Shown here: positions 1-64,000 of the stretch, piece by piece
How positions within the stretch are numbered: position 1 is the first letter of the stretch
Layout of the letters: every line of letters starts with the position of its first letter
Virus record (IMG/VR): IMGVR_UViG_3300032213_003338
Location: 58,609 to 122,608 of that record
DNA length: 64,000 bases
Direction: 5' to 3' (one strand)
Source of the DNA: a virus
Notes under the pieces: model-generated
What the model was told of the DNA's origin: nothing
The model's database searches: none
The model's input: only the letters and a program-made list of their open reading frames with translations
Position numbers and translations under genes: made by a program

Positions 1-2
1 GC

Positions 3-572
3 TTTTACGCCTGTGTTGTTGACACCGCCTCTCTTGATCTTTTTGAGCCTGGGCTACCACAAAATAATAGATTAATATCAGCAATAAACTACCCATATCA
101 GGGTCTTAGCAAGGACAGCGCGCTTGACTGCCTTGTTAAGACCTTTTCAATTATGAATAGTTCTTGTATGGGCGTAATAACAAGTCTAGATAAAAGTGAT
201 GTCGAGTCTGGTAATTACGAAAAAATGAGGGAGTTTCTTCTAGAGCTTTCTGAGCTTTCAGCGGTGGAAAAAAGAGTCGCTGTTGAGTTTTCTTGGCTTA
301 AGTCCGACGAGCATTTGTCAAAACTGTTGAGCGTTGTTGCGCCGTATGAAGAAGTGCGTCTGGTTTTTTCTGGATTTTTATCAAACCCGAAAGACCTTAA
401 AGAATTAAAGCAAGCCGCCAAAATATGCAAGGTCTCTGGCTTTGATAATTACGAGTACTTTGGATCAGTTCCAAACAAGATATCTAATATATTCTCGATA
501 TTTGATATGGGATACAAGCTTGTCGGAACGCCTTCTCAGGCAATTCCAAAGCTGTTGCTAGATAAATTATGA
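3..572 (+). CDS. DeoC-like TIM-barrel protein, 5' end missing
   Basis: The reading frame is open to the left edge, so this is the C-terminal part (189 residues) of a longer protein. Upstream of the first internal Met it already reads as protein (VDTASLDLFEPGLP, then NYPYQG followed by KDSA). The order of a FP/YPxG-like segment, a KVSG segment (AKICKVSGF) and a terminal GYKLVGTPSQ resembles deoxyribose-phosphate aldolase, where the corresponding segments are FPxG, KxSGG and GTSxG. The Schiff-base lysine context is not clearly conserved, so an aldolase activity is not claimed. It could be any TIM-barrel enzyme. It is followed by a late promoter and structural-type genes. Confidence 0.55.
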   Translation, partial: FYACVVDTASLDLFEPGLPQNNRLISAINYPYQGLSKDSALDCLVKTFSIMNSSCMGVITSLDKSDVESGNYEKMREFLLELSELSAVEKRVAVEFSWLKSDEHLSKLLSVVAPYEEVRLVFSGFLSNPKDLKELKQAAKICKVSGFDNYEYFGSVPNKISNIFSIFDMGYKLVGTPSQAIPKLLLDKL

Positions 573-593
573 TTGGTATTAAAAAACAAACTA

Positions 594-603
594 GTGTATT
601 TTA
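594..603 (+). promoter_or_regulatory. Late-type promoter box
   Basis: GTGTATTTTA lies 26 nt before the ATG at 620, with an AGAGGA ribosome binding site in between. It matches the box found at fifteen gene starts in this window. There is no recognisable -35 element. Confidence 0.65.
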
Positions 604-619
604 AAACAAGAGGATAAAC

Positions 620-1234
620 ATGGCAACTAAATCAACTTCTAGTGCAACTACATATACAACAGCTGAATCAAACTTCGCTCAAACTGCTCGCGGCCTTGGT
701 ATCAGAAGAAACCAAGACACCCCACCAAGCCCAACATTTGATAAGCTTGGAAACTTTACAAGCCTTTCAAAGGCTGACGTCTCTGTACCAAGCTATGTAA
801 CAACCACATTTGCTGCCGGAAGCTTCACAGCAAGAGTTGCTGGCTTTGCCCAGACAGAATTTAGAAGAAAGCCAGGCGACACTACTCTTGCTTCCGCACA
901 GCCGCTAGCTGGAATCCCAGAAAGAGTTGCGGACGGTGGCCAAAGAACATACTCACTAATTAAACAATACGATCTAAAAGAAAACGTTCAAAGCGGTGAG
1001 GCTACAAGATGGATGGATCTTTACGGTCGTGTTCTTGAAGTTAACGGATCTAACATAGCAATTCTTAACGACAAAGCCGCTAACGCTGAAATCACATCCA
1101 CAACCTTTAGTGCAGATACAGCCTCTGGTAATGAGACATACGCTAAGAACAAGGGTCTTACTTACTACACAAAGTACACTGGCGGAAACAAATCAATAGG
1201 TGGGGTTGAAGCATTCAGCGTAGGCAAAGGATAA
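620..1234 (+). CDS. Putative virion protein, first gene of a late unit
   Basis: This 204-residue protein starts with MATKSTSSATTYTT, is rich in Thr, Ser, Ala and Gly and has no Cys, no transmembrane segment and no known catalytic motif. A good ribosome binding site (AGAGGA, 9 nt before ATG) and an upstream late promoter box fix the start. It is the first of three co-directional genes closed by a terminator at 2273-2295. The composition and late expression fit a virion or decoration protein. I do not recognise the family. Confidence 0.65.
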   Translation: MATKSTSSATTYTTAESNFAQTARGLGIRRNQDTPPSPTFDKLGNFTSLSKADVSVPSYVTTTFAAGSFTARVAGFAQTEFRRKPGDTTLASAQPLAGIPERVADGGQRTYSLIKQYDLKENVQSGEATRWMDLYGRVLEVNGSNIAILNDKAANAEITSTTFSADTASGNETYAKNKGLTYYTKYTGGNKSIGGVEAFSVGKG

Positions 1235-1246
1235 AAGGCATAAAAA

Positions 1247-1855
1247 ATGTCAACAAACATAACAACACTAAATAATAACAAGAGCGTCTTTAAAGGCGGC
1301 GGTAGAGATATCGGCCCTGCGGCTGGTGATGTTCAGCACAACGACATAAGACCAACCCAACCAAACAACCAATTCACAACCTTTAGAGGCCCAAAACAAC
1401 TGCAAATTTCAGCTGGCACCACAGAAGTATTCAATGTTAGAGCAATGCAGCTTGATGATGATGATCAAACTATTGCCATTAAGTTTAACTCTCCATCAGA
1501 ATGCTTTACTGGTAACGGTGGAATGTTTATATCAGAGCACGACTTTATCATTGACAGCATAAAATTTAGATCAAGCAGCCCAAACGTTGGCGCCCTTACA
1601 GCAACACTCTTTAAATCAAATAGCGGAACCGCTTTTTCTGCCGGTACAGCCATTACTGCTGCGATGGACTTAACAACAGCAGCTCACACCGTTGCAACTG
1701 GTGCGTTGGTATCAGATACTGCTAGAACTGTAGTAAGGGGACAATCTGTTGGTCTAGTATTTACCGGCACACCCGATCAGGCTTCTGGCGTACTTTTTAG
1801 CGTCAAGGCTAGACGCGTAATACCAGGAACAAGATTCGACAACTACCTAGAATAA
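1247..1855 (+). CDS. Putative virion protein with beta-sandwich-like composition
   Basis: This 202-residue protein has a polar N-terminus (MSTNITTLNNNKSVFKGGG) followed by short alternating hydrophobic/polar strands (FIIDSIKFRSSSP, GLVFTGTPD, VLFSVKARRVIPGTRF). That looks like a beta-rich decoration or fibre-type domain. It follows the previous gene by 12 bases and precedes the next by 8, so the three are one unit. No family is recognised. Virion location is inferred from the late promoter and composition. Confidence 0.6.
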   Translation: MSTNITTLNNNKSVFKGGGRDIGPAAGDVQHNDIRPTQPNNQFTTFRGPKQLQISAGTTEVFNVRAMQLDDDDQTIAIKFNSPSECFTGNGGMFISEHDFIIDSIKFRSSSPNVGALTATLFKSNSGTAFSAGTAITAAMDLTTAAHTVATGALVSDTARTVVRGQSVGLVFTGTPDQASGVLFSVKARRVIPGTRFDNYLE

Positions 1856-1863
1856 GGATAAAA

Positions 1864-2247
1864 ATGTCAAACATTAAAAATTTACTATCGAAACTACAAA
1901 AGGCTGTTGGCCAAGACGAAATGGGTATGACTCAGATGCAAATGATGATGCAGCAGCCAGAGATGGGTGGTGGTATGCAATCAGCTCCTGCCGAAATGCC
2001 CGAAATGCCAGAGATGCAAATGATGAGCGAAGAAGAGCCAGAAATGGAAGAAATGGATACCTCTGAGGTTGATGAAGAGACCAAAGAAATGTTTATGAGC
2101 GACATCAATGCTCTTATCGCAAACGCTGGCGATATTGCTAATCACGTTTCTCAAGGCAAAGAAATTGAAGCTTGGATGCTTGGCAAAATAACATTAGCCG
2201 CAGATTATATCTCTGCAGTTCGTGATAATTTTGTTGGTGATAAATAA
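1864..2247 (+). CDS. Met/Glu-rich acidic phage protein with conserved C-terminal helix
   Basis: This 127-residue protein has three parts. Residues 1-18 are a basic amphipathic helix (MSNIKNLLSKLQKAVGQ). The middle is a low-complexity Met/Glu/Pro stretch (repeats of MQMM, EMPEMPEM, SEEEPEMEEMD). The C-terminus contains WMLGKITLAADYISAV. A similar Trp-x3-KIxxAADYI helix recurs in many T4-like and cyanophage small proteins of unknown function (from memory). The N-terminal helix resembles that of other late proteins in this window. Last gene of the 594-2295 unit; possibly a scaffold or internal virion protein. Confidence 0.7.
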   Translation: MSNIKNLLSKLQKAVGQDEMGMTQMQMMMQQPEMGGGMQSAPAEMPEMPEMQMMSEEEPEMEEMDTSEVDEETKEMFMSDINALIANAGDIANHVSQGKEIEAWMLGKITLAADYISAVRDNFVGDK

Positions 2248-2272
2248 ATAAATAAAACAACGTAAAAGTAAG

Positions 2273-2295
2273 AACCGGCAGCAATGCCGGTTTTT
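2273..2295 (+). terminator. Rho-independent terminator
   Basis: AACCGGCA, loop GCAA, TGCCGGTT, then a run of five T (the last two of the stem included). The 8-bp stem ends the late unit that starts at 594. Confidence 0.85.
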
Positions 2296-2296
2296 G

Positions 2297-2306
2297 CTAT
2301 ACTTAA
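2297..2306 (+). promoter_or_regulatory. Putative promoter element CTATACTTAA
   Basis: CTATACTTAA ends 2 nt before the GTG start at 2309. With the preceding TG it reads as an extended -10 (TGCTATACT). The same ten bases with the same 2-nt spacing precede the ATG at 9539. Both genes are glycosyltransferases. Transcription would start at or near the start codon. Confidence 0.4.
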
Positions 2307-2308
2307 AT

Positions 2309-3205
2309 GTGATAGCAAATATTTATACAATTATAAGCCCTCTATGCGACGATTACTATTTAAGCGGTGGCCATACCACTGGCAGAGATCTTATTAATGC
2401 CTTGAAAGAGGCCGGGTATTTTGTAAATGTTATAACACCAAATGATCCTTTTCAGACACCAGACAGCGCAGATCTTTGTGTGTTTTTTGATTTATTCAAT
2501 GATCCAGGCGGATCAAAATGGTTTGGCCCTGGCGAGCAAAGACAGTTTTTAAATACTAAAAAACCAACTGTTGTTTTTGAATGCGCGTATACTGGAGCAA
2601 CCCCAGAAGAATACGGCGGCTGGATGATACAGCCAGATGTTAGATACCAACCAAACGCAATAAAGACATTTATGGCTGGGTTGATGACAAACAGCTTTGT
2701 TAATATATTTTTAAGCCCACTTCATTATAACGAGTGGTGCAAGTTTATTGGTAATCAAATCCCAAACCCGTTTTGCTATTTTCAAAAAATAGACTCTGGT
2801 ATATTCAATAACAAAGGATACGAAAGACCAATTAACGTTCTATATGTCGGGGCAATAACAGAAGCCAAGGGTGTTGTTGAAGCCCAGTATATGTTTGGAA
2901 ACAACATAAAGTTTATTGGGCGAGGAAATCTAGATCTCATAGATCAACAAAACTATTTAGGAACTGGAACTCCGCAAGAAATAGCAGAAGTTATGAATAA
3001 GGCTACGTTCTTTATACACACACCAAACTGGAAAGAGGCGTCAGCAAGAACAGTTGTAGAAGCGGCGATGTGCGGATGTAAACTGATTGTAAATGAAAAC
3101 GTTGGGGCTTGCTCGTTTGGTATTACTGATTTGTCAAACCCCTATTACGGGCAAAAATCATTTAATGATTTGGTTAGTGCAATAAAATCAATCAAGGGAT
3201 CATAA
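2309..3205 (+). CDS. Glycosyltransferase, GT-B fold (GT4-like)
   Basis: This 298-residue protein likely transfers a sugar from a nucleotide-sugar donor; the acceptor is unknown. The N-terminal Rossmann-like half has SGGHTTGRDLINALKEAGY, a Gly-rich loop and helix typical of GT-B enzymes. The C-terminal half has INVLYVGAITEAKGV and EASARTVVEAAMCGCKLIV, the donor-binding E-x7-E region of GT4 families. It is shorter than most GT4 enzymes. An in-frame TTG at 2294 lies inside the terminator, so GTG 2309 is preferred. There is no ribosome binding site, so the mRNA may be leaderless. The next gene, a methyltransferase, follows by one base. Confidence 0.8.
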   Translation: MIANIYTIISPLCDDYYLSGGHTTGRDLINALKEAGYFVNVITPNDPFQTPDSADLCVFFDLFNDPGGSKWFGPGEQRQFLNTKKPTVVFECAYTGATPEEYGGWMIQPDVRYQPNAIKTFMAGLMTNSFVNIFLSPLHYNEWCKFIGNQIPNPFCYFQKIDSGIFNNKGYERPINVLYVGAITEAKGVVEAQYMFGNNIKFIGRGNLDLIDQQNYLGTGTPQEIAEVMNKATFFIHTPNWKEASARTVVEAAMCGCKLIVNENVGACSFGITDLSNPYYGQKSFNDLVSAIKSIKGS

Positions 3206-3206
3206 A

Positions 3207-4412
3207 TTGACTTCTGAATTAATAAAAAACATTGTTCAAGAATCTTCTTTAATCATTGACATTGGCGCAAATGTTGGTCAAACTTTTCTTGAGTATAAGT
3301 CTATAAACCCAAACGCTATTGTGGCTTCAATAGAAGCTAATCCACAATGTGAGGAAGCTTTAAAACAATCAGGAGCAAATTATAAAATTATTGCTTTAGG
3401 TGAAAAGGCGGCAGATAATAAAGATTTTTATATAAACAAGAATGAGCCAACATGCCAAGGAGCCTCTTTCTTTAAAGAAAACACGGCTCACTATGATGAA
3501 GGTAATTTTAATACGATTAAAGTGCCTACCATCACATTAGATGAGTTGACAGGATTCCAGACTTTTGATTTTATAAAGATTGATACGCAAGGCTCTGAGA
3601 TGTCAATTATTAACGGAGGGGTTAATACTCTCGCAAGAACAAAGTGGCTTTTAATTGAACTGCCTGTGTTGGAATACAATGCTGGAGCCGCCTCGTCTGA
3701 AGATATTATTAATAGACTTTATGAGATTGGTTTTACCCCAAAACAAATAATTAAAGATAATAAATTTGGAGATACAGTTGTGCAGCAAGATGTATTGTTT
3801 ATAAACACTAAATATGATCAAGATATCTTAGGCAGTGATTCTCCTCGAAAAACGCTTGGTGTAAAATATGATTTATTGTTATGGGCTTATGAAAAAATAA
3901 AGCCTCAATACTTTGTTGAAGTTGGCACATATAAATGCCAAACCTCTATTGGTTTATTTAAAACACATCTTCCTAACAAGGCTTATTTGCTTGATCTTTT
4001 TGAAAAAGCCCCACCTGAAGAACTACCACCTAACGACTTACCAATTACATCAGATCAAGCAGTGGGGCTGATACAAGAAAATTTTGGCGACGATTTTGAT
4101 TGTGGGGTTGTGGTTGGTAATTCAATTGATACACTGCCCGTTGTTGTGGATGCGATAAACTCATTTGATGCTGGTTCAACATTTATTTTCGTGGATGGCG
4201 GACATAGTTACGACACCACCCTTGCTGATCTAATGAATGTTAATTTAATAAAACATGAGCTATATGTGGCTATTGATGACGCAAACTTTTCTGGGGTTGC
4301 TCCTGCTATAGACGGATTTATTAATGCTGTTCGTAATCGAAACCCACAGCTTGTAGCGCATAGACCCAATTTAGTTATTTTTAAATTAGACCCACATGAA
4401 CATAACGCTTAA
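3207..4412 (+). CDS. Two-domain methyltransferase: FkbM-type plus second class I domain
   Basis: This 401-residue protein has two SAM-dependent methyltransferase domains. Residues 1-200 are FkbM-like: LIIDIGANVGQ near 16-25, then SIEANP, and FIKIDTQGSEMSII near 122-135. Residues from about 210 form a second domain with FVEVGTYKCQTSIG and FIFVDGGHSYDTTLADLM, the pattern of the Methyltransf_24 group. FkbM enzymes usually O-methylate sugars or small molecules. The start is TTG after an AAGGGA, and the gene follows the glycosyltransferase directly, so a joint sugar-modification role is inferred. The fusion is notable. Confidence 0.78.
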   Translation: MTSELIKNIVQESSLIIDIGANVGQTFLEYKSINPNAIVASIEANPQCEEALKQSGANYKIIALGEKAADNKDFYINKNEPTCQGASFFKENTAHYDEGNFNTIKVPTITLDELTGFQTFDFIKIDTQGSEMSIINGGVNTLARTKWLLIELPVLEYNAGAASSEDIINRLYEIGFTPKQIIKDNKFGDTVVQQDVLFINTKYDQDILGSDSPRKTLGVKYDLLLWAYEKIKPQYFVEVGTYKCQTSIGLFKTHLPNKAYLLDLFEKAPPEELPPNDLPITSDQAVGLIQENFGDDFDCGVVVGNSIDTLPVVVDAINSFDAGSTFIFVDGGHSYDTTLADLMNVNLIKHELYVAIDDANFSGVAPAIDGFINAVRNRNPQLVAHRPNLVIFKLDPHEHNA

Positions 4413-4896
4413 CGTTTCTGAAATTAAAATATGTGAATGGATAGCAAAAAACAGATACGCCTCCAATAGAAACGGGGGCGTTTCTGATAAAAAGATCGGT
4501 CCTCAGTCGTGTGAAGAAACGGATCTAGAGGGAATATGTGGAGAGTTTGCTTTTTGCAAAGCTCTTAATTTATATCCAGATATGTCCATAAGTCCAAGAA
4601 AAGGCTCACATGATGTATTTGCCTTTGGTAAAACAATAGACGTTAAAACAACAAAATACAAAACCGGTAAGCTGCTAGCTAGACAGTCAAAGAACGAAGC
4701 CCCTTCTGAGATTTACGTTTTAATTGTTGGTCAGTGTCCTTCATATAAAATAGCTGGATGGTGTAGTGGATCAGATCTTATTAAAGACAGCAATCTTTTA
4801 GATCTTGGTTACGGAAAAACATACGGACTTGAGCAGTCTGCGCTCAAGCCCGTAGAAAAGATTAAGGCGTCTTTTTTATCTAACCTTAAGAATTGA
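4396..4896 (+). CDS. PD-(D/E)XK-like nuclease-fold phage protein
   Basis: This 166-residue protein contains LEGICGEFAFCKAL (Glu on a helix), then SHDVFAFGKTIDVKTTKY, an Asp followed by D-x-K about nine residues on. This is the core layout of the PD-(D/E)XK fold. Similar stand-alone proteins are common in phages, and the specific activity is unknown. The start overlaps the upstream methyltransferase by 17 bases. The 3' end overlaps the convergent gene by 21 bases and contains that operon's terminator on the other strand. Confidence 0.55.
   Translation: MNITLNVSEIKICEWIAKNRYASNRNGGVSDKKIGPQSCEETDLEGICGEFAFCKALNLYPDMSISPRKGSHDVFAFGKTIDVKTTKYKTGKLLARQSKNEAPSEIYVLIVGQCPSYKIAGWCSGSDLIKDSNLLDLGYGKTYGLEQSALKPVEKIKASFLSNLKN
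4815..4854 (-). terminator. Terminator of the minus-strand cysteine-rich operon, inside a plus-strand gene
   Basis: On the minus strand: TACGG, C, CTTGAGC... that is, TACGGGCTTGAGC, a 7-nt loop, GCTCAAGTCCGTA, then TG and five T. The stem has 12 pairs and one mismatch. It lies 22-62 bases past the last stop codon of the operon, within the opposing gene. Confidence 0.7.
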
Positions 4897-5640
4897 CATT
4901 ACTGTATCCATTATTTGCTTTTCGGTTGTTATTTTATCTTGGGCCATTTTAAGATTTGCAGCTAACGCGCAGTTGTCTCCACCAAGTTCAGCACATGTTT
5001 TACCAGCGTGGAAAATACCCCCCACGCATTCTGCTGGTGCACCTACTTCACTACACCTAAAGCCGCCAAAGTCACCATCAGGACTACAGCAAGCGCCAGT
5101 CTGAGCAACTAAAAACATGCACTTAACTGCGTAAAGCCGACGAATAATATCAACCATTTCATTAATATCTGCATTACTAGGACAATTTACTAGATTATTA
5201 TTTTCGTCCCTTCCGCAATGATATGATCTTATCATACGTTCAACGAAACCATTAGGACCAAATACGGAACCCCATGTTGAAGGGTCGTCAGGATTAAATT
5301 CTGGGTGCTGCCTTTGCCAAGTCAAAGGCTGATCTCTGGTCGTTACAATTTGTTTTGACCCCTCGTCTTCATTGATGTATAACGCCTCGCACCGGCCATC
5401 TTCGGGCCTATTTCTACAATACATCCAAGGTATTATATCTCGGTAAATTTCTCTTACACTCCCGTGGCCGACAACGACACCAAGGTCATATTTTGCTGGA
5501 TATGTTACTCCACAAAGAGTACTCATGGCTCCAATCGGCGCTTCTTTTTCAGCACCTGGTTTTTCTAAACGCGTTGGCGGTGGCGGAACTGCTTGTTTTA
5601 CAGCCACTAATTTAATAATGTCTTCTATTGATCTTTTCAT
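4876..5640 (-). CDS. Cysteine-rich late protein, paralog family member 1
   Basis: This 254-residue protein is the last of five tandem paralogs. It opens with a basic helix (MKRSIEDIIKLVAVKQ) and a Pro run. A central block has TTRDQPLTWQRQHPEFNP followed by STWGSVFGP. A C-terminal cysteine module follows (GACC, GDFGGFRC, then C-x5-F, GKTC, GGDNC). It ends in a helix (IMDTVMSILK). The GACC...C...G..C...C layout resembles cysteine-rich repeats seen in secreted proteins of some bacteria and in marine phage structural proteins (recalled). Disulfides suggest an extracellular or virion setting. Function unknown. Confidence 0.72.
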   Translation of the reverse strand: MKRSIEDIIKLVAVKQAVPPPPTRLEKPGAEKEAPIGAMSTLCGVTYPAKYDLGVVVGHGSVREIYRDIIPWMYCRNRPEDGRCEALYINEDEGSKQIVTTRDQPLTWQRQHPEFNPDDPSTWGSVFGPNGFVERMIRSYHCGRDENNNLVNCPSNADINEMVDIIRRLYAVKCMFLVAQTGACCSPDGDFGGFRCSEVGAPAECVGGIFHAGKTCAELGGDNCALAANLKMAQDKITTEKQIMDTVMSILKVR

Positions 5641-5641
5641 T

Positions 5642-6409
5642 TTATTTTCTTTTAAGTAAAGACATCACCATGTCCATTGCTTCTTTTGTCTTTTTTGTTT
5701 GGTCGTTTTGTTGGATGGGATTTCGTGCTAAGCCACAATTGTCGCCACCGATATCTCCACAGCTTTTTCCAGGATAAAAATTTCCATCACATTCAGCACC
5801 AGTGGTTGGAACACATGTAAAGCCACCAAAATCTCCAGCTACTTTGCAGCAAGCTCCAGTTTGGGCAACAGCAAAAGAACACCTAGCAATGTAAAGTTGA
5901 CGAATAATTTCAATCTGTGCGTCTATGTCCGCTTGAGTAACACCAGGTCTTAACGGACCAGTTCCATATTCGCCGTCTTCACCCGCGTAGGCAAGGAAAT
6001 ATCTTAACTCTCTGTCAACAAACGCACCAGGCCCAAATAAAGAACCCCAGGTTGCAGGATCGTCTGGATTAAAATCTGGGTGCATCCTTTGCCAAGAAAG
6101 TGGTTTATCTCTATCCGTTACCCATTGGTCTGCTGGCATTGAGCCATCACCAGCAGGCGGGCCAAGGGATAATTGATTACATCCGCCACCAGGAATAGGA
6201 TGAGGTCGGCAATACATCCAGTCTACCATGGTAGCGTATGTTTGTTGCACTAAGGAAAGATATCTTAGCGGAATTGTTACTCCGCAAAGCGTAGTTGTTG
6301 AACCACCACCCGTTAAACTTTCTTCGGTAGACTCTGGTCTTTTTAAGACTGTTGGTATTGGTTGTTTTAAAGCGATTAATTTAATAGTATCTTCTATTGA
6401 TCTTTTCAT
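5642..6409 (-). CDS. Cysteine-rich late protein, paralog family member 2
   Basis: 255 residues with the same layout as its neighbours: N-terminal helix MKRSIEDTIKLIALKQ, central TDRDKPLSWQRMHPDFNP with TWGSLFGP, C-terminal module from GACC through GGDNCGLA, and final helix AMDMVMSLLKRK. It lacks the long Pro run after the N-terminal helix. One base separates it from the next gene. Role unknown; expression should come from the promoters at 7965-7974 and 9516-9526. Confidence 0.72.
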   Translation of the reverse strand: MKRSIEDTIKLIALKQPIPTVLKRPESTEESLTGGGSTTTLCGVTIPLRYLSLVQQTYATMVDWMYCRPHPIPGGGCNQLSLGPPAGDGSMPADQWVTDRDKPLSWQRMHPDFNPDDPATWGSLFGPGAFVDRELRYFLAYAGEDGEYGTGPLRPGVTQADIDAQIEIIRQLYIARCSFAVAQTGACCKVAGDFGGFTCVPTTGAECDGNFYPGKSCGDIGGDNCGLARNPIQQNDQTKKTKEAMDMVMSLLKRK

Positions 6410-6410
6410 T

Positions 6411-7199
6411 TTACTTCCGCTTAAGCATGGACATTACCATATCCATTACTTCTTTTTGCTTTTTCATTTGGTTGTTTTTCTGAATTGGATTTGGTGCTAA
6501 ACCGCAATTGTTGCCACCGATTTGTTGACAGCTTTGTCCTGGGTAAAAAGCCCCCTGACAGTTAGCTGTTCCAGCAACTTCTGTGCACGCAAATCCGCCG
6601 AAGTCGCCAACTGGCGTGCAACAAGCTCCGGCTTGAGATACAGCAAAACCACATTTTCGAAGCCACAGCTGCTTGAGTAGGTCAACCATTTCGTTAATTT
6701 GCGCATCGGTAATACCTGGGCACGGTCCAGTTCCGTACACATTGTCCTCACCCATTTGGCAATTAAGGTATCTTACGAATCCTTCAGCTAGACCACCTGG
6801 ACCCCACACAGAACCCCATGTTGCTGGATCTGTTGGATTAAACTCAGGGTGAAGCCTAATCCAAGTTAATGGCTCATCTCTATCGGTAACCTGGCCAATC
6901 CCGACAACAGAACCAAGGGGCGGACCGGCATATACTGGGGTGCACCCGTATTCAAGGCCTAGTGGATTCGGCTGACAGTACATACTAGTAATAATCCAAT
7001 CGTACACCATAGTGATTGTGAAAGGATACGGAATCTGTGCTGGGATACGCACTCCACAGATATCAAAAGTTTCACCAGGGCCACCACCCATAAGATCTTC
7101 ATTTACACCTTCAGGCTTTTTTAAAAGCGTTGGGGGTGGTGGTGTTTGTTTTAGTGCCGTTAATCTGATTTTTTCTTCTATTGACTTTTTCATACTCAA
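6411..7199 (-). CDS. Cysteine-rich late protein, paralog family member 3
   Basis: 262 residues: N-terminal helix MSMKKSIEEKIRLTALKQ followed by TPPPP, central TDRDEPLTWIRLHPEFNP and TWGSVWGPGG, C-terminal module GACC, GDFGGFAC, GQSC, GGNNCGLAPNP, and end helix VMDMVMSMLKRK. The start overlaps the stop of the upstream paralog by 4 bases (ATGA). It is close in sequence to members 2 and 4, which suggests recent duplication. Confidence 0.72.
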   Translation of the reverse strand: MSMKKSIEEKIRLTALKQTPPPPTLLKKPEGVNEDLMGGGPGETFDICGVRIPAQIPYPFTITMVYDWIITSMYCQPNPLGLEYGCTPVYAGPPLGSVVGIGQVTDRDEPLTWIRLHPEFNPTDPATWGSVWGPGGLAEGFVRYLNCQMGEDNVYGTGPCPGITDAQINEMVDLLKQLWLRKCGFAVSQAGACCTPVGDFGGFACTEVAGTANCQGAFYPGQSCQQIGGNNCGLAPNPIQKNNQMKKQKEVMDMVMSMLKRK

Positions 7200-7957
7200 C
7201 CTTTTATTTTTTTCATTACAGCAGACACAAGATCCATAGCTTTTTTATTTTCTTTTTGCATATTCAATGGGTTTGCCGCCAGAGCACAGTTGCTACCACC
7301 AATTTGTTGGCAGCTTTTTCCAGGGTAAAATGTTCCCTCACACCCAAAACTAGCAGTTTCAGTGCATGCAAACCCACCAAAATCACCAACTGCTGTGCAG
7401 CAGGCACCAGCTTGAGATACAATAAATCCACATTTACGAATATAAAGCTGGCGAACAAGATCAACCATTGCATTTACGTGATCTTGTGGGCACGGCGCGC
7501 GCGGACCGCGGCCATCTAATGGATCTGCGCAAGCAAACCACCTTACTTGATCTTCAATAACTTCACCAGGCCCAAACAAAGAACCCCATGTTTGAGGGTC
7601 TATAGGATCAAACTCTGGATGTATTCTTTGCCAAAGCAAAGGCAGATCCCTATCCGTTACAGTTACGTCTATAGGCATTGTTCCATCTATAGGCTCTGCA
7701 AGGTATAGTCCACGGCACGCACTAAAATTAGGATTATCACCCATCCTACAATACATAGACTCTACCATAATAGTGTATACTTTAATAACGGTATCTGCGT
7801 ATCCTGATGGTATTGTTATCCCGCAAACCTGATTGTTTGCGCCGCCACCCATTAAACTTTCTTCTGTAGACTCCGGTCTTTTTAATACGGTTGGCGGTGG
7901 CGGAACCGCTTGTTTCAAAGCGATTAGTCTGATCTTATCTTCTATTGATTTGTTCAT
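7196..7957 (-). CDS. Cysteine-rich late protein, paralog family member 4
   Basis: 253 residues: N-terminal helix MNKSIEDKIRLIALKQ followed by AVPPPP, central TDRDLPLLWQRIHPEFDP and TWGSLFGPGE, C-terminal module GACC, GDFGGFAC, GKSC, GGSNCALAANP, and basic end helix. A late promoter box lies 17 nt before the ATG and overlaps the stop of the upstream gene, so members 4 to 1 can be transcribed separately from member 5. Confidence 0.72.
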   Translation of the reverse strand: MNKSIEDKIRLIALKQAVPPPPTVLKRPESTEESLMGGGANNQVCGITIPSGYADTVIKVYTIMVESMYCRMGDNPNFSACRGLYLAEPIDGTMPIDVTVTDRDLPLLWQRIHPEFDPIDPQTWGSLFGPGEVIEDQVRWFACADPLDGRGPRAPCPQDHVNAMVDLVRQLYIRKCGFIVSQAGACCTAVGDFGGFACTETASFGCEGTFYPGKSCQQIGGSNCALAANPLNMQKENKKAMDLVSAVMKKIKG

Positions 7958-7964
7958 TATAATA

Positions 7965-7974
7965 CCTTATACAC
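7965..7974 (-). promoter_or_regulatory. Late-type promoter box
   Basis: On the minus strand GTGTATAAGG, 17 nt before the ATG at 7957. It overlaps the TAA of the upstream gene. Confidence 0.6.
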
Positions 7975-8905
7975 CACCCCTTAGGGCTTTTATTATCATA
8001 TCAGTTATCGAAGCCCTTCCAAGCTGCGTGTTTTCTCTTTTCGATGGCGTTATTGTAGTTAATTTTGATTTTCCACAATTATCACCACCTATTTGCTGAC
8101 ATGTTTTTCCAGGATAAAAAGTGCCTTGGCACTCTCCTGCGCTACCAACTTCAGCACAAGAGAATCCTCCGAAATTTCCAACCGCAGAACAACACGCACC
8201 AGATGTGGCCTCTGCTCGTATACCGCATCTAGCATCAAACATCATTTTTGCGAGCTGCAGCCCTCCAGGCGTAAAGAACGGGCTAGATGTAATAGAGCGT
8301 GAGTACGGGTGAGTACCATCCCAAAACTGCTGCCATATGGCTGGGGTTGTCGGAGCCTGCATGTCAGGCTCTGTTAATCGCGTTGGGCCAAATACGTTTA
8401 CCCAGTTTCCTGGGATCGTCGTATCCCCTGGGTATCGACCAGTAAGATACTCAATAAGCATTCTGTATGTTCTAGGGACCGCCTCAAGCGGATTATCTAC
8501 TGATCCAGCATAATTACTAATCACACCAGCCATTCCAAGGCTTGCAAAAGACGGACATCCAGCTGGAAGCTGTCTTGGTGCCGGCTCGTGTACGTCACCA
8601 AACCCACCGCCACTAGAGCAATAAAAATTGTAATAATCGTACTGCAAATAAGCGTCTAGGCACTGGCATACCTGTGATGATGAGGCTGAAGTGCATGTTG
8701 GACACAGATCTTTTGCCGTAGCGTCTCTGTACACGTAATTCAAAGGATCTGTTGCAACTTCTATAGGATTTCCGCGCTCGTCCTCGGTTTTAGTTGTTGG
8801 ATTTGCTACAGTCTGAAATCGACCCTCTGGCCTGCGGCAATCAGCGGCTGTGGCTTTGTTTGGAACCAAAAGACGTTTTATTTTTTGCTCTAATTTGCTA
8901 TTCAT
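7967..8905 (-). CDS. Cysteine-rich late protein, divergent paralog (member 5)
   Basis: This 312-residue protein is the longest and most divergent of the five. It has the N-terminal helix MNSKLEQKIKRLLVP, extra cysteines in the first third (CPTCTSASSSQVCQC), a recognisable WVNVFGP block, and the family C-terminal module (GACC, GNFGGFSC, GKTC, GGDNC). It lacks the TDRD-LxWxRxHP block of the others. The ATG overlaps the stop of the upstream gene by 4 bases. Function unknown. Confidence 0.7.
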   Translation of the reverse strand: MNSKLEQKIKRLLVPNKATAADCRRPEGRFQTVANPTTKTEDERGNPIEVATDPLNYVYRDATAKDLCPTCTSASSSQVCQCLDAYLQYDYYNFYCSSGGGFGDVHEPAPRQLPAGCPSFASLGMAGVISNYAGSVDNPLEAVPRTYRMLIEYLTGRYPGDTTIPGNWVNVFGPTRLTEPDMQAPTTPAIWQQFWDGTHPYSRSITSSPFFTPGGLQLAKMMFDARCGIRAEATSGACCSAVGNFGGFSCAEVGSAGECQGTFYPGKTCQQIGGDNCGKSKLTTITPSKRENTQLGRASITDMIIKALRGGV

Positions 8906-9504
8906 TTTTTCCCCTTGCTAGAAAGCCTGTGCGTTCCTGGTAGTAGATCTGTGTCAAACGGCTTTCTCTTGAAAGACCCCGTTCTAAGTGCGTGTAAAAA
9001 ACCGTTAACCCTTCCGTATCCCCACTGATCTGCGCTTCGTACATTTGGTCTTACGCTTTGCGGATTTGTTTTGTAAGCACCAATGCCCCTTCTGAAAACA
9101 GTAATTAAAGTAGAGACCCGTATTTTATGCTTTCCTTTTTTATTGTAGTCGTCAGCTTTTTTCTTTAGTGTGCTGCGAACAGAATCGCTGACGTAGTCTC
9201 CACCTTGAGTAAAGTACGATCTTAAAAAAGCATCAAAAGAAACTGGGCCTTCGCACTCTGGAAAATCAATATCCTCCGTGTTTAGGTCTTCAGCCTTGGA
9301 CATCTTCTTCTTGTATTTGGAAAGATTGTTGTGCAGGGCTTCACGCGAAGAGCACGGCAGATAATAAGTAGTATCCGCCTTTAATCCAGCCTGTTTTCCA
9401 TCTATATTATAAAACTCTTGTGTTCCGCCACAGCCTAGTTTTTTAGCCATGTTTTCTGCGGCCTCACGAGTTGTAAAAATGTAATCTGGTTCTTTAGTAT
9501 CCAT
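8902..9504 (-). CDS. Conserved phage protein, DUF5824-like
   Basis: This 200-residue protein has an N-terminal part with FTTREAAENMAKKLGC and YYLPCSSREALHN. Its C-terminal block (VSTLITVFRRGIGAY, then QSVRP, then WGYGRVNGFLHAL) matches a widespread phage domain of unknown function that I recall as DUF5824. The frame is open further upstream, but ATG 9504 is chosen because a late promoter box lies 22 nt before it. First gene of the cysteine-rich operon. The domain often accompanies virion genes. Confidence 0.65.
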   Translation of the reverse strand: MDTKEPDYIFTTREAAENMAKKLGCGGTQEFYNIDGKQAGLKADTTYYLPCSSREALHNNLSKYKKKMSKAEDLNTEDIDFPECEGPVSFDAFLRSYFTQGGDYVSDSVRSTLKKKADDYNKKGKHKIRVSTLITVFRRGIGAYKTNPQSVRPNVRSADQWGYGRVNGFLHALRTGSFKRKPFDTDLLPGTHRLSSKGKK

Positions 9505-9515
9505 AACTGTACTTT

Positions 9516-9526
9516 TATTTATACAC
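9516..9526 (-). promoter_or_regulatory. Late-type promoter box, best match
   Basis: On the minus strand GTGTATAAATA, containing the T4 late consensus TATAAATA. It is 22 nt before the ATG at 9504 and abuts a divergent element at 9527-9536. Confidence 0.7.
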
Positions 9527-9536
9527 CTATACTTAA
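9527..9536 (+). promoter_or_regulatory. Putative promoter element CTATACTTAA
   Basis: Second copy of the ten-base element at 2297-2306, again ending 2 nt before a glycosyltransferase start codon (ATG 9539). It is back to back with the minus-strand late promoter. Confidence 0.4.
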
Positions 9537-9538
9537 TT

Positions 9539-10516
9539 ATGCGGATAGCTTTTATAAACAACTTCTTTAACGCTGGCGGATCGTCTCTGGCTTCTTTTAA
9601 TCTAGCGCAGTCATTATCAAAAAATCACGAAATGATGTTCGCTGGTTGTGTTGACGGCCCTTATAGAGAAAAGTTCTCTAAACTTGGACAAACGTATTTA
9701 TACGCAAACAATGGTTTTGAATACGGCCAAACACTTATTGATCAGATTCACGGGTTTTTACCAGATGTTGTTCATATATTTTTGCCCGGATCTCAGAGCC
9801 TGTCTTTTGTTGACGCGCTTCCGAAATGCAAGCTTTTTGCAAGCGTTTTATGTGGTCAGTCTATCGGGTTTGATGCTAGCAAATTTAACAAGATTTTTTT
9901 CAGCTCTGAGTATCAACGATCACTCAGCCCAAATGTTACCAATTTTGAAATCATTAAATACGGAATATCCTCAGCAGAAGCAGTGTCTCAGCAAAGAGAA
10001 AGTCCTGTATTTGGGCGTGTTTCAAGCTTTTGTCCATCAAAAATGATTCACGATACAATCTATTGTTCTGCGCGTATGCCAAACAATAATTTTATAATCG
10101 GTGGTGAGATTCTTGATAAGCAGTATTTTGACGGTGTTGTTTCTTATCTAAATCACACAGGGGCAAAAAACACTAAAATATTTGCCAATGTTAACGAAGA
10201 TCAAAAGCAAGAAATTATTAACTCTTGTGATGTTTACCACTATCCCTCATCCAATGAGGCTTTTTGTTTTTCAATTCTTGAAGCCTTCTCCTGCGGAAAG
10301 CCAGTAATATCCTACAAGAACTCTGCAATACCAGAACTATTTGAAACAGACGAATGGCTGTGTGAGGATTTTGAATCTTTGTTAGCGATGACAAAAAAGA
10401 TGGCTAGTACTTCGGCACAAGATCGTCAAACTATTGGCATGAAGAATTTTAATCTCTACAAGAAGTACGGTGTGGACATTTACGCTCAAAAAATCGAACA
10501 AGAATACCGTAATTGA
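9539..10516 (+). CDS. Glycosyltransferase, GT4-like
   Basis: This 325-residue GT-B enzyme has an N-terminal INNFFNAGGSSLASFNLA glycine loop and helix, PDVVHIF in the middle, and C-terminal SNEAFCFSILEAFSCGKPVI, the E-x7-E donor-site region, followed by AIPELFE. Sugar transfer is expected; donor and acceptor are unknown. There is no ribosome binding site before the ATG, and the CTATACTTAA element suggests a leaderless transcript. It is the first gene of the long plus-strand replication block. Confidence 0.82.
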   Translation: MRIAFINNFFNAGGSSLASFNLAQSLSKNHEMMFAGCVDGPYREKFSKLGQTYLYANNGFEYGQTLIDQIHGFLPDVVHIFLPGSQSLSFVDALPKCKLFASVLCGQSIGFDASKFNKIFFSSEYQRSLSPNVTNFEIIKYGISSAEAVSQQRESPVFGRVSSFCPSKMIHDTIYCSARMPNNNFIIGGEILDKQYFDGVVSYLNHTGAKNTKIFANVNEDQKQEIINSCDVYHYPSSNEAFCFSILEAFSCGKPVISYKNSAIPELFETDEWLCEDFESLLAMTKKMASTSAQDRQTIGMKNFNLYKKYGVDIYAQKIEQEYRN

Positions 10517-10567
10517 ATCCACAAACCAGGTGTATGCGAATCTACTAATCCTACAATAAAAACCAAC

Positions 10568-12484
10568 ATGAGTCTACCAACACAGTACCAGCAGTTTATT
10601 CATTTGTCACGCTACTCAAGATTTCAAGACGCAATTGCTCGTCGTGAATCTTGGAACGAAACTGTTGACAGATATTTTAATTTCTTTCTAGACCACCTCA
10701 AGACAAACTGCTCTTTTAATCTTGACAATCAGCTTTTGTCAGAACTAAAGTCTGCAGTTCTAAATCTTGAAATTATGCCAAGCATGCGAGCCTTAATGAC
10801 TGCTGGCGAAGCTTTGCAGAGAGACAACGTTGCGGGGTATAATTGTTCTTATGTCACAGTCAGCAGAGTCCGCGCGTTTGATGAAATCCTATACGTTCTC
10901 TTGTGCGGCACAGGAGTTGGATTCTCTGTTGAGCGACAATACGTCGAAAAGCTACCAACTATCGCTGAAGAGTTTACAAACAGCGAAACTACTATTGTCG
11001 TTCAAGATAGCAAGGCTGGCTGGGCTAAAGCATACAGAGAATTGGTATCCTTACTTATTGGAGGCCAAATTCCAAAATGGGACATCTCAAAGGTTCGTCC
11101 TGCTGGCGCAAGACTCAAAACATTTGGTGGACGTGCGTCTGGTCCGGGGCCGCTGGAGGATCTCTTTAGATTCACTATTGATACTTTTAAAAAGGCTGCA
11201 GGAAGAAAACTCACTTCAATCGAATGCCATGATGTGGTCTGCAAAATTGCAGAAGTTGTCGTGGTTGGAGGTGTGCGAAGATCAGCACTTATATCGCTCA
11301 GCAATCTTACTGATGAGAGAATGCGAGACGCAAAATCTGGAGCCTGGTGGAATGAAAATCCCCAGCGCGGTCTTGCGAACAATTCCGTTGCCTACAAAGA
11401 AAGACCAGACATTGGCATCTTCATGGAAGAGTGGGTTTCGCTTTACAAGAGTAAAAGTGGCGAACGCGGCATCTTTAATCGTGAGGCATGCAAAAAAACT
11501 GTTGAAAAACTAGGCGACAGAAGAGATCCATCTTATGACTTCGGTACAAATCCATGCTCAGAAATTATTTTGAGGGATCGTGAATTTTGCAACCTAACAG
11601 AGGTTGTTGTTCGCAGTAACGACAACGAAAAGTCCCTGGCAAGAAAGGTAAGACTCGCAACAATTCTTGGTACTTTCCAGGCCTCACTGACACACTTCCC
11701 GTATCTTTCTTCTGAGTGGAAGAATAACTGCGAAGAAGAATCTCTTCTTGGTGTTTCTTTGACTGGCATAATGGATAATCCATCTATGGCTACTGTGTGC
11801 AAAGAAACAGAGATGATGCTCGCTAGACTCAAGCAAGTATCTATAGATACAAATAAAAAGTTTGCAAAAAGCATCGGGATAAATCCAGCAGCCGCAATTA
11901 CTTGCGTTAAGCCAAGCGGTACTGTTTCTCAGCTTGTTGATGCCGCCTCTGGAATTCACCCAAGACACAATAACTTTTATATCAGAACCGTTCGCGCTGA
12001 TAGAAAAGATCCACTTTGCAAGCTTATGACTGATAATGGCTTTCCTCATGAGCCTTGCGTGATGAAACCAGACTCAACTATGGTTTTCTCGTTCCCAATG
12101 AAAGCGGAAGAATCTCTAACGAGAGACTCTCTTTCTGCAATTAAGCATCTTGAGGTTTGGCTAATGTACCAAAGATATTGGTGCGAACACAAGCCGTCAA
12201 TTACAGTAACAGTCAAAGAGAATGAGTGGATGGAGGTAGGTGCTTGGGTATATGCGCACTTTGATGAAATCAGCGGTATTTCTTTCCTGCCACACTCTGA
12301 TCATTCCTACAGACAAGCGCCATACCAAGATTGCACTAAAGAAGAATACGAAAAGCTAAATAAGTCAATGCCAAACAACTTTGATTGGTCTTTGCTAAAG
12401 GATTACGAAAAAACTGATTCAACTGTTGGAACACAAACCTTTGCTTGTAGCGGAGATAAGTGTGAACTTGTAGATATAACGTAA
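10568..12484 (+). CDS. nrdJ: Class II (B12-dependent) ribonucleotide reductase
   Basis: This 638-residue enzyme reduces ribonucleoside triphosphates to deoxy forms using adenosylcobalamin. The visible key residues are those of the monomeric Lactobacillus leichmannii type: Cys93 in GYNCSYV, Cys330 and Glu332 in NPCSEI, and the C-terminal redox pair Cys627/Cys632 in ACSGDKC. It is about 100 residues shorter than the bacterial enzyme. No small subunit gene lies nearby, as expected for class II. The stop overlaps the next start (TAATG). Confidence 0.92.
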   Translation: MSLPTQYQQFIHLSRYSRFQDAIARRESWNETVDRYFNFFLDHLKTNCSFNLDNQLLSELKSAVLNLEIMPSMRALMTAGEALQRDNVAGYNCSYVTVSRVRAFDEILYVLLCGTGVGFSVERQYVEKLPTIAEEFTNSETTIVVQDSKAGWAKAYRELVSLLIGGQIPKWDISKVRPAGARLKTFGGRASGPGPLEDLFRFTIDTFKKAAGRKLTSIECHDVVCKIAEVVVVGGVRRSALISLSNLTDERMRDAKSGAWWNENPQRGLANNSVAYKERPDIGIFMEEWVSLYKSKSGERGIFNREACKKTVEKLGDRRDPSYDFGTNPCSEIILRDREFCNLTEVVVRSNDNEKSLARKVRLATILGTFQASLTHFPYLSSEWKNNCEEESLLGVSLTGIMDNPSMATVCKETEMMLARLKQVSIDTNKKFAKSIGINPAAAITCVKPSGTVSQLVDAASGIHPRHNNFYIRTVRADRKDPLCKLMTDNGFPHEPCVMKPDSTMVFSFPMKAEESLTRDSLSAIKHLEVWLMYQRYWCEHKPSITVTVKENEWMEVGAWVYAHFDEISGISFLPHSDHSYRQAPYQDCTKEEYEKLNKSMPNNFDWSLLKDYEKTDSTVGTQTFACSGDKCELVDIT

Positions 12485-13242
12485 TGCATTATCAAACAGT
12501 TTTCCTGTCCGATCTTCATCTTGCATCAAAGAAGGCAAAGCACAAGCCGCTCATAGACTTCCTGAAGTCCAATACCTTCGATAACATCTACTTGGTAGGT
12601 GATATCATCGACATTTGGAGGTTCAAGGATGCATTCTCAATGAAGCATGAGAAGCAGATTGGACAGGTTGAAGTCGTGGAAAGACTGTTGAAGCTTTCTC
12701 GTAAGGGAGCCAAGGTTCATTACATCTATGGAAACCATGACGAGTTCATGGCAAAGTTCATAGGGCATGAAATATTTGGAAACATTTCTCTGTACGAGAG
12801 AATGGACTACAGCACCAAGACTGGGAAGAAGTTTCTCGTTCTTCACGGACACCAGTTTGATCTCGTCACGAAGTATCCAATAAGTTCTTCAATCTATAAA
12901 CTTGGAGACATCGGATATGAGATCATGCTTGACCTGAATGAAATATTCAATTGGTGCCGTCGTGTCTTGGGAATGCGATACTGGTCTTTGTCGAAGTACG
13001 TGAAGATCAAGGTCAAGAGAGCAGCACAGTTTATTGAAAGCTTTGAAGAGGTCATATGCAGATACGCAAAGGACCGAAAGTATGATGGAGTGATCTGCGG
13101 ACATCTTCACAATCCGAAGATTACGGAAGTCAACGGGACGGTGTACGCAAACTGCGGTTGTTGGACCGAAAAGGACAACTGCACATTTCTGTACGAGGAC
13201 ATTAATGGAGAACTTAGGATTGGCAATTATGCAACAGAGTGA
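12484..13242 (+). CDS. LpxH-like metallophosphoesterase
   Basis: This 252-residue calcineurin-fold phosphoesterase has all five metal motifs: FLSDLHL (Asp9/10, His12), GDIID (about 39-43), GNHDE (about 80-84), LHGHQFD (about 118) and GHLH (about 206). The layout matches bacterial UDP-2,3-diacylglucosamine pyrophosphatase (LpxH/LpxH2-like) rather than the generic phage phosphatases. Codon choice looks different from neighbours (more AAG, CTG, GTC), which suggests recent acquisition. A role in altering host lipid A is possible but inferred. Confidence 0.8.
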   Translation: MHYQTVFLSDLHLASKKAKHKPLIDFLKSNTFDNIYLVGDIIDIWRFKDAFSMKHEKQIGQVEVVERLLKLSRKGAKVHYIYGNHDEFMAKFIGHEIFGNISLYERMDYSTKTGKKFLVLHGHQFDLVTKYPISSSIYKLGDIGYEIMLDLNEIFNWCRRVLGMRYWSLSKYVKIKVKRAAQFIESFEEVICRYAKDRKYDGVICGHLHNPKITEVNGTVYANCGCWTEKDNCTFLYEDINGELRIGNYATE

Positions 13243-13489
13243 TATAAAAGAAATATATTATCGCCAACCTAAGTGGCACGACCCTATTGTCCTTGGTCTT
13301 TGTGTTTTCTTTCTTTCTCCGTTTTTTGTCTACGGTATTTTTTTAGGATCAATCAAGAGTCTCTTTTCTAAAAAACATCAGCCGTGTCAGCAAATTAAGG
13401 GCGGTTTATCGGATGAAGAAATAATAATACTTAGAGAGTTATATATGAGAAACTATAATAAGATCGAAACCAATGATAGTAAAAATTAA
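13229..13489 (+). CDS. Small single-pass membrane protein
   Basis: 86 residues: a short hydrophilic N-terminus, one hydrophobic segment of about 25 residues (VLGLCVFFLSPFFVYGIFLG), then a basic, polar tail. ATG 13229 is chosen because TAGGA lies about 11 nt upstream; ATG 13205 is in frame but deeper in the upstream gene. It overlaps the phosphoesterase by 14 bases and the dUTPase by 17. Function unknown. Confidence 0.6.
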   Translation: MQQSDIKEIYYRQPKWHDPIVLGLCVFFLSPFFVYGIFLGSIKSLFSKKHQPCQQIKGGLSDEEIIILRELYMRNYNKIETNDSKN

Positions 13490-13901
13490 AAAGCTTTCTG
13501 ATAGCGCAAAGACTCCAGAGTACGCAACCTCTGGATCTGCTGGTGTAGATTTATGCTCTGCTATTTCTACTACGATAGAGCCAGGCAAAATAGCTCTTGT
13601 AAAAACAAATATCTCTGTTGAGATGCCTCCAAACATTGAGGCCCAAATAAGAGCTAGAAGCGGTCTTGCATTTAAAAACGGAATATTTGTACTTAATGCG
13701 CCAGGCACCATTGACTCGGATTATCGCGGCGACGTTGGTGTAATTCTGGCAAACTTCAGCGACAAAGCGTTTAACATCAACGTTGGCGACAGAATTGCTC
13801 AAATGGTTTTTGCCAAAGTGATCAAGCCGGAATTCTCAGAGTCCTCAGACCTTTCTACAACATCAAGAGGAGAGGGCGGGTTTGGGCATACTGGTGTCTA
13901 G
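13473..13901 (+). CDS. dut: dUTP diphosphatase
   Basis: This 142-residue homotrimeric-type dUTPase hydrolyses dUTP to dUMP, keeping uracil out of phage DNA and feeding dTMP synthesis. All five motifs are present: GSAGVDL, RSGLA, NAPGTIDSDYRGDVGV, GDRIAQMVF and the C-terminal RGEGGFGHTG. Length is normal for the family. The stop codon abuts a late promoter box that drives the next gene. Confidence 0.95.
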   Translation: MIVKIKKLSDSAKTPEYATSGSAGVDLCSAISTTIEPGKIALVKTNISVEMPPNIEAQIRARSGLAFKNGIFVLNAPGTIDSDYRGDVGVILANFSDKAFNINVGDRIAQMVFAKVIKPEFSESSDLSTTSRGEGGFGHTGV

Positions 13902-13910
13902 TGTATTTAT
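13901..13910 (+). promoter_or_regulatory. Late-type promoter box
   Basis: GTGTATTTAT directly follows the dUTPase TAG (sharing its last base) and lies 15 nt before ATG 13916. There is no ribosome binding site in between. Confidence 0.55.
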
Positions 13911-13915
13911 GATTG

Positions 13916-14284
13916 ATGAGCGCAGAGAAATATGTAAATGAAAATCGTAGTTCGCTGCTTTCAATATACTCACAAATATTGTCTGCAGAAGAGCTTTCCT
14001 GCGAGGTATTCGAAAAAAGAGTTGATGACAAAACTAAAAAAGATCTTTGTAGAAAGACTATAGTCGTTCATAAATATTTAAATGGCGAGGTTGATTTTCC
14101 GATCAATCTTGCCTTTTTAAAACCAAAAGATAGTCAAATTGTAGATGAGCTTTATAGCATCATGCTGTGCGAAGAATTTGTAAAAGCCGGTAAATTAACA
14201 AGAACCGGCGATACATATGAGGCTATAATTGATTGGGATTTTAAAATAATTCCTAAATTTAAGAAATACGTTAAGGGCAAGTAA
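13916..14284 (+). CDS. Hypothetical protein
   Basis: This 122-residue, mostly helical, charged protein starts MSAEKYVNENRSSLL. It has KRVDDKTKKDLCRKT in the middle and ends with a Lys-rich tail. No known motif is seen. ATG 13916 fits the promoter spacing better than the in-frame TTG at 13913. The stop overlaps the next start (TAATG). Possibly a DNA-associated helper, but nothing in the sequence proves it. Confidence 0.55.
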   Translation: MSAEKYVNENRSSLLSIYSQILSAEELSCEVFEKRVDDKTKKDLCRKTIVVHKYLNGEVDFPINLAFLKPKDSQIVDELYSIMLCEEFVKAGKLTRTGDTYEAIIDWDFKIIPKFKKYVKGK

Positions 14285-14634
14285 TGCCTATATACCCATT
14301 TGATTGCCAAGCGTGCCAGCACCACTTTGAGATCTGGCTTAAAATGTCAGATGAAAGACCAACACAATGCCCATCTTGTGGATGTGATGGATGCTTGGCT
14401 CGTGATTTTTCTGGAATAAACACAGTCGTTGATTCCAACCAGCCAAAAACAATAGGCGATTTGGCTAACAAAAACACAGAAGATGCGGTTAAGAGAGGCG
14501 AGCTTCCAAAAAGTGCTCTTGATTGGGAATCAAATAAAAAGAAAAAACGAGAAGTAAAAAATCGAGCAAAGAAAATATCAGAAATGACTCAGCAACAAAA
14601 AACAGACTATATTATGACAGGCAAAATGCCATGA
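14284..14634 (+). CDS. FmdB-type zinc ribbon protein
   Basis: 116 residues. The N-terminus MPIYPFDCQACQHHFEIWLK followed by CPSCG is the FmdB/CxxC_CxxC zinc-ribbon signature (Cys pairs near 8/11 and about 31/34). The rest is a Lys/Glu-rich helical tail (KKKKREVKNRAKK). Such small zinc ribbons are common in phages and may bind nucleic acid or protein; the role is unknown. It overlaps the next gene by ATGA. Confidence 0.7.
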   Translation: MPIYPFDCQACQHHFEIWLKMSDERPTQCPSCGCDGCLARDFSGINTVVDSNQPKTIGDLANKNTEDAVKRGELPKSALDWESNKKKKREVKNRAKKISEMTQQQKTDYIMTGKMP

Positions 14635-14930
14635 GTGTTGAAATTAAAAAAATAGATGACGAGCTTTCGTGTTACACATTCATTTGTGATGACACTGGAA
14701 AAAGAATGCTAAATGTTTGGTCTCGATCTATTGTCGGAAAAACACCAGTGCAAACAGTTGAGGCAAAATGGTTTAGCAGCGGATATGCAGGTTCTGGGCC
14801 ATTTGAAATAGAGGGCGTTTTATCTTGTACGCCAATTGATGATTCAAGATTTAACACAGAGATAGTAGACTTTATGACCGATGAAATATCTGGAGACGTA
14901 AAGCTAACAGCTTTTGTAAAACAAAAATGA
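14631..14930 (+). CDS. Hypothetical protein
   Basis: This 99-residue protein of mixed alpha/beta type (SCYTFICDDTGKRMLNVW, WFSSGYAGSGPFEIEGVL) has no catalytic motif that I recognise. It overlaps both neighbours by 4 bases, so it is translationally coupled in the string of small genes before recA. Confidence 0.5.
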   Translation: MSVEIKKIDDELSCYTFICDDTGKRMLNVWSRSIVGKTPVQTVEAKWFSSGYAGSGPFEIEGVLSCTPIDDSRFNTEIVDFMTDEISGDVKLTAFVKQK

Positions 14931-15262
14931 AATTTATAAATTCAATAGATCAGCTTGGTGGTGAAAAGAAATACTCTAATGAGTATCTAAATGAATACGG
15001 CAATGCTAGCGATGAGTCTAGAGCCTGCGCAAAAACACAATCATCAGAAACTGGAACTAAATACTACATACTACAAAGCAACGCCCAGAGGAAAATATTT
15101 AATCCAATAATTGATGACTTTCACAAAAAACTACCAGGTAGATCCGAGCACGAGTTTAAATTGACCGAATGCTCAAAAGAAGCATTTGATGCCTACGCCG
15201 ATTATCTTAAAACTAAAAATCCACTTATGCTCAAAAGGGCGGAAATTTGCGTAAAAAGATGA
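14927..15262 (+). CDS. Hypothetical protein
   Basis: This 111-residue soluble, charged protein has LGGEKKYSNEYLNEYG and a Lys-rich C-terminus (KTKNPLMLKRAEICVKR). The family is not recognised. Coupled by ATGA overlaps to both neighbours. Confidence 0.5.
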   Translation: MKFINSIDQLGGEKKYSNEYLNEYGNASDESRACAKTQSSETGTKYYILQSNAQRKIFNPIIDDFHKKLPGRSEHEFKLTECSKEAFDAYADYLKTKNPLMLKRAEICVKR

Positions 15263-15546
15263 ATAAGACAAAGTCCAAATCTATTCTTAATCAATGCAAG
15301 AAAGCAATCAACACAATATTTGATGACGCTGAAGAGGCGCGGCTTAGCAAAGAGCAAATGGAAGAGATTATTTCTTTTATTTCAACAAGACTAGAAACTC
15401 CCGTATTAGCTAATGACACTGATAAAGAAAAGACTACGGCCATTAAGCCTCATGTTTTCAAAACTGGCGCAACAGCTGACGAAAGAGGCGCGTATGTTCA
15501 CACTAAATCGGCCTCTGAAAAATTTGATCAAATGAACGGCAGATAA
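15259..15546 (+). CDS. Hypothetical protein
   Basis: This 95-residue basic helical N-terminus (MNKTKSKSILNQCKKAINTI) leads into an acidic helix (AEEARLSKEQMEEIISFI) and a disordered tail. ATG 15259 is preferred over the in-frame TTG at 15247 because it makes the ATGA overlap seen at neighbouring junctions. No known family. Confidence 0.5.
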   Translation: MNKTKSKSILNQCKKAINTIFDDAEEARLSKEQMEEIISFISTRLETPVLANDTDKEKTTAIKPHVFKTGATADERGAYVHTKSASEKFDQMNGR

Positions 15547-15547
15547 A

Positions 15548-15988
15548 ATGAATAACTCTATTGATCCAAAATTAAATATTTTTTGGTCAGCAAATCTCAA
15601 ATCAGAAAAGACTTGGTTTGACAAACTTAACCAAGATGGCGCTGAATGGTTTAAGCTTTCTGAGGCAGTAGAATCTGGCGAAGAAGAAATACAATCAATG
15701 GCCCTGTGGGTTCATAAAAAATTTCCACACTCGCATATAACATCAGTTCCGATTGGTCAGGATAAAGACGGCTATTTTTTTGGAAAACGAGCATCAATTA
15801 CTTTTGGTGATGGCAATGCCCAAGAGTTTATAGGGGCTGGGTATCTTGAAAATGATATCGTAAAAATTACTTGGTATAACAATTTGCTTGAGGCTATTAT
15901 GTTTGAGGAGAGATCACCGCAAGACTGCGGATTCTCCTTAATAAGATGCAAGAACAAGAACACGACAGCAACTTCGTCTCAGGTTTAA
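15548..15988 (+). CDS. Hypothetical protein
   Basis: This 146-residue soluble protein includes FWSANLKSEKTWFDKL, GEEEIQSMALWVHKKFPHSH and GFSLIRCKNKN. No motif is recognised. It follows the previous stop by one base and overlaps the next gene by 43 bases. Possibly involved in DNA metabolism by context only. Confidence 0.5.
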   Translation: MNNSIDPKLNIFWSANLKSEKTWFDKLNQDGAEWFKLSEAVESGEEEIQSMALWVHKKFPHSHITSVPIGQDKDGYFFGKRASITFGDGNAQEFIGAGYLENDIVKITWYNNLLEAIMFEERSPQDCGFSLIRCKNKNTTATSSQV

Positions 15989-16404
15989 AAATTAAAACAT
16001 CGGCCTATATAACAGAGCTGATTATACTAAACGATATAGAGTGGAAAATTAAAAAGGGAATTTTGGCGTCAAAGCCAATATCTCCTTTTTGGAGAAAAAA
16101 CTCTCAAACAACACCAGAGCTTAAAACTCTTGCAGAAAAGTTTAGGCTTGAGCTTAGCTATGTAAAAAATCTTCTTCATGTTTTCAGTGCTCCGGTCTTG
16201 ATAAAGTACATTAAAGATCGTGGAATTATAACTATAAGATTTTTGACTGCCGACAAGCAAAAGGCTATGGTTTTTAACTTGTTTAACGAGCAGGTTGAGT
16301 TTGAGAAAACAAAAGCAGAAAAGAAAAAAAACAAATTTGATGAGACCATTATAACCGTTGAAGACACACGCCGCGCTCCTAAACTACGTAAAGGACTTGT
16401 ATGA
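15946..16404 (+). CDS. Hypothetical protein upstream of recA
   Basis: This 152-residue protein has FWRKNSQTTPELKTLAEKFRLELSY and a basic coiled-coil-like segment (FEKTKAEKKKNKFDE). The strongly basic helices would suit nucleic-acid contact, but no family is recognised. Its stop overlaps the recA start by ATGA, so coupled expression with recA is likely. Confidence 0.5.
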   Translation: MQEQEHDSNFVSGLKIKTSAYITELIILNDIEWKIKKGILASKPISPFWRKNSQTTPELKTLAEKFRLELSYVKNLLHVFSAPVLIKYIKDRGIITIRFLTADKQKAMVFNLFNEQVEFEKTKAEKKKNKFDETIITVEDTRRAPKLRKGLV

Positions 16405-17381
16405 GCACAAAACCACTTGCAGTTGAAGATTTTTTAATTCCGGCAGATTTGCTTCGTGAAGAAGAAGGTCGTGTTTTTAGAACAACGATATCTCTTGATA
16501 TTGCTCTTTCTGGCGGAATACCAGAAGGAACTAGCGTTTTGCTAAGTGGAAAGCCGAAGGTTGGAAAAACAACATTGGCTCTTCATTACGTCCAACAATG
16601 TCACCGTAAGGACCCATCGAAGAAAGTGTTTTTCTTTGACGTAGAAGGTCGTCTTCGTACCGAACTCATTTCTTGTTTTCCAGACATCAATAAAGAAAGT
16701 CTCAATATAGTGAGATCAAACTCAAGCAAAATCTTGAGTGCCGAAGACTATTTGAATCTTATCTTTCAAACACTCAAAGACAATGAACACTCTATTTGTA
16801 TACTTGACTCAATCGCGGCACTGTGTCCAGAGGGCGAGTTGTCTTCTAACATTGGTGATTCTGTTAAGATGGCTGGAACCGCGACTCTTATGTACAAGAT
16901 ATTCCGAAGAGTCAGCCAAATCCTTCCTGTCACCCACAGCACATTCATAGCACTGACTCACATGATTGCCAATCCAAACCCTGGACCCGGTAAAAAAAGC
17001 GCAACAGTTGGTGGTAATGCACCCCAATATGGCGCGTCTGTTTGGCTGGAAGCCGCTTGGAAGCAGGACATAAATGATTCGGCAAATAAAACAATTGGGC
17101 AAAATGCTCACTTTAATGTTATTGCTTCTGCCCTTGGTGCACCAGGCTCAGAAGTAACCGTTCCTATTATTTATGGTCGTGGCGTTGACGAGCATATGGA
17201 TCTTTTTAACATTTGTTGTGAGCTTGGACTAATACAGAAAGCTGGTGCCTGGTATAGTATTGGTGGCTCTAAAGAAAAAATTCAGGGCCAACTTGCCGTA
17301 GTAGAGCTTTTAAAGAAAGATGAAAAACTTTATAGCTCACTTCTATCTCAGGTAGAAACGATGGCAATGCCATGCAAGTGA
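16401..17381 (+). CDS. recA: RecA/UvsX-like recombinase
   Basis: This 326-residue ATPase drives strand exchange in recombination-dependent replication and repair. Walker A is GKPKVGKTT (50-58). The Walker B strand is SICILDSIAAL (near 133-143), followed by the RecA-type HMIANPNPGPGKKSATVGG region (two segments). It is close to phage and bacterial RecA core length. A basic C-terminal extension is lacking. The neighbouring SSB, annealing-protein candidate and nucleases support a recombination role. Confidence 0.88.
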   Translation: MSTKPLAVEDFLIPADLLREEEGRVFRTTISLDIALSGGIPEGTSVLLSGKPKVGKTTLALHYVQQCHRKDPSKKVFFFDVEGRLRTELISCFPDINKESLNIVRSNSSKILSAEDYLNLIFQTLKDNEHSICILDSIAALCPEGELSSNIGDSVKMAGTATLMYKIFRRVSQILPVTHSTFIALTHMIANPNPGPGKKSATVGGNAPQYGASVWLEAAWKQDINDSANKTIGQNAHFNVIASALGAPGSEVTVPIIYGRGVDEHMDLFNICCELGLIQKAGAWYSIGGSKEKIQGQLAVVELLKKDEKLYSSLLSQVETMAMPCK

Positions 17382-17791
17382 TTTCAGTAAATAACCCTAT
17401 TAAAAAAATAACATGGGACCTTCGTAAAGGGGTCTGGCCAATGAAAAGCAAGGCGGCTTGCCGATCAAAGATTCAATATGCAATTGGCCAAATGATACTA
17501 GCCAAATACCCTTTAGATCCAATCCTAGAAGATATTACAATACCAGACACAAGACTTTCACTTGATTTTTATTTGCCTCAACGAAAAATTGCTTTTGAGA
17601 TACAGGGTGAGCAGCACACAGAAATGAATCCGTTTTTTCATGAAACAGTTGCTGACTTTGAAGAACAGAAACATAGGGACTCTCTTAAGGAATTATTTTG
17701 CGAATTAAATAACATACAGCTTGTGAAGCTACACTCTTTAAAGGAAGCTGAGGCGTATTTTGGAATCCCAAAATCTAATGGATCGGTCTGA
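17372..17791 (+). CDS. PD-(D/E)XK endonuclease (Vsr-like fold)
   Basis: This 139-residue protein has a helical N-terminus (KAACRSKIQYAIGQ), then LSLDFYLPQRKIAFEIQGEQH. The Asp and the E-x-Q of this segment form the PD-(D/E)XK core used by Vsr and restriction-like nucleases. Next comes F..Q..RD..K, and an IQLVKL strand. Phages use such enzymes for junction cleavage, repair or self-spread; the substrate here is unknown. It overlaps recA by 10 bases. Confidence 0.68.
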   Translation: MQVISVNNPIKKITWDLRKGVWPMKSKAACRSKIQYAIGQMILAKYPLDPILEDITIPDTRLSLDFYLPQRKIAFEIQGEQHTEMNPFFHETVADFEEQKHRDSLKELFCELNNIQLVKLHSLKEAEAYFGIPKSNGSV

Positions 17792-18245
17792 GATTCAAAA
17801 AAAGATGGCTGAGTTCCGCGACAGATTTAAGTTTGCGGCAGTCATGGTTCCGCCAGAGGTCGATAGGCTTCTTGGCATGACGAGGGATTATTTGAAATCT
17901 GCGAATAGGGAAGATCTTGCAATTGACTGTATAAGGCTTTCTCAGTATGGGCTTTATATTAAAACTGAGGCAAATAGACTTCGTGCAAATATTTCTTGGT
18001 GCGATGCAAATATTAACTCTATTGTCGGCCGAGAGCTACCAAACACAAACGGTTACGGTATAGCTGAAAAGTCACTTGTAATTAAACGTAATGATCCAGT
18101 CGCAAAGGAGCTTGAGTCAATAAAAACACTCTGCGAGGTTCAACTAAAAACAATTGAGGACATAGACAAGAAAATTGAGTTTATGGCTTCATCTATAAAA
18201 AATCTTTGTTTTGAAAAGAGAGGAATAACAAATGAAAGATCTTAA
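17778..18245 (+). CDS. Hypothetical helical protein
   Basis: This 155-residue helical protein (SEIQKKMAEFRDRFKFAA, KTIEDIDKKIEFMASSIK) probably forms a coiled coil. ATG 17778 overlaps the nuclease stop by 14 bases; an in-frame TTG at 17760 is an alternative. No known family. Context suggests a recombination or replication accessory. Confidence 0.5.
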   Translation: MDRSEIQKKMAEFRDRFKFAAVMVPPEVDRLLGMTRDYLKSANREDLAIDCIRLSQYGLYIKTEANRLRANISWCDANINSIVGRELPNTNGYGIAEKSLVIKRNDPVAKELESIKTLCEVQLKTIEDIDKKIEFMASSIKNLCFEKRGITNERS

Positions 18246-18723
18246 AGGTTTTCTGCAAAAGGCAATCATTACAAATGACATGGAGTCTGTCCGCGAGTTT
18301 TATACCACAATATTTGGGGAAACCGCCCCAATAAGTATTGTGCAGCAAGGCTCCAATATTGACACCCAAAAAATTGAGGCTATTAAAAAAATACTTCTTG
18401 AAGATATTATTGAAGATCGTGGCTACGAGTATGATACTCAATCTCAAGAACAAGGCGAGGACGAAGAAGAGACTAAGTCTGGTGATCAGAGATTTATATC
18501 AAGTAAAGAATTTGAGCTGCCAGAAGATGCATTGCCGCATTACCAAGACGAGGTTAAAAAGCTTAGTGCTAGAAAAAAGCATTATCGTGATGCCTATAAG
18601 CCAAACATGAAAAAGTGCGAGGTTTGTGCTACAACATTTGATTTCAACAAAGAGTATCCGGCTGGTATGCTACAATCTGATAACTCGATCAAGATAAAGT
18701 GCAATAAATGCAGAGCAAAGTAA
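18232..18723 (+). CDS. Hypothetical protein with C-terminal zinc ribbon
   Basis: 163 residues: an N-terminal helical half, an acidic linker (EQGEDEEETKSGD), and a C-terminal CEVCATTFDF...CNKC pair, a CxxC-CxxC zinc ribbon. It sits directly before the helicase gene, which it overlaps by 16 bases. A helicase-loader or replication accessory role is possible but not shown by any motif. Confidence 0.55.
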   Translation: MKDLKGFLQKAIITNDMESVREFYTTIFGETAPISIVQQGSNIDTQKIEAIKKILLEDIIEDRGYEYDTQSQEQGEDEEETKSGDQRFISSKEFELPEDALPHYQDEVKKLSARKKHYRDAYKPNMKKCEVCATTFDFNKEYPAGMLQSDNSIKIKCNKCRAK

Positions 18724-20147
18724 AATCTTACAACCAATCTGTCTGTGAAGAAAGCTTGATATCATGCGCCATGAACAGTGGCGCTGATGTTATTTATTCA
18801 AGCGATATTTCTATTTGCGATTCCGATTTTGGTAATCCGCTTCTTAGCAAATGTTTTTTTGCAATTGCGGCGCTGGCTGAATCTGGAAATTCAGGTAAGA
18901 TTAGTCCGCAGCTTTTAGTCTCTGAGATATCAAAGACTGGGCAGGTTTCAACGAAGGATTCTGATTCTATATACGCAATTCAAGCTATAGAGTCTGAGAG
19001 AAATGATTATCAGCATTTCGCAAGACAAGTGAAATTTTGGAGTCTTTGTCGTTCCCTAAAGAAAAAACTTGAGTCTGGAATAAAGTCCATTGGAGATTTG
19101 AGTGGCTCAGAAAGCATAGTTGATGTCGCATCAGCTGTTGAGTCATCTGTATTTGAGTTTATTCCTGAGGTTACTAATGAAAATGACCTGGTTCAGATTG
19201 GTCAATTTGCAGAAGGCCACATAAAATATCTTGCTGAAAATCCAGTAAAGTCAGCGGGTATTCCTACAGGATATCCACGCTATGATCAAACAATAGGTGG
19301 TGGGTATCGACGCGGGACAGTTAATGTTGTTGGAGCAAGACCAAAAGTTGGTAAGAGCACCTTTTGTCTTAATGTGGCAGCAAATATGGCAAAACAGGGA
19401 ATCCCCGTTCTGTATCTTGACACAGAAATGAAAAAGGAAACACAGTCCGTCAAATGGGTTTCCCTTCACTCTGGTGTTGACCAGCAATCAATTGAAACTG
19501 GTCAGTTTTCGCAAAAGGAAAACTTAAAGTTCTCTATTGACCAGGCACTGTCTTCTATTAAGAAAATGCCATTTTATCACATTAGCATTGCTGGTAAAAA
19601 GCCGGAAGAAATAATGTCGATAGCTCGCCGCTGGATTTCCTCTGTTGTTGGTCGTGATGAAGGCGGAAACACAAAAGACTGCCTGATAATGCTTGACTAT
19701 TTGAAGACTATGGATCTTGCTGACGTTGGAGATTTCCAAGAGTACCAATACCTTGGAGACTTCATCACTAAGCTTCATAACTTTGCTGTTAAAAATGACG
19801 TTCCGGTTCTTGCAACAGTACAGCTTAATCGTGACGGAATTAGCAAAGAAGACAGTAGCGTTGTTTCTGGAAGCGATAGAATCTTGTGGCTTTGCTCTAG
19901 CCTTGCTTATCTTAAAAAGAAAACAGATGAGGATGTTGCTGCTGGAGACAGCAAAACAAACGGTGACAGAAAGCTAATTGTGATAGATACTAGATACGGT
20001 GGAGGAATGGACGCCTCATCAGAATACATAAATATTGTATCCAATCTAGAAAGATCAGAAATGATCGAAGGTAAGTTTAATTTTGAGATACTAGAATCAA
20101 CAAATAACATTGACCAAAATGATGACGAAGACGATATTGAATTCTGA
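18708..20147 (+). CDS. dnaB: DnaB-family replicative helicase
   Basis: This 479-residue hexameric 5'-3' helicase unwinds DNA at the fork. The N-terminal about 150 residues are the DnaB N-domain-like part. The RecA-like motor has GARPKVGKST (209-218, Walker A), LYLDTEMKKE (motif 1a), CLIMLDYLKTM (Walker B) and VPVLATVQLNRDG (motif 3). An Asp/Glu tail (QNDDEDDIEF) ends the protein. It is followed, with a 29-base overlap, by the primase, as in many phages where helicase and primase act together. Confidence 0.9.
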   Translation: MQSKVKSYNQSVCEESLISCAMNSGADVIYSSDISICDSDFGNPLLSKCFFAIAALAESGNSGKISPQLLVSEISKTGQVSTKDSDSIYAIQAIESERNDYQHFARQVKFWSLCRSLKKKLESGIKSIGDLSGSESIVDVASAVESSVFEFIPEVTNENDLVQIGQFAEGHIKYLAENPVKSAGIPTGYPRYDQTIGGGYRRGTVNVVGARPKVGKSTFCLNVAANMAKQGIPVLYLDTEMKKETQSVKWVSLHSGVDQQSIETGQFSQKENLKFSIDQALSSIKKMPFYHISIAGKKPEEIMSIARRWISSVVGRDEGGNTKDCLIMLDYLKTMDLADVGDFQEYQYLGDFITKLHNFAVKNDVPVLATVQLNRDGISKEDSSVVSGSDRILWLCSSLAYLKKKTDEDVAAGDSKTNGDRKLIVIDTRYGGGMDASSEYINIVSNLERSEMIEGKFNFEILESTNNIDQNDDEDDIEF

Positions 20148-21156
20148 AGAGATAAAAATCTTCAAAAAGATTGCCTGCGAGAGTGACTACAAAATTTTGC
20201 AGGCTCTTGGTTTTGAATTCAATGGAAACTCTTCTGTTCAACAAGAATGCCCAGTGCACGGCGGTGACAACCCAACAGCTTTTAGTTATCATTTTGGAAA
20301 ATGCTGCTGGTCTTGCTTTACTCACGGATGTCATCAAAAATATGGCAATGACATTATTGGTCTTGTTCGTGGACTTAAGCAAATAAGTTTCTCTGAAGCA
20401 ATAGAGTGGATACAATCAGTGATAGAATCTGATGACTTTGCTGATTCTGTAATAACAAGAAACCGTCAAGAAATCGCAAAAAACAAAGTTATATCAGATG
20501 GCAGACTCTCAAAACTAGATAAATGTCATCAGTTTATAAAGTCAAGAGGTTTCACTGAGGAGATTTGTGAATTTTTTGAAGCTGGAGTTTCTTTGAACGG
20601 AAAGACGTATCACCACAGGTTGATGATTCCAATTAGGAATATCGACGGTGATTTAGTTGGCATAACAGGACGTTCAATATTTGAAAAAAATACATTGGGC
20701 TGGTACTTTCCAGAAAAATTTACAATAGACGAGGCGTATAGAAAGCTTTACGCAAAGTGGAGACACTACCCAAAGGGTTTCAATAAGTCAATTGAGATTT
20801 ATAATATCAATAATGCTTTAGAGGAAATTAAAGCTACTGGTCTTGCCATCATCGTTGAAGGTCCATTTGATTGCTGGAGAATGCATATGTACGGAATAAA
20901 AAATGTTGTTGGTGTAATGGGTTCTTCAATGTCTAATAGGCAGGCAGAGCTTCTTCAATCTATTGGGGCAAAGAAGCTTGGTCTTATGCTTGATTCAGAT
21001 GATGCCGGAATAAAAGCTGCTTCAAAAATAAAATCGCTGTTTAATTCACGATTCTCAATATCTAAAATTCTTACCGACAATAAAGATCCGGATATGCTAT
21101 CTTTGGAAGAGTTTAATCATAGCGTCCTACCTCAGATACAGGTTTTATCAAAATGA
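20119..21156 (+). CDS. DnaG-like primase
   Basis: This 345-residue protein makes RNA primers. The N-terminal zinc-binding domain has CPVHGGDNPTAF and CCWSCFTHGC. The TOPRIM catalytic core has LAIIVEGPFDCWRMHMYG and LGLMLDSDDAGIKAA, giving the Glu and DxD metal ligands. It lacks the long DnaG C-terminal helicase-binding region, so it is compact. Tandem ATGs at 20119/20122 are the likely start; a TTG at 20110 is also in frame. It overlaps dnaB and the kinase gene. Confidence 0.85.
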   Translation: MMTKTILNSEEIKIFKKIACESDYKILQALGFEFNGNSSVQQECPVHGGDNPTAFSYHFGKCCWSCFTHGCHQKYGNDIIGLVRGLKQISFSEAIEWIQSVIESDDFADSVITRNRQEIAKNKVISDGRLSKLDKCHQFIKSRGFTEEICEFFEAGVSLNGKTYHHRLMIPIRNIDGDLVGITGRSIFEKNTLGWYFPEKFTIDEAYRKLYAKWRHYPKGFNKSIEIYNINNALEEIKATGLAIIVEGPFDCWRMHMYGIKNVVGVMGSSMSNRQAELLQSIGAKKLGLMLDSDDAGIKAASKIKSLFNSRFSISKILTDNKDPDMLSLEEFNHSVLPQIQVLSK

Positions 21157-21791
21157 AGACACAAATAATTATAATGACAGGAAAAGCACAAAGCGGAAAA
21201 GACACCGCTTGCTCCTATGTGCGTGGCTTTTTAAAAGAACATGGATACTCTTCTAAGGTTTATCCATTTGCAGACGCTTTAAAGCAAGTATGCATAAATG
21301 TTTTAGGTCTTGAATATAATCAATGCTGGGGTGAAAACTCTGACAAAAACACAAAAACAAGATTTAAATGGTGCGATTTGCCAATGTGCAGTACTGATAT
21401 CGCAATGATAATGCAAAATAAACCAGGATCAAGATGCGACGATTACATGACAGCTAGAGATGTTATGCAGGTTTTCGGCACAAACATCTTTAGAAAATTT
21501 TATCAAGACTGTTGGGTACAGGCAACAATTAAAAAAATAAAAGAAGAGAGCCTAGACTTTGCTCTTATATCAGACGCAAGATTTCCAAATGAAATCAACT
21601 ACGCTACTTTTTACGAGCCTATAGTAATTAAATTTACAAGAAACCCCCTAAATAATCAGCACGAAAGCGAAACCGCTCTTGATAGTTACGATTTTAGTAA
21701 TATAAAAAAATTTCATACTATCAAAAATGACGATATGGACATGGATGAGAAGAATGATTCCATCAAGTCAATACTGAGTCTATATATATGA
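21153..21791 (+). CDS. Deoxynucleoside monophosphate kinase
   Basis: This 212-residue P-loop kinase phosphorylates dNMPs to dNDPs, as T4 gp1 does. Visible are the P-loop GKAQSGKDT (10-18), the family block MTARDVMQVFGTNIFR followed by DCWV, and the ISDARFPNE segment. It serves nucleotide supply along with NrdJ and Dut. ATGA overlaps join it to the primase and the next gene. Confidence 0.85.
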   Translation: MKTQIIIMTGKAQSGKDTACSYVRGFLKEHGYSSKVYPFADALKQVCINVLGLEYNQCWGENSDKNTKTRFKWCDLPMCSTDIAMIMQNKPGSRCDDYMTARDVMQVFGTNIFRKFYQDCWVQATIKKIKEESLDFALISDARFPNEINYATFYEPIVIKFTRNPLNNQHESETALDSYDFSNIKKFHTIKNDDMDMDEKNDSIKSILSLYI

Positions 21792-22243
21792 TTATTGGCA
21801 TAAAAGCTGAAGCCGTAAATTTTAACGGAGCATACGACCTCAATGATCCGGCTAGGCTTTTTGTTAGAAATCAAATTGTTTCACATCTGAATTCTATAGA
21901 GGTTGATGGCTCAATCTGCGTATCAAGAGCCTCAATAGGTTTTGAACTTGATTTTATATACGCATGCCAAGAAAGCGAAATACCATATATAATTTATATA
22001 CCATTTAAAGGTATAGAAGAAAGATGGCCACCTCAAATACAAAAAATTTACAGGGAAGTTCTTAAGCTTTCAAAACAAAAATTTGTAAAAAATGGTGGAG
22101 GTTACTCTCCAAAAAAGATAAAATCTACTCAGGACTTTATAGAGTCAACATCAAATGCTCTTGTTGTTGTAAAAAACTCAGAGCGTATATTTAATCAACC
22201 AATTGTCAGGGTTGAAGAAGCCATAGAAAGAGTTACGAAATGA
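21788..22243 (+). CDS. SLOG/YpsA-like protein, degenerate glycine motif
   Basis: This 151-residue protein follows the pattern of DUF1273/YpsA-type SLOG (DprA-like Rossmann) proteins: ICVSRASIGFELDFIYAC, then YIIYIPFKGIEERWP, then STSNALVVVKNS. In typical members the first segment is SGGAxGxD, and here the double glycine is replaced by SRAS. Ligand binding may therefore be lost or changed. Function unknown. Confidence 0.5.
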   Translation: MIIGIKAEAVNFNGAYDLNDPARLFVRNQIVSHLNSIEVDGSICVSRASIGFELDFIYACQESEIPYIIYIPFKGIEERWPPQIQKIYREVLKLSKQKFVKNGGGYSPKKIKSTQDFIESTSNALVVVKNSERIFNQPIVRVEEAIERVTK

Positions 22244-23238
22244 ATATTCAGTATTTAAGAGCGTCTTCAATAAAAACCTACGAAGGATGCCAGTTTCAGT
22301 TTTTCCTTGATTCAATACTTGAAATACCAAGCGGCTCTGGTAAAAAGGCTCTTCTTGGTACGATTGTGCATCACGTACTTGAAATAATGGCAAAGGCCAC
22401 AAAACTTGGCCACAAAGATGGCCCTCTGCTTGATCACGTGTTTTTGCTAGATGTATGCTGGAAGCGATACAAGGCAGAAAACGCCGGAAGAATTGAGTTG
22501 GCTGATGGTGCTGACAAAAGGTTTTGCCTTAAGTCTATTGAAAAGGTTCTTGGCACAAAGTACGACCCAAGAAATCTAAAGGTTCTGCACACAGAGCGTC
22601 AATTCAGAATTCCTCTAACAATGCCAGGTTTTACTTTTGAGTATTACGATGTGCTTAGCAAAAAAACCACTTCTGGAAACTACGAGATTCGAGGAACAAT
22701 CGACCTAATAACTAAGGTTGACGACGACACACTAGAGATAGTTGACTGGAAGACTGGATCAAGAAAATCATGGGAAACAGGAGAGCTTAAAGAATATGAT
22801 TATTTTGCAAGCAAGGATATACAGCTGCGAATGTATGATTTGGCTGTATCAATGTTGTACCCGCAGTACAAGACTAGGCTGCTTACAATACACTTTGTAA
22901 ATGATGGTGGGCCTTTTACCGTATGCTTTGATGATGACCAAAGAAAAGAAACTTTGTCAATTATTAAAGAGCATTTTAATACGATAAAGGGAAATCATTT
23001 ACCAACCAGAATTAAAGAGGTTAATGGTTCGCAGGCATGGAAATGCAAGACAACATGCCATTTTGGAAAGACAAAAACCTCAAACGGCTGCAGCGTATGT
23101 GATAATGTTTTTAACTACCTTGTGGCTAATGGAATTGATAAAACTATACTGAGAGTCGGAGAGGTTCGCAAAACAAAGGCTGAAGAAAAAGCGCTTAAGA
23201 CATCCGATAGACGAAACACTTTTAAAGACGACCAATGA
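22240..23238 (+). CDS. Cas4/RecB-like PD-(D/E)XK exonuclease with cysteine cluster
   Basis: This 332-residue nuclease has the RecB-family motifs: LRASSIKTYEGCQFQFFL, GTIVHHVLE (His), RGTIDLI (Asp), LEIVDWKTG (D-x-K) and QLRMYDLA (Q-x3-Y). Cys17 in the first motif plus three or four cysteines near 270-287 (CKTTC, GCSVC) match the Fe-S cluster layout of Cas4 and AddB. It probably resects or trims DNA ends in replication or recombination. It overlaps the polymerase gene by ATGA. Confidence 0.8.
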   Translation: MNIQYLRASSIKTYEGCQFQFFLDSILEIPSGSGKKALLGTIVHHVLEIMAKATKLGHKDGPLLDHVFLLDVCWKRYKAENAGRIELADGADKRFCLKSIEKVLGTKYDPRNLKVLHTERQFRIPLTMPGFTFEYYDVLSKKTTSGNYEIRGTIDLITKVDDDTLEIVDWKTGSRKSWETGELKEYDYFASKDIQLRMYDLAVSMLYPQYKTRLLTIHFVNDGGPFTVCFDDDQRKETLSIIKEHFNTIKGNHLPTRIKEVNGSQAWKCKTTCHFGKTKTSNGCSVCDNVFNYLVANGIDKTILRVGEVRKTKAEEKALKTSDRRNTFKDDQ

Positions 23239-25118
23239 GTTATATTCCTGTTCATGTACACACCGCGTGGTCACTTCTAGATAGCGTTGTAACAATTGAC
23301 TCTCTTGTGGCAAAGAGCAAGGAGTATGGCATTCCAGCACTATGCATGACGGACCATAACAACATTAAGGGTGTTGTTCCATTCTTCAAAGAATGCAAGT
23401 CATTCGGAATAAAACCAATAATTGGCGTTGAGCTAGACACTTATAATGGTGAAAATTTTGTAGGGAGAATAACACTTCTTGCAAAAAATAAAGTAGGTTA
23501 TAAGAATATAGTTAAGCTTGTTTCTATGGCTCGCACAAAAGAAGCCCTTTCTTTTAATGGAATGCCTAGAACACAAGTAGAGTCACTGTATCCATATAAA
23601 GCTGGTCTTATCTGTCTCGTTGGCGATCTTAAAAGCCAAATTTATTCAAGCGCTTTTGTAAACCACGAAATGGCTTACTCAAGCGACTCTGTTGAAGAGT
23701 GCGAAACACTCCTGCACAAAGACTGGAAGTCTCGCATTGAAAAAGTGCTAGATAACTATAAGAAGATATACGAAAACGTATTTTTATTTTATGATGTCAG
23801 TCTTCTGCCAGCCCATCTTGTCCTTGGCAAAAGAATAAGCGAGACTTTTGAAGATGCGCTGCCTTCGCATAATATTCACTATCTTAATAAAGAAGATCTG
23901 GAGCTTCACGAGCTTTTAACAAAGGCAAAGGAAGATGGCGGGTCTTGCTGCGAGGCAATGAACGATTCTCGCATATTTGACAAGCGATGGTCTCGTGGAT
24001 ATCTGTCAAAGGATATTAAGCGAGGAGAAAAAACACTAAAGCTTTTAGATCTTATTGAAGACTACTCAATTCAAGAGCGCCCAATTCTTGCAAGCTTTAA
24101 AATTGGAGATCACAAAATAGTTGATCCACATGAGCATCTGCGCGGACTTTGCAGATCTGGTTTTAAATCAACTGGTCTACTTGAAGAGTTTAAGCAAGAC
24201 CCATCTCTTAAAGAAGCTTATGTAAAAAGAATACAACACGAACTTGAGGTATTCAAGCAAGCAGGAATGTCTGCCTATTTTCTCATTGTTCATGATATTA
24301 TAAATAGCTTGCGATCAAAAGGTGTTCCAGCTGATATCAGAGGTTCCTCTTCTGGATGCATGATATCTTACCTTATAGGAATTTCTTCCGTTGATCCAAT
24401 GCGTCCAGATCCGACACTTGGTTATGATCCAGGAAGAGAGCTTCCATTCGAAAGATTTTACAATGAAGGTAGAAACACAAAAGATAACGTATCTTTACCA
24501 GATATCGATATGGACGTACCACCGTCTTTTAGAGAACTGCTTATTGAATACATTAGCGAAAAATATGGAAATGACTGTGTTGGCCACATTATTACTCACT
24601 CAAGATTTAAAGGCAGGGGTGCAATAAAAGAGGTTTTTAAACTACTAAAGCCAACGCCTGATTATTTTGATGTATCAAACCAAATTACTAAAAAATTTGC
24701 TGAAGAGGCAAAGATCTCAGACGATCTTGTAGAAATGCAGAAAGAAGACCCATCTTACGGAATTATCCGATGGAACATAGACAATATTAAATCAATTGCT
24801 GAATATTACGAGCAGTTCAAGGAGGCCTTTGACTATGCTTTAAGAATAGAAGAAGTGCCTAGAAATGAGAGCGTACACGCCGCTGGAATTATTATTGCAG
24901 ATCAGCCGCTAAGCAATCTTTTTCCAATGGTATATTCGGAAAAGCTTGACTCAATGGTAATTGATATTGAAGGTGCTGATATAGAATATCTTGGTGGTGT
25001 TAAGTTTGATATACTTGGCGTCACAGCCCTAGAGAAAGTTTTTCAAATACAGCGTATGGTAAACTTTAAACTTAATGAAATTGAATTTGGGGAGTTTTCT
25101 TACTCCTACTATGATTAA
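23235..25118 (+). CDS. dnaE: DNA polymerase III alpha (DnaE), N-terminal half: PHP and palm
   Basis: These 627 residues are the first half of a DnaE-type replicative polymerase. The PHP domain has HVHTAWSLLD and MTDHNN. RGSSSGCMISYLIG is the nucleotide-binding motif of the palm. LPDIDMD (two catalytic Asp) and GGVKFDILG (third catalytic Asp), with RNESVHAAGIIIA between them, complete the palm. The protein stops soon after the third Asp, before fingers, HhH and OB domains. Those are encoded separately at 34417-35961. No intein sequence is visible at the end (GEFSYSYYD). The stop abuts a late promoter box. Confidence 0.92.
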   Translation: MSYIPVHVHTAWSLLDSVVTIDSLVAKSKEYGIPALCMTDHNNIKGVVPFFKECKSFGIKPIIGVELDTYNGENFVGRITLLAKNKVGYKNIVKLVSMARTKEALSFNGMPRTQVESLYPYKAGLICLVGDLKSQIYSSAFVNHEMAYSSDSVEECETLLHKDWKSRIEKVLDNYKKIYENVFLFYDVSLLPAHLVLGKRISETFEDALPSHNIHYLNKEDLELHELLTKAKEDGGSCCEAMNDSRIFDKRWSRGYLSKDIKRGEKTLKLLDLIEDYSIQERPILASFKIGDHKIVDPHEHLRGLCRSGFKSTGLLEEFKQDPSLKEAYVKRIQHELEVFKQAGMSAYFLIVHDIINSLRSKGVPADIRGSSSGCMISYLIGISSVDPMRPDPTLGYDPGRELPFERFYNEGRNTKDNVSLPDIDMDVPPSFRELLIEYISEKYGNDCVGHIITHSRFKGRGAIKEVFKLLKPTPDYFDVSNQITKKFAEEAKISDDLVEMQKEDPSYGIIRWNIDNIKSIAEYYEQFKEAFDYALRIEEVPRNESVHAAGIIIADQPLSNLFPMVYSEKLDSMVIDIEGADIEYLGGVKFDILGVTALEKVFQIQRMVNFKLNEIEFGEFSYSYYD

Positions 25119-25129
25119 GTGTATATATA
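25119..25129 (+). promoter_or_regulatory. Late-type promoter box upstream of a small RNA candidate
   Basis: GTGTATATATA directly follows the polymerase TAA. The next start codon is 106 nt away and a terminator lies between, so the likely product is a short RNA. Confidence 0.55.
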
Positions 25130-25132
25130 GGT

Positions 25133-25214
25133 GATTACGCTATTCGGGCATCTTAGGCCCGTCTGAGTTACGCGTAGTTGCCCATCAGTTCGTAACTGTT
25201 CTGATGGGCTTTTT
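25133..25214 (+). ncRNA. Candidate small structured RNA, about 80 nt
   Basis: Transcription from the box at 25119 should begin near 25133 and stop at the T-run at 25210-25214. The segment contains TACGC (25136-25140) that can pair with GCGTA (25172-25176), enclosing a CGGGC/GCCCG hairpin (25145-25161), and then the terminator hairpin. An alternative pairing GTTACG (25167-25172) with CGTAAC (25191-25196) would compete with both helices, so a switch is conceivable. I do not recognise a known RNA family, and it is not a tRNA. Confidence 0.4.
25180..25214 (+). terminator. Rho-independent terminator
   Basis: GCCCATCAG (25180-25188), 12-nt loop, CTGATGGGC (25201-25209), then TTTTT. The 9-bp stem is perfect. 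It ends the polymerase transcript and the small RNA candidate. Confidence 0.85.
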
Positions 25215-25224
25215 AAGGAATATT

Positions 25225-25422
25225 ATGGACGATATAGACATGCGCGATATGGACCCAAGGCTTGCAAAGGCTATGATAATATTTGGTCTTAAGTTTGCCG
25301 AATACACTAAAGAGATGGACTACGAGCTTTGGAGCAGAGCCATAGATTACGCGAAGACATTTACAAAGGTTGACGGGGTTGAGATTAACTGTGACCCTAG
25401 AGAAAACAATGAATTTCAATAA
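25225..25422 (+). CDS. Small hypothetical protein
   Basis: This 65-residue acidic protein starts MDDIDMRDMDPRLAKAMIIF and includes AEYTKEMDYELWSRA. AAGGA six bases before ATG 25225 supports this start over an in-frame ATG at 25204 inside the terminator stem. No known family. It is the first gene after the terminator. Confidence 0.5.
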   Translation: MDDIDMRDMDPRLAKAMIIFGLKFAEYTKEMDYELWSRAIDYAKTFTKVDGVEINCDPRENNEFQ

Positions 25423-25615
25423 CTTTGGAAGCGTAAAAGCTTCTCATAAAGTCCGTGGGATTGAGATAATTGAAAGAGAATACAGTATAGAACTTAAAGC
25501 TGAAAGCGGTTCAGTTTTTTTATCATCCCTAGAAGAAATAAATAATGTTATTGATGTTTTAAAGTACGCAAAGCTTGCACATCATAAGAAGAAATTTTTT
25601 ACACTGCTTGATTAG
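25409..25615 (+). CDS. Small hypothetical protein
   Basis: This 68-residue protein starts MNFNNFGSVKASHKVRG. It is mixed alpha/beta with a basic end (YAKLAHHKKKFFTLL). ATG 25409 overlaps the upstream gene by 14 bases. No family recognised. The stop abuts a late promoter. Confidence 0.5.
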   Translation: MNFNNFGSVKASHKVRGIEIIEREYSIELKAESGSVFLSSLEEINNVIDVLKYAKLAHHKKKFFTLLD

Positions 25616-25624
25616 TGTATAAAG
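25615..25624 (+). promoter_or_regulatory. Late-type promoter box, leaderless spacing
   Basis: GTGTATAAAG is 14 nt before ATG 25629, with no ribosome binding site. Confidence 0.65.
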
Positions 25625-25628
25625 TTTT

Positions 25629-26465
25629 ATGGACATAAAGCCGTTTATAATTAAAAATATTAATATTGCTGCAAGACGCAGCGATGTTAAGCTTGTTGAA
25701 GACTCGGAAATAAAGCCAGCAACAAGTCCAGACCTAAACCTTAACTATGAACCAGGCGAACCTGAAGATCAGGCGTTTATTGTTTTTCTATTCACTACTG
25801 TAACCAATTTGCTTGGGGTAGGGCGTGATCCATGTATAAAAAGAGTTATTGAATCCCCAGAGGGAAGAGAAATACTTAGAAGGATAAGAAGGACATTATC
25901 ACAATTAAAAAATATTGCAGACCCAAACGAGTTCAGAAGTAAATTCTTTGCTCTCAATTTTGCTGCTATTATACAAGAATCACAAAGAGAACTTAGAAAT
26001 AAGTTTCCATGCTGGAATGAAGACTACCTTGAAAATGCCATTAAGTCAATGAATGCATATGACAAGATTCATAATAAAGGCGTTTTTGATCAGTTTTTTA
26101 GTGTTGTAGTAAAAGTTATAACAAATGAAGAAGGTGTGGTTCTTGCTCCACTTTCTGGACCTGCTTTAAATATAAAAATTGCTGAAAAGCTAGTAGAGCT
26201 TTATCCAAATGATCCAAACTACGTTGGTCTTTTGGGATACGCAATAATTATTTCAGAAGCAGCTAACGCTGAAATAATGGCTTATCTTGATATGATTTTT
26301 AATATAACTGCTTTAATTACAGCGCTTGGTGCTGCAATGATTGCTTTTAATGGTGGTGTTGCCGCTGCCGCTTCTGCAATATACGCTATTGTTAGAGCTG
26401 CTGAAAATGGTATTGAGCTTATTCAAAAGCTTATACAACAGGGTCTTTTACCTTCAACTTCATAA
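25629..26465 (+). CDS. Late protein with basic N-terminal helix and hydrophobic C-terminus
   Basis: This 278-residue protein opens with MDIKPFIIKNINIAARRSD, similar to other late proteins here, then an acidic Pro-rich linker. The middle is helical with EGREILRRIRRTLSQLK. A hydrophobic stretch of about 35 residues near 220-255 (ALITALGAAMIAFNGG, then AAAASAIYAIV) could span a membrane. It pairs with the next gene, which has similar features. A virion-internal protein that inserts in the host membrane on DNA delivery is one reading, but unproven. Confidence 0.6.
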   Translation: MDIKPFIIKNINIAARRSDVKLVEDSEIKPATSPDLNLNYEPGEPEDQAFIVFLFTTVTNLLGVGRDPCIKRVIESPEGREILRRIRRTLSQLKNIADPNEFRSKFFALNFAAIIQESQRELRNKFPCWNEDYLENAIKSMNAYDKIHNKGVFDQFFSVVVKVITNEEGVVLAPLSGPALNIKIAEKLVELYPNDPNYVGLLGYAIIISEAANAEIMAYLDMIFNITALITALGAAMIAFNGGVAAAASAIYAIVRAAENGIELIQKLIQQGLLPSTS

Positions 26466-26469
26466 TCCT

Positions 26470-27276
26470 ATGAATAAAAAAGACGTAAAGCTTTTTAATT
26501 ACATAGCAAAAGTCGCAGCAAAAAGAGGCGATACTGTTTTAGCACCGGGCCAGACTCAAACATTTGAAGACATAGGTCCTGTTAGCGAACCAGCGGAAAA
26601 ACCAGACAAGGAAACCGAAATTGCCTGGGAAAAATGGATTACAGGGCTTTCGCTTGCCCCAATTCTAGTTTGGGCATTGAGATCTCTTTGGAAATATCTT
26701 GATCCGTTCTGCAAAAGAAGACTAGCTGGAGTTCTTGAGTCTTTAAGCGCAGCGATGAAGAAATTAAATGAAGCGGCTAGCCAAAATGAGTTTGCTGCGG
26801 CAGCAGAGGCTCTACGGCAAATATTTCAATCATTACCTAAAAACTGCAGAGATGGAGTTTTGGAAAATCCAGAGTTTGTTGCCGAGCTTAGAAGAATCTC
26901 AGACGGTATGGCTATAACCATTGAGGACTTGATTGGCAAATACATTATGCAAAAAAATCAGGACGACGCCCTGAGATGGCTAGTAAACTACGGAACCTCT
27001 GCGGCAACAGTAGCAGCCGTTTATCTTTGGGCTTTAAATCAGCCCGGCTCAAGTCCTAGTATTGCAGCAGAAATAGCAGCATGGGCAGAAACAAATAGAA
27101 CTGTGCTTTGGGTAATCGCGGGTGCTGCTGTGTTATTCGGTCTAGCTGCTGCACTTAGCGGCGTTGGCCTTCCAGCCGGCATTGCATCTGGAGCTACTGG
27201 AGTTATACTTATGGCCCTATTAGCTTGGCTAAATCAAGACCCCCCGCAAGATGATGGTGGCGGGATGGAAGCCTAA
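26470..27276 (+). CDS. Late protein with basic N-terminal helix and several hydrophobic segments
   Basis: This 268-residue protein starts MNKKDVKLFNYIAKVAAKRG and then has a linker with TVLAPGQTQTFEDIG. Hydrophobic segments are near 60-75 (weak), 175-190, 210-230 (VLWVIAGAAVLFGLAAAL) and 235-250. It ends in an acidic Gly tail. ATG 26470 is the first sensible start; the frame is open further upstream but reads out of context. It overlaps the convergent gene by 4 bases. Function unknown. Confidence 0.6.
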   Translation: MNKKDVKLFNYIAKVAAKRGDTVLAPGQTQTFEDIGPVSEPAEKPDKETEIAWEKWITGLSLAPILVWALRSLWKYLDPFCKRRLAGVLESLSAAMKKLNEAASQNEFAAAAEALRQIFQSLPKNCRDGVLENPEFVAELRRISDGMAITIEDLIGKYIMQKNQDDALRWLVNYGTSAATVAAVYLWALNQPGSSPSIAAEIAAWAETNRTVLWVIAGAAVLFGLAAALSGVGLPAGIASGATGVILMALLAWLNQDPPQDDGGGMEA

Positions 27277-27662
27277 ATAGAAGCTTCGTTTATTGCTTTA
27301 ATAAAAGAAGAAATTACTGAGCTGCTTGTGTACTGGGTTACAGACTTCTTAGCTTCCCACATCTTGCAGGACCAGTAGTTAGCCTTCCATTTTGGGCCAG
27401 GATTACTGCACCCGTGACGAGATCTGTAGTTTTTTCTTCGTTGCGGATCGTCACGCCGGATTTCCATATTAGGATCACCAAACATCACGCGAACAACATT
27501 GCCGCGATCATTCTTTACATAAACATAAAACTTCTTCTTGCCGTAACCTGGATCTCCCTTGCCTATTCGTCTTGGTTGATTTAGGGTAATCTTTTTACCC
27601 TGATACTCAACCGCTTGGGCTTTCTCTGAAGCAAAAATTACGTCAAGTTCCGAGTCGTTCAT
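27273..27662 (-). CDS. Conserved phage domain protein (DUF5872-like)
   Basis: 129 residues. The block VRVMFGDPNMEIRRDDP, then RRKNYRSRHGC, then GPKWKANYWSCKMW is a very common phage and virophage-type domain that I recall as DUF5872, often beside or fused to virion maturation proteins; its function is not established. The conserved Cys and His residues suggest a metal or disulfide site. The start overlaps the upstream gene by ATGA. Confidence 0.7.
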   Translation of the reverse strand: MNDSELDVIFASEKAQAVEYQGKKITLNQPRRIGKGDPGYGKKKFYVYVKNDRGNVVRVMFGDPNMEIRRDDPQRRKNYRSRHGCSNPGPKWKANYWSCKMWEAKKSVTQYTSSSVISSFIKAINEASI

Positions 27663-27895
27663 AACTTCTCCAGACCCTCAACACTCTCCGTTATGTTCCA
27701 GCCAGTGTTGCGAGGAAACTCAGGATTCATTATTTTAATGGTTGCAATTCCTGAGTTAATCTCTAAAACCTCGCCCCAGACGCCAAAGTTAACTGAGTCC
27801 TTGTTTACGCAGCTAACTATGTCGCCCTCGGAAATGCTAGCCACTTGTGGCTGCTGTGGCGGTGTGTAAGAATATTCGTTTTCTTCTTCGTTCAT
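27659..27895 (-). CDS. Small KOW/SH3-like protein
   Basis: This 78-residue protein has a disordered acidic N-terminus and then ISEGDIVSCVNKDSVNFGVW and GEVLEINSGIATIKIM, the barrel pattern of KOW/SH3-like domains. A similar pattern is seen in the next gene upstream (27892-28173). Function unknown; it overlaps both neighbours. Confidence 0.5.
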   Translation of the reverse strand: MNEEENEYSYTPPQQPQVASISEGDIVSCVNKDSVNFGVWGEVLEINSGIATIKIMNPEFPRNTGWNITESVEGLEKL

Positions 27896-28173
27896 GATAT
27901 TTTCTCCAATTGATCTTCTGTTTTTGTTAGTACTTTACCTGGGCTATAAGAAGGTCCATCGTTCTCAACCGTATAATGAATAAGATAACCACTATTTTCT
28001 GGAAGTGTTTCTATCATTGTAACAGTGCCAATGCTGCCGTAGTGCATGCACTGCTGGTTTATGTCCTTGACCTTATCACCAACCTTTATCCCCTTATAAG
28101 AAATCACTTCGGTTCCAACAGCAACCTGTAGATTCTTAAGAGCTTTTCTAATTTTACTGTTTACGATGCTCAT
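27892..28173 (-). CDS. Small late protein with basic N-terminal helix and KOW-like domain
   Basis: 93 residues: MSIVNSKIRKALKNLQVAVG (basic helix resembling other late proteins here) followed by a KOW/SH3-like barrel (IKVGDKVKDINQQC, YGSIGTVTMIETL). The late promoter box is 14 nt before the ATG and there is no ribosome binding site. First gene of a three-gene unit. Confidence 0.55.
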   Translation of the reverse strand: MSIVNSKIRKALKNLQVAVGTEVISYKGIKVGDKVKDINQQCMHYGSIGTVTMIETLPENSGYLIHYTVENDGPSYSPGKVLTKTEDQLEKIS

Positions 28174-28176
28174 AAA

Positions 28177-28187
28177 TAAATATACAC
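28177..28187 (-). promoter_or_regulatory. Late-type promoter box, leaderless spacing
   Basis: On the minus strand GTGTATATTTA, 14 nt before ATG 28173. Confidence 0.65.
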
Positions 28188-28191
28188 ATTA

Positions 28192-28848
28192 TTACGGATC
28201 TTCTTCAGTCTCAGTCGCTGGCGGAACTAGGCTTATTGGGTTTGCTGATATAATTCCCGTTATTATTCCTGGGTAGGAAATGGAATTAAATAAGGCGATG
28301 TCTTCTGCGTAATACCCCTCCAAAACGGCTGTCTGCTCGGCTGTAAGGGTTGGCTTTGGATAAGATGCTGCATTTATTTGAGGAAGCGGTAGTATAAAAC
28401 CGATCTCTGCAGAGGCCTCATTTATATGTTCTGGAAATTTATAAAGTTTGGTATTAACATCGACCCACAGTATTTGAGGTTTAAAATGTAGATTAATACT
28501 AGCATTTATTTCTCTAGCTTTCACTGTTCCAGATACAAATTTTGATCCGTTGATTAATGAGTCAATTACAGCGTTAACATCAACAGTGTGGAATTGCGCC
28601 ATTGCCGATCGAAATCTTTCTAGCGGATTTCTTATCATTGCAAGTATTGGTTTTGATGGATACTTTTCTCTTTTCACAAAACCTTGCCACATTGAGTTGT
28701 CTGAATTTTTACCAACAGGATATGAGGCAGTTGTTATAAGCAACTCCTCCTCTGTTTGAAAAGCTTTAATTACAGCACGAGAAATCGTTGAACAACCAGA
28801 TTTTGGTATAAATGCTACGCTATAGTTGGGTGTTATAAAATAAGTCAT
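28192..28848 (-). CDS. Sulfotransferase-family protein
   Basis: 218 residues. AFIPKSGCSTISRAV (12-26) matches the 5'-phosphosulfate loop of PAPS-dependent carbohydrate sulfotransferases, and IRNPLERFRSA (72-82) matches their 3'-phosphate motif (R-x-P-x-x-R-x-x-S). The enzyme would move sulfate from PAPS to a sugar or protein; no acceptor is evident. It is last in the operon after the tail fibre and the LRR protein. Phage sulfotransferases are uncommon. The C-terminus (PPATETEEDP) is disordered. Confidence 0.65.
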   Translation of the reverse strand: MTYFITPNYSVAFIPKSGCSTISRAVIKAFQTEEELLITTASYPVGKNSDNSMWQGFVKREKYPSKPILAMIRNPLERFRSAMAQFHTVDVNAVIDSLINGSKFVSGTVKAREINASINLHFKPQILWVDVNTKLYKFPEHINEASAEIGFILPLPQINAASYPKPTLTAEQTAVLEGYYAEDIALFNSISYPGIITGIISANPISLVPPATETEEDP

Positions 28849-29753
28849 TATGGTGCTATGTTAAGTACTGTGTACCCCTTATTAGTTGCAATCAAAATGT
28901 CAGATGCGGTTAAAGATGCTGCGCCTATCGTACCAGAAACATCAAGATAGCCATTTCCGTTTGCAAGATCATTAAAAAATTGAACTATTGCCGTTCTATC
29001 TAAATTTGAACCATCAAATTCGGCACCTCCAGAAAAATTATTATAGTCAGAATAGTATAAAAGATTTAGCGCGCAGTTTTGCGCTCTAATCGAAGTTATT
29101 GCACTGCTCTTAGTATCAATGTGGTATAACGCTAAGAAGTTGGAAAGATCTATAGATGTAAACGATGTACAGGTTGACAATTCAAATTCTTGTAATGTGT
29201 TTTTTACATTATCTAGGCCGTTTAAAGTAGTAAGGGTTGTACTGCCAGATATTGAAATGATCCTAGCTAAGCTTCCAGGTGGAATTGAAATAGATGTAAG
29301 TGAAATGTTACTAAGATATAAATATTTTATTCTTCCATTGTGTGTGTACGACGTTAAATTAGCTCCTGCATCACAGGCAAAAGTCTCAAGTTTAGATAAA
29401 CCAAGAACATCAACATAACTTATTGGCGAATAACTGTTGTTGCCAAAAGAAATACTGCTTAATTGGCCAATCTGAACACCAGATGAGTTTGTTGGTATAA
29501 TTGAAAATCTTTTTTCATCTGTTGTATTATATGGGGCAGAAATAGCCTTTGATGCGCTTGAGACACCAAAGCCAGGATTATAAAGATTGGATGTTCCATC
29601 CCACCAATTAACTTTAAACCATCCAGTGTAAGAACCTACTTGAAATGAACCAATTGCTCCAAATGTACCAGATGATCTCTTTGTGCCGAACTCTGCTATT
29701 TCTGCTCTTGGATTATATGTTAACCGGGGCGCTGCGCTTGGTATTACAATCAT
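28848..29753 (-). CDS. Leucine-rich-repeat-like tail protein
   Basis: This 301-residue protein has an N-terminal beta part (YTGWFKVNWWDGTSNLYNPG) that could be a fibre-type domain. From about residue 115 it carries irregular LRR-like units (LSKLETFACD, IKYLYLSNISLTSISIP, LTTLNGLDN, LQEFELSTCTSFTSIDLSN, ALYHIDTKSSAITSI). It is sandwiched between the fibre and the sulfotransferase with 1-4 base overlaps, so it may be a receptor-binding or fibre-tip component. Confidence 0.6.
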   Translation of the reverse strand: MIVIPSAAPRLTYNPRAEIAEFGTKRSSGTFGAIGSFQVGSYTGWFKVNWWDGTSNLYNPGFGVSSASKAISAPYNTTDEKRFSIIPTNSSGVQIGQLSSISFGNNSYSPISYVDVLGLSKLETFACDAGANLTSYTHNGRIKYLYLSNISLTSISIPPGSLARIISISGSTTLTTLNGLDNVKNTLQEFELSTCTSFTSIDLSNFLALYHIDTKSSAITSIRAQNCALNLLYYSDYNNFSGGAEFDGSNLDRTAIVQFFNDLANGNGYLDVSGTIGAASLTASDILIATNKGYTVLNIAP

Positions 29754-31864
29754 ATTCCGAGTGTTCCTGCTAAATTATAGACATTGCTAGCATAGCATAG
29801 TACGCTTGCAGATCCGTGCTGTCCTAGTATTTTGTTTCCAGATGCGTAGCAGTTGACTGTCGCTCCAGATAAGCCAGTACAGGTAACCTGTCCAGTTCCA
29901 AGTTGAATTATTGTGGCATTAAATCCAATATCTAGGCCAGTTGGTATTCTTAGCGTGTGTGTGGCGGCGCTATCAAATGTTATTATTCTGCCGTTGTCCG
30001 AAGCCTGAAGAGTGTATCCGGTTGCGGTTTGCGCGTTTATTGCGTTTGATGTTATTCGGTAGCCGCTTGCAGCTAGCATGTGTCCAGTTGACTGAACGCT
30101 TGACCAACCAATAACAGACCCTGTTGCTCTAACATCAACGCTTGTTAGTATTGACTGAGCTATTGCTCTTAGTGGGCCAGAATCAAGAATAACTCCGCTT
30201 GAATTAGACCCTTTAAGGATAAGCCCACCTAGAGTGTTTCCGATTGTTATTTGGCTATTACCAAAAGTTCCGTTTGTTCCAATATTTATTATCTTGTGGC
30301 CACCAAAAATTGAGTTTGTTCCAATATCTATAAACCCAGTACTGCTACCAACGGTTGTGTCTAGTTGCAGACCACCGATTGTTATTCCTGTCGCGTTTGG
30401 TCCTATTACGTTTGTTCTACCGTTTATTGTTACCGTGCCGGTAGACGCTATGCTTGGACCTATCGTTATGTTTGTTGTCGCTGAGCCAACAGAAGCACCA
30501 GTGCCGATGTTTATTGTCTTTGTTACACCAGCCCCGTTTGCGCCAGCGCCAATGTTTATTACACTGTTTGATGTAACGCCACCGATTGTTATACCTGTTG
30601 CGACACCGCACATCGTTAGAGATGTGGCGGTTGCGTCAAATACTGATACTGTCGTTGAAGTTGTACTTATCGTTCCGTCATTAACTGCAAGATCACCAAC
30701 AACTACGACACCTGTCGCATTACCTATTAATACACCACTGGCAGACGCGCCTATATTAACCCTTGAAACGTTTGTGTTAAAGACGCTTGCTGTACCAACA
30801 AGCGGGGTTATTATGTCTGGAGTTCCTAGAGTAAGCGTTCCAGAAGCCAAAATGTTGTTTGGAACATCGTTTGTTCTACCTGGACCAAGTACTATGATTT
30901 GCCCATTGCTTACGTTAGATCTTGCGACGCGACCAATGTTCTGTACCAAAATACTTGCGCCAGTCGGCCTGATATTTGTTACCCATCCAGTTGAGTTAAC
31001 GAAAACGCTGTTACCAACAGTAAACGCTGATGTATCAGTGTCATTTAAAACGCCAACGACGACAACGTAACCAGTTGCGTTTACGGCCAAAGACTGGGCA
31101 CACAACCCAACCGCTGGCATTTTTGCAGTGGTATCAGCACGAGCAAGCTGAATTTCAATAACATCACTAGCCCCAACGTTTCCTGATATGAAAACTGGAT
31201 CACCTTTACGTAGCGTTACTGAGTCTGTGTTTTTACATGCTTTTAAAACAGCGCCGTCCATGTCACCTGTAATGTGGTCTACAGTTAGCGCCTTTGTGAT
31301 CGTTACGTTTCCAGGAAAAGTGGTTGTCGTATTTCCATGACCTATACGTACAGCATGTGGTGTTGGGTAAAGGTATCCTGTCGAAGCGGTAAGTGTATCA
31401 ATAGTAACAGCGAGAGATCCAGTAGGCTCAATCGCAACATTGTTTGACTGTGTTCTAAAAATTAAATCACCAGAGTCGTTTCCGGCGATCTCTGAGTATG
31501 TATTGTTGTAGCTTCTACCTGTTATCCAATGACTCCACGAGGTCGTCGGGTCTTCTGACGCAAAAAGATTAAGTGCCCCTATATTAACGCTTGAGACACC
31601 GCTTACATGTATCGATCCACTAACGTAAATATCCGGATCAAGACCTATTGTTGTCGATCCAGTTGCTTGCGTAACGTAAATACCGCTTGTTGAGCCGGAT
31701 ACAGCGGTAACGCCCTGGTTTGTGATTTCTACTGGATTTCCTGATGCGTTACCAACAAAAAGTTTTTTGTCTGTTATGTTTACCGCAAGCTCTCCCTGCA
31801 GCAAAGAACCGCTAGCTGGCGTGGATGTGGAAGTTGTGGAGTTTTTTGTCTTTATTCTTGCCAT
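29750..31864 (-). CDS. Tail fibre protein with beta-helical repeats
   Basis: 704 residues. The N-terminus (LLQGELAVNITDKKLFVGN) is the common phage fibre segment of form GELAxNxxDxKLY. The middle holds many short repeats of type xxIGxG (INIGAGANGAG, INIGTGASVGS, ITIGPSIAS, IDIGTNSIFG, INIGTNGTFG), as in trimeric beta-helix fibres. The C-terminus (QLGTGQVTCTGLSGATVN... LAGTLGI) is a typical fibre-tip fold. It likely binds the host surface. A late promoter lies 16 nt before ATG; it heads the fibre/LRR/sulfotransferase operon. Confidence 0.82.
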   Translation of the reverse strand: MARIKTKNSTTSTSTPASGSLLQGELAVNITDKKLFVGNASGNPVEITNQGVTAVSGSTSGIYVTQATGSTTIGLDPDIYVSGSIHVSGVSSVNIGALNLFASEDPTTSWSHWITGRSYNNTYSEIAGNDSGDLIFRTQSNNVAIEPTGSLAVTIDTLTASTGYLYPTPHAVRIGHGNTTTTFPGNVTITKALTVDHITGDMDGAVLKACKNTDSVTLRKGDPVFISGNVGASDVIEIQLARADTTAKMPAVGLCAQSLAVNATGYVVVVGVLNDTDTSAFTVGNSVFVNSTGWVTNIRPTGASILVQNIGRVARSNVSNGQIIVLGPGRTNDVPNNILASGTLTLGTPDIITPLVGTASVFNTNVSRVNIGASASGVLIGNATGVVVVGDLAVNDGTISTTSTTVSVFDATATSLTMCGVATGITIGGVTSNSVINIGAGANGAGVTKTINIGTGASVGSATTNITIGPSIASTGTVTINGRTNVIGPNATGITIGGLQLDTTVGSSTGFIDIGTNSIFGGHKIINIGTNGTFGNSQITIGNTLGGLILKGSNSSGVILDSGPLRAIAQSILTSVDVRATGSVIGWSSVQSTGHMLAASGYRITSNAINAQTATGYTLQASDNGRIITFDSAATHTLRIPTGLDIGFNATIIQLGTGQVTCTGLSGATVNCYASGNKILGQHGSASVLCYASNVYNLAGTLGI

Positions 31865-31869
31865 TACAT

Positions 31870-31880
31870 TAAATATACAC
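31870..31880 (-). promoter_or_regulatory. Late-type promoter box
   Basis: On the minus strand GTGTATATTTA, 16 nt before the fibre ATG at 31864; no ribosome binding site. Confidence 0.65.
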
Positions 31881-31924
31881 GAAATTACCGCTGAGCACTT
31901 TACAGATCTACAAGATCCGTCTAA

Positions 31925-31934
31925 GTGTATTATA
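31925..31934 (+). promoter_or_regulatory. Late-type promoter box, leaderless spacing
   Basis: GTGTATTATA, 14 nt before ATG 31939. It forms a divergent pair with the fibre promoter at 31870-31880. Confidence 0.65.
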
Positions 31935-31938
31935 GCAT

Positions 31939-32577
31939 ATGGGGAGCAATGAAAGCAGGGTTAAAGATTTTATCGCTCACGTTAAGGCTGTAGCAAAAGA
32001 GCACGGAGTAGTTGTAAAAATAAAAAATAGCAACAACGTCAGGGAGCCTGCTGGAAACACTCTTTGTTGTGGTTATTTTTTAGATTCTGATAATGAAAAA
32101 ACAATAGTGATTGCTCGCGGCAATCGCCCTTTGCACGAATGGCTCGGTTTTTTAGTGCACGAATACTGCCACATGATGCAGTGGATAGAGCGATCTCCGG
32201 CTTACACGAATACATTTTTGAAAGACGGCGAGGACGCCACCTATAAACTTTCTCTTCTTGAAAACGGCGAAGCAAACTACAATAAGCGATTACGTCGTGT
32301 TTATACCAAAAAAACTATTGCCTGCGAGCTTGACTGCGAAAGGCGTGCCGTTAAAACTATAAAGAAATTTGGGCTTCCAATAAACGTTGAGATGTACAAG
32401 CGTTCTGCCGCGATAACGCTTTACAAATACTGGGTTCTTTGTAACACTGGTAAGTGGATTGGTGATTCTTTTGAGAGAAAAAGATCGCTCATAAATAAAG
32501 TAAAACCGTCCCTAAAGGGGCGGTTTAATTGTGTGCCGAAAGAAATAGAGGTGGCTTTTTCTTACATTAACAGATAA
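31939..32577 (+). CDS. Zincin metallopeptidase-like protein
   Basis: 212 residues. LVHEYCHMMQW (72-82) is an HExxH zinc site (His74, Glu75, His78), with the preceding strand TIVIARG as in gluzincin/SprT-like phage peptidases. A downstream Glu or His ligand cannot be assigned safely (candidate ENGEANYNKR or CELDCERRA). Possible roles are virion maturation or host protein cleavage. It is flanked by late units and its 3' end contains the opposing operon's terminator. Confidence 0.68.
   Translation: MGSNESRVKDFIAHVKAVAKEHGVVVKIKNSNNVREPAGNTLCCGYFLDSDNEKTIVIARGNRPLHEWLGFLVHEYCHMMQWIERSPAYTNTFLKDGEDATYKLSLLENGEANYNKRLRRVYTKKTIACELDCERRAVKTIKKFGLPINVEMYKRSAAITLYKYWVLCNTGKWIGDSFERKRSLINKVKPSLKGRFNCVPKEIEVAFSYINR
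32494..32526 (-). terminator. Terminator of the 33743-32567 operon, inside a plus-strand gene
   Basis: Ten-bp stem AAACCGTCCC / GGGGCGGTTT with TAAA loop on the plus strand (one G-T pair). On the minus strand it is followed by a T-rich tract (TTTTACTTTATTT). It lies about 40-70 bases past the last minus-strand stop. Confidence 0.6.
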
Positions 32578-33118
32578 GATGCTGTAGGGCTTTTCTTGCC
32601 ATGACCTTTTCTCTTTCGCCACACACGGTGCTAATCCAAGTATAAGAGCATCCGTCTCTATAAAAATCTAAAATTTGCTGGCCCATTACGGCTTGACTGA
32701 AGCCTAAATTGTTTACACTTGGCGTGCCTGAAATAGCATTGTTCAAACAGTCGCATTCGGCTTTTCTTGAGGCTTCTGCTCTTTGCGCTGGGGTTGCGTT
32801 TTGTGGCAATGCTGCAACCACAGAGTTTGCATACGATTGGCATTTTGCAATTATTATGTCACCCTTCGTAAACTTTTTTGTTGAACAAGGGTTGTTATTA
32901 TTTCTTTTAATGTCTTTTGCGCACGGATCAGATCCAGGGCTTCCAACAGATCCAGACAACTGTTTAACCGCTGCGCATATTTTATTTATGCTTAACTGCG
33001 TGGTTCCATCTATGCAACAATTGCAACTAGAAACAGGCGCTGTATTTGGGGCAATTCTAGTTGATTGTTGTGCCAAACCAACAAAGTGTTTACGTATTAT
33101 TTGCTCTAATTTTTTCAT
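32567..33118 (-). CDS. Cysteine-rich late protein with basic N-terminal helix
   Basis: This 183-residue protein starts MKKLEQIIRKHFVGLAQQ, like other late proteins in the window, followed by a Pro/Ser linker and eleven or more cysteines (SSCNCCIDG, DPCAKD, CDCLNN, DGCSY, STVCGE). It ends in Cys. The cysteines suggest disulfides and a virion or external location. It overlaps the upstream gene by 29 bases and converges on the metallopeptidase gene. Family unknown. Confidence 0.58.
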   Translation of the reverse strand: MKKLEQIIRKHFVGLAQQSTRIAPNTAPVSSCNCCIDGTTQLSINKICAAVKQLSGSVGSPGSDPCAKDIKRNNNNPCSTKKFTKGDIIIAKCQSYANSVVAALPQNATPAQRAEASRKAECDCLNNAISGTPSVNNLGFSQAVMGQQILDFYRDGCSYTWISTVCGEREKVMARKALQHLIC

Positions 33119-33743
33119 TGTTTAATTCTTGTTCTTCTAATATTTCGGATTCAGCCTCTGACCACGTGTCTGGCCAGTGATAATAGGAGCCTGTTCTTAA
33201 ATGAGCCATCCATTTTATAATTTGCTGTAATGTCCAACCTCTTTGCAAAGCCGCACATACCTCTCCTACGATAGTTGGACTCCACACGTTTTCTGTTAGA
33301 CCATTTGTTATAGAAATTGCGACTCTGATAACAAGCTGCTCTGCGTCAGACCCAAGAGGAAGATTAAGAGCATTTACAAATGTCCATATTATTGATTTAA
33401 TAAGCTCTGAAACCACATCTGTCTGCCTTCCCCAATAAAACCACAAAGACAGATCGTATAAAAAGCTCTCAATGAGCGTAATGTTTACAACAAGCATTTC
33501 AGCCAATTGTTGCGTAAACCCAAGTCTGTTTACCAAAAAATAAATTATCGCGTTATTTATACCGCCAAATCTTTGGATTATTGAATCAATTACACTTGAC
33601 ATCCATAAATCAAACTTTGATGGGGATGACAAAGAATGTGTTGGTGTTGCGTCTATAGGCACATTTGGTTCGTCAAAACGGGTAGGAAAGCTCTCAGCTG
33701 CCGCGTTAATGTGTTTTATTATGCCCAATCGCATTTGATCCAT
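33090..33743 (-). CDS. Late helical protein with basic N-terminal helix
   Basis: 217 residues. MDQMRLGIIKHINAAAESF is followed by a Pro/Ser linker and long amphipathic to hydrophobic helices (GGINNAIIYFLVNRLG, IESFLYDLSLWFYWG, LIKSIIWTFVNAL). The frame runs further upstream, but ATG 33743 is chosen because a late promoter box sits exactly 14 nt before it. The C-terminus is acidic (ESEILEEQELNNE). Function unknown; it could be a membrane-active virion protein. Confidence 0.58.
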   Translation of the reverse strand: MDQMRLGIIKHINAAAESFPTRFDEPNVPIDATPTHSLSSPSKFDLWMSSVIDSIIQRFGGINNAIIYFLVNRLGFTQQLAEMLVVNITLIESFLYDLSLWFYWGRQTDVVSELIKSIIWTFVNALNLPLGSDAEQLVIRVAISITNGLTENVWSPTIVGEVCAALQRGWTLQQIIKWMAHLRTGSYYHWPDTWSEAESEILEEQELNNEKIRANNT

Positions 33744-33747
33744 AAAA

Positions 33748-33757
33748 TTAAATACAC
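33748..33757 (-). promoter_or_regulatory. Late-type promoter box, leaderless spacing
   Basis: On the minus strand GTGTATTTAA, 14 nt before ATG 33743. It is divergent to the exonuclease gene. Confidence 0.65.
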
Positions 33758-33774
33758 GAACACTACAATCGTGC

Positions 33775-34413
33775 ATGAACAAGCGAAATTTCGTTGTTTA
33801 CGATATTGAAACTACAGGCCTAGATTATGAAAATGGCGCCGAAATAGTTCAGATAGCGGCAATAACACTGAATTATTCAGATTATGAAATATCAAAAACG
33901 ATTCCTGAATTTTGCATCACTGTACAACCACAAAGTCCTGAAAAGGCTGACGCAAAAGCAATACAAGTAATTGGACAAGATCTTTGGTCAAAAGCGCAGT
34001 CAGAGGGCATGCATCCAAAGACAGCCCTTAGAAAATTTAAAGAATATCTTTCGATATCAAACCCCTCGGAAAATCCATGGGAATATCCAATAATTGTAGG
34101 ATACAATAACTGTAATTTTGATGACAAGTTTGTTGAGTACTGGATGCGCAAATACAAGATAATTAATGGAAAAAACGACTGCCCCTGGTCAAACATAAAG
34201 CTCGACATGATGCCCATGATGTTTTCTATTTTTGGCAGGGATAATCTTAAAAATAACAGGCTAGACACTTACGCCGGTTTACTTGGTATGAAAAGGACAT
34301 CTAGTACTCACGATGCTCTTGAGGACGTGAAGATTACTGCGGAAATGTTTAAGCGGTATATGTCATTTATGAACTTTAAGATCAGACCTAAGATCAAGAT
34401 AACAGCTGGGTAA
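33775..34413 (+). CDS. DnaQ-like proofreading exonuclease
   Basis: This 212-residue DEDDh 3'-5' exonuclease shows Exo I as VVYDIETTG (Asp10, Glu12), Exo II as GYNNCNFDDKF (Asp116), and Exo III as STHDALEDV (His179, Asp184). It lies 3 bases before the C-terminal half of DnaE, so it very likely acts as the proofreading (epsilon) subunit of the split polymerase. No ribosome binding site is obvious. A -10-like TACAAT is 11 nt before the ATG. Confidence 0.88.
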   Translation: MNKRNFVVYDIETTGLDYENGAEIVQIAAITLNYSDYEISKTIPEFCITVQPQSPEKADAKAIQVIGQDLWSKAQSEGMHPKTALRKFKEYLSISNPSENPWEYPIIVGYNNCNFDDKFVEYWMRKYKIINGKNDCPWSNIKLDMMPMMFSIFGRDNLKNNRLDTYAGLLGMKRTSSTHDALEDVKITAEMFKRYMSFMNFKIRPKIKITAG

Positions 34414-34416
34414 AGT

Positions 34417-35961
34417 ATGTTCAACATCGAAGAAGTAAATTTTAAAAACGATAAAACGTGGCGCCTAATTCAAAGCGGAAACACCGGTGGTGTCTTTCAG
34501 CTAGAAAGCGAACTTGGAAAACAATGGGCGGCTAAGATAAAGCCAAAAAACATTAACGAGCTTAGCGCCGTTCTAGCTCTTATTAGACCAGCATGTCTTG
34601 AATCTGGAATGACAGAAAAATACGCAAGAGTAAAGAACGGTCTAGATGTCGCGCACAAGTTTGGAGACGAGGACGTTGATCGTATTCTACAGCCAACAAG
34701 CGGTGTTCTTATTTATCAAGAACAGCTAATGAAGTTTGGTGGGGAAATTGCCTGGAGAGAAATGCCGTATATTGATCGCCTTGTTATTGTTGACAAGCTG
34801 AGAAAAGGCATTGGCAAAAAGGACTACAAGGTAATTAGCGAACTAAGAGAAAAGTTCGTGTCTGGATGTGTAAAAAACGGCAAAACAAAAGACTTGGCAG
34901 AGCAGCTTTTTTCAATGATTGAAAGCGCTGGAAGATATGCTTTTAACGATGCGCACGCAAAGAAATACGCTGTTTGGTCTTACAGAACAGCGTATATGAA
35001 AGCAAACTTTCCATATGAGTTTTATTGCACGTATTTAACATATTCAAAGGCTAGACAAAGATCCAGAGAAGAGCTTCATGATATGATCAATGAAGCAAAG
35101 CTTTGCGGTATAGAAATAATTCCACCGACAATTACAGACTCGTCAAAAGATTTTAAAATTGTCAGTGATAATAAATCAAAGAGCATCATATTTGGACTAA
35201 GTCACATAAAACAATTTGGTGAAAAAGACTGGGAGACAATAAATAATAACAGGCCCAAGTATTTTTCTGACTTCCTAAATTTAGCATACAGGGAGAAAGA
35301 CTCTCTGCGTTCTCTTGGTGTAGAATCTCTCATAAAGAGCGGCGCATGTGACATATACGGAATTGGAAGAAAAACAATGCTTGATGTAGTTAGCGCCATG
35401 AATGAACTAACTCCGAGAGAAATTAAATATGTTGTTGAGGAGATTTGTAAAAATGGGCCAAATAATTCAGTAGCTCTAGTAAAAGAAAAGATGATTGAGT
35501 GCTCCGATGCTATTAGCACCAAAAAGAGAAAGCCAATAGTTAAATCTGAGGCTGATGCCATAGACGAAAACGCAAAGGATACAACTGATTGGAAGTCTTC
35601 TAGTGAGCAAGAACTTTTGTCTATTGCAATGACCTGCAGCGCAGTGGATGAGTACAAAGATGTATGTGATTTTACATGCAAAGATTGCCATAGAATGCTT
35701 AGGAACAATAAAGGTGTTACGAAAAGAGTTATTGCCTCTATTGTAGATACAACATTTACAGTAACAAAAAAGGGTGAAAACCCAGGCCAAGAAATGTGTC
35801 AAATAAATATTACCGATGCAAGTGGCAGCATCAGAGTCGTTGTTTTTCCAAATTCTTACGCAAAACATAAAGCAAAAATTAGAAAGGATGGCAAATATGA
35901 ATTTACAATAAAGGGGACTGGTAGTGGATGGTCCGTAGAGTCTTTAACAGAAATAACGTAA
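34417..35961 (+). CDS. dnaE: DNA polymerase III alpha (DnaE), C-terminal half: fingers, HhH, OB
   Basis: These 514 residues continue DnaE where the 23235-25118 gene ends. They begin just before GNTGGVFQLES (fingers) and include ALIRPACLESG, SGVLIYQEQLMKFGGE, and SAGRYAFNDAHAKKYA (the SGYxFNKSHAxAYA motif). A helix-hairpin-helix region (LRSLGVESLIKSGACD) follows. An OB domain (ASIVDTTFTVTKKG, INITDASGSIRVVVF) ends the protein. No catalytic Asp of the palm is present, so it cannot act alone. Together the halves total 1141 residues, near normal DnaE size. Confidence 0.92.
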   Translation: MFNIEEVNFKNDKTWRLIQSGNTGGVFQLESELGKQWAAKIKPKNINELSAVLALIRPACLESGMTEKYARVKNGLDVAHKFGDEDVDRILQPTSGVLIYQEQLMKFGGEIAWREMPYIDRLVIVDKLRKGIGKKDYKVISELREKFVSGCVKNGKTKDLAEQLFSMIESAGRYAFNDAHAKKYAVWSYRTAYMKANFPYEFYCTYLTYSKARQRSREELHDMINEAKLCGIEIIPPTITDSSKDFKIVSDNKSKSIIFGLSHIKQFGEKDWETINNNRPKYFSDFLNLAYREKDSLRSLGVESLIKSGACDIYGIGRKTMLDVVSAMNELTPREIKYVVEEICKNGPNNSVALVKEKMIECSDAISTKKRKPIVKSEADAIDENAKDTTDWKSSSEQELLSIAMTCSAVDEYKDVCDFTCKDCHRMLRNNKGVTKRVIASIVDTTFTVTKKGENPGQEMCQINITDASGSIRVVVFPNSYAKHKAKIRKDGKYEFTIKGTGSGWSVESLTEIT

Positions 35962-36011
35962 TTTTATAGTGAAAGTCAAGTCAGATAACTACAATAAGGC
36001 ACAGGTACAAC

Positions 36012-36440
36012 ATGTCAAATTTTAACAAAGTCGTTTTAGTAGGTAACTTGGTTAGCGATCCAGAACTAAAGGAAATCGGAGACAACAACAGTGTTGTTCG
36101 TTTCAGAATGGCGATTAATCGTCGCTACACCACGAAGTCTGGTGAAAAGAAGGAAGAAACCACATACATTGATTGCGAGATGTGGGGTTCTAGAGCTGGG
36201 GTAATCTCTGAATATCTAAAGAAGTCAGATCCAATTCTTGTAGAAGGCCATCTGAAGCAAGAGAATTGGGAAAACAAGGACGGCGAAAAGAGAAGCAAGA
36301 TCCTTGTTAGCATCGAAGACTTTGAGTTTCTTTCAAAGCGAGGGTCCGGTGATTCACAACAGAGTGAATCAAAGCCAGCGCAAAAGATTACAAAAAAGTC
36401 TACTCAAAAGCAGTCTGATCTTCAGGACATTCCGTTCTAA
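36012..36440 (+). CDS. ssb: Single-stranded DNA-binding protein
   Basis: This 142-residue bacterial-type SSB coats ssDNA at the fork. The OB fold is clear: FNKVVLVGNLVSDPELK, VVRFRMAINRRY, YIDCEMWG, ILVEGHLKQENWENKDG. A disordered Gln/Ser linker leads to the acidic-hydrophobic tip DLQDIPF, the peptide that recruits partner enzymes. AAGGCACAGG precedes the ATG. The stop overlaps the next small gene (TAATG). Confidence 0.93.
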   Translation: MSNFNKVVLVGNLVSDPELKEIGDNNSVVRFRMAINRRYTTKSGEKKEETTYIDCEMWGSRAGVISEYLKKSDPILVEGHLKQENWENKDGEKRSKILVSIEDFEFLSKRGSGDSQQSESKPAQKITKKSTQKQSDLQDIPF

Positions 36441-36616
36441 TGTCATCGATTAAGATAATCAAAATTCTTGAGATCTTGCAGGCCAGGGGTTTACTCAAAG
36501 CCCCTGGCCAGCTTGATTTACTTGCTGAAGAAATTGAAAAAGAGCTTAACCTTTCATCGAAGGCGAGCACTAAAAACTTAGGAAATTTTAAAGGGTTTAC
36601 TACAGGTGAGCGATAA
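36440..36616 (+). CDS. Small 58-residue hypothetical protein after ssb
   Basis: The frame starts at ATG 36440, overlapping the ssb stop as TAATG, and encodes MSSIKIIKILEILQARG..., a helical acidic peptide ending GFTTGER. It fills the otherwise empty space between ssb and the glycosyltransferase at 36606, and the overlaps on both sides support it as a gene. A strong hairpin (36481-36509) lies within it. No known family. Confidence 0.5.
   Translation: MSSIKIIKILEILQARGLLKAPGQLDLLAEEIEKELNLSSKASTKNLGNFKGFTTGER
36481..36509 (+). promoter_or_regulatory. Strong hairpin inside the small gene after ssb
   Basis: GGCCAGGGG and CCCCTGGCC form a perfect 9-bp stem, and TTT/AAA inside the 11-nt loop can extend it. 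There is no T-run, so it is not a typical terminator. It could attenuate or stabilise mRNA between ssb and the glycosyltransferase cluster. Confidence 0.4.
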
Positions 36617-38273
36617 AAAAAGAATTCTGCTAGTTAGTGAATTTAGCCTGCTAAACACAGGCTTTTCTGTTATGGCATATGACGTTCTTTCGAGACTTCA
36701 CAAGAGCGGAAAGTACGAGGTTGCGGAGCTAGCATCTTATGTTTCAGATGACGATCCAAGAATAAATCAACTGCCATGGAGGGTATATCCAGTAATACCG
36801 TCGCAGTCAAAAAAAGATGAGATGGAAAGATTTCAACGCGAGTATCAAACGGCCCAATTTGGATCAATAAGATTTGAAAGCGCTGTTAATCATTTCAAGC
36901 CCGATATTGTTTTTTCATACAGAGATTACTGGCACGATGAGTTCATAACAAAATCGCCTTCAAGACCGTATTACACCTATATATGGTCAGCCTGCATAGA
37001 TTCTGAACCACCAAGAGATGAGTGGATGGCAACATTCTCAACTGTTGATTTGTTAACATCATATACACAGTGGGGGCTTAACGTTCTTAGGAAGTATGGT
37101 GGTGGAAAATTGAACGTTTCTGATATAGACACTATGCCTGGTGTTGACATAGATGTTTTTAAGCCTATGGACAAGGCAGCAGTCCGAGAAGAGTATGGAT
37201 TGCCAAAAGATGCGAACATCATAATGACCGTAATGAGAAATCAGCCAAGAAAACTCTTTCCAAATATAATGAGCGCTTTCGCAAACGCTCTTGATAATTT
37301 GTACAAACTTGGTATGAGCGATATTGCGGATAAAACGTATTTATATTTACATACCGGAAATCCAGATTGCGGTTTTGATATACCAAAAGAAATTATCAGA
37401 TACGGCGTCGGTAATAGAGTTATAGTTACTTACTACTGTCAAACATGTAAACAATCGACACCTGGTTTTTATTGTGGTGATAGGAAATATTGCCCTAAGT
37501 GCAGAGCAAAAGCCTGCGCAATGGCAAATACTTCAAACGGATCCACTAGAGAAGAGCTTGCAAAAATATATAACTTGGCAGATTTGTATGTTCAATACAG
37601 TGTTGCTGGCGCTCTTGAAATTCCAATAATTGAAGCAAAGGCTTGCGGGGTTCCTGTTGTTTCTGTTGATTACGCAGCTCCGTATGAATTGGCTAGACTT
37701 GGTGGTGGATACGGACAAGTCAGAATGGCTGGTTGGAAGCAAGAGTCTGTAAGAGAAACAAGCCAGATACGTGGCGTTCCTGATGATAAGCATCTAGAGG
37801 AGATATTTACAAGCTTCTTACAAGAAAGCGATGAAAAGCGACAGCTGTTGTGCTCTCTCGCAAGAGATACGGCCGAGCATTATCATTCAAGTGATGGTTT
37901 TGCTAAAAAATGGGATGATATATTTTCATTAGTGCCTGTAAAAAACCCATTCAGATGGTTTGCGCCGCCAGCCACATCTAATTATATTAACTTAAAGAGT
38001 GATGTATCTTACGATGCTTTTAGTGCTTGCTCAATAGCGTCTTCGGCATTTACTAAGGGTTGCATGCAGGGAACCCCGTTTCAAATGGCTGCAATATCTG
38101 ATGTTATGAATAATAACTCGGCATTTACAGGAAATGATATAAATCTTGAAAAGTTAAATAACATTGCCAATAAAGAAGTTTTTGAAAGAAATAATTTTGA
38201 GCAAAACCGCTATTTTAGCAATGTTAATAAAAACAGCACTATCCAAAATAAAGGTAACGCAAAACTAATATGA
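36606..38273 (+). CDS. GT-B glycosyltransferase with inserted zinc ribbon
   Basis: This 555-residue protein has an N-terminal Rossmann half with RILLVSEFSLLNTGFSVMAY and PDIVFSYRDYWHDEF, and a C-terminal half with LADLYVQYSVAGALEIPIIE followed by AKACGVPVV (donor site). Between strands of the C-terminal half (278-304) lies a CQTCKQ...C...CPKCRAKAC zinc ribbon, unusual for the family. A tail of about 150 residues is low-complexity and Asn-rich. The start is GTG with AAAGGG upstream. It opens the glycosyltransferase cluster. Confidence 0.78.
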   Translation: MSDKKRILLVSEFSLLNTGFSVMAYDVLSRLHKSGKYEVAELASYVSDDDPRINQLPWRVYPVIPSQSKKDEMERFQREYQTAQFGSIRFESAVNHFKPDIVFSYRDYWHDEFITKSPSRPYYTYIWSACIDSEPPRDEWMATFSTVDLLTSYTQWGLNVLRKYGGGKLNVSDIDTMPGVDIDVFKPMDKAAVREEYGLPKDANIIMTVMRNQPRKLFPNIMSAFANALDNLYKLGMSDIADKTYLYLHTGNPDCGFDIPKEIIRYGVGNRVIVTYYCQTCKQSTPGFYCGDRKYCPKCRAKACAMANTSNGSTREELAKIYNLADLYVQYSVAGALEIPIIEAKACGVPVVSVDYAAPYELARLGGGYGQVRMAGWKQESVRETSQIRGVPDDKHLEEIFTSFLQESDEKRQLLCSLARDTAEHYHSSDGFAKKWDDIFSLVPVKNPFRWFAPPATSNYINLKSDVSYDAFSACSIASSAFTKGCMQGTPFQMAAISDVMNNNSAFTGNDINLEKLNNIANKEVFERNNFEQNRYFSNVNKNSTIQNKGNAKLI

Positions 38274-39379
38274 AGGTAGCATACATATCTGTTTATAGAG
38301 ATGGGACTGGTTACGGAAATTCATCTAGGGATTTTATTAAATGTCTTCAGGGTCAAGGGGTTGACGTTACTCCGATTTGGTTCAGCTTAAATCAAAGACC
38401 ATATTTTATTGACAGTCAAATAAAAGAGGGTGGATCATTGGATGACGTTGATGTTGTAATACAACAAACAATTCCAAATACTTTCGTTAGAGCTGAAGGC
38501 GTAAAAAATATCGGTCTTTTTTACTGGGAAACTTCGTCATTTTCAGACTCTGGATGGCAGTACTCTTGTAATTTGATGGACGAGATATGGATGACTACCA
38601 CAGAGCAAATTGAGGCTGCTGTAAACTCTGGAGTAAAGGCTCCTATTGGTATGGTCACTCGGCCTGCCGATTTTTCAAAATACATTGAGTGGAGCGGAGA
38701 AACTTTAGATCTTCCAGAAGAAATAAAAGACACCTACAAGTTTTATACAATTTCTGACTATTCATATAGGAAAAATATTTCTGGAACCGTTGCTGCCTTT
38801 TTGTCTGAGTTTACATCTAGAGACAATGTTTCTTTGGTTTTGAAGACATATATAGATGGAAAGAATCCCACAGAGTCGCTTGAGGCAGTAAAATCTTCTA
38901 TAGACTCTATAAAGGCGGAAATCAAAAGACCAGAAAAACTGCACCCCAAAATATACCTCATTACTGATGTCTTATCAGAGAGAGGTGTTTCCGCAATTCA
39001 TAATACTTGTGATTGCTTTGTAAGCGCTTCTCGTGGAGAGGGTGAATGCATACCTGCTTTTGATGCTGCGGCTATGGGTAAACCGGTAATAGCGACTCAC
39101 TTTAATGGGATTAAAAGAATGTTTCCAGCAGACTATGAACCAACGGTAAAAGACATGATAAGCAAACCAGTTTTTGCTATGTCAAAAGGGGCTATAGTTC
39201 CTGGACTCTATTCTCATAGAGGAGAATGGATGGAGGGGTCGCTTTCTGAAATGATGTTTAAGATGAGAAAAGCTGCAAACGGCGATTACCAAAAAATTGC
39301 AAAAGAAAACATAAGGCACATGCACAACAATTTTTCATACGAAGTCGTTGGCCCAAAGCTAGTATCAATGCTGAGATAA
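38270..39379 (+). CDS. Glycosyltransferase, GT4-like
   Basis: This 369-residue GT-B enzyme has VYRDGTGYGNSSRDFIK (N-terminal loop), NIGLFYWETSSF, YTISDYSYRKNISGTVAAFL (start of donor domain) and SRGEGECIPAFDAAAMGKPV (donor site). The layout with a family-typical ExxxxW/YxT segment resembles GT4 enzymes of O-antigen clusters. It overlaps the upstream gene by ATGA. Donor and acceptor unknown. Confidence 0.8.
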   Translation: MKVAYISVYRDGTGYGNSSRDFIKCLQGQGVDVTPIWFSLNQRPYFIDSQIKEGGSLDDVDVVIQQTIPNTFVRAEGVKNIGLFYWETSSFSDSGWQYSCNLMDEIWMTTTEQIEAAVNSGVKAPIGMVTRPADFSKYIEWSGETLDLPEEIKDTYKFYTISDYSYRKNISGTVAAFLSEFTSRDNVSLVLKTYIDGKNPTESLEAVKSSIDSIKAEIKRPEKLHPKIYLITDVLSERGVSAIHNTCDCFVSASRGEGECIPAFDAAAMGKPVIATHFNGIKRMFPADYEPTVKDMISKPVFAMSKGAIVPGLYSHRGEWMEGSLSEMMFKMRKAANGDYQKIAKENIRHMHNNFSYEVVGPKLVSMLR

Positions 39380-39381
39380 AA

Positions 39382-40404
39382 ATGAATCCAATAGTATCAA
39401 TACTTAACAGAGTAAATTTGCCAAAAAAAGAAAAGTATCGTATATTAACTTTTCCAACTCACGAGTCGTATCAAACAAATCTTGCTGAAACAGGACACGA
39501 GTTTTTGTTATTTAATCGTGGTGGTAATACAAAAATATGGGAAACAAAGTATAAGCCACTACCAAAAAATACGCACATATACAACTCAATAACAGACACT
39601 GAATACGATATTGATTTTGTGTTGTCGCAAGAGCGGTTTGGGCAAATACAATTTGCTCAAGAGGTTTCAAAAAGCCTTCGTGTTCCAATAGTGCACCTAG
39701 AACACATAGAGCCTCAATTAAATAATTGGCCGAAAGAACAGTTTGATCATATGAGGTCGTTCAAGGCTGATATAAATGTATTTATAACTGAACACAACCA
39801 AAAGTCTTGGGGTATCGAGGATTCTGCTGTCGTCAAACATGGCATAAGAACTGAAGACTTTGTTGGCTGGTCTGGTCCTTCAGAAGGAGATGTTAAATAC
39901 GTTCTTTACATAGTAAATGGTCTTGAATCAAGGGATCAGTTTTGTGGTTTTACTGAGTGGTTATCAGTAAAAGAAAAAGTTTCTAAAATTGACCCATCAA
40001 TAAAATTTGCTTTGATAGGTGAAAACCCCGGCATAAGTCAGCCTATATCAAATGAAAAATCTCTTATTTCATCAATAAACAAATGCTCTTGTTATATTAA
40101 TACATCTCGCCTTTCTCCAGTACCGATGTCTTTGATGGAAGCGATGTCGTGCGGAGCACCATGCGTTTCAACAGCAAAGCAAGAGATACCAAATATAATG
40201 CAGAACAGCGAAATTTGCACCAATGACATTGATCAAATTGCCAATCAGATTGTGAAAATCTGCAATAATAAAGAATATGCCAATAAGGTTGGTTCTCATT
40301 GCCGTAATAGAATTGTGAGTGACTACAATATAAATGACTTTGTAAATTCTTGGAACAAAATTTTTGATAAAGCTTATTCAATTAGAATTGGCGGTACAAT
40401 ATGA
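39382..40404 (+). CDS. Glycosyltransferase, GT4-like
   Basis: This 340-residue GT-B enzyme has YRILTFPTHESYQTNLAETG, IVHLEHIEPQLNN, VVKHGIRTEDFVGW and TSRLSPVPMSLMEAMSCGAP, the donor-site loop with E-x-MSCG. It is shorter in its N-terminal half than usual. It overlaps the next gene by ATGA and is part of the 36606-42577 cluster. Substrates unknown. Confidence 0.78.
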   Translation: MNPIVSILNRVNLPKKEKYRILTFPTHESYQTNLAETGHEFLLFNRGGNTKIWETKYKPLPKNTHIYNSITDTEYDIDFVLSQERFGQIQFAQEVSKSLRVPIVHLEHIEPQLNNWPKEQFDHMRSFKADINVFITEHNQKSWGIEDSAVVKHGIRTEDFVGWSGPSEGDVKYVLYIVNGLESRDQFCGFTEWLSVKEKVSKIDPSIKFALIGENPGISQPISNEKSLISSINKCSCYINTSRLSPVPMSLMEAMSCGAPCVSTAKQEIPNIMQNSEICTNDIDQIANQIVKICNNKEYANKVGSHCRNRIVSDYNINDFVNSWNKIFDKAYSIRIGGTI

Positions 40405-40844
40405 AACTAAATATTAATCACAACGAAAATTATCTTGATGGATATGTTAATCTTGAAAAAAATAATTCCTTTAAAACAGACCATGTTGTTAGCGACTACG
40501 TGATAAATAGCGTAAGTGGGAATGATTCTATTGAAGAGATAATTTGCCATCCAGGCGCTCTTGAAAGGAGCCAAGCTGGATATGCGGAAGTTTTAAAATC
40601 TTGGTCTATCTTCTCTTCAAACGGGTGCACAATTAAAGCGAAGTGCATAGACATTGAGGCTCTTGCAAATGCGCTTTCTTCTGGCACAGTAGATTCAGAG
40701 CTATTTAATTCAATCCTCAGTGGTTATCTTGTATTTTTTGACAGACATTCGTTTACACAAACGCTTTCTTCTTTTGGTTTCAAACCAACAAAAACATGGT
40801 ATGGGCCACATCAATGGGTTCTTAACGTAGAGGCAAAGAAATAA
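40401..40844 (+). CDS. Methyltransferase-like protein with degenerate SAM motif
   Basis: 147 residues. MKLNINHNENYLDGYVNLEKN resembles the opening of COG4627-type SAM-dependent methyltransferases (LNLGCG...GYVNVD), but the glycine-rich SAM motif is replaced by INHNEN. The rest (IEEIICHPGALERS, FSSNGCTIKAKC, ILSGYLVFFDRHSF) keeps the family pattern. It may be inactive or use another ligand. Embedded in the glycosyltransferase cluster. Confidence 0.5.
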   Translation: MKLNINHNENYLDGYVNLEKNNSFKTDHVVSDYVINSVSGNDSIEEIICHPGALERSQAGYAEVLKSWSIFSSNGCTIKAKCIDIEALANALSSGTVDSELFNSILSGYLVFFDRHSFTQTLSSFGFKPTKTWYGPHQWVLNVEAKK

Positions 40845-41371
40845 TGAAACCGGTAGTTTGCATATTTTTAATGGAGCATAGAAATGGCCCATTGTTTTTT
40901 GGTACACAAGCTGAATGTAAAAGTAATTTAGAAATAAACCCTGATTATCAGTATATATTTGTTGATATTGGTATATCTGGAGATGAGCTAGACTGCAAAA
41001 GATCAATTTACGGCAGCTTTCAGAATGTGAGATTTGTGAAAATAGTCGATTCTTTTTTTCAAGACACAAAAATGCTTTCTTCAATGGAGCGCCTTGAGTC
41101 TGGAATATTTTTAATCTGGAATGATTATTTAAAAAATCAAAAGATGCCGTACAAAAAGGCTGGATTTGATTATTGTATTTGGTCAAATGAAAGATACATA
41201 CATAAAATACCAGAGCTTATTTCTGCAACTTTGAAAAATAAAAATACAGTGCTATACAGATCTGAAGAGGACGGGTTTTCGCAATACGGAATTTTTAACA
41301 TCTATAGATACGAAGATATAAGCGAAGACGAGCTTTTTAATCGTGAAAAAGAAAGGTTGTCATTTGTATGA
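40844..41371 (+). CDS. Hypothetical protein in glycosyltransferase cluster
   Basis: This 175-residue alpha/beta protein has VVCIFLMEHRNGPLFFGTQ, YQYIFVDIGISGDEL and FDYCIWSNERYIHKIPEL. The alternating pattern might be a small GT-A-like or other Rossmann-type domain, but no DxD motif is visible. Start and stop overlap neighbours. Function unknown; a role in glycan synthesis is inferred from position only. Confidence 0.5.
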   Translation: MKPVVCIFLMEHRNGPLFFGTQAECKSNLEINPDYQYIFVDIGISGDELDCKRSIYGSFQNVRFVKIVDSFFQDTKMLSSMERLESGIFLIWNDYLKNQKMPYKKAGFDYCIWSNERYIHKIPELISATLKNKNTVLYRSEEDGFSQYGIFNIYRYEDISEDELFNREKERLSFV

Positions 41372-42042
41372 AGTGCTCAATAATAATACCTAATTACAAT
41401 CAAGGTCATTTTTTATGGCGATCCGTTAATAGCGCTATTAAGCAAACGCTTGATCCGTCAGAGTACGAGATTATAATAGTTGATGATGGAAGTAAAGATA
41501 ACTCTCTGCTTATAGCGCAAGACATAATCGCCAAAAATAAATCTCATAATATAAAACTGATAAAGAAGAAGAACGGCGGAACAGCAAGCGCAAGAAATGC
41601 TGGTATAGTAAATTCGGTTGGAGAATATATAGGATTTTTAGACGCTGACGACGAATACGCTCCTGAAAAATCGGAAATAAGCATAAAATATCTGAACTTT
41701 GGTCCAGAGGTTGGGCTTGTGTACTCTGATTACTTTGAGGTGCACGGCTCAAAGCTTTTTTATTCGGCAAAAAGAGATTTTAATCCAGAAATCCTAAAGC
41801 GAAACTGCATAGTTTCGACAAACTCGTTTATTAAAAGATGTATTCTTTCAAATGTTGGATATTTTAATGAATCAATAAAAATAATTGAGGACTATGATTA
41901 TTGGATGCGTATATCTGCTGCAAATTATATGTGCTTAAGAATACCAATGCCATTGTTTACTTATTACGTTCACGGTCAAAACAAAACAGTAGTCTCTAGC
42001 AATGATGATATTTCTAGAGAGCACATGATGCTTAGGAGATAA
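41368..42042 (+). CDS. Family 2 glycosyltransferase
   Basis: This 224-residue GT-A enzyme is clear: CSIIIPNYNQGHFLWRSVNS, YEIIIVDDGSKDNS, NGGTASARNAGI, YIGFLDADDEYAP (DxD metal site) and IIEDYDYWMRIS (catalytic ED motif). It transfers a sugar with inversion. At 224 residues it is a compact single domain. Overlaps upstream by ATGA. Confidence 0.9.
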   Translation: MKCSIIIPNYNQGHFLWRSVNSAIKQTLDPSEYEIIIVDDGSKDNSLLIAQDIIAKNKSHNIKLIKKKNGGTASARNAGIVNSVGEYIGFLDADDEYAPEKSEISIKYLNFGPEVGLVYSDYFEVHGSKLFYSAKRDFNPEILKRNCIVSTNSFIKRCILSNVGYFNESIKIIEDYDYWMRISAANYMCLRIPMPLFTYYVHGQNKTVVSSNDDISREHMMLRR

Positions 42043-42043
42043 A

Positions 42044-42577
42044 ATGACAGCAATAATGAATGAAAACTGCGTAGAAGACACGTTTTTTCTCGGATCTCTT
42101 TACAGAAGAGCGAATTTAAACTTTGTTGTTGACGGTTGCATGACGCAAAAATATTACGAGATAAATAAATTTGCTTCAGAGTTTCAGTCAAAGAAAGTAT
42201 CTTTTAATTTATTTACACTTGGTGATACAGCCACAATATCTGTTCCTTCTTTCCCTGTTTTTTCAGCAACGTATATTTCTGCAATATACGGCCCAACTCT
42301 TTGCTTTTCACTGCAGGCTCTTTCGGCGGTTACTTCAAGTATAAATCTTGCAAGACCAGTTATTGCTATGGTGATGGACATAGAGGACTGGTCTAGTAAT
42401 GACGCCAATTTTGATCGAGCTGATTTGCTTGTTTTTCCAAATGAATACATCAAAAATGTATTTGATTCAAGATACGGAGGTTCTTATGGAAAAGCAGCCA
42501 TCATACTCCCACAATCTGCAGAGGACTATATAAGGATAGCACAACATGCCGCGAAAGAGCAAAAAAGCACTAATTAA
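42044..42577 (+). CDS. Hypothetical protein, possible GT-B half-domain
   Basis: 177 residues. IAMVMDIEDWSSNDANFDRA and LLVFPNEYIKNVFDSRYGG resemble the end of the N-terminal domain of GT-B enzymes, where the acceptor half meets the donor half, but no donor domain follows. It may be a split, truncated or partner subunit. AGGAG precedes the ATG. It overlaps the next gene by 32 bases. Confidence 0.45.
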   Translation: MTAIMNENCVEDTFFLGSLYRRANLNFVVDGCMTQKYYEINKFASEFQSKKVSFNLFTLGDTATISVPSFPVFSATYISAIYGPTLCFSLQALSAVTSSINLARPVIAMVMDIEDWSSNDANFDRADLLVFPNEYIKNVFDSRYGGSYGKAAIILPQSAEDYIRIAQHAAKEQKSTN

Positions 42578-43367
42578 AAAACTGGTTGATCTTGGTAAGG
42601 CTGAGGTTCTGATTTCTGATTTGCCTATTCCTGATCTTGAGGACATGCTGGCCGAAGCTGAGCCAACAAAGGTTCCAGAAGAGCTAAAGACAGAAGCTGG
42701 TGTAATTGATGACACAGATCCAAAGTGGTCAGATTTTGTAATGTCTCAACTTACTGAAAGAGAATGCAAAGACGGAATGCCAACATGTGATGGCCTACGA
42801 AGAATTTTTAAGAAGCTCGTAGGTAAAATTACATCTGTTGATGTTGAGGTTCTAAAATCGCCCACTATATCGGATAGAACAGCAACCGTAAGATGCTCTA
42901 TTACGTTCCGCAGACACGGTGTTGTCGGTTTTAATTCAGAGTACGTAAGTGACGTCTTTGACGTAAATCCAGATAATACACCATTTCCTTACTGCAATGC
43001 CGCTGTTGCTACAGCCGCAACAAAGGCTGAAGCTCGCGCCCTGCGTAAGGCAATTGGCCTAGTAAAGGTTTATACTCTTGAGGAAGTAAATCAAAGCGCC
43101 TCAAAGGACGAGATGGACCCAATGATGATTGATGATAATAAGCCAATTTCGGATAGCGCAAAAATTGCAATTAATACAATGTGCAATAGAATTGGGATCG
43201 ATCAGAATAAACTTATAAAGTTCTGTGGTCTTTCAGCTGAAAGCATTCACGCTTTGACTTACAAGGAATCACACGAAGTAATCAATGTTCTAAACGGCTT
43301 TAGCAGAGGTCCTGAAAATGGCGGTCAGACCGTTCCGGATCAAATCAAGGGCGAGGTAATTTTCTAA
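42546..43367 (+). CDS. Putative single-strand annealing protein (Rad52-like?)
   Basis: This 273-residue protein has a middle block (ECKDGMPTCDGLRRIFKKLVG, then ATVRCSITFRRHG, then AVATAATKAEARALRKAIGL) that I recall from a group of phage proteins found with recombination genes and thought to have a Rad52-like annealing fold. Its C-terminal helical domain (AKIAINTMCNRIGI, LTYKESHEVINVLNGF) resembles the end of RecT/ERF-type proteins. AAGGATAG precedes the ATG. RecA and SSB nearby fit. Assignment is tentative. Confidence 0.5.
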   Translation: MPRKSKKALIKKLVDLGKAEVLISDLPIPDLEDMLAEAEPTKVPEELKTEAGVIDDTDPKWSDFVMSQLTERECKDGMPTCDGLRRIFKKLVGKITSVDVEVLKSPTISDRTATVRCSITFRRHGVVGFNSEYVSDVFDVNPDNTPFPYCNAAVATAATKAEARALRKAIGLVKVYTLEEVNQSASKDEMDPMMIDDNKPISDSAKIAINTMCNRIGIDQNKLIKFCGLSAESIHALTYKESHEVINVLNGFSRGPENGGQTVPDQIKGEVIF

Positions 43368-43846
43368 TGCAATACAACTCATCTTATCGTATCTATAAAC
43401 CAAACACTAAAGATCACACAAAGGGGTGTGCGTCTTCGTGGGAGTGGAATCACAAGACATGCAACTTTTTTCTGACTGTTGCGAAGCAAGAAGCACAAAA
43501 AGACGGTGAAGGCAACAATCGTTTTTCATGGAAAGAGGATTCGGAAACAGTAAAGCTTGATATAGAAGAGGCTGCTGAAATTGCATGTGTGCTTTCAGGA
43601 AGAAAGGCATTTCTTGGAGCGACAGATGAGTCTGGAAAGGGCAAGGGCTTCTTTCATCAAAATAAAAGCGGCAATGTTATATTGAAGCTTTATAAGCTTG
43701 ACGACGGATTTGCTTTTGAGGTAAGCTCAAAAAAAGGAGACCAGCGTTTTTGGGCTGGTCACCGAATAACCGTGGCTGAGGCGTTTGTTATTGAAACAAT
43801 TTGCAAAAATATAATCTCAAGCACATTTGCTGGATGTGGAGACTAA
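43367..43846 (+). CDS. Conserved phage protein, possible ssDNA-binding (Whirly/PC4-like)
   Basis: 159 residues. VKLDIEEAAEIACVLSGRKAF, GFFHQNKSGNVILKLYKL, FAFEVSSKK and ITVAEAFVIETICK give the strand-strand-helix pattern of PC4/Whirly-type ssDNA-binding proteins found next to annealing proteins in phages (recalled). One base overlaps the previous gene. The 3' coding part carries the opposing operon's terminator. Tentative. Confidence 0.45.
   Translation: MQYNSSYRIYKPNTKDHTKGCASSWEWNHKTCNFFLTVAKQEAQKDGEGNNRFSWKEDSETVKLDIEEAAEIACVLSGRKAFLGATDESGKGKGFFHQNKSGNVILKLYKLDDGFAFEVSSKKGDQRFWAGHRITVAEAFVIETICKNIISSTFAGCGD
43729..43760 (-). terminator. Terminator of the 44913-43843 operon, inside a plus-strand gene
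   Basis: On the minus strand GACCAGC, 8-nt loop, GCTGGTC, then TCC and seven T. The 7-bp stem is perfect. It lies 83-114 bases past the last minus-strand stop. Confidence 0.7.
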
Positions 43847-44142
43847 ATATTTTTTCCTTCACAATTTTTACCTAAAATAAATTCATGAGAAATAACCTGG
43901 ACTGGCCTGTCTGGGTTATTTCCATATTTTGATGCTACATCTGAGCATTCTTGTTTTGATGTTTTTGTTGTAAAATCACAAGTAACAAAACAAGAAACTT
44001 TTTCCTTACCGCCTTCTAGGATTTTTATAGTGCAAGATCCGCAATTTATGCCGCTACGATCTGCAGTTTTTGAAAGTGGCGATAGCTGTGGCTGAACACT
44101 GGTTATTGCAAAAAGCTTGCTAACTAATTTTTCAATACTCAC
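43843..44142 (-). CDS. Small cysteine-containing late protein
   Basis: 99 residues: N-terminal helix MSIEKLVSKLFAITSVQP, Pro/Ser linker, then GINCGSCTIKILEGG, VSCFVTCDF, QECSDV and KNCEG, six cysteines in about 55 residues. It resembles the other late cysteine-rich proteins in layout but not in sequence. It overlaps its upstream neighbour by ATGA. Function unknown. Confidence 0.55.
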   Translation of the reverse strand: MSIEKLVSKLFAITSVQPQLSPLSKTADRSGINCGSCTIKILEGGKEKVSCFVTCDFTTKTSKQECSDVASKYGNNPDRPVQVISHEFILGKNCEGKNI

Positions 44143-44702
44143 GAGTATCTCTTAATTATTTCTAAAATCTTATCTTTTGATGTTTTATTATCTGAGATTC
44201 TATAACGTCGATAGCATTCTGTTATAGCCCTTACAGCTATCTCTTCTTGATTTTTAAGCATGTCAGTCAATGCTCTTCTTGATTTGTCATTCCATTGGTT
44301 TTGAAGCAAAGCGGAATTAAACGTGCCTATAAAGGATGTAATTAATTGCATAAATGCAGCGCATAAACAGGCGGTTCCATCTTCATAAGGAGACACATTT
44401 CCGTTTTGTGATGTTGAGCATCCAGAAATAAGAGGACACATATCCCCAAGAGCTTCTTTTGCCTTTCTTAGCCGATCTCTTATAACGGTGTCTGATATAT
44501 TTCCTAGAGAGGCTGTTATTCCAGCAAGTTTATCACAGGCAGAACACGAATCATTTTGCTCGGCAGAGCCACATGGCTTTACACCTGGAAGATAAGGTCT
44601 AATTACTGGTAGTGTAATTGGGCCATTTGGTGATGGTGTAACCTGTGTAGGTGCTGATTGCGATATTACGAACTTGAGTTTGTTTAACGAGGAGTATTTC
44701 AT
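44139..44702 (-). CDS. Cysteine-containing late protein
   Basis: 187 residues: N-terminal helix MKYSSLNKLKFVISQSAP, then a Pro-rich linker (TPSPNGPITLPVIRPYLPG) and a helical domain with paired cysteines (DSCSACDKL, MCPLISGCS, ACLCAAF) and basic C-terminus. The arrangement helix, linker, Cys-domain matches its neighbours. It follows the holin-like gene by one base. Function unknown. Confidence 0.55.
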   Translation of the reverse strand: MKYSSLNKLKFVISQSAPTQVTPSPNGPITLPVIRPYLPGVKPCGSAEQNDSCSACDKLAGITASLGNISDTVIRDRLRKAKEALGDMCPLISGCSTSQNGNVSPYEDGTACLCAAFMQLITSFIGTFNSALLQNQWNDKSRRALTDMLKNQEEIAVRAITECYRRYRISDNKTSKDKILEIIKRYS

Positions 44703-44703
44703 T

Positions 44704-44913
44704 TTACGCTTTCATTGTGGTCGTAAAAAACGCTACGACTGTTGAGATTAAAAACGCAAGTGTGCTTGAGGTAAAATAAACTTTTGTTTGTAGAACGGCT
44801 AACTTTTCCTTTATTTCACTGATATCAGTTTCTATACGAGTAAGGCGATCATTAGAGCGTTGAAGCTCGTTTAAAACTAATTTTCGATACTCCATCCATC
44901 CACTGTCTTCCAT
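44704..44913 (-). CDS. Holin-like membrane protein
   Basis: 69 residues: an N-terminal coiled coil (NDRLTRIETDISEIKEKL, then AVLQTKV) and one C-terminal transmembrane segment (TLAFLISTVVAFFTTTM). This is the layout of small phage holin-like proteins related to XhlA, which usually lie after the tail genes, as here. A GAGGTAA ribosome binding site precedes ATG. Lysis function is inferred; no endolysin is in this window. Confidence 0.6.
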   Translation of the reverse strand: MEDSGWMEYRKLVLNELQRSNDRLTRIETDISEIKEKLAVLQTKVYFTSSTLAFLISTVVAFFTTTMKA

Positions 44914-44922
44914 TTATTTACC

Positions 44923-45594
44923 TCACACGTAGTCTATAATACACGAAATGGTCATATTTGCTTGTTGAAAAGTTTTAGCTGGTGTAGTACTTATGCAAAT
45001 ATACCAGTCGTGTCTTACCGCAAATGCAGCGCTTCCTACAGGATTAGATCCGGTTGGTCCAGGGCTTGTTCTAAGGACTATAGATCCAGTTGAGCTTGCT
45101 GGCATAGATGACCAAGAAGACGCACCAGATCCAGGCAATGTCTCGTCAGTACTTGTGTGAACGCACTCGTACCACTTAAAATCATAAAAAGATGTCGAAG
45201 TGCCGGTTGAAGACGCATCATTTATGTACATTCTGCAGCTAGATATCCTCATGGGAGAAAGATCTGTAACTCTTAAATTTAAAGTTGCAGCTCTGTTTGG
45301 TATGTAGCGAACAAAAATATCTTTGTATGTACCAAGCTCTGGACTTACAACATCAGCTGTTGATGATGTTTTATAAAGCGTATTATTTATTTGGTCGTTA
45401 ACAGAGACTGAGTCTGCAGGGGAGATAAACGTAACGTTTTGATACTCTCCAACCTTTTGAAATCCTATTGAGTTTATACTATTAATAACTCCAAGACCAA
45501 GGGCTGTCTTAAATGACGAACCGTATTTGCTTGGCGTTCCTACAAGCTGGTTTTTTGCGCTTCCAAATTGGCCATAAAGCCCAAATGTTGGCAT
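44923..45594 (-). CDS. Virion structural protein, paralog of next gene upstream
   Basis: This 223-residue, Ser/Thr/Gly-rich beta protein has a late part with FYDFKWYECVHTS and FAVRHDWYICIST that aligns with AQHDWYVCISA of the gene at 45594-46238. The start is ATG 45594, which overlaps that gene's stop as TAATG; the frame is open farther upstream but inside the neighbour. Position after the tail hub genes suggests a tail or fibre-linked protein. Confidence 0.68.
   Translation of the reverse strand: MPTFGLYGQFGSAKNQLVGTPSKYGSSFKTALGLGVINSINSIGFQKVGEYQNVTFISPADSVSVNDQINNTLYKTSSTADVVSPELGTYKDIFVRYIPNRAATLNLRVTDLSPMRISSCRMYINDASSTGTSTSFYDFKWYECVHTSTDETLPGSGASSWSSMPASSTGSIVLRTSPGPTGSNPVGSAAFAVRHDWYICISTTPAKTFQQANMTISCIIDYV
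44935..44944 (-). promoter_or_regulatory. Late-type promoter box
   Basis: On the minus strand GTGTATTATA, 31 nt before ATG 44913, with a GAGG ribosome binding site between. Confidence 0.62.
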
Positions 45595-46238
45595 TATAGG
45601 TACTCGGTAGTAAAGTATATTCCAAACTGTGTGTGTGATCCTATGCCGGTTGGAGAAGCCGATATGCAAACATACCAGTCGTGCTGGGCTTGTGTTGTAT
45701 TTGATCCAGACACTCGTATTCCGCTTATTCCTGGGCTTGCAATTAGATTAACGAGCGGCGTTGATCCGCTGCATGCCGTCCACGATGAAGATCCTGAGCC
45801 TGCAACCGCTTGAGAAACCTCTGGGTGAACTATCTCGGCTACTTGGCATATTACACCAGATGGCCCATTATTAACATTTGATCTATCGTAAATCTGAACT
45901 TTCGCATTTTGTGTACGAACAGCAGAACCATGATCAAATCTAATGTTCAGTGTTGATTTGTAGTTTGGTATATTTACAAGTGGCAAAGAAGCATCTGTAG
46001 TGCCACCTCTGCTTATTAGAGCGCCTGTAGCATTTACATACTTTACATTATCTATTTCTGCACCAACTGCTGTTCCGTTGGCGTCACATACAAATGTTCT
46101 GTCTTGGTATTCATTTATTCTAACGCTAGCAAAAGCGCCGCCATTTCCAAAAAAACCTATTCCAGAGCCATTTAAATTTTGGCTTCCGCTGTTTATTGCG
46201 CCTACACCCTCATTTGCGTAAAAAGTAACTGTTGCCAT
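45594..46238 (-). CDS. Virion structural protein, paralog of 44923-45594
   Basis: This 214-residue beta-rich protein (MATVTFYANEGVGAINSGSQ, GGAFASVRINEYQDRTFVCD) ends QFGIYFTTEYL. Its C-terminal half matches the next gene (HDWYVCIS segment), so the two are tandem duplicates. A late promoter box is 14 nt before the ATG, and the stop is coupled to the next start by TAATG. The role is probably in the tail tip or fibres. Confidence 0.68.
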   Translation of the reverse strand: MATVTFYANEGVGAINSGSQNLNGSGIGFFGNGGAFASVRINEYQDRTFVCDANGTAVGAEIDNVKYVNATGALISRGGTTDASLPLVNIPNYKSTLNIRFDHGSAVRTQNAKVQIYDRSNVNNGPSGVICQVAEIVHPEVSQAVAGSGSSSWTACSGSTPLVNLIASPGISGIRVSGSNTTQAQHDWYVCISASPTGIGSHTQFGIYFTTEYL

Positions 46239-46242
46239 ACTG

Positions 46243-46252
46243 TATTATACAC
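46243..46252 (-). promoter_or_regulatory. Late-type promoter box, leaderless spacing
   Basis: On the minus strand GTGTATAATA, 14 nt before ATG 46238; it overlaps the 3' end of the upstream gene. Confidence 0.65.
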
Positions 46253-47615
46253 CAGGTCTTGGCACAGAAGCAGATCCGTATTCCATTGGACTTTGTGTGG
46301 TGTGTCCGTAGAATGGCCAAACTCCGCTTACACATCCGCCATCATGTGCGTTTTCAACCTGAAAGTAATAAACTGGGCCATAAGTGCTTGTGCCATTTGG
46401 TGATGGTAGCCTTCTAGCTTCTACGATAGTTCCACTACAGACTGGTTGAACTGCAAAACCCTTTGGGTATGCGGACTTTGTACCGGTTAATACTATTCCA
46501 GCAGGAACTCCATCCGGCCAAACGTTTGCTGCTGTTATTGTGTTTCCAGTAGCAGTAACAATTCCTGGGCATACTAAGCCTCTTCTTCCTGGGGGATTTC
46601 CAATCTCGATAAGATTTACACACTGGACTTTTCTGTATTGACTTGGTATGGTTTCGTCTTCAACAAAAGAACCAAAGGGGGTTGAGAATCTTCTATCTGA
46701 CGGAAGATCTCTACCACCGCTAAACTGAACTATAACTCCTTGATAAATCCATCTAGTCGGCATTCGCGCCTGATTGTAGTTTAGTTCTTGACCAAGCGGA
46801 GACGCATCACCCTCAGAAAGTGGTCCGGGATAAGTTCCATCGTACCCTAGTATTTTTATAAACACACTATTGTATCCAGCCTGTTCAAAAATATAAAGCG
46901 GCTGATAATCGTTAAGAGATGGATCAGTACCGTTATTTGATTTAAGAACATTGATAGATCTCATCTGCACAATTGTACCAGATGGTATTTTATGATGAAT
47001 TCTATCGTGTTGATTCGCAGAAGATTCAGCTAAATTTATTGCGTAGTTATTTATTTCATTTCCAGAGACATAAGACCTTGCTGGGTATGGAAAGTCAAGC
47101 GTGTCTACTGGCATATTTTTTGTTGTGGGGTCTGGACGATTGATTTCATGTATTTCTATTTCTCTCCAGCCATATCTGTTGCAAAAAATACTATTGCCTG
47201 TCGAAACAACTCCAGTTATCTCTGCTAGGAAAAAATGATTTGTTCTCCAAAGACCGTGTCTTGGGTCATATCTTACATCAAGCATTCCAGCCACGTGATG
47301 CGTTGGAAGAGACTCTCCACCGAGCGGAAACTTTGCACCTCCTGCGTTTTTTGTTATAAACTTTGTCTGACTGTAGTTTTTTGGGCTACTTTCAATACCA
47401 TTAAGTTCGGCTAGGTTTACAGCCCCAGGAACAGGCCTTCCAAAAATATCGTATCCCCATCCGGCAATAGCTACTGGTCCAGCAAGGCCTATAAATCTTG
47501 CTGTAAATGGGTTTATTGTTCCAGGCTCGCCACCTTGTGGAACTGGTCTGTTTCTTAAATTTGAAAGAGACGTATCTCCTGGTACTAGACCGTGTGTGTC
47601 CTTTGGTATTTCCAT
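46245..47615 (-). CDS. Tail/virion structural protein
   Basis: This 456-residue, Gly/Pro/Asn-rich, beta-type protein has GPVAIAGWGYDIFGRPVPG, VRYDPRHGLWRTNHFFLAEI, TIVQMRSINVLKSNNG and VCSGTIVEARRLPSP. There is no transmembrane segment and no enzymatic motif. It lies one base after the large hub-like gene, so it is probably a distal tail or fibre-base component. Family not recognised. Confidence 0.62.
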   Translation of the reverse strand: MEIPKDTHGLVPGDTSLSNLRNRPVPQGGEPGTINPFTARFIGLAGPVAIAGWGYDIFGRPVPGAVNLAELNGIESSPKNYSQTKFITKNAGGAKFPLGGESLPTHHVAGMLDVRYDPRHGLWRTNHFFLAEITGVVSTGNSIFCNRYGWREIEIHEINRPDPTTKNMPVDTLDFPYPARSYVSGNEINNYAINLAESSANQHDRIHHKIPSGTIVQMRSINVLKSNNGTDPSLNDYQPLYIFEQAGYNSVFIKILGYDGTYPGPLSEGDASPLGQELNYNQARMPTRWIYQGVIVQFSGGRDLPSDRRFSTPFGSFVEDETIPSQYRKVQCVNLIEIGNPPGRRGLVCPGIVTATGNTITAANVWPDGVPAGIVLTGTKSAYPKGFAVQPVCSGTIVEARRLPSPNGTSTYGPVYYFQVENAHDGGCVSGVWPFYGHTTQSPMEYGSASVPRPGV

Positions 47616-47616
47616 T

Positions 47617-50600
47617 TTAAGTTTCCGGCAGTGCTACTTTCTGATCAAATTCCTTCAATTCAAACACTGGTATGTACTTGCTCTCTGTTTCTTTCGGCGC
47701 CGCTGTTGAAGTAAACGCTACGCTTCCACCAATTGGTATGCCATGTATACTAGGTATTATAGTTTCAGAAGCTCGTAGGGTTTCTGGATAAGCGCCGCCA
47801 ACAGGCGTAAAAATTTCACTCAATCCAGCGTATGCAGATGCGGTGTAAGTGCCGTAAACGTCAGCGTTTACCATCTCTTTTATTGCACCGCCCGAAATAA
47901 TCGAAACATTTGGTTTTTCGCTACCAGGAGACGTGCTACACATCAGGAAGCTGCTGTCAACAGACGTGTTTTTGTCTTGACCAGAGGTTATTACTGTAGC
48001 TGACGTGGATCGTGATCTGTCGATGTATATAAATTTTTTACCCGATTCCGGCTCATAGTCTTTTACTAGCGAGTCAAGTTTTATGAATTCCTTTTTCGCG
48101 TCAGCAAGCCTAAAAGTATTTGATCTTTCAGAGTCTATTTCTTGCTTCCTTCTAAATCCTGTTGGTCCAAAGAATGTTTTGAATCTGTATGTTGTAGTAA
48201 AGCCACTAGTTCCGTAAGAAAGTGAAATATCTGCAAGATTCGATATTACGGCACCTCCAGATGATATTTCGTATCCTATTGAGTATTCTGGAAGACCGGC
48301 GACTGTTATGGATGCGTATCCAACAGTTGAAACCTGACCAGAAGAATTATCCGCAAGTATATTTCCTGCAGTTACCATATTTCCAACATTTCCGTAATTC
48401 CAAGGTGTAAGACTAGTATCGTCTATTACCTGTGTCGGTCGTAGATTATAATTTATATTAGTACTGGTTCCAATAAATGGTCCGTACTTAAGGAATCTCC
48501 ATTTTAATGGAACGGCAACTTTGAATCCAGCGCCCATCGCTGGAGTGTATCTTCTTTCCGCTAATCCTATTTTTTCTTGCCAAATTTTTGAGGAGCTGTT
48601 TATCATCTCCATATATTTTTTTGCTGAAATTTGAAGTGATGCCGGTATTATATCGTCAGTAATTGCGACTATATTGTAATCACTATAAAGCCACGACAAA
48701 AATTCTCGTGTTCCTTCGCTTTTGTCTTTTTTTGTTGTTAAAAGGGCTGGAACGCTCTGGATAGAATCAACAGTTTTTGTAGTTCCAAGAATTCTCGGAT
48801 TTGATTCTATTGCAACCTGATCTGTAGAATACGAGTAATTTGTAAATGTAGCTACCCTAATATCATCAAATCCAACGTTAAATGGTTCGTTTATTGTTGC
48901 AACAAAATATCTAGGATCAAATTTATACTGTTCTATAGAAACGTCTGATCTAAGGAGATAGCAATTTGATGTTGTTGAAGGAATAGATGTGTTTGTCTTG
49001 CTCACTTTGAGGTAAGAGGCTGGATCAAAATTATCTAGCCTTGTACCTGGCCTGTTTGTGGAAAGTGTACCAAAATCTATTTCGCAATATGGTCTAAATA
49101 AACCCTGCTCATTTCTAAAAGCCCCAGAGTCTGTATTCAAATGCAAGTCATACAGATTATGAACAAGATTGTCGTTTTGTGGATCTCTCAAATCGGGAGC
49201 GGAATCACATATCTCATAAGTCATTGGTATTTTTTTACCGGAATATGAATACGATCCGCTATTGCCAGCAGAGTCTGCGCCAGATATGGAGCTAAATGAC
49301 GGATCGTCAAAAATAAATCCAACGAAAACTTTACCGTAATACTCTTGCGCAACGCGAAGAGTAGCTTGATAGCATGCTTCTTTTAAAGCCTCTGTTTGCG
49401 GTGTTGGGACATATCCACTTAGAAATGTTGTTGGTACGTCAGAAAAAGATGGGCTTTCTCTATTAAATGGTGGGGAGTATATGCCCATTTTCATCGGTAT
49501 ACCATTTAGTGCACCAAAGCTTATAGTCTGCGTTGATCCTGTGTGAGATCCAGCTATAAATTTATTTTGATGAAAACCACTGTAAGTTGTATAAGTTATT
49601 CCGTTCGTGTAAAGATTTTTGAAAGCATACCAAATTGCAGTAGCCCAAGCTTCTTTGCTGTGGAGTGCGGCTCTAAGTATTCTTTCTGTTGCAATGTATC
49701 CCTGTTTTGTAAGCTGTGATTTATTTTTATTTGTGGTTGGGTTTCCAACAGAAGACGATGAAACAGCACCTGCTGATTTAGTAGATCTTATACCACCAAG
49801 CGTAACGGTTGGTAAATTTGATATCAGTGCTGAGTTGTCGGAATGTATTGACGACAGATCAATGAATGGCTGATCGCAGATATAGCCATCACCGTCTATG
49901 TGGTAGACCTGGGTTAGATTTGTATTTATATAAAGTGTTCTTTTATTGTCACCAATAAATATTGCTTTGGTAGGATCGGTTCTTAGCTCTCTACCAATTT
50001 CATACGATGAAAGCTTGCTAGAAAGAGAGCTTATAAAAGTGTTTATTGAATCATTTGTGAGAGCGTACTGATTTACTCTACTAATGCCACGAATCGATAT
50101 AGTTTTTGTGTTGTCGCTTTCTAATGATTCGCACACCGCGTACCAATCAATATTATTGTCTTTTGCGACTCTATTGATGAAGTCTTCAATACTAGCGTTT
50201 TGTATTTGAACTCTATAGTTAAGTGGTATGCGTAATGTAAAAGTTCCATCAAATGAAACTTTATATTGCTTTCCGTAAAAATTGTACGTTGGCTGCTGTA
50301 ATCTAGTATCGAGAATACCGCGCCAAATCATTCCATCAACCGTCCAGTTTGCAGAAATTGCATTGGTAAAAGTGTTTAATGGAGTGACAACATTATATCC
50401 GTCCCACTGAGTGGCGCCACCATTAAAGGACGGACAGTGATCTGTGATAACTGGTATATCTTTAAGTATTGCCCTTGGGTCAGTAAGCTGAACATTAATA
50501 AGCCTTCCAGAAGACGAATGCGTTCGGCGCCAGCTAGTAACGACACCTCCAAACTTAAAATTTCCATTTTGGAAAAGGTGATAACTTCCTGGGTTTCCAG

Positions 50601-50817
50601 ATAAAAATTCTGAACCTCCTTTTATAGAGGCTATTAGCGCTTGCTCATTTGTTGCGTAGTCAAGTGTTCCGTGTCCCGTAAAATTTTCTCCATTATCTTC
50701 AACTAGCTGAACATCTAGGGTTGATGGAGAGCCGTTAAAGCCTAAATTGCAACTAAAGCTAACAACAGAACAGCCAAGAAACTTTATTGGAGATCCTATT
50801 ATTGAATCTGCTGGCAT
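47617..50817 (-). CDS. Large tail hub-like structural protein
   Basis: 1066 residues. The N-terminal part (FLGCSVVSFSCNLGFNGSPS, FKFGGVVTSWRRTHSSSG, LINVQLTDPRAILKD) has the barrel pattern of phage tail-hub proteins of the gp27/gpD group. The part near 210-250 (SIEDFINRVAKDNNIDWYAV) also fits hub domains. The remainder is beta-rich and Ser-rich. Position downstream of the tape measure supports a hub or tail-tip role. Start coupled to the upstream stop by TAATG. Confidence 0.62.
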   Translation of the reverse strand: MPADSIIGSPIKFLGCSVVSFSCNLGFNGSPSTLDVQLVEDNGENFTGHGTLDYATNEQALIASIKGGSEFLSGNPGSYHLFQNGNFKFGGVVTSWRRTHSSSGRLINVQLTDPRAILKDIPVITDHCPSFNGGATQWDGYNVVTPLNTFTNAISANWTVDGMIWRGILDTRLQQPTYNFYGKQYKVSFDGTFTLRIPLNYRVQIQNASIEDFINRVAKDNNIDWYAVCESLESDNTKTISIRGISRVNQYALTNDSINTFISSLSSKLSSYEIGRELRTDPTKAIFIGDNKRTLYINTNLTQVYHIDGDGYICDQPFIDLSSIHSDNSALISNLPTVTLGGIRSTKSAGAVSSSSVGNPTTNKNKSQLTKQGYIATERILRAALHSKEAWATAIWYAFKNLYTNGITYTTYSGFHQNKFIAGSHTGSTQTISFGALNGIPMKMGIYSPPFNRESPSFSDVPTTFLSGYVPTPQTEALKEACYQATLRVAQEYYGKVFVGFIFDDPSFSSISGADSAGNSGSYSYSGKKIPMTYEICDSAPDLRDPQNDNLVHNLYDLHLNTDSGAFRNEQGLFRPYCEIDFGTLSTNRPGTRLDNFDPASYLKVSKTNTSIPSTTSNCYLLRSDVSIEQYKFDPRYFVATINEPFNVGFDDIRVATFTNYSYSTDQVAIESNPRILGTTKTVDSIQSVPALLTTKKDKSEGTREFLSWLYSDYNIVAITDDIIPASLQISAKKYMEMINSSSKIWQEKIGLAERRYTPAMGAGFKVAVPLKWRFLKYGPFIGTSTNINYNLRPTQVIDDTSLTPWNYGNVGNMVTAGNILADNSSGQVSTVGYASITVAGLPEYSIGYEISSGGAVISNLADISLSYGTSGFTTTYRFKTFFGPTGFRRKQEIDSERSNTFRLADAKKEFIKLDSLVKDYEPESGKKFIYIDRSRSTSATVITSGQDKNTSVDSSFLMCSTSPGSEKPNVSIISGGAIKEMVNADVYGTYTASAYAGLSEIFTPVGGAYPETLRASETIIPSIHGIPIGGSVAFTSTAAPKETESKYIPVFELKEFDQKVALPET

Positions 50818-52400
50818 TATAAAGTACCGCCTTCTCCTGGGGTCAATATAGTTGCATTAAAAGAATAGTTTCCTTTAAATATATCAAGAGACTCACTAAA
50901 AGAAGTAACCCAAAAGCTTGATCCTTGGGTTCCAGTCGGATAGACATCTATTGCGCTTAAAACTGTTTTTGCATTACTTCTATAGGTATCGATGGTTTCA
51001 AAGTCAGCTTTAAGGCCAGTTCCTATGACAAAATTTGCTGAAATATTTCTCTTTGTTGTGTTCGTTGTTCTTATATCCTGAATAACTGGACCTGTTGTCC
51101 TTCCTGGTACTGGAATTTCTGCAACAAAATTTTCCTTTGTATTTTGGCTTACATTAACATCAAAATCTATAAAATTTGTGGATGTTAAGTCAATAGGCTT
51201 TTCTTTAAATTCTGCTTCATAATTTACAGTTGCAGAACGTCTATTTTCAGAAATAGTCATTCCATATGGGCCGTAAATATATGAAGATCCTGTTATGTAC
51301 GGGTTTGTTAAAGATCCAGTTTCTGTTATTCTTGTTTTTAGTATTCCAAAATTATTTGCAGCTATTATATTTGTAAAGTAATCTTTTGCTTTTTTGTGTC
51401 CAGTTGGTCCTGGAGCAAAACCTTTTATTGCGCCAGAAACTCTAAAAGATTTATCGTAACCATGGGTGTTGCTTATTGCGTTGGGGCCGCTGGCTCTAGA
51501 AGTCATTGATATGTTAAAATCATCTTGAACTCCACTTGTGGTTGTTTTGATAAACTTCCATGTCTGTTGTACAGAATAAGATCCGCCGTATTGGTCTGAC
51601 TGTTCAGACGTTTGATGTCCAACGTATTCGTATCCTGACTTTGGAGCATATAAACTGTAAATAGTTATTGGATTAACTAATCCAGTTTCTGCCACCTTTT
51701 TTTCAACCCAGTTTCTTGCCTTTATGTATGGATTATAATTTCCAGTTGCTGCATATTCTGTGGCAAACGCTTTATAGCTTTGTGCTGAGACCGTTCTTGT
51801 AACCGAGTAAGAATTTTCAAAATCATTATCGGAAGATACAGTTACAGAGTCGGATGCCGATTTTAAATTAAATCCAGAAAATTCTGACTGTGAAAAAGTT
51901 GGATTTACTGGCGTGTATCCGTCAATAAGTATTTCATTTGTAAGTATTGTTATTGTGTAATCTGTTTTTACAACGTGAATAGCGTCTGCAAATGAAATGT
52001 TAGAAATTTGCGGCTTACATTTAAGCACGCTTGTTGTTCCGTCATCTGTCTTTATCTCTAACAAATACTCTGTTGCTACTTTAGTTGTCGCAGATCCAGT
52101 ATTTGGTTCGCCTGGATTAATTGTAAAAAGATCACGAAGCGCTCTTTGCTTTTTAAGAAGAGAGCCAAATTTTTTGTCATCAGTATTAATAGCTGGATCT
52201 ACGGCCTCAGCAGTTGCCAAACTTGTAAAAAATTGACCCGTGGGGCCTGGTGATCCACGATCAGGAAGCAGCGTTCCATTTAACGTGAGTTCAAACTGAG
52301 AAGATAGAACTGTACCATCAGTGGTTCTGACGTAATTCTCAGATAGACTGTAAAGCGGTGCTGGGCTAATATATTTGCCGTTATATAATACTATTGCCAT
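50817..52400 (-). CDS. Tail structural protein
   Basis: This 527-residue beta-rich protein starts MAIVLYNGKYISPAPLYSLS, with SSQFELTLNGTLLPDRGS and, near the end, RNISANFVIGTGLKADF. GAGGAAAC precedes ATG. It is between the fibre-like gene and the hub, and is probably a baseplate or distal tail component. No catalytic motif. Family not recognised. Confidence 0.6.
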   Translation of the reverse strand: MAIVLYNGKYISPAPLYSLSENYVRTTDGTVLSSQFELTLNGTLLPDRGSPGPTGQFFTSLATAEAVDPAINTDDKKFGSLLKKQRALRDLFTINPGEPNTGSATTKVATEYLLEIKTDDGTTSVLKCKPQISNISFADAIHVVKTDYTITILTNEILIDGYTPVNPTFSQSEFSGFNLKSASDSVTVSSDNDFENSYSVTRTVSAQSYKAFATEYAATGNYNPYIKARNWVEKKVAETGLVNPITIYSLYAPKSGYEYVGHQTSEQSDQYGGSYSVQQTWKFIKTTTSGVQDDFNISMTSRASGPNAISNTHGYDKSFRVSGAIKGFAPGPTGHKKAKDYFTNIIAANNFGILKTRITETGSLTNPYITGSSYIYGPYGMTISENRRSATVNYEAEFKEKPIDLTSTNFIDFDVNVSQNTKENFVAEIPVPGRTTGPVIQDIRTTNTTKRNISANFVIGTGLKADFETIDTYRSNAKTVLSAIDVYPTGTQGSSFWVTSFSESLDIFKGNYSFNATILTPGEGGTL

Positions 52401-52411
52401 GTTTCCTCAAA

Positions 52412-53251
52412 TCAATATGTGCCGCCATCAATTATAGAATCAAGTGGTCCAGCACTTGAAGATGCAATTGAAGAAGCTATCCTATTTCCGTACCAAGTAA
52501 CGCCATAATCAAAACTATAAAACTCAAATCCGTCAATTTGTGTTCCAGTCGCAGTAACTGGAGAATTTAATCTTGGCTTAGAGTAACCGCTAGCCCATTG
52601 CTCGCGTGGCCAAATAATAGACGCATTAAAATCAACCTCTCTGTTACCAGCAGTATCCTGAACGGTAAATAAAGTTACCCTATAATCGCGCATGTACGTT
52701 GATGGAAGACCCGTCGTTCCGCTTGCGTCTTGATCTTGAAAAGGTGATTTTGCAATTGATATTTGAGTTAGCGGCTGATTAAGAGTGACTTTTTGCGTAG
52801 TTCCGCTAGCTGGATAAACCACAAATACTCCAGTTGATGTTGATCCAGTTGCGCTTACCTGATAACCACCAAATGAAAAACTTTCGATGGCCATATTTCT
52901 AATTGTTCCGTTTTGTAACAATCCAGAACCGGCCATGCTAATAATACCGCCATTAAATGTTATGTCTCTGTTAGAACCAGCAACTATTGCCTTATTTGAC
53001 TCAACATCCCCATCAGAGCCAGCCCTGTCAATTTTATTAATTTCTAAAGCTGTCGCTGTGAGCCTGGTTCCGCTTATTAGTAATACGCCATTTATGTCAA
53101 CTCCAGTTGTGCATATTCTAAGGGCAGAGTCAGTTCCATTTCCACCAGCAACCGCCAGAAGAGTTGTGGGCATGCCGTTGTTCGAATTAGATATTTGTAA
53201 AATATCTTTATATGTCTGGCTTGGCGTTTGTCCTAAAAATGAAGTTCCCAT
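52412..53251 (-). CDS. Tail-fibre or attachment structural protein
   Basis: 279 residues. The N-terminus (GQTPSQTYKDILQISNSNNG) and the next segment (GNGTDSALRICTTGVDING) match a repeated module I recall from phage fibre and baseplate-wedge proteins (TYKDLLQxxNxxxG...SALxLS). The C-terminal half is beta-rich (FEFYSFDYGVTWYGNRI). The late promoter is 14 nt before ATG. It may attach fibres to the tail tip. Confidence 0.6.
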   Translation of the reverse strand: MGTSFLGQTPSQTYKDILQISNSNNGMPTTLLAVAGGNGTDSALRICTTGVDINGVLLISGTRLTATALEINKIDRAGSDGDVESNKAIVAGSNRDITFNGGIISMAGSGLLQNGTIRNMAIESFSFGGYQVSATGSTSTGVFVVYPASGTTQKVTLNQPLTQISIAKSPFQDQDASGTTGLPSTYMRDYRVTLFTVQDTAGNREVDFNASIIWPREQWASGYSKPRLNSPVTATGTQIDGFEFYSFDYGVTWYGNRIASSIASSSAGPLDSIIDGGTY

Positions 53252-53255
53252 ATTG

Positions 53256-53265
53256 TTTTATACAC
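53256..53265 (-). promoter_or_regulatory. Late-type promoter box, leaderless spacing
   Basis: On the minus strand GTGTATAAAA, 14 nt before ATG 53251; no ribosome binding site. Confidence 0.65.
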
Positions 53266-53266
53266 C

Positions 53267-53869
53267 TCATTCTATACCGGAAATATAAAGTTCAACCTCA
53301 AGGGTTGAAACATCAAAAGCCCCTATAAACGCAGTTGTGGTTCCTGTGGACTCTGGATAGGCGCCAGATATTGCTATTGTTGTGGTTCCGGTTTCTGATC
53401 CAATTCCTTTAATGAATATTGTACCTGTTGAGCTTTCAAAAGCTTGTGCGTACACAAATGCGGTTGTTGAGCCATTGATAATTCCGTCGCCACTTGCGTA
53501 CAGGAAAAAAGGCATTTGAGCATTATAATTTCCTGTATTAGACCCAGACATAAAAACAGATGTGTACTTTGTTATATACGCACCCTGAGTGCAGCTTGAT
53601 GGTATCACTTGCCACTGCTCAAGAACACTGCTGTTATAACTCTCCCATCTTTGGTTTAAGCCAACGTCCCAAAGCCCACACTGATCCATTGCGGAAAGCA
53701 CAAGAGATACAGTTCCGGTAGCTGGAGTCTCTACCGTGCCTATGTACATAGGCATAGCGCCTATCGTTAAACCTGGGGCGCCAGTCGCAAATATTGTTGC
53801 AGTACCACTTGAGACACCGTAAGCGCCATAAGTCAAAATATTGCTAATTATTTGGTACTGTGAGGCCAT
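53267..53869 (-). CDS. Virion structural protein after the tape measure
   Basis: This 200-residue, Gly/Thr/Ser-rich beta protein (GTATIFATGAPGLTIG, GTVSLVLSAMDQCGLWDVG, STLEVELYISGIE) has a composition like fibre or decoration proteins. It follows the tape measure by one base, where a distal tail protein is often encoded, but no Dit motif is recognised. Confidence 0.58.
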   Translation of the reverse strand: MASQYQIISNILTYGAYGVSSGTATIFATGAPGLTIGAMPMYIGTVETPATGTVSLVLSAMDQCGLWDVGLNQRWESYNSSVLEQWQVIPSSCTQGAYITKYTSVFMSGSNTGNYNAQMPFFLYASGDGIINGSTTAFVYAQAFESSTGTIFIKGIGSETGTTTIAISGAYPESTGTTTAFIGAFDVSTLEVELYISGIE

Positions 53870-53870
53870 T

Positions 53871-56800
53871 TTATGGTGTTGGTGGTGCTACTGGAAATGT
53901 GAATGATGATATGCTAAAACCAGCAGTGTTTAGTGCGTTTCTTATATATTCGACAACCTGTGCAGATACGGTATTTTTTATATTTTGTATGTCCTGCTCT
54001 GCTGATGCAAGATTGAATTTTAGGTTTATGTCTTGAAGACCCTCTATTTTGAAAGTAATTGTGTCTGGAACGCCTTCGAGTGCTTTTGCCAAAGTGTCTG
54101 CTGTTTTTTGAACAAGAGATGTCTGCTCTTTTATTACTGCTATTGATTCTTTTTGTAAATCTATTTGTGATTGACCAATATTCGTTAATTCATTTTTAAG
54201 CTTATTTATCTCATTAAAACTGTTAGCTATTCCAGCATTAAAACCAGTCAAGCTAGGAACAATGTTTTGCCCTAGATTTATAAGATCACTTAGCTGGGTT
54301 CCCGTAAAACCAAACCCTTGAAGTGTGGCGCCACCAGCGCTTTGAGCTAGACCTGTTGTGCCAAGGAAGTCTCCGGCTGCACCAATTCTTCTTGCAAAAT
54401 CTTCTGCTATAGCCTGTAAGGCCGGGCTGTTTACTATTTTTTCTGGGGTCAGATCCTCTGGTCTGAAACCGGCGGATTGAAGTTCAGAAGCAAGTCTTCG
54501 CAGATTGTCTCTGTTTTTCTCTATTTCTTGACGCGCCAGGGCCTGCTCGTCTGGAGTTCCACCAAATGCTTTACTAACAATGTCTTTTGTAAAACCAAGA
54601 CTGGCTTGCAGCTGCCCCTGTATAATTTGAATCTGCTCAAGAACACCCTGTCTTGACGCGTCTAGGTAATTTCCAAACTCATCAAAAAGTCTTGGTATAA
54701 GTGATCTTGTTTCATTGAACGCTCTAGTGACATCTGCTATGAGTTTATTTGGGTCTGTTTCGGCTAGATTTACTTGCCCAACGGCTAGCTGTCTTGACTG
54801 TATTATGTTATTTATAGAAGCACCAAAGGCTGCTGGCGAAGCTTTTTGACCTACTATAGCGCCTGGAGCAAAAAGGCCCTTTGATATGTTGTTGGAAAAA
54901 ATAGCAAAGTTCTTTTGAACATCTGCTAACGCCTGACCAAGTCCAGCAAATCCACCGCCCCCACCAGTTAATAGGCCAGTTGCAACACCTGGAAGCTGAG
55001 GCTTTATTGCGCCAACGCCACTCCTAAATTGAGCGTCGCTTATATTTCCACTAGCGCGATCTATTTCTAGAAGCTGTCTTTTAAGGGAGTCTTGTATACT
55101 TACTATTTGTTTTTGAACGTCAAGTTGCTGGAATCTTTTCTGTGTCGCTAAATCAGACAGGGCTACGGCGTCTTTTAAATACTCGTTTTGCTCCTTAATA
55201 AGTTCATTAATTGAGGCTATTCTTGCTTCTCTTAGCTTGTCTATTCCTAAAAGCGCCTCTCCTACGTTCACCTCTCCAGATTTAGCTAGCTGTTCAAATC
55301 TCTTTTGAAGCTCTGACTCTCTACCCCTCAAGTCTCTCTCGTTGTTGTCCTCACCAGCTGCTGCTTGTGCCGCCTGTCTTGCTACGAAAAGGGGTGGTGC
55401 GCCAGAAAAAGACCCTGATCTAAATTGTTCAGCGAGCGCGTTTATTTGATTTATTCTGTTTCGAAGATTAGGCGTTACTAATGGTTCTGCGCCAAACTGA
55501 TTAAACAGCTGTGCATCAGATGTAAACTGTGAAAGCTCTGTTGTTCTAGGGGTAAATGCCCCTGTTCCAAATATAGATGAAAGAGCGTCAGAACCTAAGA
55601 CGTTTCTATTTCTAATATTTTGTCTTAGCTGCGCGTTTTGGTTGACTCTTCCAAGCGACGCAAATATTCTTGCAGAGGAAAGCTCAAGAGTTTGCGCGTA
55701 ATCATTTAAAACCTCATCAAGGTTTAGTGAGGCTCTTCCAATTTTACCGAATTGCTTAACAAGGGAGTTAAATACTTTTTCAATTTCTTTTCCTTGTACT
55801 ACAACGCCTTCTGACGGCCTAGACAGAAGTGTTTGCAGTTCTTTTTTAACAAACGCATCAGCCTTGGCACCAGTAAGACCAAGATTTTGTGCTCTAACAA
55901 AGGCATTTTTTAAAGACTGCCTAAGAATTTCTACTGCTTGAGTTCCGCCACCTTCTGGGCTAGTCAAGTCCTTAATGGTGTCTGCTATTTGTGCAGCAGT
56001 AAGATTTGGATCAGATTTTTTGACAAGATTTTCTAAAGACCCTTGTACATTACCTTCCCTATTTATAATCAGAGAAACTAAAGCGTCTATTCTCTGTGGT
56101 AGGGCATTTTGATCAAGGAAGAATCTTTCTATATTTGGCCCAAGTGTCGGGACGCCACCTGGTGCTATTCTTCCGCTTGATACAAATTCTGCGGTTATGT
56201 TTTGTCTAGCAGACAGCTGTTCTTGTTGTCTTTGCTGTTCTGCTATTCTTATCTCTTCTCTTCTTTGATTTATAACTTTAAAAGTCTCTAGACCAGCGCC
56301 AGCAATAGCACCAGCGGCTGTACCGCGAATCCCAAAGCCTAAAAGTCTTGCAAATCCAGCGCCGCCAAGGCCACCACCTAAAACATTTATTGCAGATGAA
56401 GCGGCCCCTGCGGCATTTCTTTCTCTTTCATTTGTGCCGAGCGTAGAAACAAAATCAGACAATATTGAAGTTAGGCCAGAGGCTAAGAAAAGACCAGTTC
56501 CCTGCCCAAGAGGAGAAAATATAGCATTCTTAAAAAACCCACCACCTCTACCGCCACCAGAACCGCCACCACCACCACCACCGCCAGGACCTCCTGGTAT
56601 AGAAGTGCCTCTACCACTAAGGGCCGTGATGTTATTATTTAAGATTGATATTGTTCTATTGACTGAATCTAGCCCTGTTGTTAATCGCTGGCTGCTTGTA
56701 ATCAAGGAGCGATAAGTAACAATAGAAGACTTTATAATATTTACAAGCGCATAAATTGCTACCGAGAAACCGGCGGGTGCGGCTATTGGCGCTATAGCAC

Positions 56801-59588
56801 CAAGAGCTGGCGCTATTGCTCCGCTTACAAGATTTGCCCCAGACCTAAAAATCTCTCTTATAAATGGATTATCAACAAGCCCTACCGCGGCCTCTTGAAG
56901 AGAGACCCTGGCTCTTTCTATTGACTTTCCAACTGTTTCAAGCTGTGTTTGCGCATCACGAAGAACAGAGCCTGCTGATCTTTCGGTTGTCTGTCTTAAA
57001 TTTTCAGCTTGTGCGTTGAGGGCTTCAAATAAAGCAAGAACCCTAGACGCATTTCTGACATCGACAAATTGTGCAATTGCTGATACTTTTTCGGACTCTG
57101 TACTAAATCTAGTTTGGAAAAGATTTGCTACAGATTGAAGTCTTTTAGCTGGATTAAGTTCTTGGAGTATTTTGGGATCAATTCCGCCAAGAAACTTTTC
57201 GAATTTTGGCTTAAACAAAGACGTTGTTATCGTCTTTAGCGATGTACCAATAACAGAAGCAGATTCTCTTGTCTGCTGCCTAAGCGCTGAAGATATCCCA
57301 AGAAATTCTTGAAAATTACCGCCAAGCTCAGCAAAGGCAGAGCCACCACGTTTAACTATTTCAAATAGGTCTTGTGATTCTACAGCGTAGTCTTTGGAGA
57401 ATTGGTTTACGAGATCAAGAATGTTTCTGGTGTCTGAAAGTGTTAGATTAAATTGGCGATAAACTGCAATAAGCCCGTCAACGGTTTGCTCTTGTGAACC
57501 AAATGATGGGCCTAGTCTAGCCTGCGATATAGCCTCTATGGCACCCTGAAGCTCTGATACGTTTGTGAAACCGGCCTGCGCAAGCAATGCGACACCGCTA
57601 GCGATTTCGCTAGGCGCTATTCCGAGAGATGTTCCTAGGTTCTTTATGAATCCGGAAAGCTCTTTTATTTTTCCGTTGTTTTCTACGGTATCACCAAGAA
57701 CCTGTCTTACCTTGGTTAGCTGTTGCTCTAGCTTAAAAAACTCTCCAGTAGAGTTTCTGATAAAAGATACAGTTCCGTATATTCCAGATGCGCCTATTAC
57801 GTATGCTGCAATTCTTTGTGTGGCGATTGTTACTTGCGCACCAAGTCTCTCAAAGCTATTTCCAAATCTAGCGGTAAATTGAAGTACGCTTTGTCTTCCA
57901 CCCTCAACGTCTCTTAGCGCTTGATTGAATTCACGAAGTGCGTTTTTGGCGTCTTTTGATGCTTTTGTAGTTCTTCCAAGGGCGCCCTCCAGAGACGCTC
58001 CAGTTAGATTTGAGATATTTACACCAGTCAGCTTATTTACTTCTAGAGCCTGTTTTGCTAGTTCTGCATTGCTTAACTTTGTGTACCCTGGTCCAGCTTT
58101 TCTTGCGACCTCATTGTTAAGTTTTACAAGAGCGTCATAAGTCTCACGAACACGATCTCTTATTTTCTGCCGCTTCTTAGCCTCTTCTTCTAGAACAGAC
58201 TGCCTTTGGGCAATCTCCTTGCTTACAATCTTTTCTCTCTCTGCTTGACTTCTTGCAAATGTTGCTCTTTCTGCGTTAGCAGTTATTATATCAGCTTGAG
58301 TCGCAGGAGCGGCGCCAGGAGCAATAATTCCAAATCTACCCTCGACACTTGATGCTATGTCCGCTCTTGATCTAGCGGCCCTAGTTCTACCCTTTAGCCT
58401 ATCAAGCTCCACGAGTTTTTGTTCAAGAGCAACTTCTTTTTCAATTAAAGCTCTTAAAGATTCACGGAATCTGAGCTGGTCAAGTATTGCTTTGCTTCGT
58501 TCTTTTTCTTTTGCGGTTAACTTATCTGTAAGATCTTTTGCCTCTTTTTTAGCGGCAACACCTTCTGCTTTTATCGTGTCTTCAACACGCCTTCGATCCA
58601 ATGGTGCTATTTTTCCACCACCAGAAAGAAGCGCGGCAACTTCTGGTCTTGATCTTATATCCCTCTCAAGCTCAGAAGCTGATTTTGGTCTGTAAAAAGT
58701 ACCAGACTTAGCTGCCGTAGCCGCCTTTGCGGCTTCGGCTTTTACCTGCTCGTCTACTGTTTTTTTGATTGCTTGCTCTACGCTATAAATCTTGTTTGCA
58801 TTTGCCTCTCTTATTTTATAAGCCGCATTTGCATCTTTAACAGCCTTTGAGGTATTGAAGTTTTCTGATGTTATTTTTTGAGTTTCACCGCGAACTTTGT
58901 TAATAAGATCATTTGCTTCTCGCAAATTATTCACAGATGATGGATCAAATAAGCTTAAGGCTTCTGTTCTTATGTCTTGTCTAGCCCTTGCCGTGTAGGA
59001 AGGGTCTAGCTGGGCGCGCTGCTCTTCTTGGGCAGAACGGGCACGAATAAACTGGCCTATTGCAGAACCAAGAACCTGCTGTCTAGTAGCAAGTCTTGTC
59101 TTAAGAGTTTCTGTTTTTTCTAAAGCCTTATCTATTGCTTCTGTGTCAAACTCGAGCTTTATTGCTCGTTTTGCGTCGCGCTGAAGTACCTTTATTTCTT
59201 CGCTAATAAACTGAAAAAGAGTAACAAGATCTTGGGAGTCTTTAAAAGTTTTAGGGTTTAGCTGAATTAACCTTATTGCTTCTCTTGCGCCAGCAGAAGC
59301 GCCCTTGAGCGCATTAACTGATTTAAAAAGTCCTTCTATGTCTCGTGTTCCCGCCGCACCAACTTTCAATTTCGGATCATTTATGATCTTTTTTGCTTCT
59401 GTGGCTACTTTGGATATTTGAGTAAGAAGTTCATTTGCATTACCAACATCAAAGTTTACGCCAATATCAACAGCGGCCTTTTGATTAATAGCTCCCTGTA
59501 TTGCTTTTGCGGCCTGTGCAACAGCAGATTTATTTACATTTATTGTATTTACAAGAGCGCCAAATCTTAAAAAGAAGTCCTCTGCCAC
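53871..59588 (-). CDS. Tail tape measure protein
   Basis: 1905 residues; sets tail length and enters the host with DNA. The N-terminal about 550 residues are charged coiled coil. A TP901-type core from about 555-900 (FGNSFERLGAQVTIATQRIA, GEFFKLEQQLTKVRQVLGD, GVALLAQAGFTNVSELQGAI) follows. Then come a hydrophobic segment (about 920-950), an eight-Gly linker (about 1003) and more helical repeats. With the usual 0.15 nm per residue the tail would be about 285 nm. GTG start with AGAGGA and a late promoter 25 nt upstream. Confidence 0.92.
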   Translation of the reverse strand: MAEDFFLRFGALVNTINVNKSAVAQAAKAIQGAINQKAAVDIGVNFDVGNANELLTQISKVATEAKKIINDPKLKVGAAGTRDIEGLFKSVNALKGASAGAREAIRLIQLNPKTFKDSQDLVTLFQFISEEIKVLQRDAKRAIKLEFDTEAIDKALEKTETLKTRLATRQQVLGSAIGQFIRARSAQEEQRAQLDPSYTARARQDIRTEALSLFDPSSVNNLREANDLINKVRGETQKITSENFNTSKAVKDANAAYKIREANANKIYSVEQAIKKTVDEQVKAEAAKAATAAKSGTFYRPKSASELERDIRSRPEVAALLSGGGKIAPLDRRRVEDTIKAEGVAAKKEAKDLTDKLTAKEKERSKAILDQLRFRESLRALIEKEVALEQKLVELDRLKGRTRAARSRADIASSVEGRFGIIAPGAAPATQADIITANAERATFARSQAEREKIVSKEIAQRQSVLEEEAKKRQKIRDRVRETYDALVKLNNEVARKAGPGYTKLSNAELAKQALEVNKLTGVNISNLTGASLEGALGRTTKASKDAKNALREFNQALRDVEGGRQSVLQFTARFGNSFERLGAQVTIATQRIAAYVIGASGIYGTVSFIRNSTGEFFKLEQQLTKVRQVLGDTVENNGKIKELSGFIKNLGTSLGIAPSEIASGVALLAQAGFTNVSELQGAIEAISQARLGPSFGSQEQTVDGLIAVYRQFNLTLSDTRNILDLVNQFSKDYAVESQDLFEIVKRGGSAFAELGGNFQEFLGISSALRQQTRESASVIGTSLKTITTSLFKPKFEKFLGGIDPKILQELNPAKRLQSVANLFQTRFSTESEKVSAIAQFVDVRNASRVLALFEALNAQAENLRQTTERSAGSVLRDAQTQLETVGKSIERARVSLQEAAVGLVDNPFIREIFRSGANLVSGAIAPALGAIAPIAAPAGFSVAIYALVNIIKSSIVTYRSLITSSQRLTTGLDSVNRTISILNNNITALSGRGTSIPGGPGGGGGGGGSGGGRGGGFFKNAIFSPLGQGTGLFLASGLTSILSDFVSTLGTNERERNAAGAASSAINVLGGGLGGAGFARLLGFGIRGTAAGAIAGAGLETFKVINQRREEIRIAEQQRQQEQLSARQNITAEFVSSGRIAPGGVPTLGPNIERFFLDQNALPQRIDALVSLIINREGNVQGSLENLVKKSDPNLTAAQIADTIKDLTSPEGGGTQAVEILRQSLKNAFVRAQNLGLTGAKADAFVKKELQTLLSRPSEGVVVQGKEIEKVFNSLVKQFGKIGRASLNLDEVLNDYAQTLELSSARIFASLGRVNQNAQLRQNIRNRNVLGSDALSSIFGTGAFTPRTTELSQFTSDAQLFNQFGAEPLVTPNLRNRINQINALAEQFRSGSFSGAPPLFVARQAAQAAAGEDNNERDLRGRESELQKRFEQLAKSGEVNVGEALLGIDKLREARIASINELIKEQNEYLKDAVALSDLATQKRFQQLDVQKQIVSIQDSLKRQLLEIDRASGNISDAQFRSGVGAIKPQLPGVATGLLTGGGGGFAGLGQALADVQKNFAIFSNNISKGLFAPGAIVGQKASPAAFGASINNIIQSRQLAVGQVNLAETDPNKLIADVTRAFNETRSLIPRLFDEFGNYLDASRQGVLEQIQIIQGQLQASLGFTKDIVSKAFGGTPDEQALARQEIEKNRDNLRRLASELQSAGFRPEDLTPEKIVNSPALQAIAEDFARRIGAAGDFLGTTGLAQSAGGATLQGFGFTGTQLSDLINLGQNIVPSLTGFNAGIANSFNEINKLKNELTNIGQSQIDLQKESIAVIKEQTSLVQKTADTLAKALEGVPDTITFKIEGLQDINLKFNLASAEQDIQNIKNTVSAQVVEYIRNALNTAGFSISSFTFPVAPPTP
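56563..56586 (-). repeat. Trinucleotide run coding for polyglycine
   Basis: A CCN/CCA repeat on the plus strand encodes eight Gly in the tape measure protein, flanked by more Gly/Pro/Ser. It probably forms a flexible hinge between the hydrophobic segments. Confidence 0.7.
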
Positions 59589-59596
59589 TTTACGTC

Positions 59597-59618
59597 CTCT
59601 AGTCTAAATACACTAGAG
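59597..59618. repeat. Inverted repeat around the tape measure promoter
   Basis: CTCTAGT and ACTAGAG separated by 8 nt. The right arm and spacer hold the late promoter box (59604-59613). It could be an operator or just a hairpin in the leader. Confidence 0.45.
59604..59613 (-). promoter_or_regulatory. Late-type promoter box
   Basis: On the minus strand GTGTATTTAG, 25 nt before the GTG start at 59588, with AGAGGA between. Confidence 0.65.
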
Positions 59619-59623
59619 ATGCT

Positions 59624-60289
59624 TTATTTTACTGAGGTCTTTTTCTTCTTTGGCTTGTCTTCACCAATGGCCTTTTGAACAACAGGAGCGTTTTGTGTTT
59701 CTTCCCCGTGTTTTTCAAGCCATTCATTTTCGGGTCTTAATTTTTCAATTTGTCGAAGTATTTCTTGAGTTCCCTCATAGATAAAGGACATTATTTCTGA
59801 GGCTGCTCTATTGGCAAGAGGTGAATCGTCGTCTTCAAACTCTTTGAACGATGACCATATTTTACCACCGTCATCACGAGAGCAGCACGCAAATGCGTAG
59901 TAATTAAATCTTCGATTTTCTGCAAACAGAGTCGCTGACTGAGAATTTAATTCATATCTTGCGCTGTCAACCTCATCCATAGCCTTTCTTTCCGCGCGTA
60001 TCTCATCGACAATTTTCATACCATCATTTTTATTCTCTGTTTTTTCTAGTTTTTTTAAAAGCTTGTCGATTTTACCTTGCGACTCTTTTCGCTCATCTTC
60101 TCGAGAATATCTATCAAGACCGCGCTCCTTTAATATTTTTTCAACTTCAGCCTCAAGAAAAAGGCCGTTTGCAATGGCCTCACGATAGGCCTTTGCGTAA
60201 ATTGCATCGCTTTCTCTTCTGATCTTGTTAGTTGGTTTTACTATCTTGTATTGAGCGCTGTCAAATTCAAATTTTCTTACTTCGTCCAT
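59624..60289 (-). CDS. Tail-assembly chaperone-like protein, second gene
   Basis: This 221-residue helical, charged protein has FEFDSAQYKIVKPTNKIRRE, AYREAIANGLFLEAEVEKIL and FYYAFACC-like NYYAFACCSRDDGG, with a Lys-rich end. It lies between the major tail protein and the tape measure, where tail-assembly chaperones are encoded. It overlaps the upstream gene by 23 bases in the +1 frame. TAGGA before its own ATG also allows separate translation. Confidence 0.58.
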   Translation of the reverse strand: MDEVRKFEFDSAQYKIVKPTNKIRRESDAIYAKAYREAIANGLFLEAEVEKILKERGLDRYSREDERKESQGKIDKLLKKLEKTENKNDGMKIVDEIRAERKAMDEVDSARYELNSQSATLFAENRRFNYYAFACCSRDDGGKIWSSFKEFEDDDSPLANRAASEIMSFIYEGTQEILRQIEKLRPENEWLEKHGEETQNAPVVQKAIGEDKPKKKKTSVK

Positions 60290-60644
60290 TTTGTTGTCCT
60301 AGTTGTATTTTAGTGTCTTTTACTGATATTTTAAAGTTATTAATATCTTTTACTATTCTGTTTTTTTCAGTATTGCCCTGATCAAATATTGACTCTCGTA
60401 GATCAAGAAATTTATTGAACCACTTTTTTTGATCTGGCGTCATCTTAGATTCATCTACCCCTTCTAGTTCACCCCAAAGAGAACCGAAGAAATGCTCTAT
60501 TTTTGAAACAGCACCAACAAAAACGGTCTCCATTCTTGAGCAAGCAATTTTTTGCAGTATCTCTGAACACTTTTGCTCGTTTACCTCTTGGAGTTTTTGC
60601 TGCTGTATTAAACGAAGCCGTTCACGAGCTTCTTTGTAATTCAT
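60267..60644 (-). CDS. Tail-assembly chaperone-like protein, first gene
   Basis: This 125-residue helical protein (ARERLRLIQQQKLQEVNEQK, KIEHFFGSLWGELEGVDES) is a candidate for the short form of a tail-assembly chaperone pair. Its last codons AAG AAA ATT TGA overlap the next gene in the +1 frame, and the AAAA just before the stop could allow slippage. It overlaps the upstream gene by ATGA. Confidence 0.55.
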   Translation of the reverse strand: MNYKEARERLRLIQQQKLQEVNEQKCSEILQKIACSRMETVFVGAVSKIEHFFGSLWGELEGVDESKMTPDQKKWFNKFLDLRESIFDQGNTEKNRIVKDINNFKISVKDTKIQLGQQNGRSKKI

Positions 60645-61681
60645 TTTTGGGCCTTCAGATTGTTTTGTTGAATTTGAATATCTACCCGCACATCGGGTAA
60701 TTCGTGTTCCTTTATCGCTCCTCTTGCCTCTAATGTCCTGTTTCTGCTTTGTATACTAGCGAGACCAAGCGGAGTGTTCATTGATGAATACACTTTTTGG
60801 GCGTCTTGAGGTGTTTGTGCGACTATAAATACTTCTTTTGCTGCCGCTATTTTTGGATTTGTTGTAAACGCTGTATTCTTTTTGTTTGTTTTATTATACT
60901 GGTCTTCAAACCATTTGTCCAAAGCTTCGTCGTCATCTATAACAGACCAATCGGGTCTTTCGTGGCTTTCAAAAACATTATCGTATATATTAGACCAATA
61001 AGAAAGATCTCGTTGTGATTTAGCCATATCAGCAAGAGGTCTTCCAAAGAGATCGCCACCAGACCCATTGTATGTTTTCCATATTGAACGCCACGGTTCG
61101 GATCTTGCTATCTTCCGTATTTCTTTTTCTGAATAAAACTCTCTAAGTATTTCACCAGTTAAACAATTAATTAAATCGGAATTAGGGTCGTCGTCAAATT
61201 CTTTTTGGTTAGACCAAAGCAAATTACCGTTTAAATATATTGAATACGGCAAAACTGAAGAGGCCTGGTATTTTTTAAGTTGATAATCTATTGTTTGAGT
61301 AAAGAACGACATCTTTAGCTCAAGAAGTTCTTTGAGTCTTGATTCTGCCATTCTTCGTCTAGAAATGAGAATGTTTTTTTCTATAGTTTTAAACTCGTAG
61401 TCTGGAAGTGACTTTGTTATTTCTTTGATTATTGTTTTTGTGTTTTCAAATTCTTTTTCAAGATCATCGCTCCAAAGACCATGTTTGTAAAGAAGATCTT
61501 TTTCTTCTTCGCTAGATAAGAATCCATCTTTTTTAAATCTATCTTCGTTTACACCAAGAGAGTTAAATATCCTTGATGATGTGATTATACCGGGTTGTCT
61601 AAAAACATATTGCTGTCCACCGCATTGGACACAAAACTCTCCGGAAATTACAGAATAGACTAGCGAGTCTGATATCACCAA
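60641..61681 (-). CDS. Phage protein between major tail protein and chaperones
   Basis: This 346-residue protein has an N-terminal YSVISGEFCVQCGGQQYVFRQP (small domain with CxxC), then long helices (EFENTKTIIKEITKSLP, RRRMAESRLKELLELKMSFF), a segment WRSIWKTYNGSGGDLFGRP and an end with Gln/Asn-rich strands. The start is TTG 61681 or GTG 61678. A tail-assembly or tail-completion role is inferred from position. The upstream terminator separates it from the major tail gene. Confidence 0.58.
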   Translation of the reverse strand: MVISDSLVYSVISGEFCVQCGGQQYVFRQPGIITSSRIFNSLGVNEDRFKKDGFLSSEEEKDLLYKHGLWSDDLEKEFENTKTIIKEITKSLPDYEFKTIEKNILISRRRMAESRLKELLELKMSFFTQTIDYQLKKYQASSVLPYSIYLNGNLLWSNQKEFDDDPNSDLINCLTGEILREFYSEKEIRKIARSEPWRSIWKTYNGSGGDLFGRPLADMAKSQRDLSYWSNIYDNVFESHERPDWSVIDDDEALDKWFEDQYNKTNKKNTAFTTNPKIAAAKEVFIVAQTPQDAQKVYSSMNTPLGLASIQSRNRTLEARGAIKEHELPDVRVDIQIQQNNLKAQK

Positions 61682-61690
61682 ATATTATAG

Positions 61691-61715
61691 AAAAAACCCG
61701 GCCTTTCGGTCGGGT
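61691..61715 (-). terminator. Terminator after the major tail protein gene
   Basis: On the minus strand ACCCGACC, loop GAAA, GGCCGGGT, then a T-run. The 8-position stem has one A-C mismatch. Partial read-through would lower downstream expression relative to the tail tube gene. Confidence 0.75.
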
Positions 61716-61739
61716 CTTTCTTTAGGACTAAAACTAAGA

Positions 61740-62921
61740 TTAGGTTGGTGGTCCAGAGAATGTGCCTGCAACTGCAACGTTTGCGCCACCGGTCGATAGT
61801 AGCTGACCAGTAATTGCAGCGCCAGCAATATCTCTTGGGTCTCTTATGTATAGCGTATTATAGGTGGTGTAGGTAAATGTAGTGGTTCTATTGCCACCAC
61901 CAGTGTCACCACCTGTATCAGAAACTGAGGTAAGCTTGTTCTTAACGCCCATATCGAAAACAGTGCCGTCGTTCAAGCCAATAATGATTGGCTCGTTTGT
62001 CAAGTTTGCAGTGTTATCTATCGCAGACACCCTATCGCCAGCGCGGTTAATAATTTCAAAAGTTGTGGTTACTTCAACTGGGAAGTCAATGTAACGAGCG
62101 TATGGAGCGCGACGACCAAGCTGGAAGATTTCTGGGCGACCAAAGTCTGTCGAGACCTGAATGGACTGAATTCTTGGTAGATAGCCACCGTCTTCACCAG
62201 TGGCACTTTGCCCAGAGGCTGGTAAAGTGTTAGCTGCAATCGGACCAGAAGCCCCAGTGAAAGCAGCAATTGGTCTTACGCCAGCAAGGCTTCGTGGAAG
62301 AATTGAGCCAGTTGGGTTCCAGTTGTATCTTCTGCGAACTCCAGTGGAGTCGATATCAGTGCCAAAGTTGTTTGGATTGAAAAATCCGGTTGCTGCTCCA
62401 CCAGCTACACCTGTTCCGAGCGTCCAAAGCTTGTTATTACCAACAAAGGTGACGCTATGGGTGAAGTTTCCATCAACAGGCATGTTGAAATTAATGGAGT
62501 TAACATACATACCGCTCATTATGCATGTGCCGCTTGGAAGTCCATTGTATCCGGTACCTGTGCCTACTATAGTAACTGTATCTTCCCAGAAACCAACAGC
62601 AATATTGCACTGCTCGTTAGAGAAGCGACCAACCAGAGTACCGGTTGTCGCACCCTGTGTTCCAAGAGAAGAAAGCAGGGTTGCGCCGCAGAGAACTTGC
62701 TCCATTGTGCATTCTACAGCCGGAAGATTTTCTGGCTGATCAAAAAGCTCGAGTTCACCAAGCTGGAATACGGTATCTAGGTTAAAGCTTGTGTCTATAC
62801 CAACACTTTGTAGGCCGCTTACGGGAATCCAGCCAGTTGTATAGCCAACTATGCCAGTTGCAGTATTTCTTGCAATACCAACTCCGTATGCTGCGTAATA
62901 TAATCTTTTATTGTCGGGCAT
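61740..62921 (-). CDS. Major tail (tube) protein
   Basis: This 393-residue, beta-rich protein starts MPDNKRLYYAAYGVGIARN, with WIPVSGLQSVGIDTSFNLD near the N-terminus, QLGELELFDQPENLPAVEC and a duplicated pattern in the C-terminal half (IFQLGRRAPYARYIDFPVEV). Own late promoter, a GGAGA ribosome binding site and a downstream terminator fit a strongly expressed tail tube protein, as does position upstream of the chaperones and tape measure. Assignment rests on context and fold pattern. Confidence 0.72.
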   Translation of the reverse strand: MPDNKRLYYAAYGVGIARNTATGIVGYTTGWIPVSGLQSVGIDTSFNLDTVFQLGELELFDQPENLPAVECTMEQVLCGATLLSSLGTQGATTGTLVGRFSNEQCNIAVGFWEDTVTIVGTGTGYNGLPSGTCIMSGMYVNSINFNMPVDGNFTHSVTFVGNNKLWTLGTGVAGGAATGFFNPNNFGTDIDSTGVRRRYNWNPTGSILPRSLAGVRPIAAFTGASGPIAANTLPASGQSATGEDGGYLPRIQSIQVSTDFGRPEIFQLGRRAPYARYIDFPVEVTTTFEIINRAGDRVSAIDNTANLTNEPIIIGLNDGTVFDMGVKNKLTSVSDTGGDTGGGNRTTTFTYTTYNTLYIRDPRDIAGAAITGQLLSTGGANVAVAGTFSGPPT

Positions 62922-62941
62922 TTATGTTTTAGTCTCCGTGT

Positions 62942-62951
62942 AATAATACAC
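62942..62951 (-). promoter_or_regulatory. Late-type promoter box
   Basis: On the minus strand GTGTATTATT, 30 nt before ATG 62921, with GGAGA between. It starts 3 nt past the stop of the upstream gene. Confidence 0.65.
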
Positions 62952-62953
62952 AA

Positions 62954-63892
62954 TTAAGTAACTATTTCAAAATCAAACACAACAGTAGATTTATAAATAG
63001 GAAGAGCTGTATAACCCTCTATTTCGGTTGGGTTATAATCAAATCTTCCAGTTTTCCATGGATACAGTGCGTACATTTGATCAGCACTTATTCTGTTTTC
63101 AACTTGGCCTTTGTGGTCTAATGGATATTTTCTGTTTTCTATCGCCTTGTTGACATCAAACATTTTTGTTCCCTGACCAGCCAGAGCCAGCGTTGCATCG
63201 ACAATTGTATCATGAAGACCGGGATCTTCGGAGACAATATCAAGAGATATGCTAAAGTTTTGAAGCTTATTTATGTCACCAAGCTGAAATGGATCTCCGT
63301 TTGATTGCGAGACATCTATAAAAACAGCTGGCATAAAAGATCTAAGCTCGTTTGGAACAGAATCAACACCCGATCCTGGAGTATAATTTTCAAATCTCTT
63401 TAGGTGTTCTGTGAACAGCATCTTATACTGACTAGACTTTGTTGGATATACAAATATCGCTCTTTCTGATCTATTGCAGTAAATTACATTTCCACTTTCT
63501 GTAAGCGCATTATTAAAAACTATTCCACCTCTGGCGTAATCAACATAATACTGATAAGTTCCCGTGGTTCCTGTGGGGTAAAAAACATCATTAATAAATA
63601 TACCGCTTACTTGTATAGGGTTTACGCCACCGGTATAAGTTGGAGCCGCGTTTTCCCAAACCCAATCGGAGCTTAGTCCCTGCCAAAATTTAAATCCAGA
63701 AGAGTTGTGAAGCTCAGGTCTGTACGATGGCTTTAAAACAGCCATTTCACTGCCATCAAAAGATTTTGTTCCAGACTCTATATTGTAATAAGCACCAATA
63801 TTTATAAAAGCCTCGCGCAATCTCCAGGTTAAATTTTCTCGTATTTGCGCACGATTACTGTACTGACCAAGGTATGTTAAATTTCTAAACAT
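62954..63892 (-). CDS. Neck or tail-completion structural protein
   Basis: 312 residues: N-terminal helical RENLTWRLREAFINIGAYYN, then a beta part (SGIFINDVFYPTGTTGTYQY, YARGGIVFNNALTESGNVI), and FMPAVFIDVSQSNGDPFQLG. The fold pattern and position upstream of the major tail protein suit a neck, connector or tail-terminator protein. Start coupled to the upstream stop by TAATG. Confidence 0.6.
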   Translation of the reverse strand: MFRNLTYLGQYSNRAQIRENLTWRLREAFINIGAYYNIESGTKSFDGSEMAVLKPSYRPELHNSSGFKFWQGLSSDWVWENAAPTYTGGVNPIQVSGIFINDVFYPTGTTGTYQYYVDYARGGIVFNNALTESGNVIYCNRSERAIFVYPTKSSQYKMLFTEHLKRFENYTPGSGVDSVPNELRSFMPAVFIDVSQSNGDPFQLGDINKLQNFSISLDIVSEDPGLHDTIVDATLALAGQGTKMFDVNKAIENRKYPLDHKGQVENRISADQMYALYPWKTGRFDYNPTEIEGYTALPIYKSTVVFDFEIVT

Positions 63893-63999
63893 TAAATTCT
63901 TAATCCTTCTATCTGGCTAACTCTCTTCAAAAGTTCCTGTATTGGTTTGCCCATAAATGTTTTTGCTCCCTTCTGTGCTGCCTCTACTATTTTTTCGGC
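63892..63999 (-). CDS. C-terminal end of a protein running off the window
   Basis: The last 35 codons of a minus-strand gene are present (helical, charged: EAAQKGAKTFMGKPIQELLK, then VSQIEGLRI), and its stop overlaps the next start by TAATG. The rest lies beyond base 64000. Probably a neck or head-tail gene by position. Confidence 0.55.
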   Translation of the reverse strand, partial: AEKIVEAAQKGAKTFMGKPIQELLKRVSQIEGLRI

Positions 64000-64000
64000 A

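What the first reader, a model, noticed from the sequence alone, without database searches (positions are those of the whole stretch)
25119..25214. Late-expressed small structured RNA with its own terminator
A late promoter box is placed before, not after, a strong terminator, leaving an about 80-nt transcript with a two-helix fold and an alternative pairing (25167-25172 with 25191-25196) that could act as a switch. No reading frame fits in it.
Basis: partly seen in the sequence, partly recalled or inferred. Interest (0 to 1): 0.6.

Follow-up and report, generated by a model that had tools for sequence, protein, structure and literature searches.

The report
Late-promoter small RNA of a phage
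Right behind the gene for half of its DNA polymerase, this bacterial virus carries what looks like a stand-alone gene for an 82-letter non-coding RNA with its own switch-on and stop signals; the RNA is kept almost letter for letter in related viruses whose protein genes have drifted far apart, so it very probably does a job, but which job is not known.

Summary
GTGTAT is this phage family's promoter box: 48% of its copies in the genome are followed within 30 nt by an ATG reading frame, against at most 22% for 59 permuted motifs, and over seven genomes the ATG lies exactly 14 nt from the first G in 43 of 132 cases. At 25119 the box is followed by no gene. The same ruler puts the RNA start at 25133, the first base of the first helix; an intrinsic terminator ends it near 25214 (about 82 nt). 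Against a relative whose four-fold degenerate codon sites are 44% identical, 58 bases (25130-25187) are unchanged; the next longest identical stretch in 5.4 kb is 23. The fold is the same in all three distinct sequences found. No Rfam match; an exact core search of GTDB species genomes found nothing; absent from more distant phage relatives. The proposed switch pairing is lost in that relative, so the switch is not supported. Best reading: a new, lineage-restricted phage small RNA gene, probably acting in trans; target unknown, no expression data. In passing: DNA polymerase III alpha is split into two genes.

The parts
23235..25118 (+). dnaE-N: N-terminal half (PHP + palm) of DNA polymerase III alpha, immediately upstream of the RNA gene
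   Evidence: Pfam PF02811 and PF07733, no finger domain; the rest of the polymerase is the ORF 34417-35961
25119..25125 (+). Promoter box GTGTATA of the phage's late-type class
   Evidence: Motif statistics over 7-8 related genomes; conserved in all 8 contigs with the RNA
25133..25214 (+). Predicted 82-nt small RNA; 5' end inferred from the 14-nt box-to-start ruler, 3' end from the U tract
   Evidence: 58-nt exact identity 25130-25187 with L007
25133..25179 (+). Hairpin 1 (invariant module): P1 25133-25140/25172-25179, P2 25142-25149/25161-25168, 11-nt loop 25150-25160
   Evidence: Same MFE fold in all three distinct sequences; 100% identity with L007; insertions in L005 fall between helices in the structure-guided alignment
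25180..25214 (+). Intrinsic terminator, GCCCATCAG...CTGATGGGC plus TTTTT
   Evidence: drifts in sequence but keeps pairing, with one two-sided change (GC to UA) among 3 distinct sequences
25225..25422 (+). Gene A, 65 aa, unknown function; its ribosome-binding site abuts the terminator U tract; found only in the contigs that carry the RNA

Best explanation
A stand-alone small RNA gene of a phage. The phage's late-type promoter (GTGTAT, plausibly read with the phage's own sigma factor) starts transcription at about 25133, the first base of helix P1, and the intrinsic terminator ends it at about 25214, releasing an 82-nt RNA folded over its whole length into two adjacent hairpins. The terminator hairpin is generic (it drifts while keeping its pairing); the 47-nt first hairpin, nearly unchanged across relatives, is the working part. 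It most likely acts in trans during the later phase of infection by binding a partner (a host or phage mRNA through its 11-nt loop, or a protein). Shown by computation: promoter motif, terminator, fold, strong selection on the sequence, independence from one particular downstream gene. Inferred: that it is transcribed, the exact ends, the timing, the action in trans. Unknown: the partner. The claim that this is a real non-coding RNA gene stands at about 0.85; that it acts in trans as described, at the figure given below.
For: GTGTAT precedes ATG frames far more often than permuted motifs, with a sharp 14-nt peak (43 of 132) that places the RNA start exactly on the first base of P1. Sigma factor in the genome. 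Fold z -4.9 and the same fold in three distinct sequences. 58-nt exact identity with L007 where four-fold sites are 44% identical and the next longest run is 23; null 99th percentile 37, largest of 2000 shuffles 56. Gene-less promoter-terminator pair essentially unique per genome. In L002-L004 a methyltransferase-like gene sits between terminator and gene A, yet the RNA is unchanged. No Rfam family.
Against: No expression data. Only three distinct sequences, so the base pairs of hairpin 1 never vary and covariation is uninformative. No shared phage target found. Gene A is present in all eight contigs and has no promoter box of its own, which would also suit a cis-acting leader.
Confidence: 0.62

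Rival explanations
1. Cis-acting attenuator: the RNA is the leader of gene A (or whatever gene follows), and read-through of the terminator is regulated by a ligand, a protein or translation.
For: The ribosome-binding site of the next gene abuts the U tract in all variants; genes A and B have no GTGTATA box of their own; gene A is present wherever the RNA is.
Against: No conserved antiterminator pairing: the candidate 25167-25172/25191-25196 is lost in L007 and the terminator shares no bases with P1. In L002-L004 an unrelated methyltransferase-like gene follows the RNA instead of gene A.
Confidence: 0.2
2. No RNA function: a promoter and a terminator that separate the replication operon from the late module, the hairpin being incidental.
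For: The site lies at the border between dnaE-N and inserted genes; related phages without the RNA have late genes or dnaQ there.
Against: The strongest conservation lies in the transcribed hairpin, not in the terminator or in flanking genes.
Confidence: 0.08
3. A leaderless 11-codon peptide (GTG at 25131, VITLFGHLRPV) is the product.
For: Many mRNAs of this phage appear leaderless and the frame is open in all three variants.
Against: The GTG lies 12 nt from the box where the peak is 14; synonymous positions are as fixed as the others, and the one change in L005 alters the amino acid.
Confidence: 0.04
4. Cis-acting processive antitermination RNA, working like the put RNAs of phage HK022: hairpin 1 modifies the polymerase so that it passes the terminator.
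For: Two adjacent hairpins, extreme sequence conservation, a terminator immediately downstream, genes beyond it without their own box. put is recalled from general knowledge only; a paper search gave nothing.
Against: No sequence link to put was tested; the terminator would have little purpose if always overridden.
Confidence: 0.05

Closest known systems
OOP RNA of phage lambda (PMC12197685)
   Same: A 77-nt phage RNA with its own promoter that works as a regulatory RNA in phage development.
   Different: OOP is antisense to cII; no substantial gene is encoded opposite the RNA described here, and no sequence relation is known.
PreS (LPR1) of phage lambda (PMC12197685)
   Same: An about 88-nt phage-encoded RNA that acts in trans during infection.
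   Different: PreS depends on Hfq and targets host dnaN; here host, chaperone and target are unknown, and the RNA has a late-type promoter behind a replication gene.
Small stable RNAs C and D of phage T4 (from general knowledge; the paper search found nothing)
   Same: Short phage RNAs of unknown function.
   Different: They lie in the T4 tRNA cluster; no relation was tested. No tRNA lies in the window.

Membership tests
Phage-encoded trans-acting small RNA (functional class) | Own promoter | tested here: met
   GTGTAT box with motif statistics
Phage-encoded trans-acting small RNA (functional class) | Intrinsic terminator, 50-250 nt transcript without a gene | tested here: met
Phage-encoded trans-acting small RNA (functional class) | Conserved beyond its surroundings | tested here: met
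Phage-encoded trans-acting small RNA (functional class) | Expressed as a discrete RNA | not testable with these tools
   No transcriptome of this phage
Phage-encoded trans-acting small RNA (functional class) | Target base-pairing or protein partner | tested here: inconclusive
   Scan of translation starts in three genomes gave no shared target and little or no excess over shuffles; host unknown
Any Rfam 15 family | Score above the gathering threshold | tested here: not met
   No match in the window; best sub-threshold matches 12.9 bits against 75 (MicX) and 14.3 against 81 (mir-1277)
Riboswitch or attenuator | Conserved, mutually exclusive terminator and antiterminator pairings | tested here: not met
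   Named pairing lost in L007; CGGGC bistability lost in L005
Type III toxin-antitoxin | Tandem repeated antitoxin RNA followed by a terminator and a toxin gene | tested here: not met
   Single non-repeated hairpin; next gene is 65 aa without a Pfam match, or a methyltransferase-like gene
tRNA or tmRNA | Cloverleaf recognised by ARAGORN or Rfam | tested here: not met

The most novel reading that the evidence does not exclude
Hairpin 1 is a new kind of late phage RNA that works by binding a protein (for example the host polymerase, an RNA-binding regulator or a defence factor) rather than by pairing with an mRNA: both strands of its helices, including the G-U pairs, are fixed as well as the loop, which is more than a short antisense seed would require.
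Probability: 0.25. Interest if true: 0.65.

Novelty: new member of a known kind. Interest (0 to 1): 0.42.

Why it matters
Small RNAs controlled by a phage's own late-type promoter are rarely described; the examples listed in a 2025 review come mostly from prophages and lambda-like phages (PMC12197685). This one is delimited nearly to the base by comparative evidence in an uncultured phage group, so its ends, fold and invariant module can be tested directly. The same data define the promoter class and suggest leaderless late mRNAs for the group.

Tried and rejected
T4-type late promoter TATAAATA: 17 copies, no pattern. Rfam at permissive thresholds: chance matches only. An exact 18-base core in 84,980 bacterial and archaeal species genomes: none. 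Covariance model over 20 related records: only the eight known contigs; a ninth match (21.8 bits, G003:33890-33941) spans only 52 nt and was taken as chance. A second box followed by a terminator (record position 27447, also in G003 and G007) lies at the end of a short reading frame and is not counted. Base-pairing targets in the phage: nothing shared. Covariation: uninformative with three distinct sequences. A tRNA-like reading of CGGGC-AUCUUAG-GCCCG (anticodon-arm-like) was considered and dropped: ARAGORN and Rfam see no tRNA. Programmed bypass or trans-splicing joining the two dnaE halves was considered because the RNA sits at the split; dropped because more distant relatives have the same split without the RNA.

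Full report
Setting. The window is positions 58609-122608 of a 122,608-base virus record, a bacteriophage with terminase- and portal-like, RecA, DnaB, primase, ribonucleotide reductase and tRNA genes. The element follows the stop codon of a 627-aa protein that carries only the PHP and palm parts of DNA polymerase III alpha.

Promoter. GTGTATA occurs 19 times in the record against 9.1 expected, 13 of them shortly before an ATG frame. In the same genome 28 of 58 GTGTAT sites (48%) are followed by an ATG frame within 11-30 nt; of the other permutations of the motif the best, an overlapping one, reaches 22% and the rest stay below 15%. Across seven related genomes 43 of 132 listed promoter-gene pairs have the ATG exactly 14 nt from the first G. 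That spacing suggests leaderless mRNAs that begin at or very near the ATG; a second group at 22-30 nt often shows a ribosome-binding site. At 25119 the ruler points to 25133, which is the first base of helix P1. The phage encodes a sigma-70 family factor (L025 12313-12867) that may read this box. That these are late promoters is inferred from the genes behind them (for example a tail-fibre-like gene at 53251 and genes next to the portal and terminase genes); orthologous genes are counted once per genome, so the 132 pairs are not all independent.

RNA. The 82 nt from 25133 to 25214 fold with no free end except the U tract: P1 (8 bp), a 1x3 internal loop, P2 (8 bp), an 11-nt loop, then the terminator. 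The same fold is the minimum for L005 and L007; in the structure-guided alignment the insertions in L005 fall between helices. The fold beats all 200 shuffles (z -4.9).

Conservation. L007 is the most informative relative: DnaE-N is 76% identical, four-fold degenerate sites 44%. Bases 25130-25187 are identical without a break; the next longest run in 5.4 kb is 23, and codon-pattern shuffles give a median of 23, a 99th percentile of 37 and a maximum of 56 in 2000. The shuffles include the element itself, which makes the test conservative. The terminator loop differs freely while its stem keeps pairing. The selected part is therefore the first hairpin, not the terminator.

Range. Exact core searches and a covariance model find the RNA only in eight contigs of one lineage, the window included; relatives at 55-62% identity in DnaE-N lack it at this place and elsewhere in the records held, some of which are fragments. 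There the dnaE-N gene is followed by dnaQ, by a homologue-like small gene or by late genes. The RNA together with gene A thus looks like a later insertion at this junction. In three of the eight contigs a methyltransferase-like gene has entered between terminator and gene A, leaving the RNA intact.

Switch. The named pairing GUUACG/CGUAAC is present in the window, broken in L007 (loop CUUAAA) and interrupted in L005. A second alternative, CGGGC with GCCCG instead of GUCUG, is even with the main fold in the window and L007 (P 0.505) but nearly absent in L005 (0.044). Neither passes as a conserved switch.

Function. A trans-acting RNA is the simplest account: own promoter, own terminator, no dependence on one downstream gene, selection on a compact hairpin. 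A leader that controls read-through into gene A is the main rival, since gene A has no box of its own. No target was found in the phage and the host is unknown.

Filing. It is a new member of a known kind, phage-encoded small RNA; no described family matches. The closest described examples are taken from a review (PMC12197685).

Noticed in passing
23235-25118 and 34417-35961: DNA polymerase III alpha is split into two genes at the palm/fingers border (N: PHP + palm; C: fingers, HhH, OB), with a dnaQ-like exonuclease 33775-34413 before the C half. All 12 related records searched have the fingers part in a separate frame of about 510-530 aa; in L037 the order N-dnaQ-C is contiguous, in the window about 8.7 kb of other genes lie between N and dnaQ. 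No intein or splicing signal was seen.
   Followed up: partly
L025:12313-12867 (record 52313-52867): Sigma-70 family factor with regions 2 and 4, a candidate reader of the GTGTAT promoters.
   Followed up: partly
GTGTAT sites genome-wide, e.g. window 25615, 28187, 31880, 46252, 53265: Sharp 14-nt spacing between promoter box and ATG suggests leaderless late mRNAs in this phage group.
   Followed up: yes
L024 (record about 23,000-31,000): An island of 53-63% GC in a 40% GC genome, with a tRNA-Arg and hairpin-terminator sequences, one of which is also found in G003 and G007.
   Followed up: no
L002 6990-7865 (also L003, L004): Methyltransferase-like gene inserted exactly between the RNA's terminator and gene A.
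   Followed up: partly
25225-25422: Gene A (65 aa, no family) is found only in contigs that carry the RNA.
   Followed up: partly
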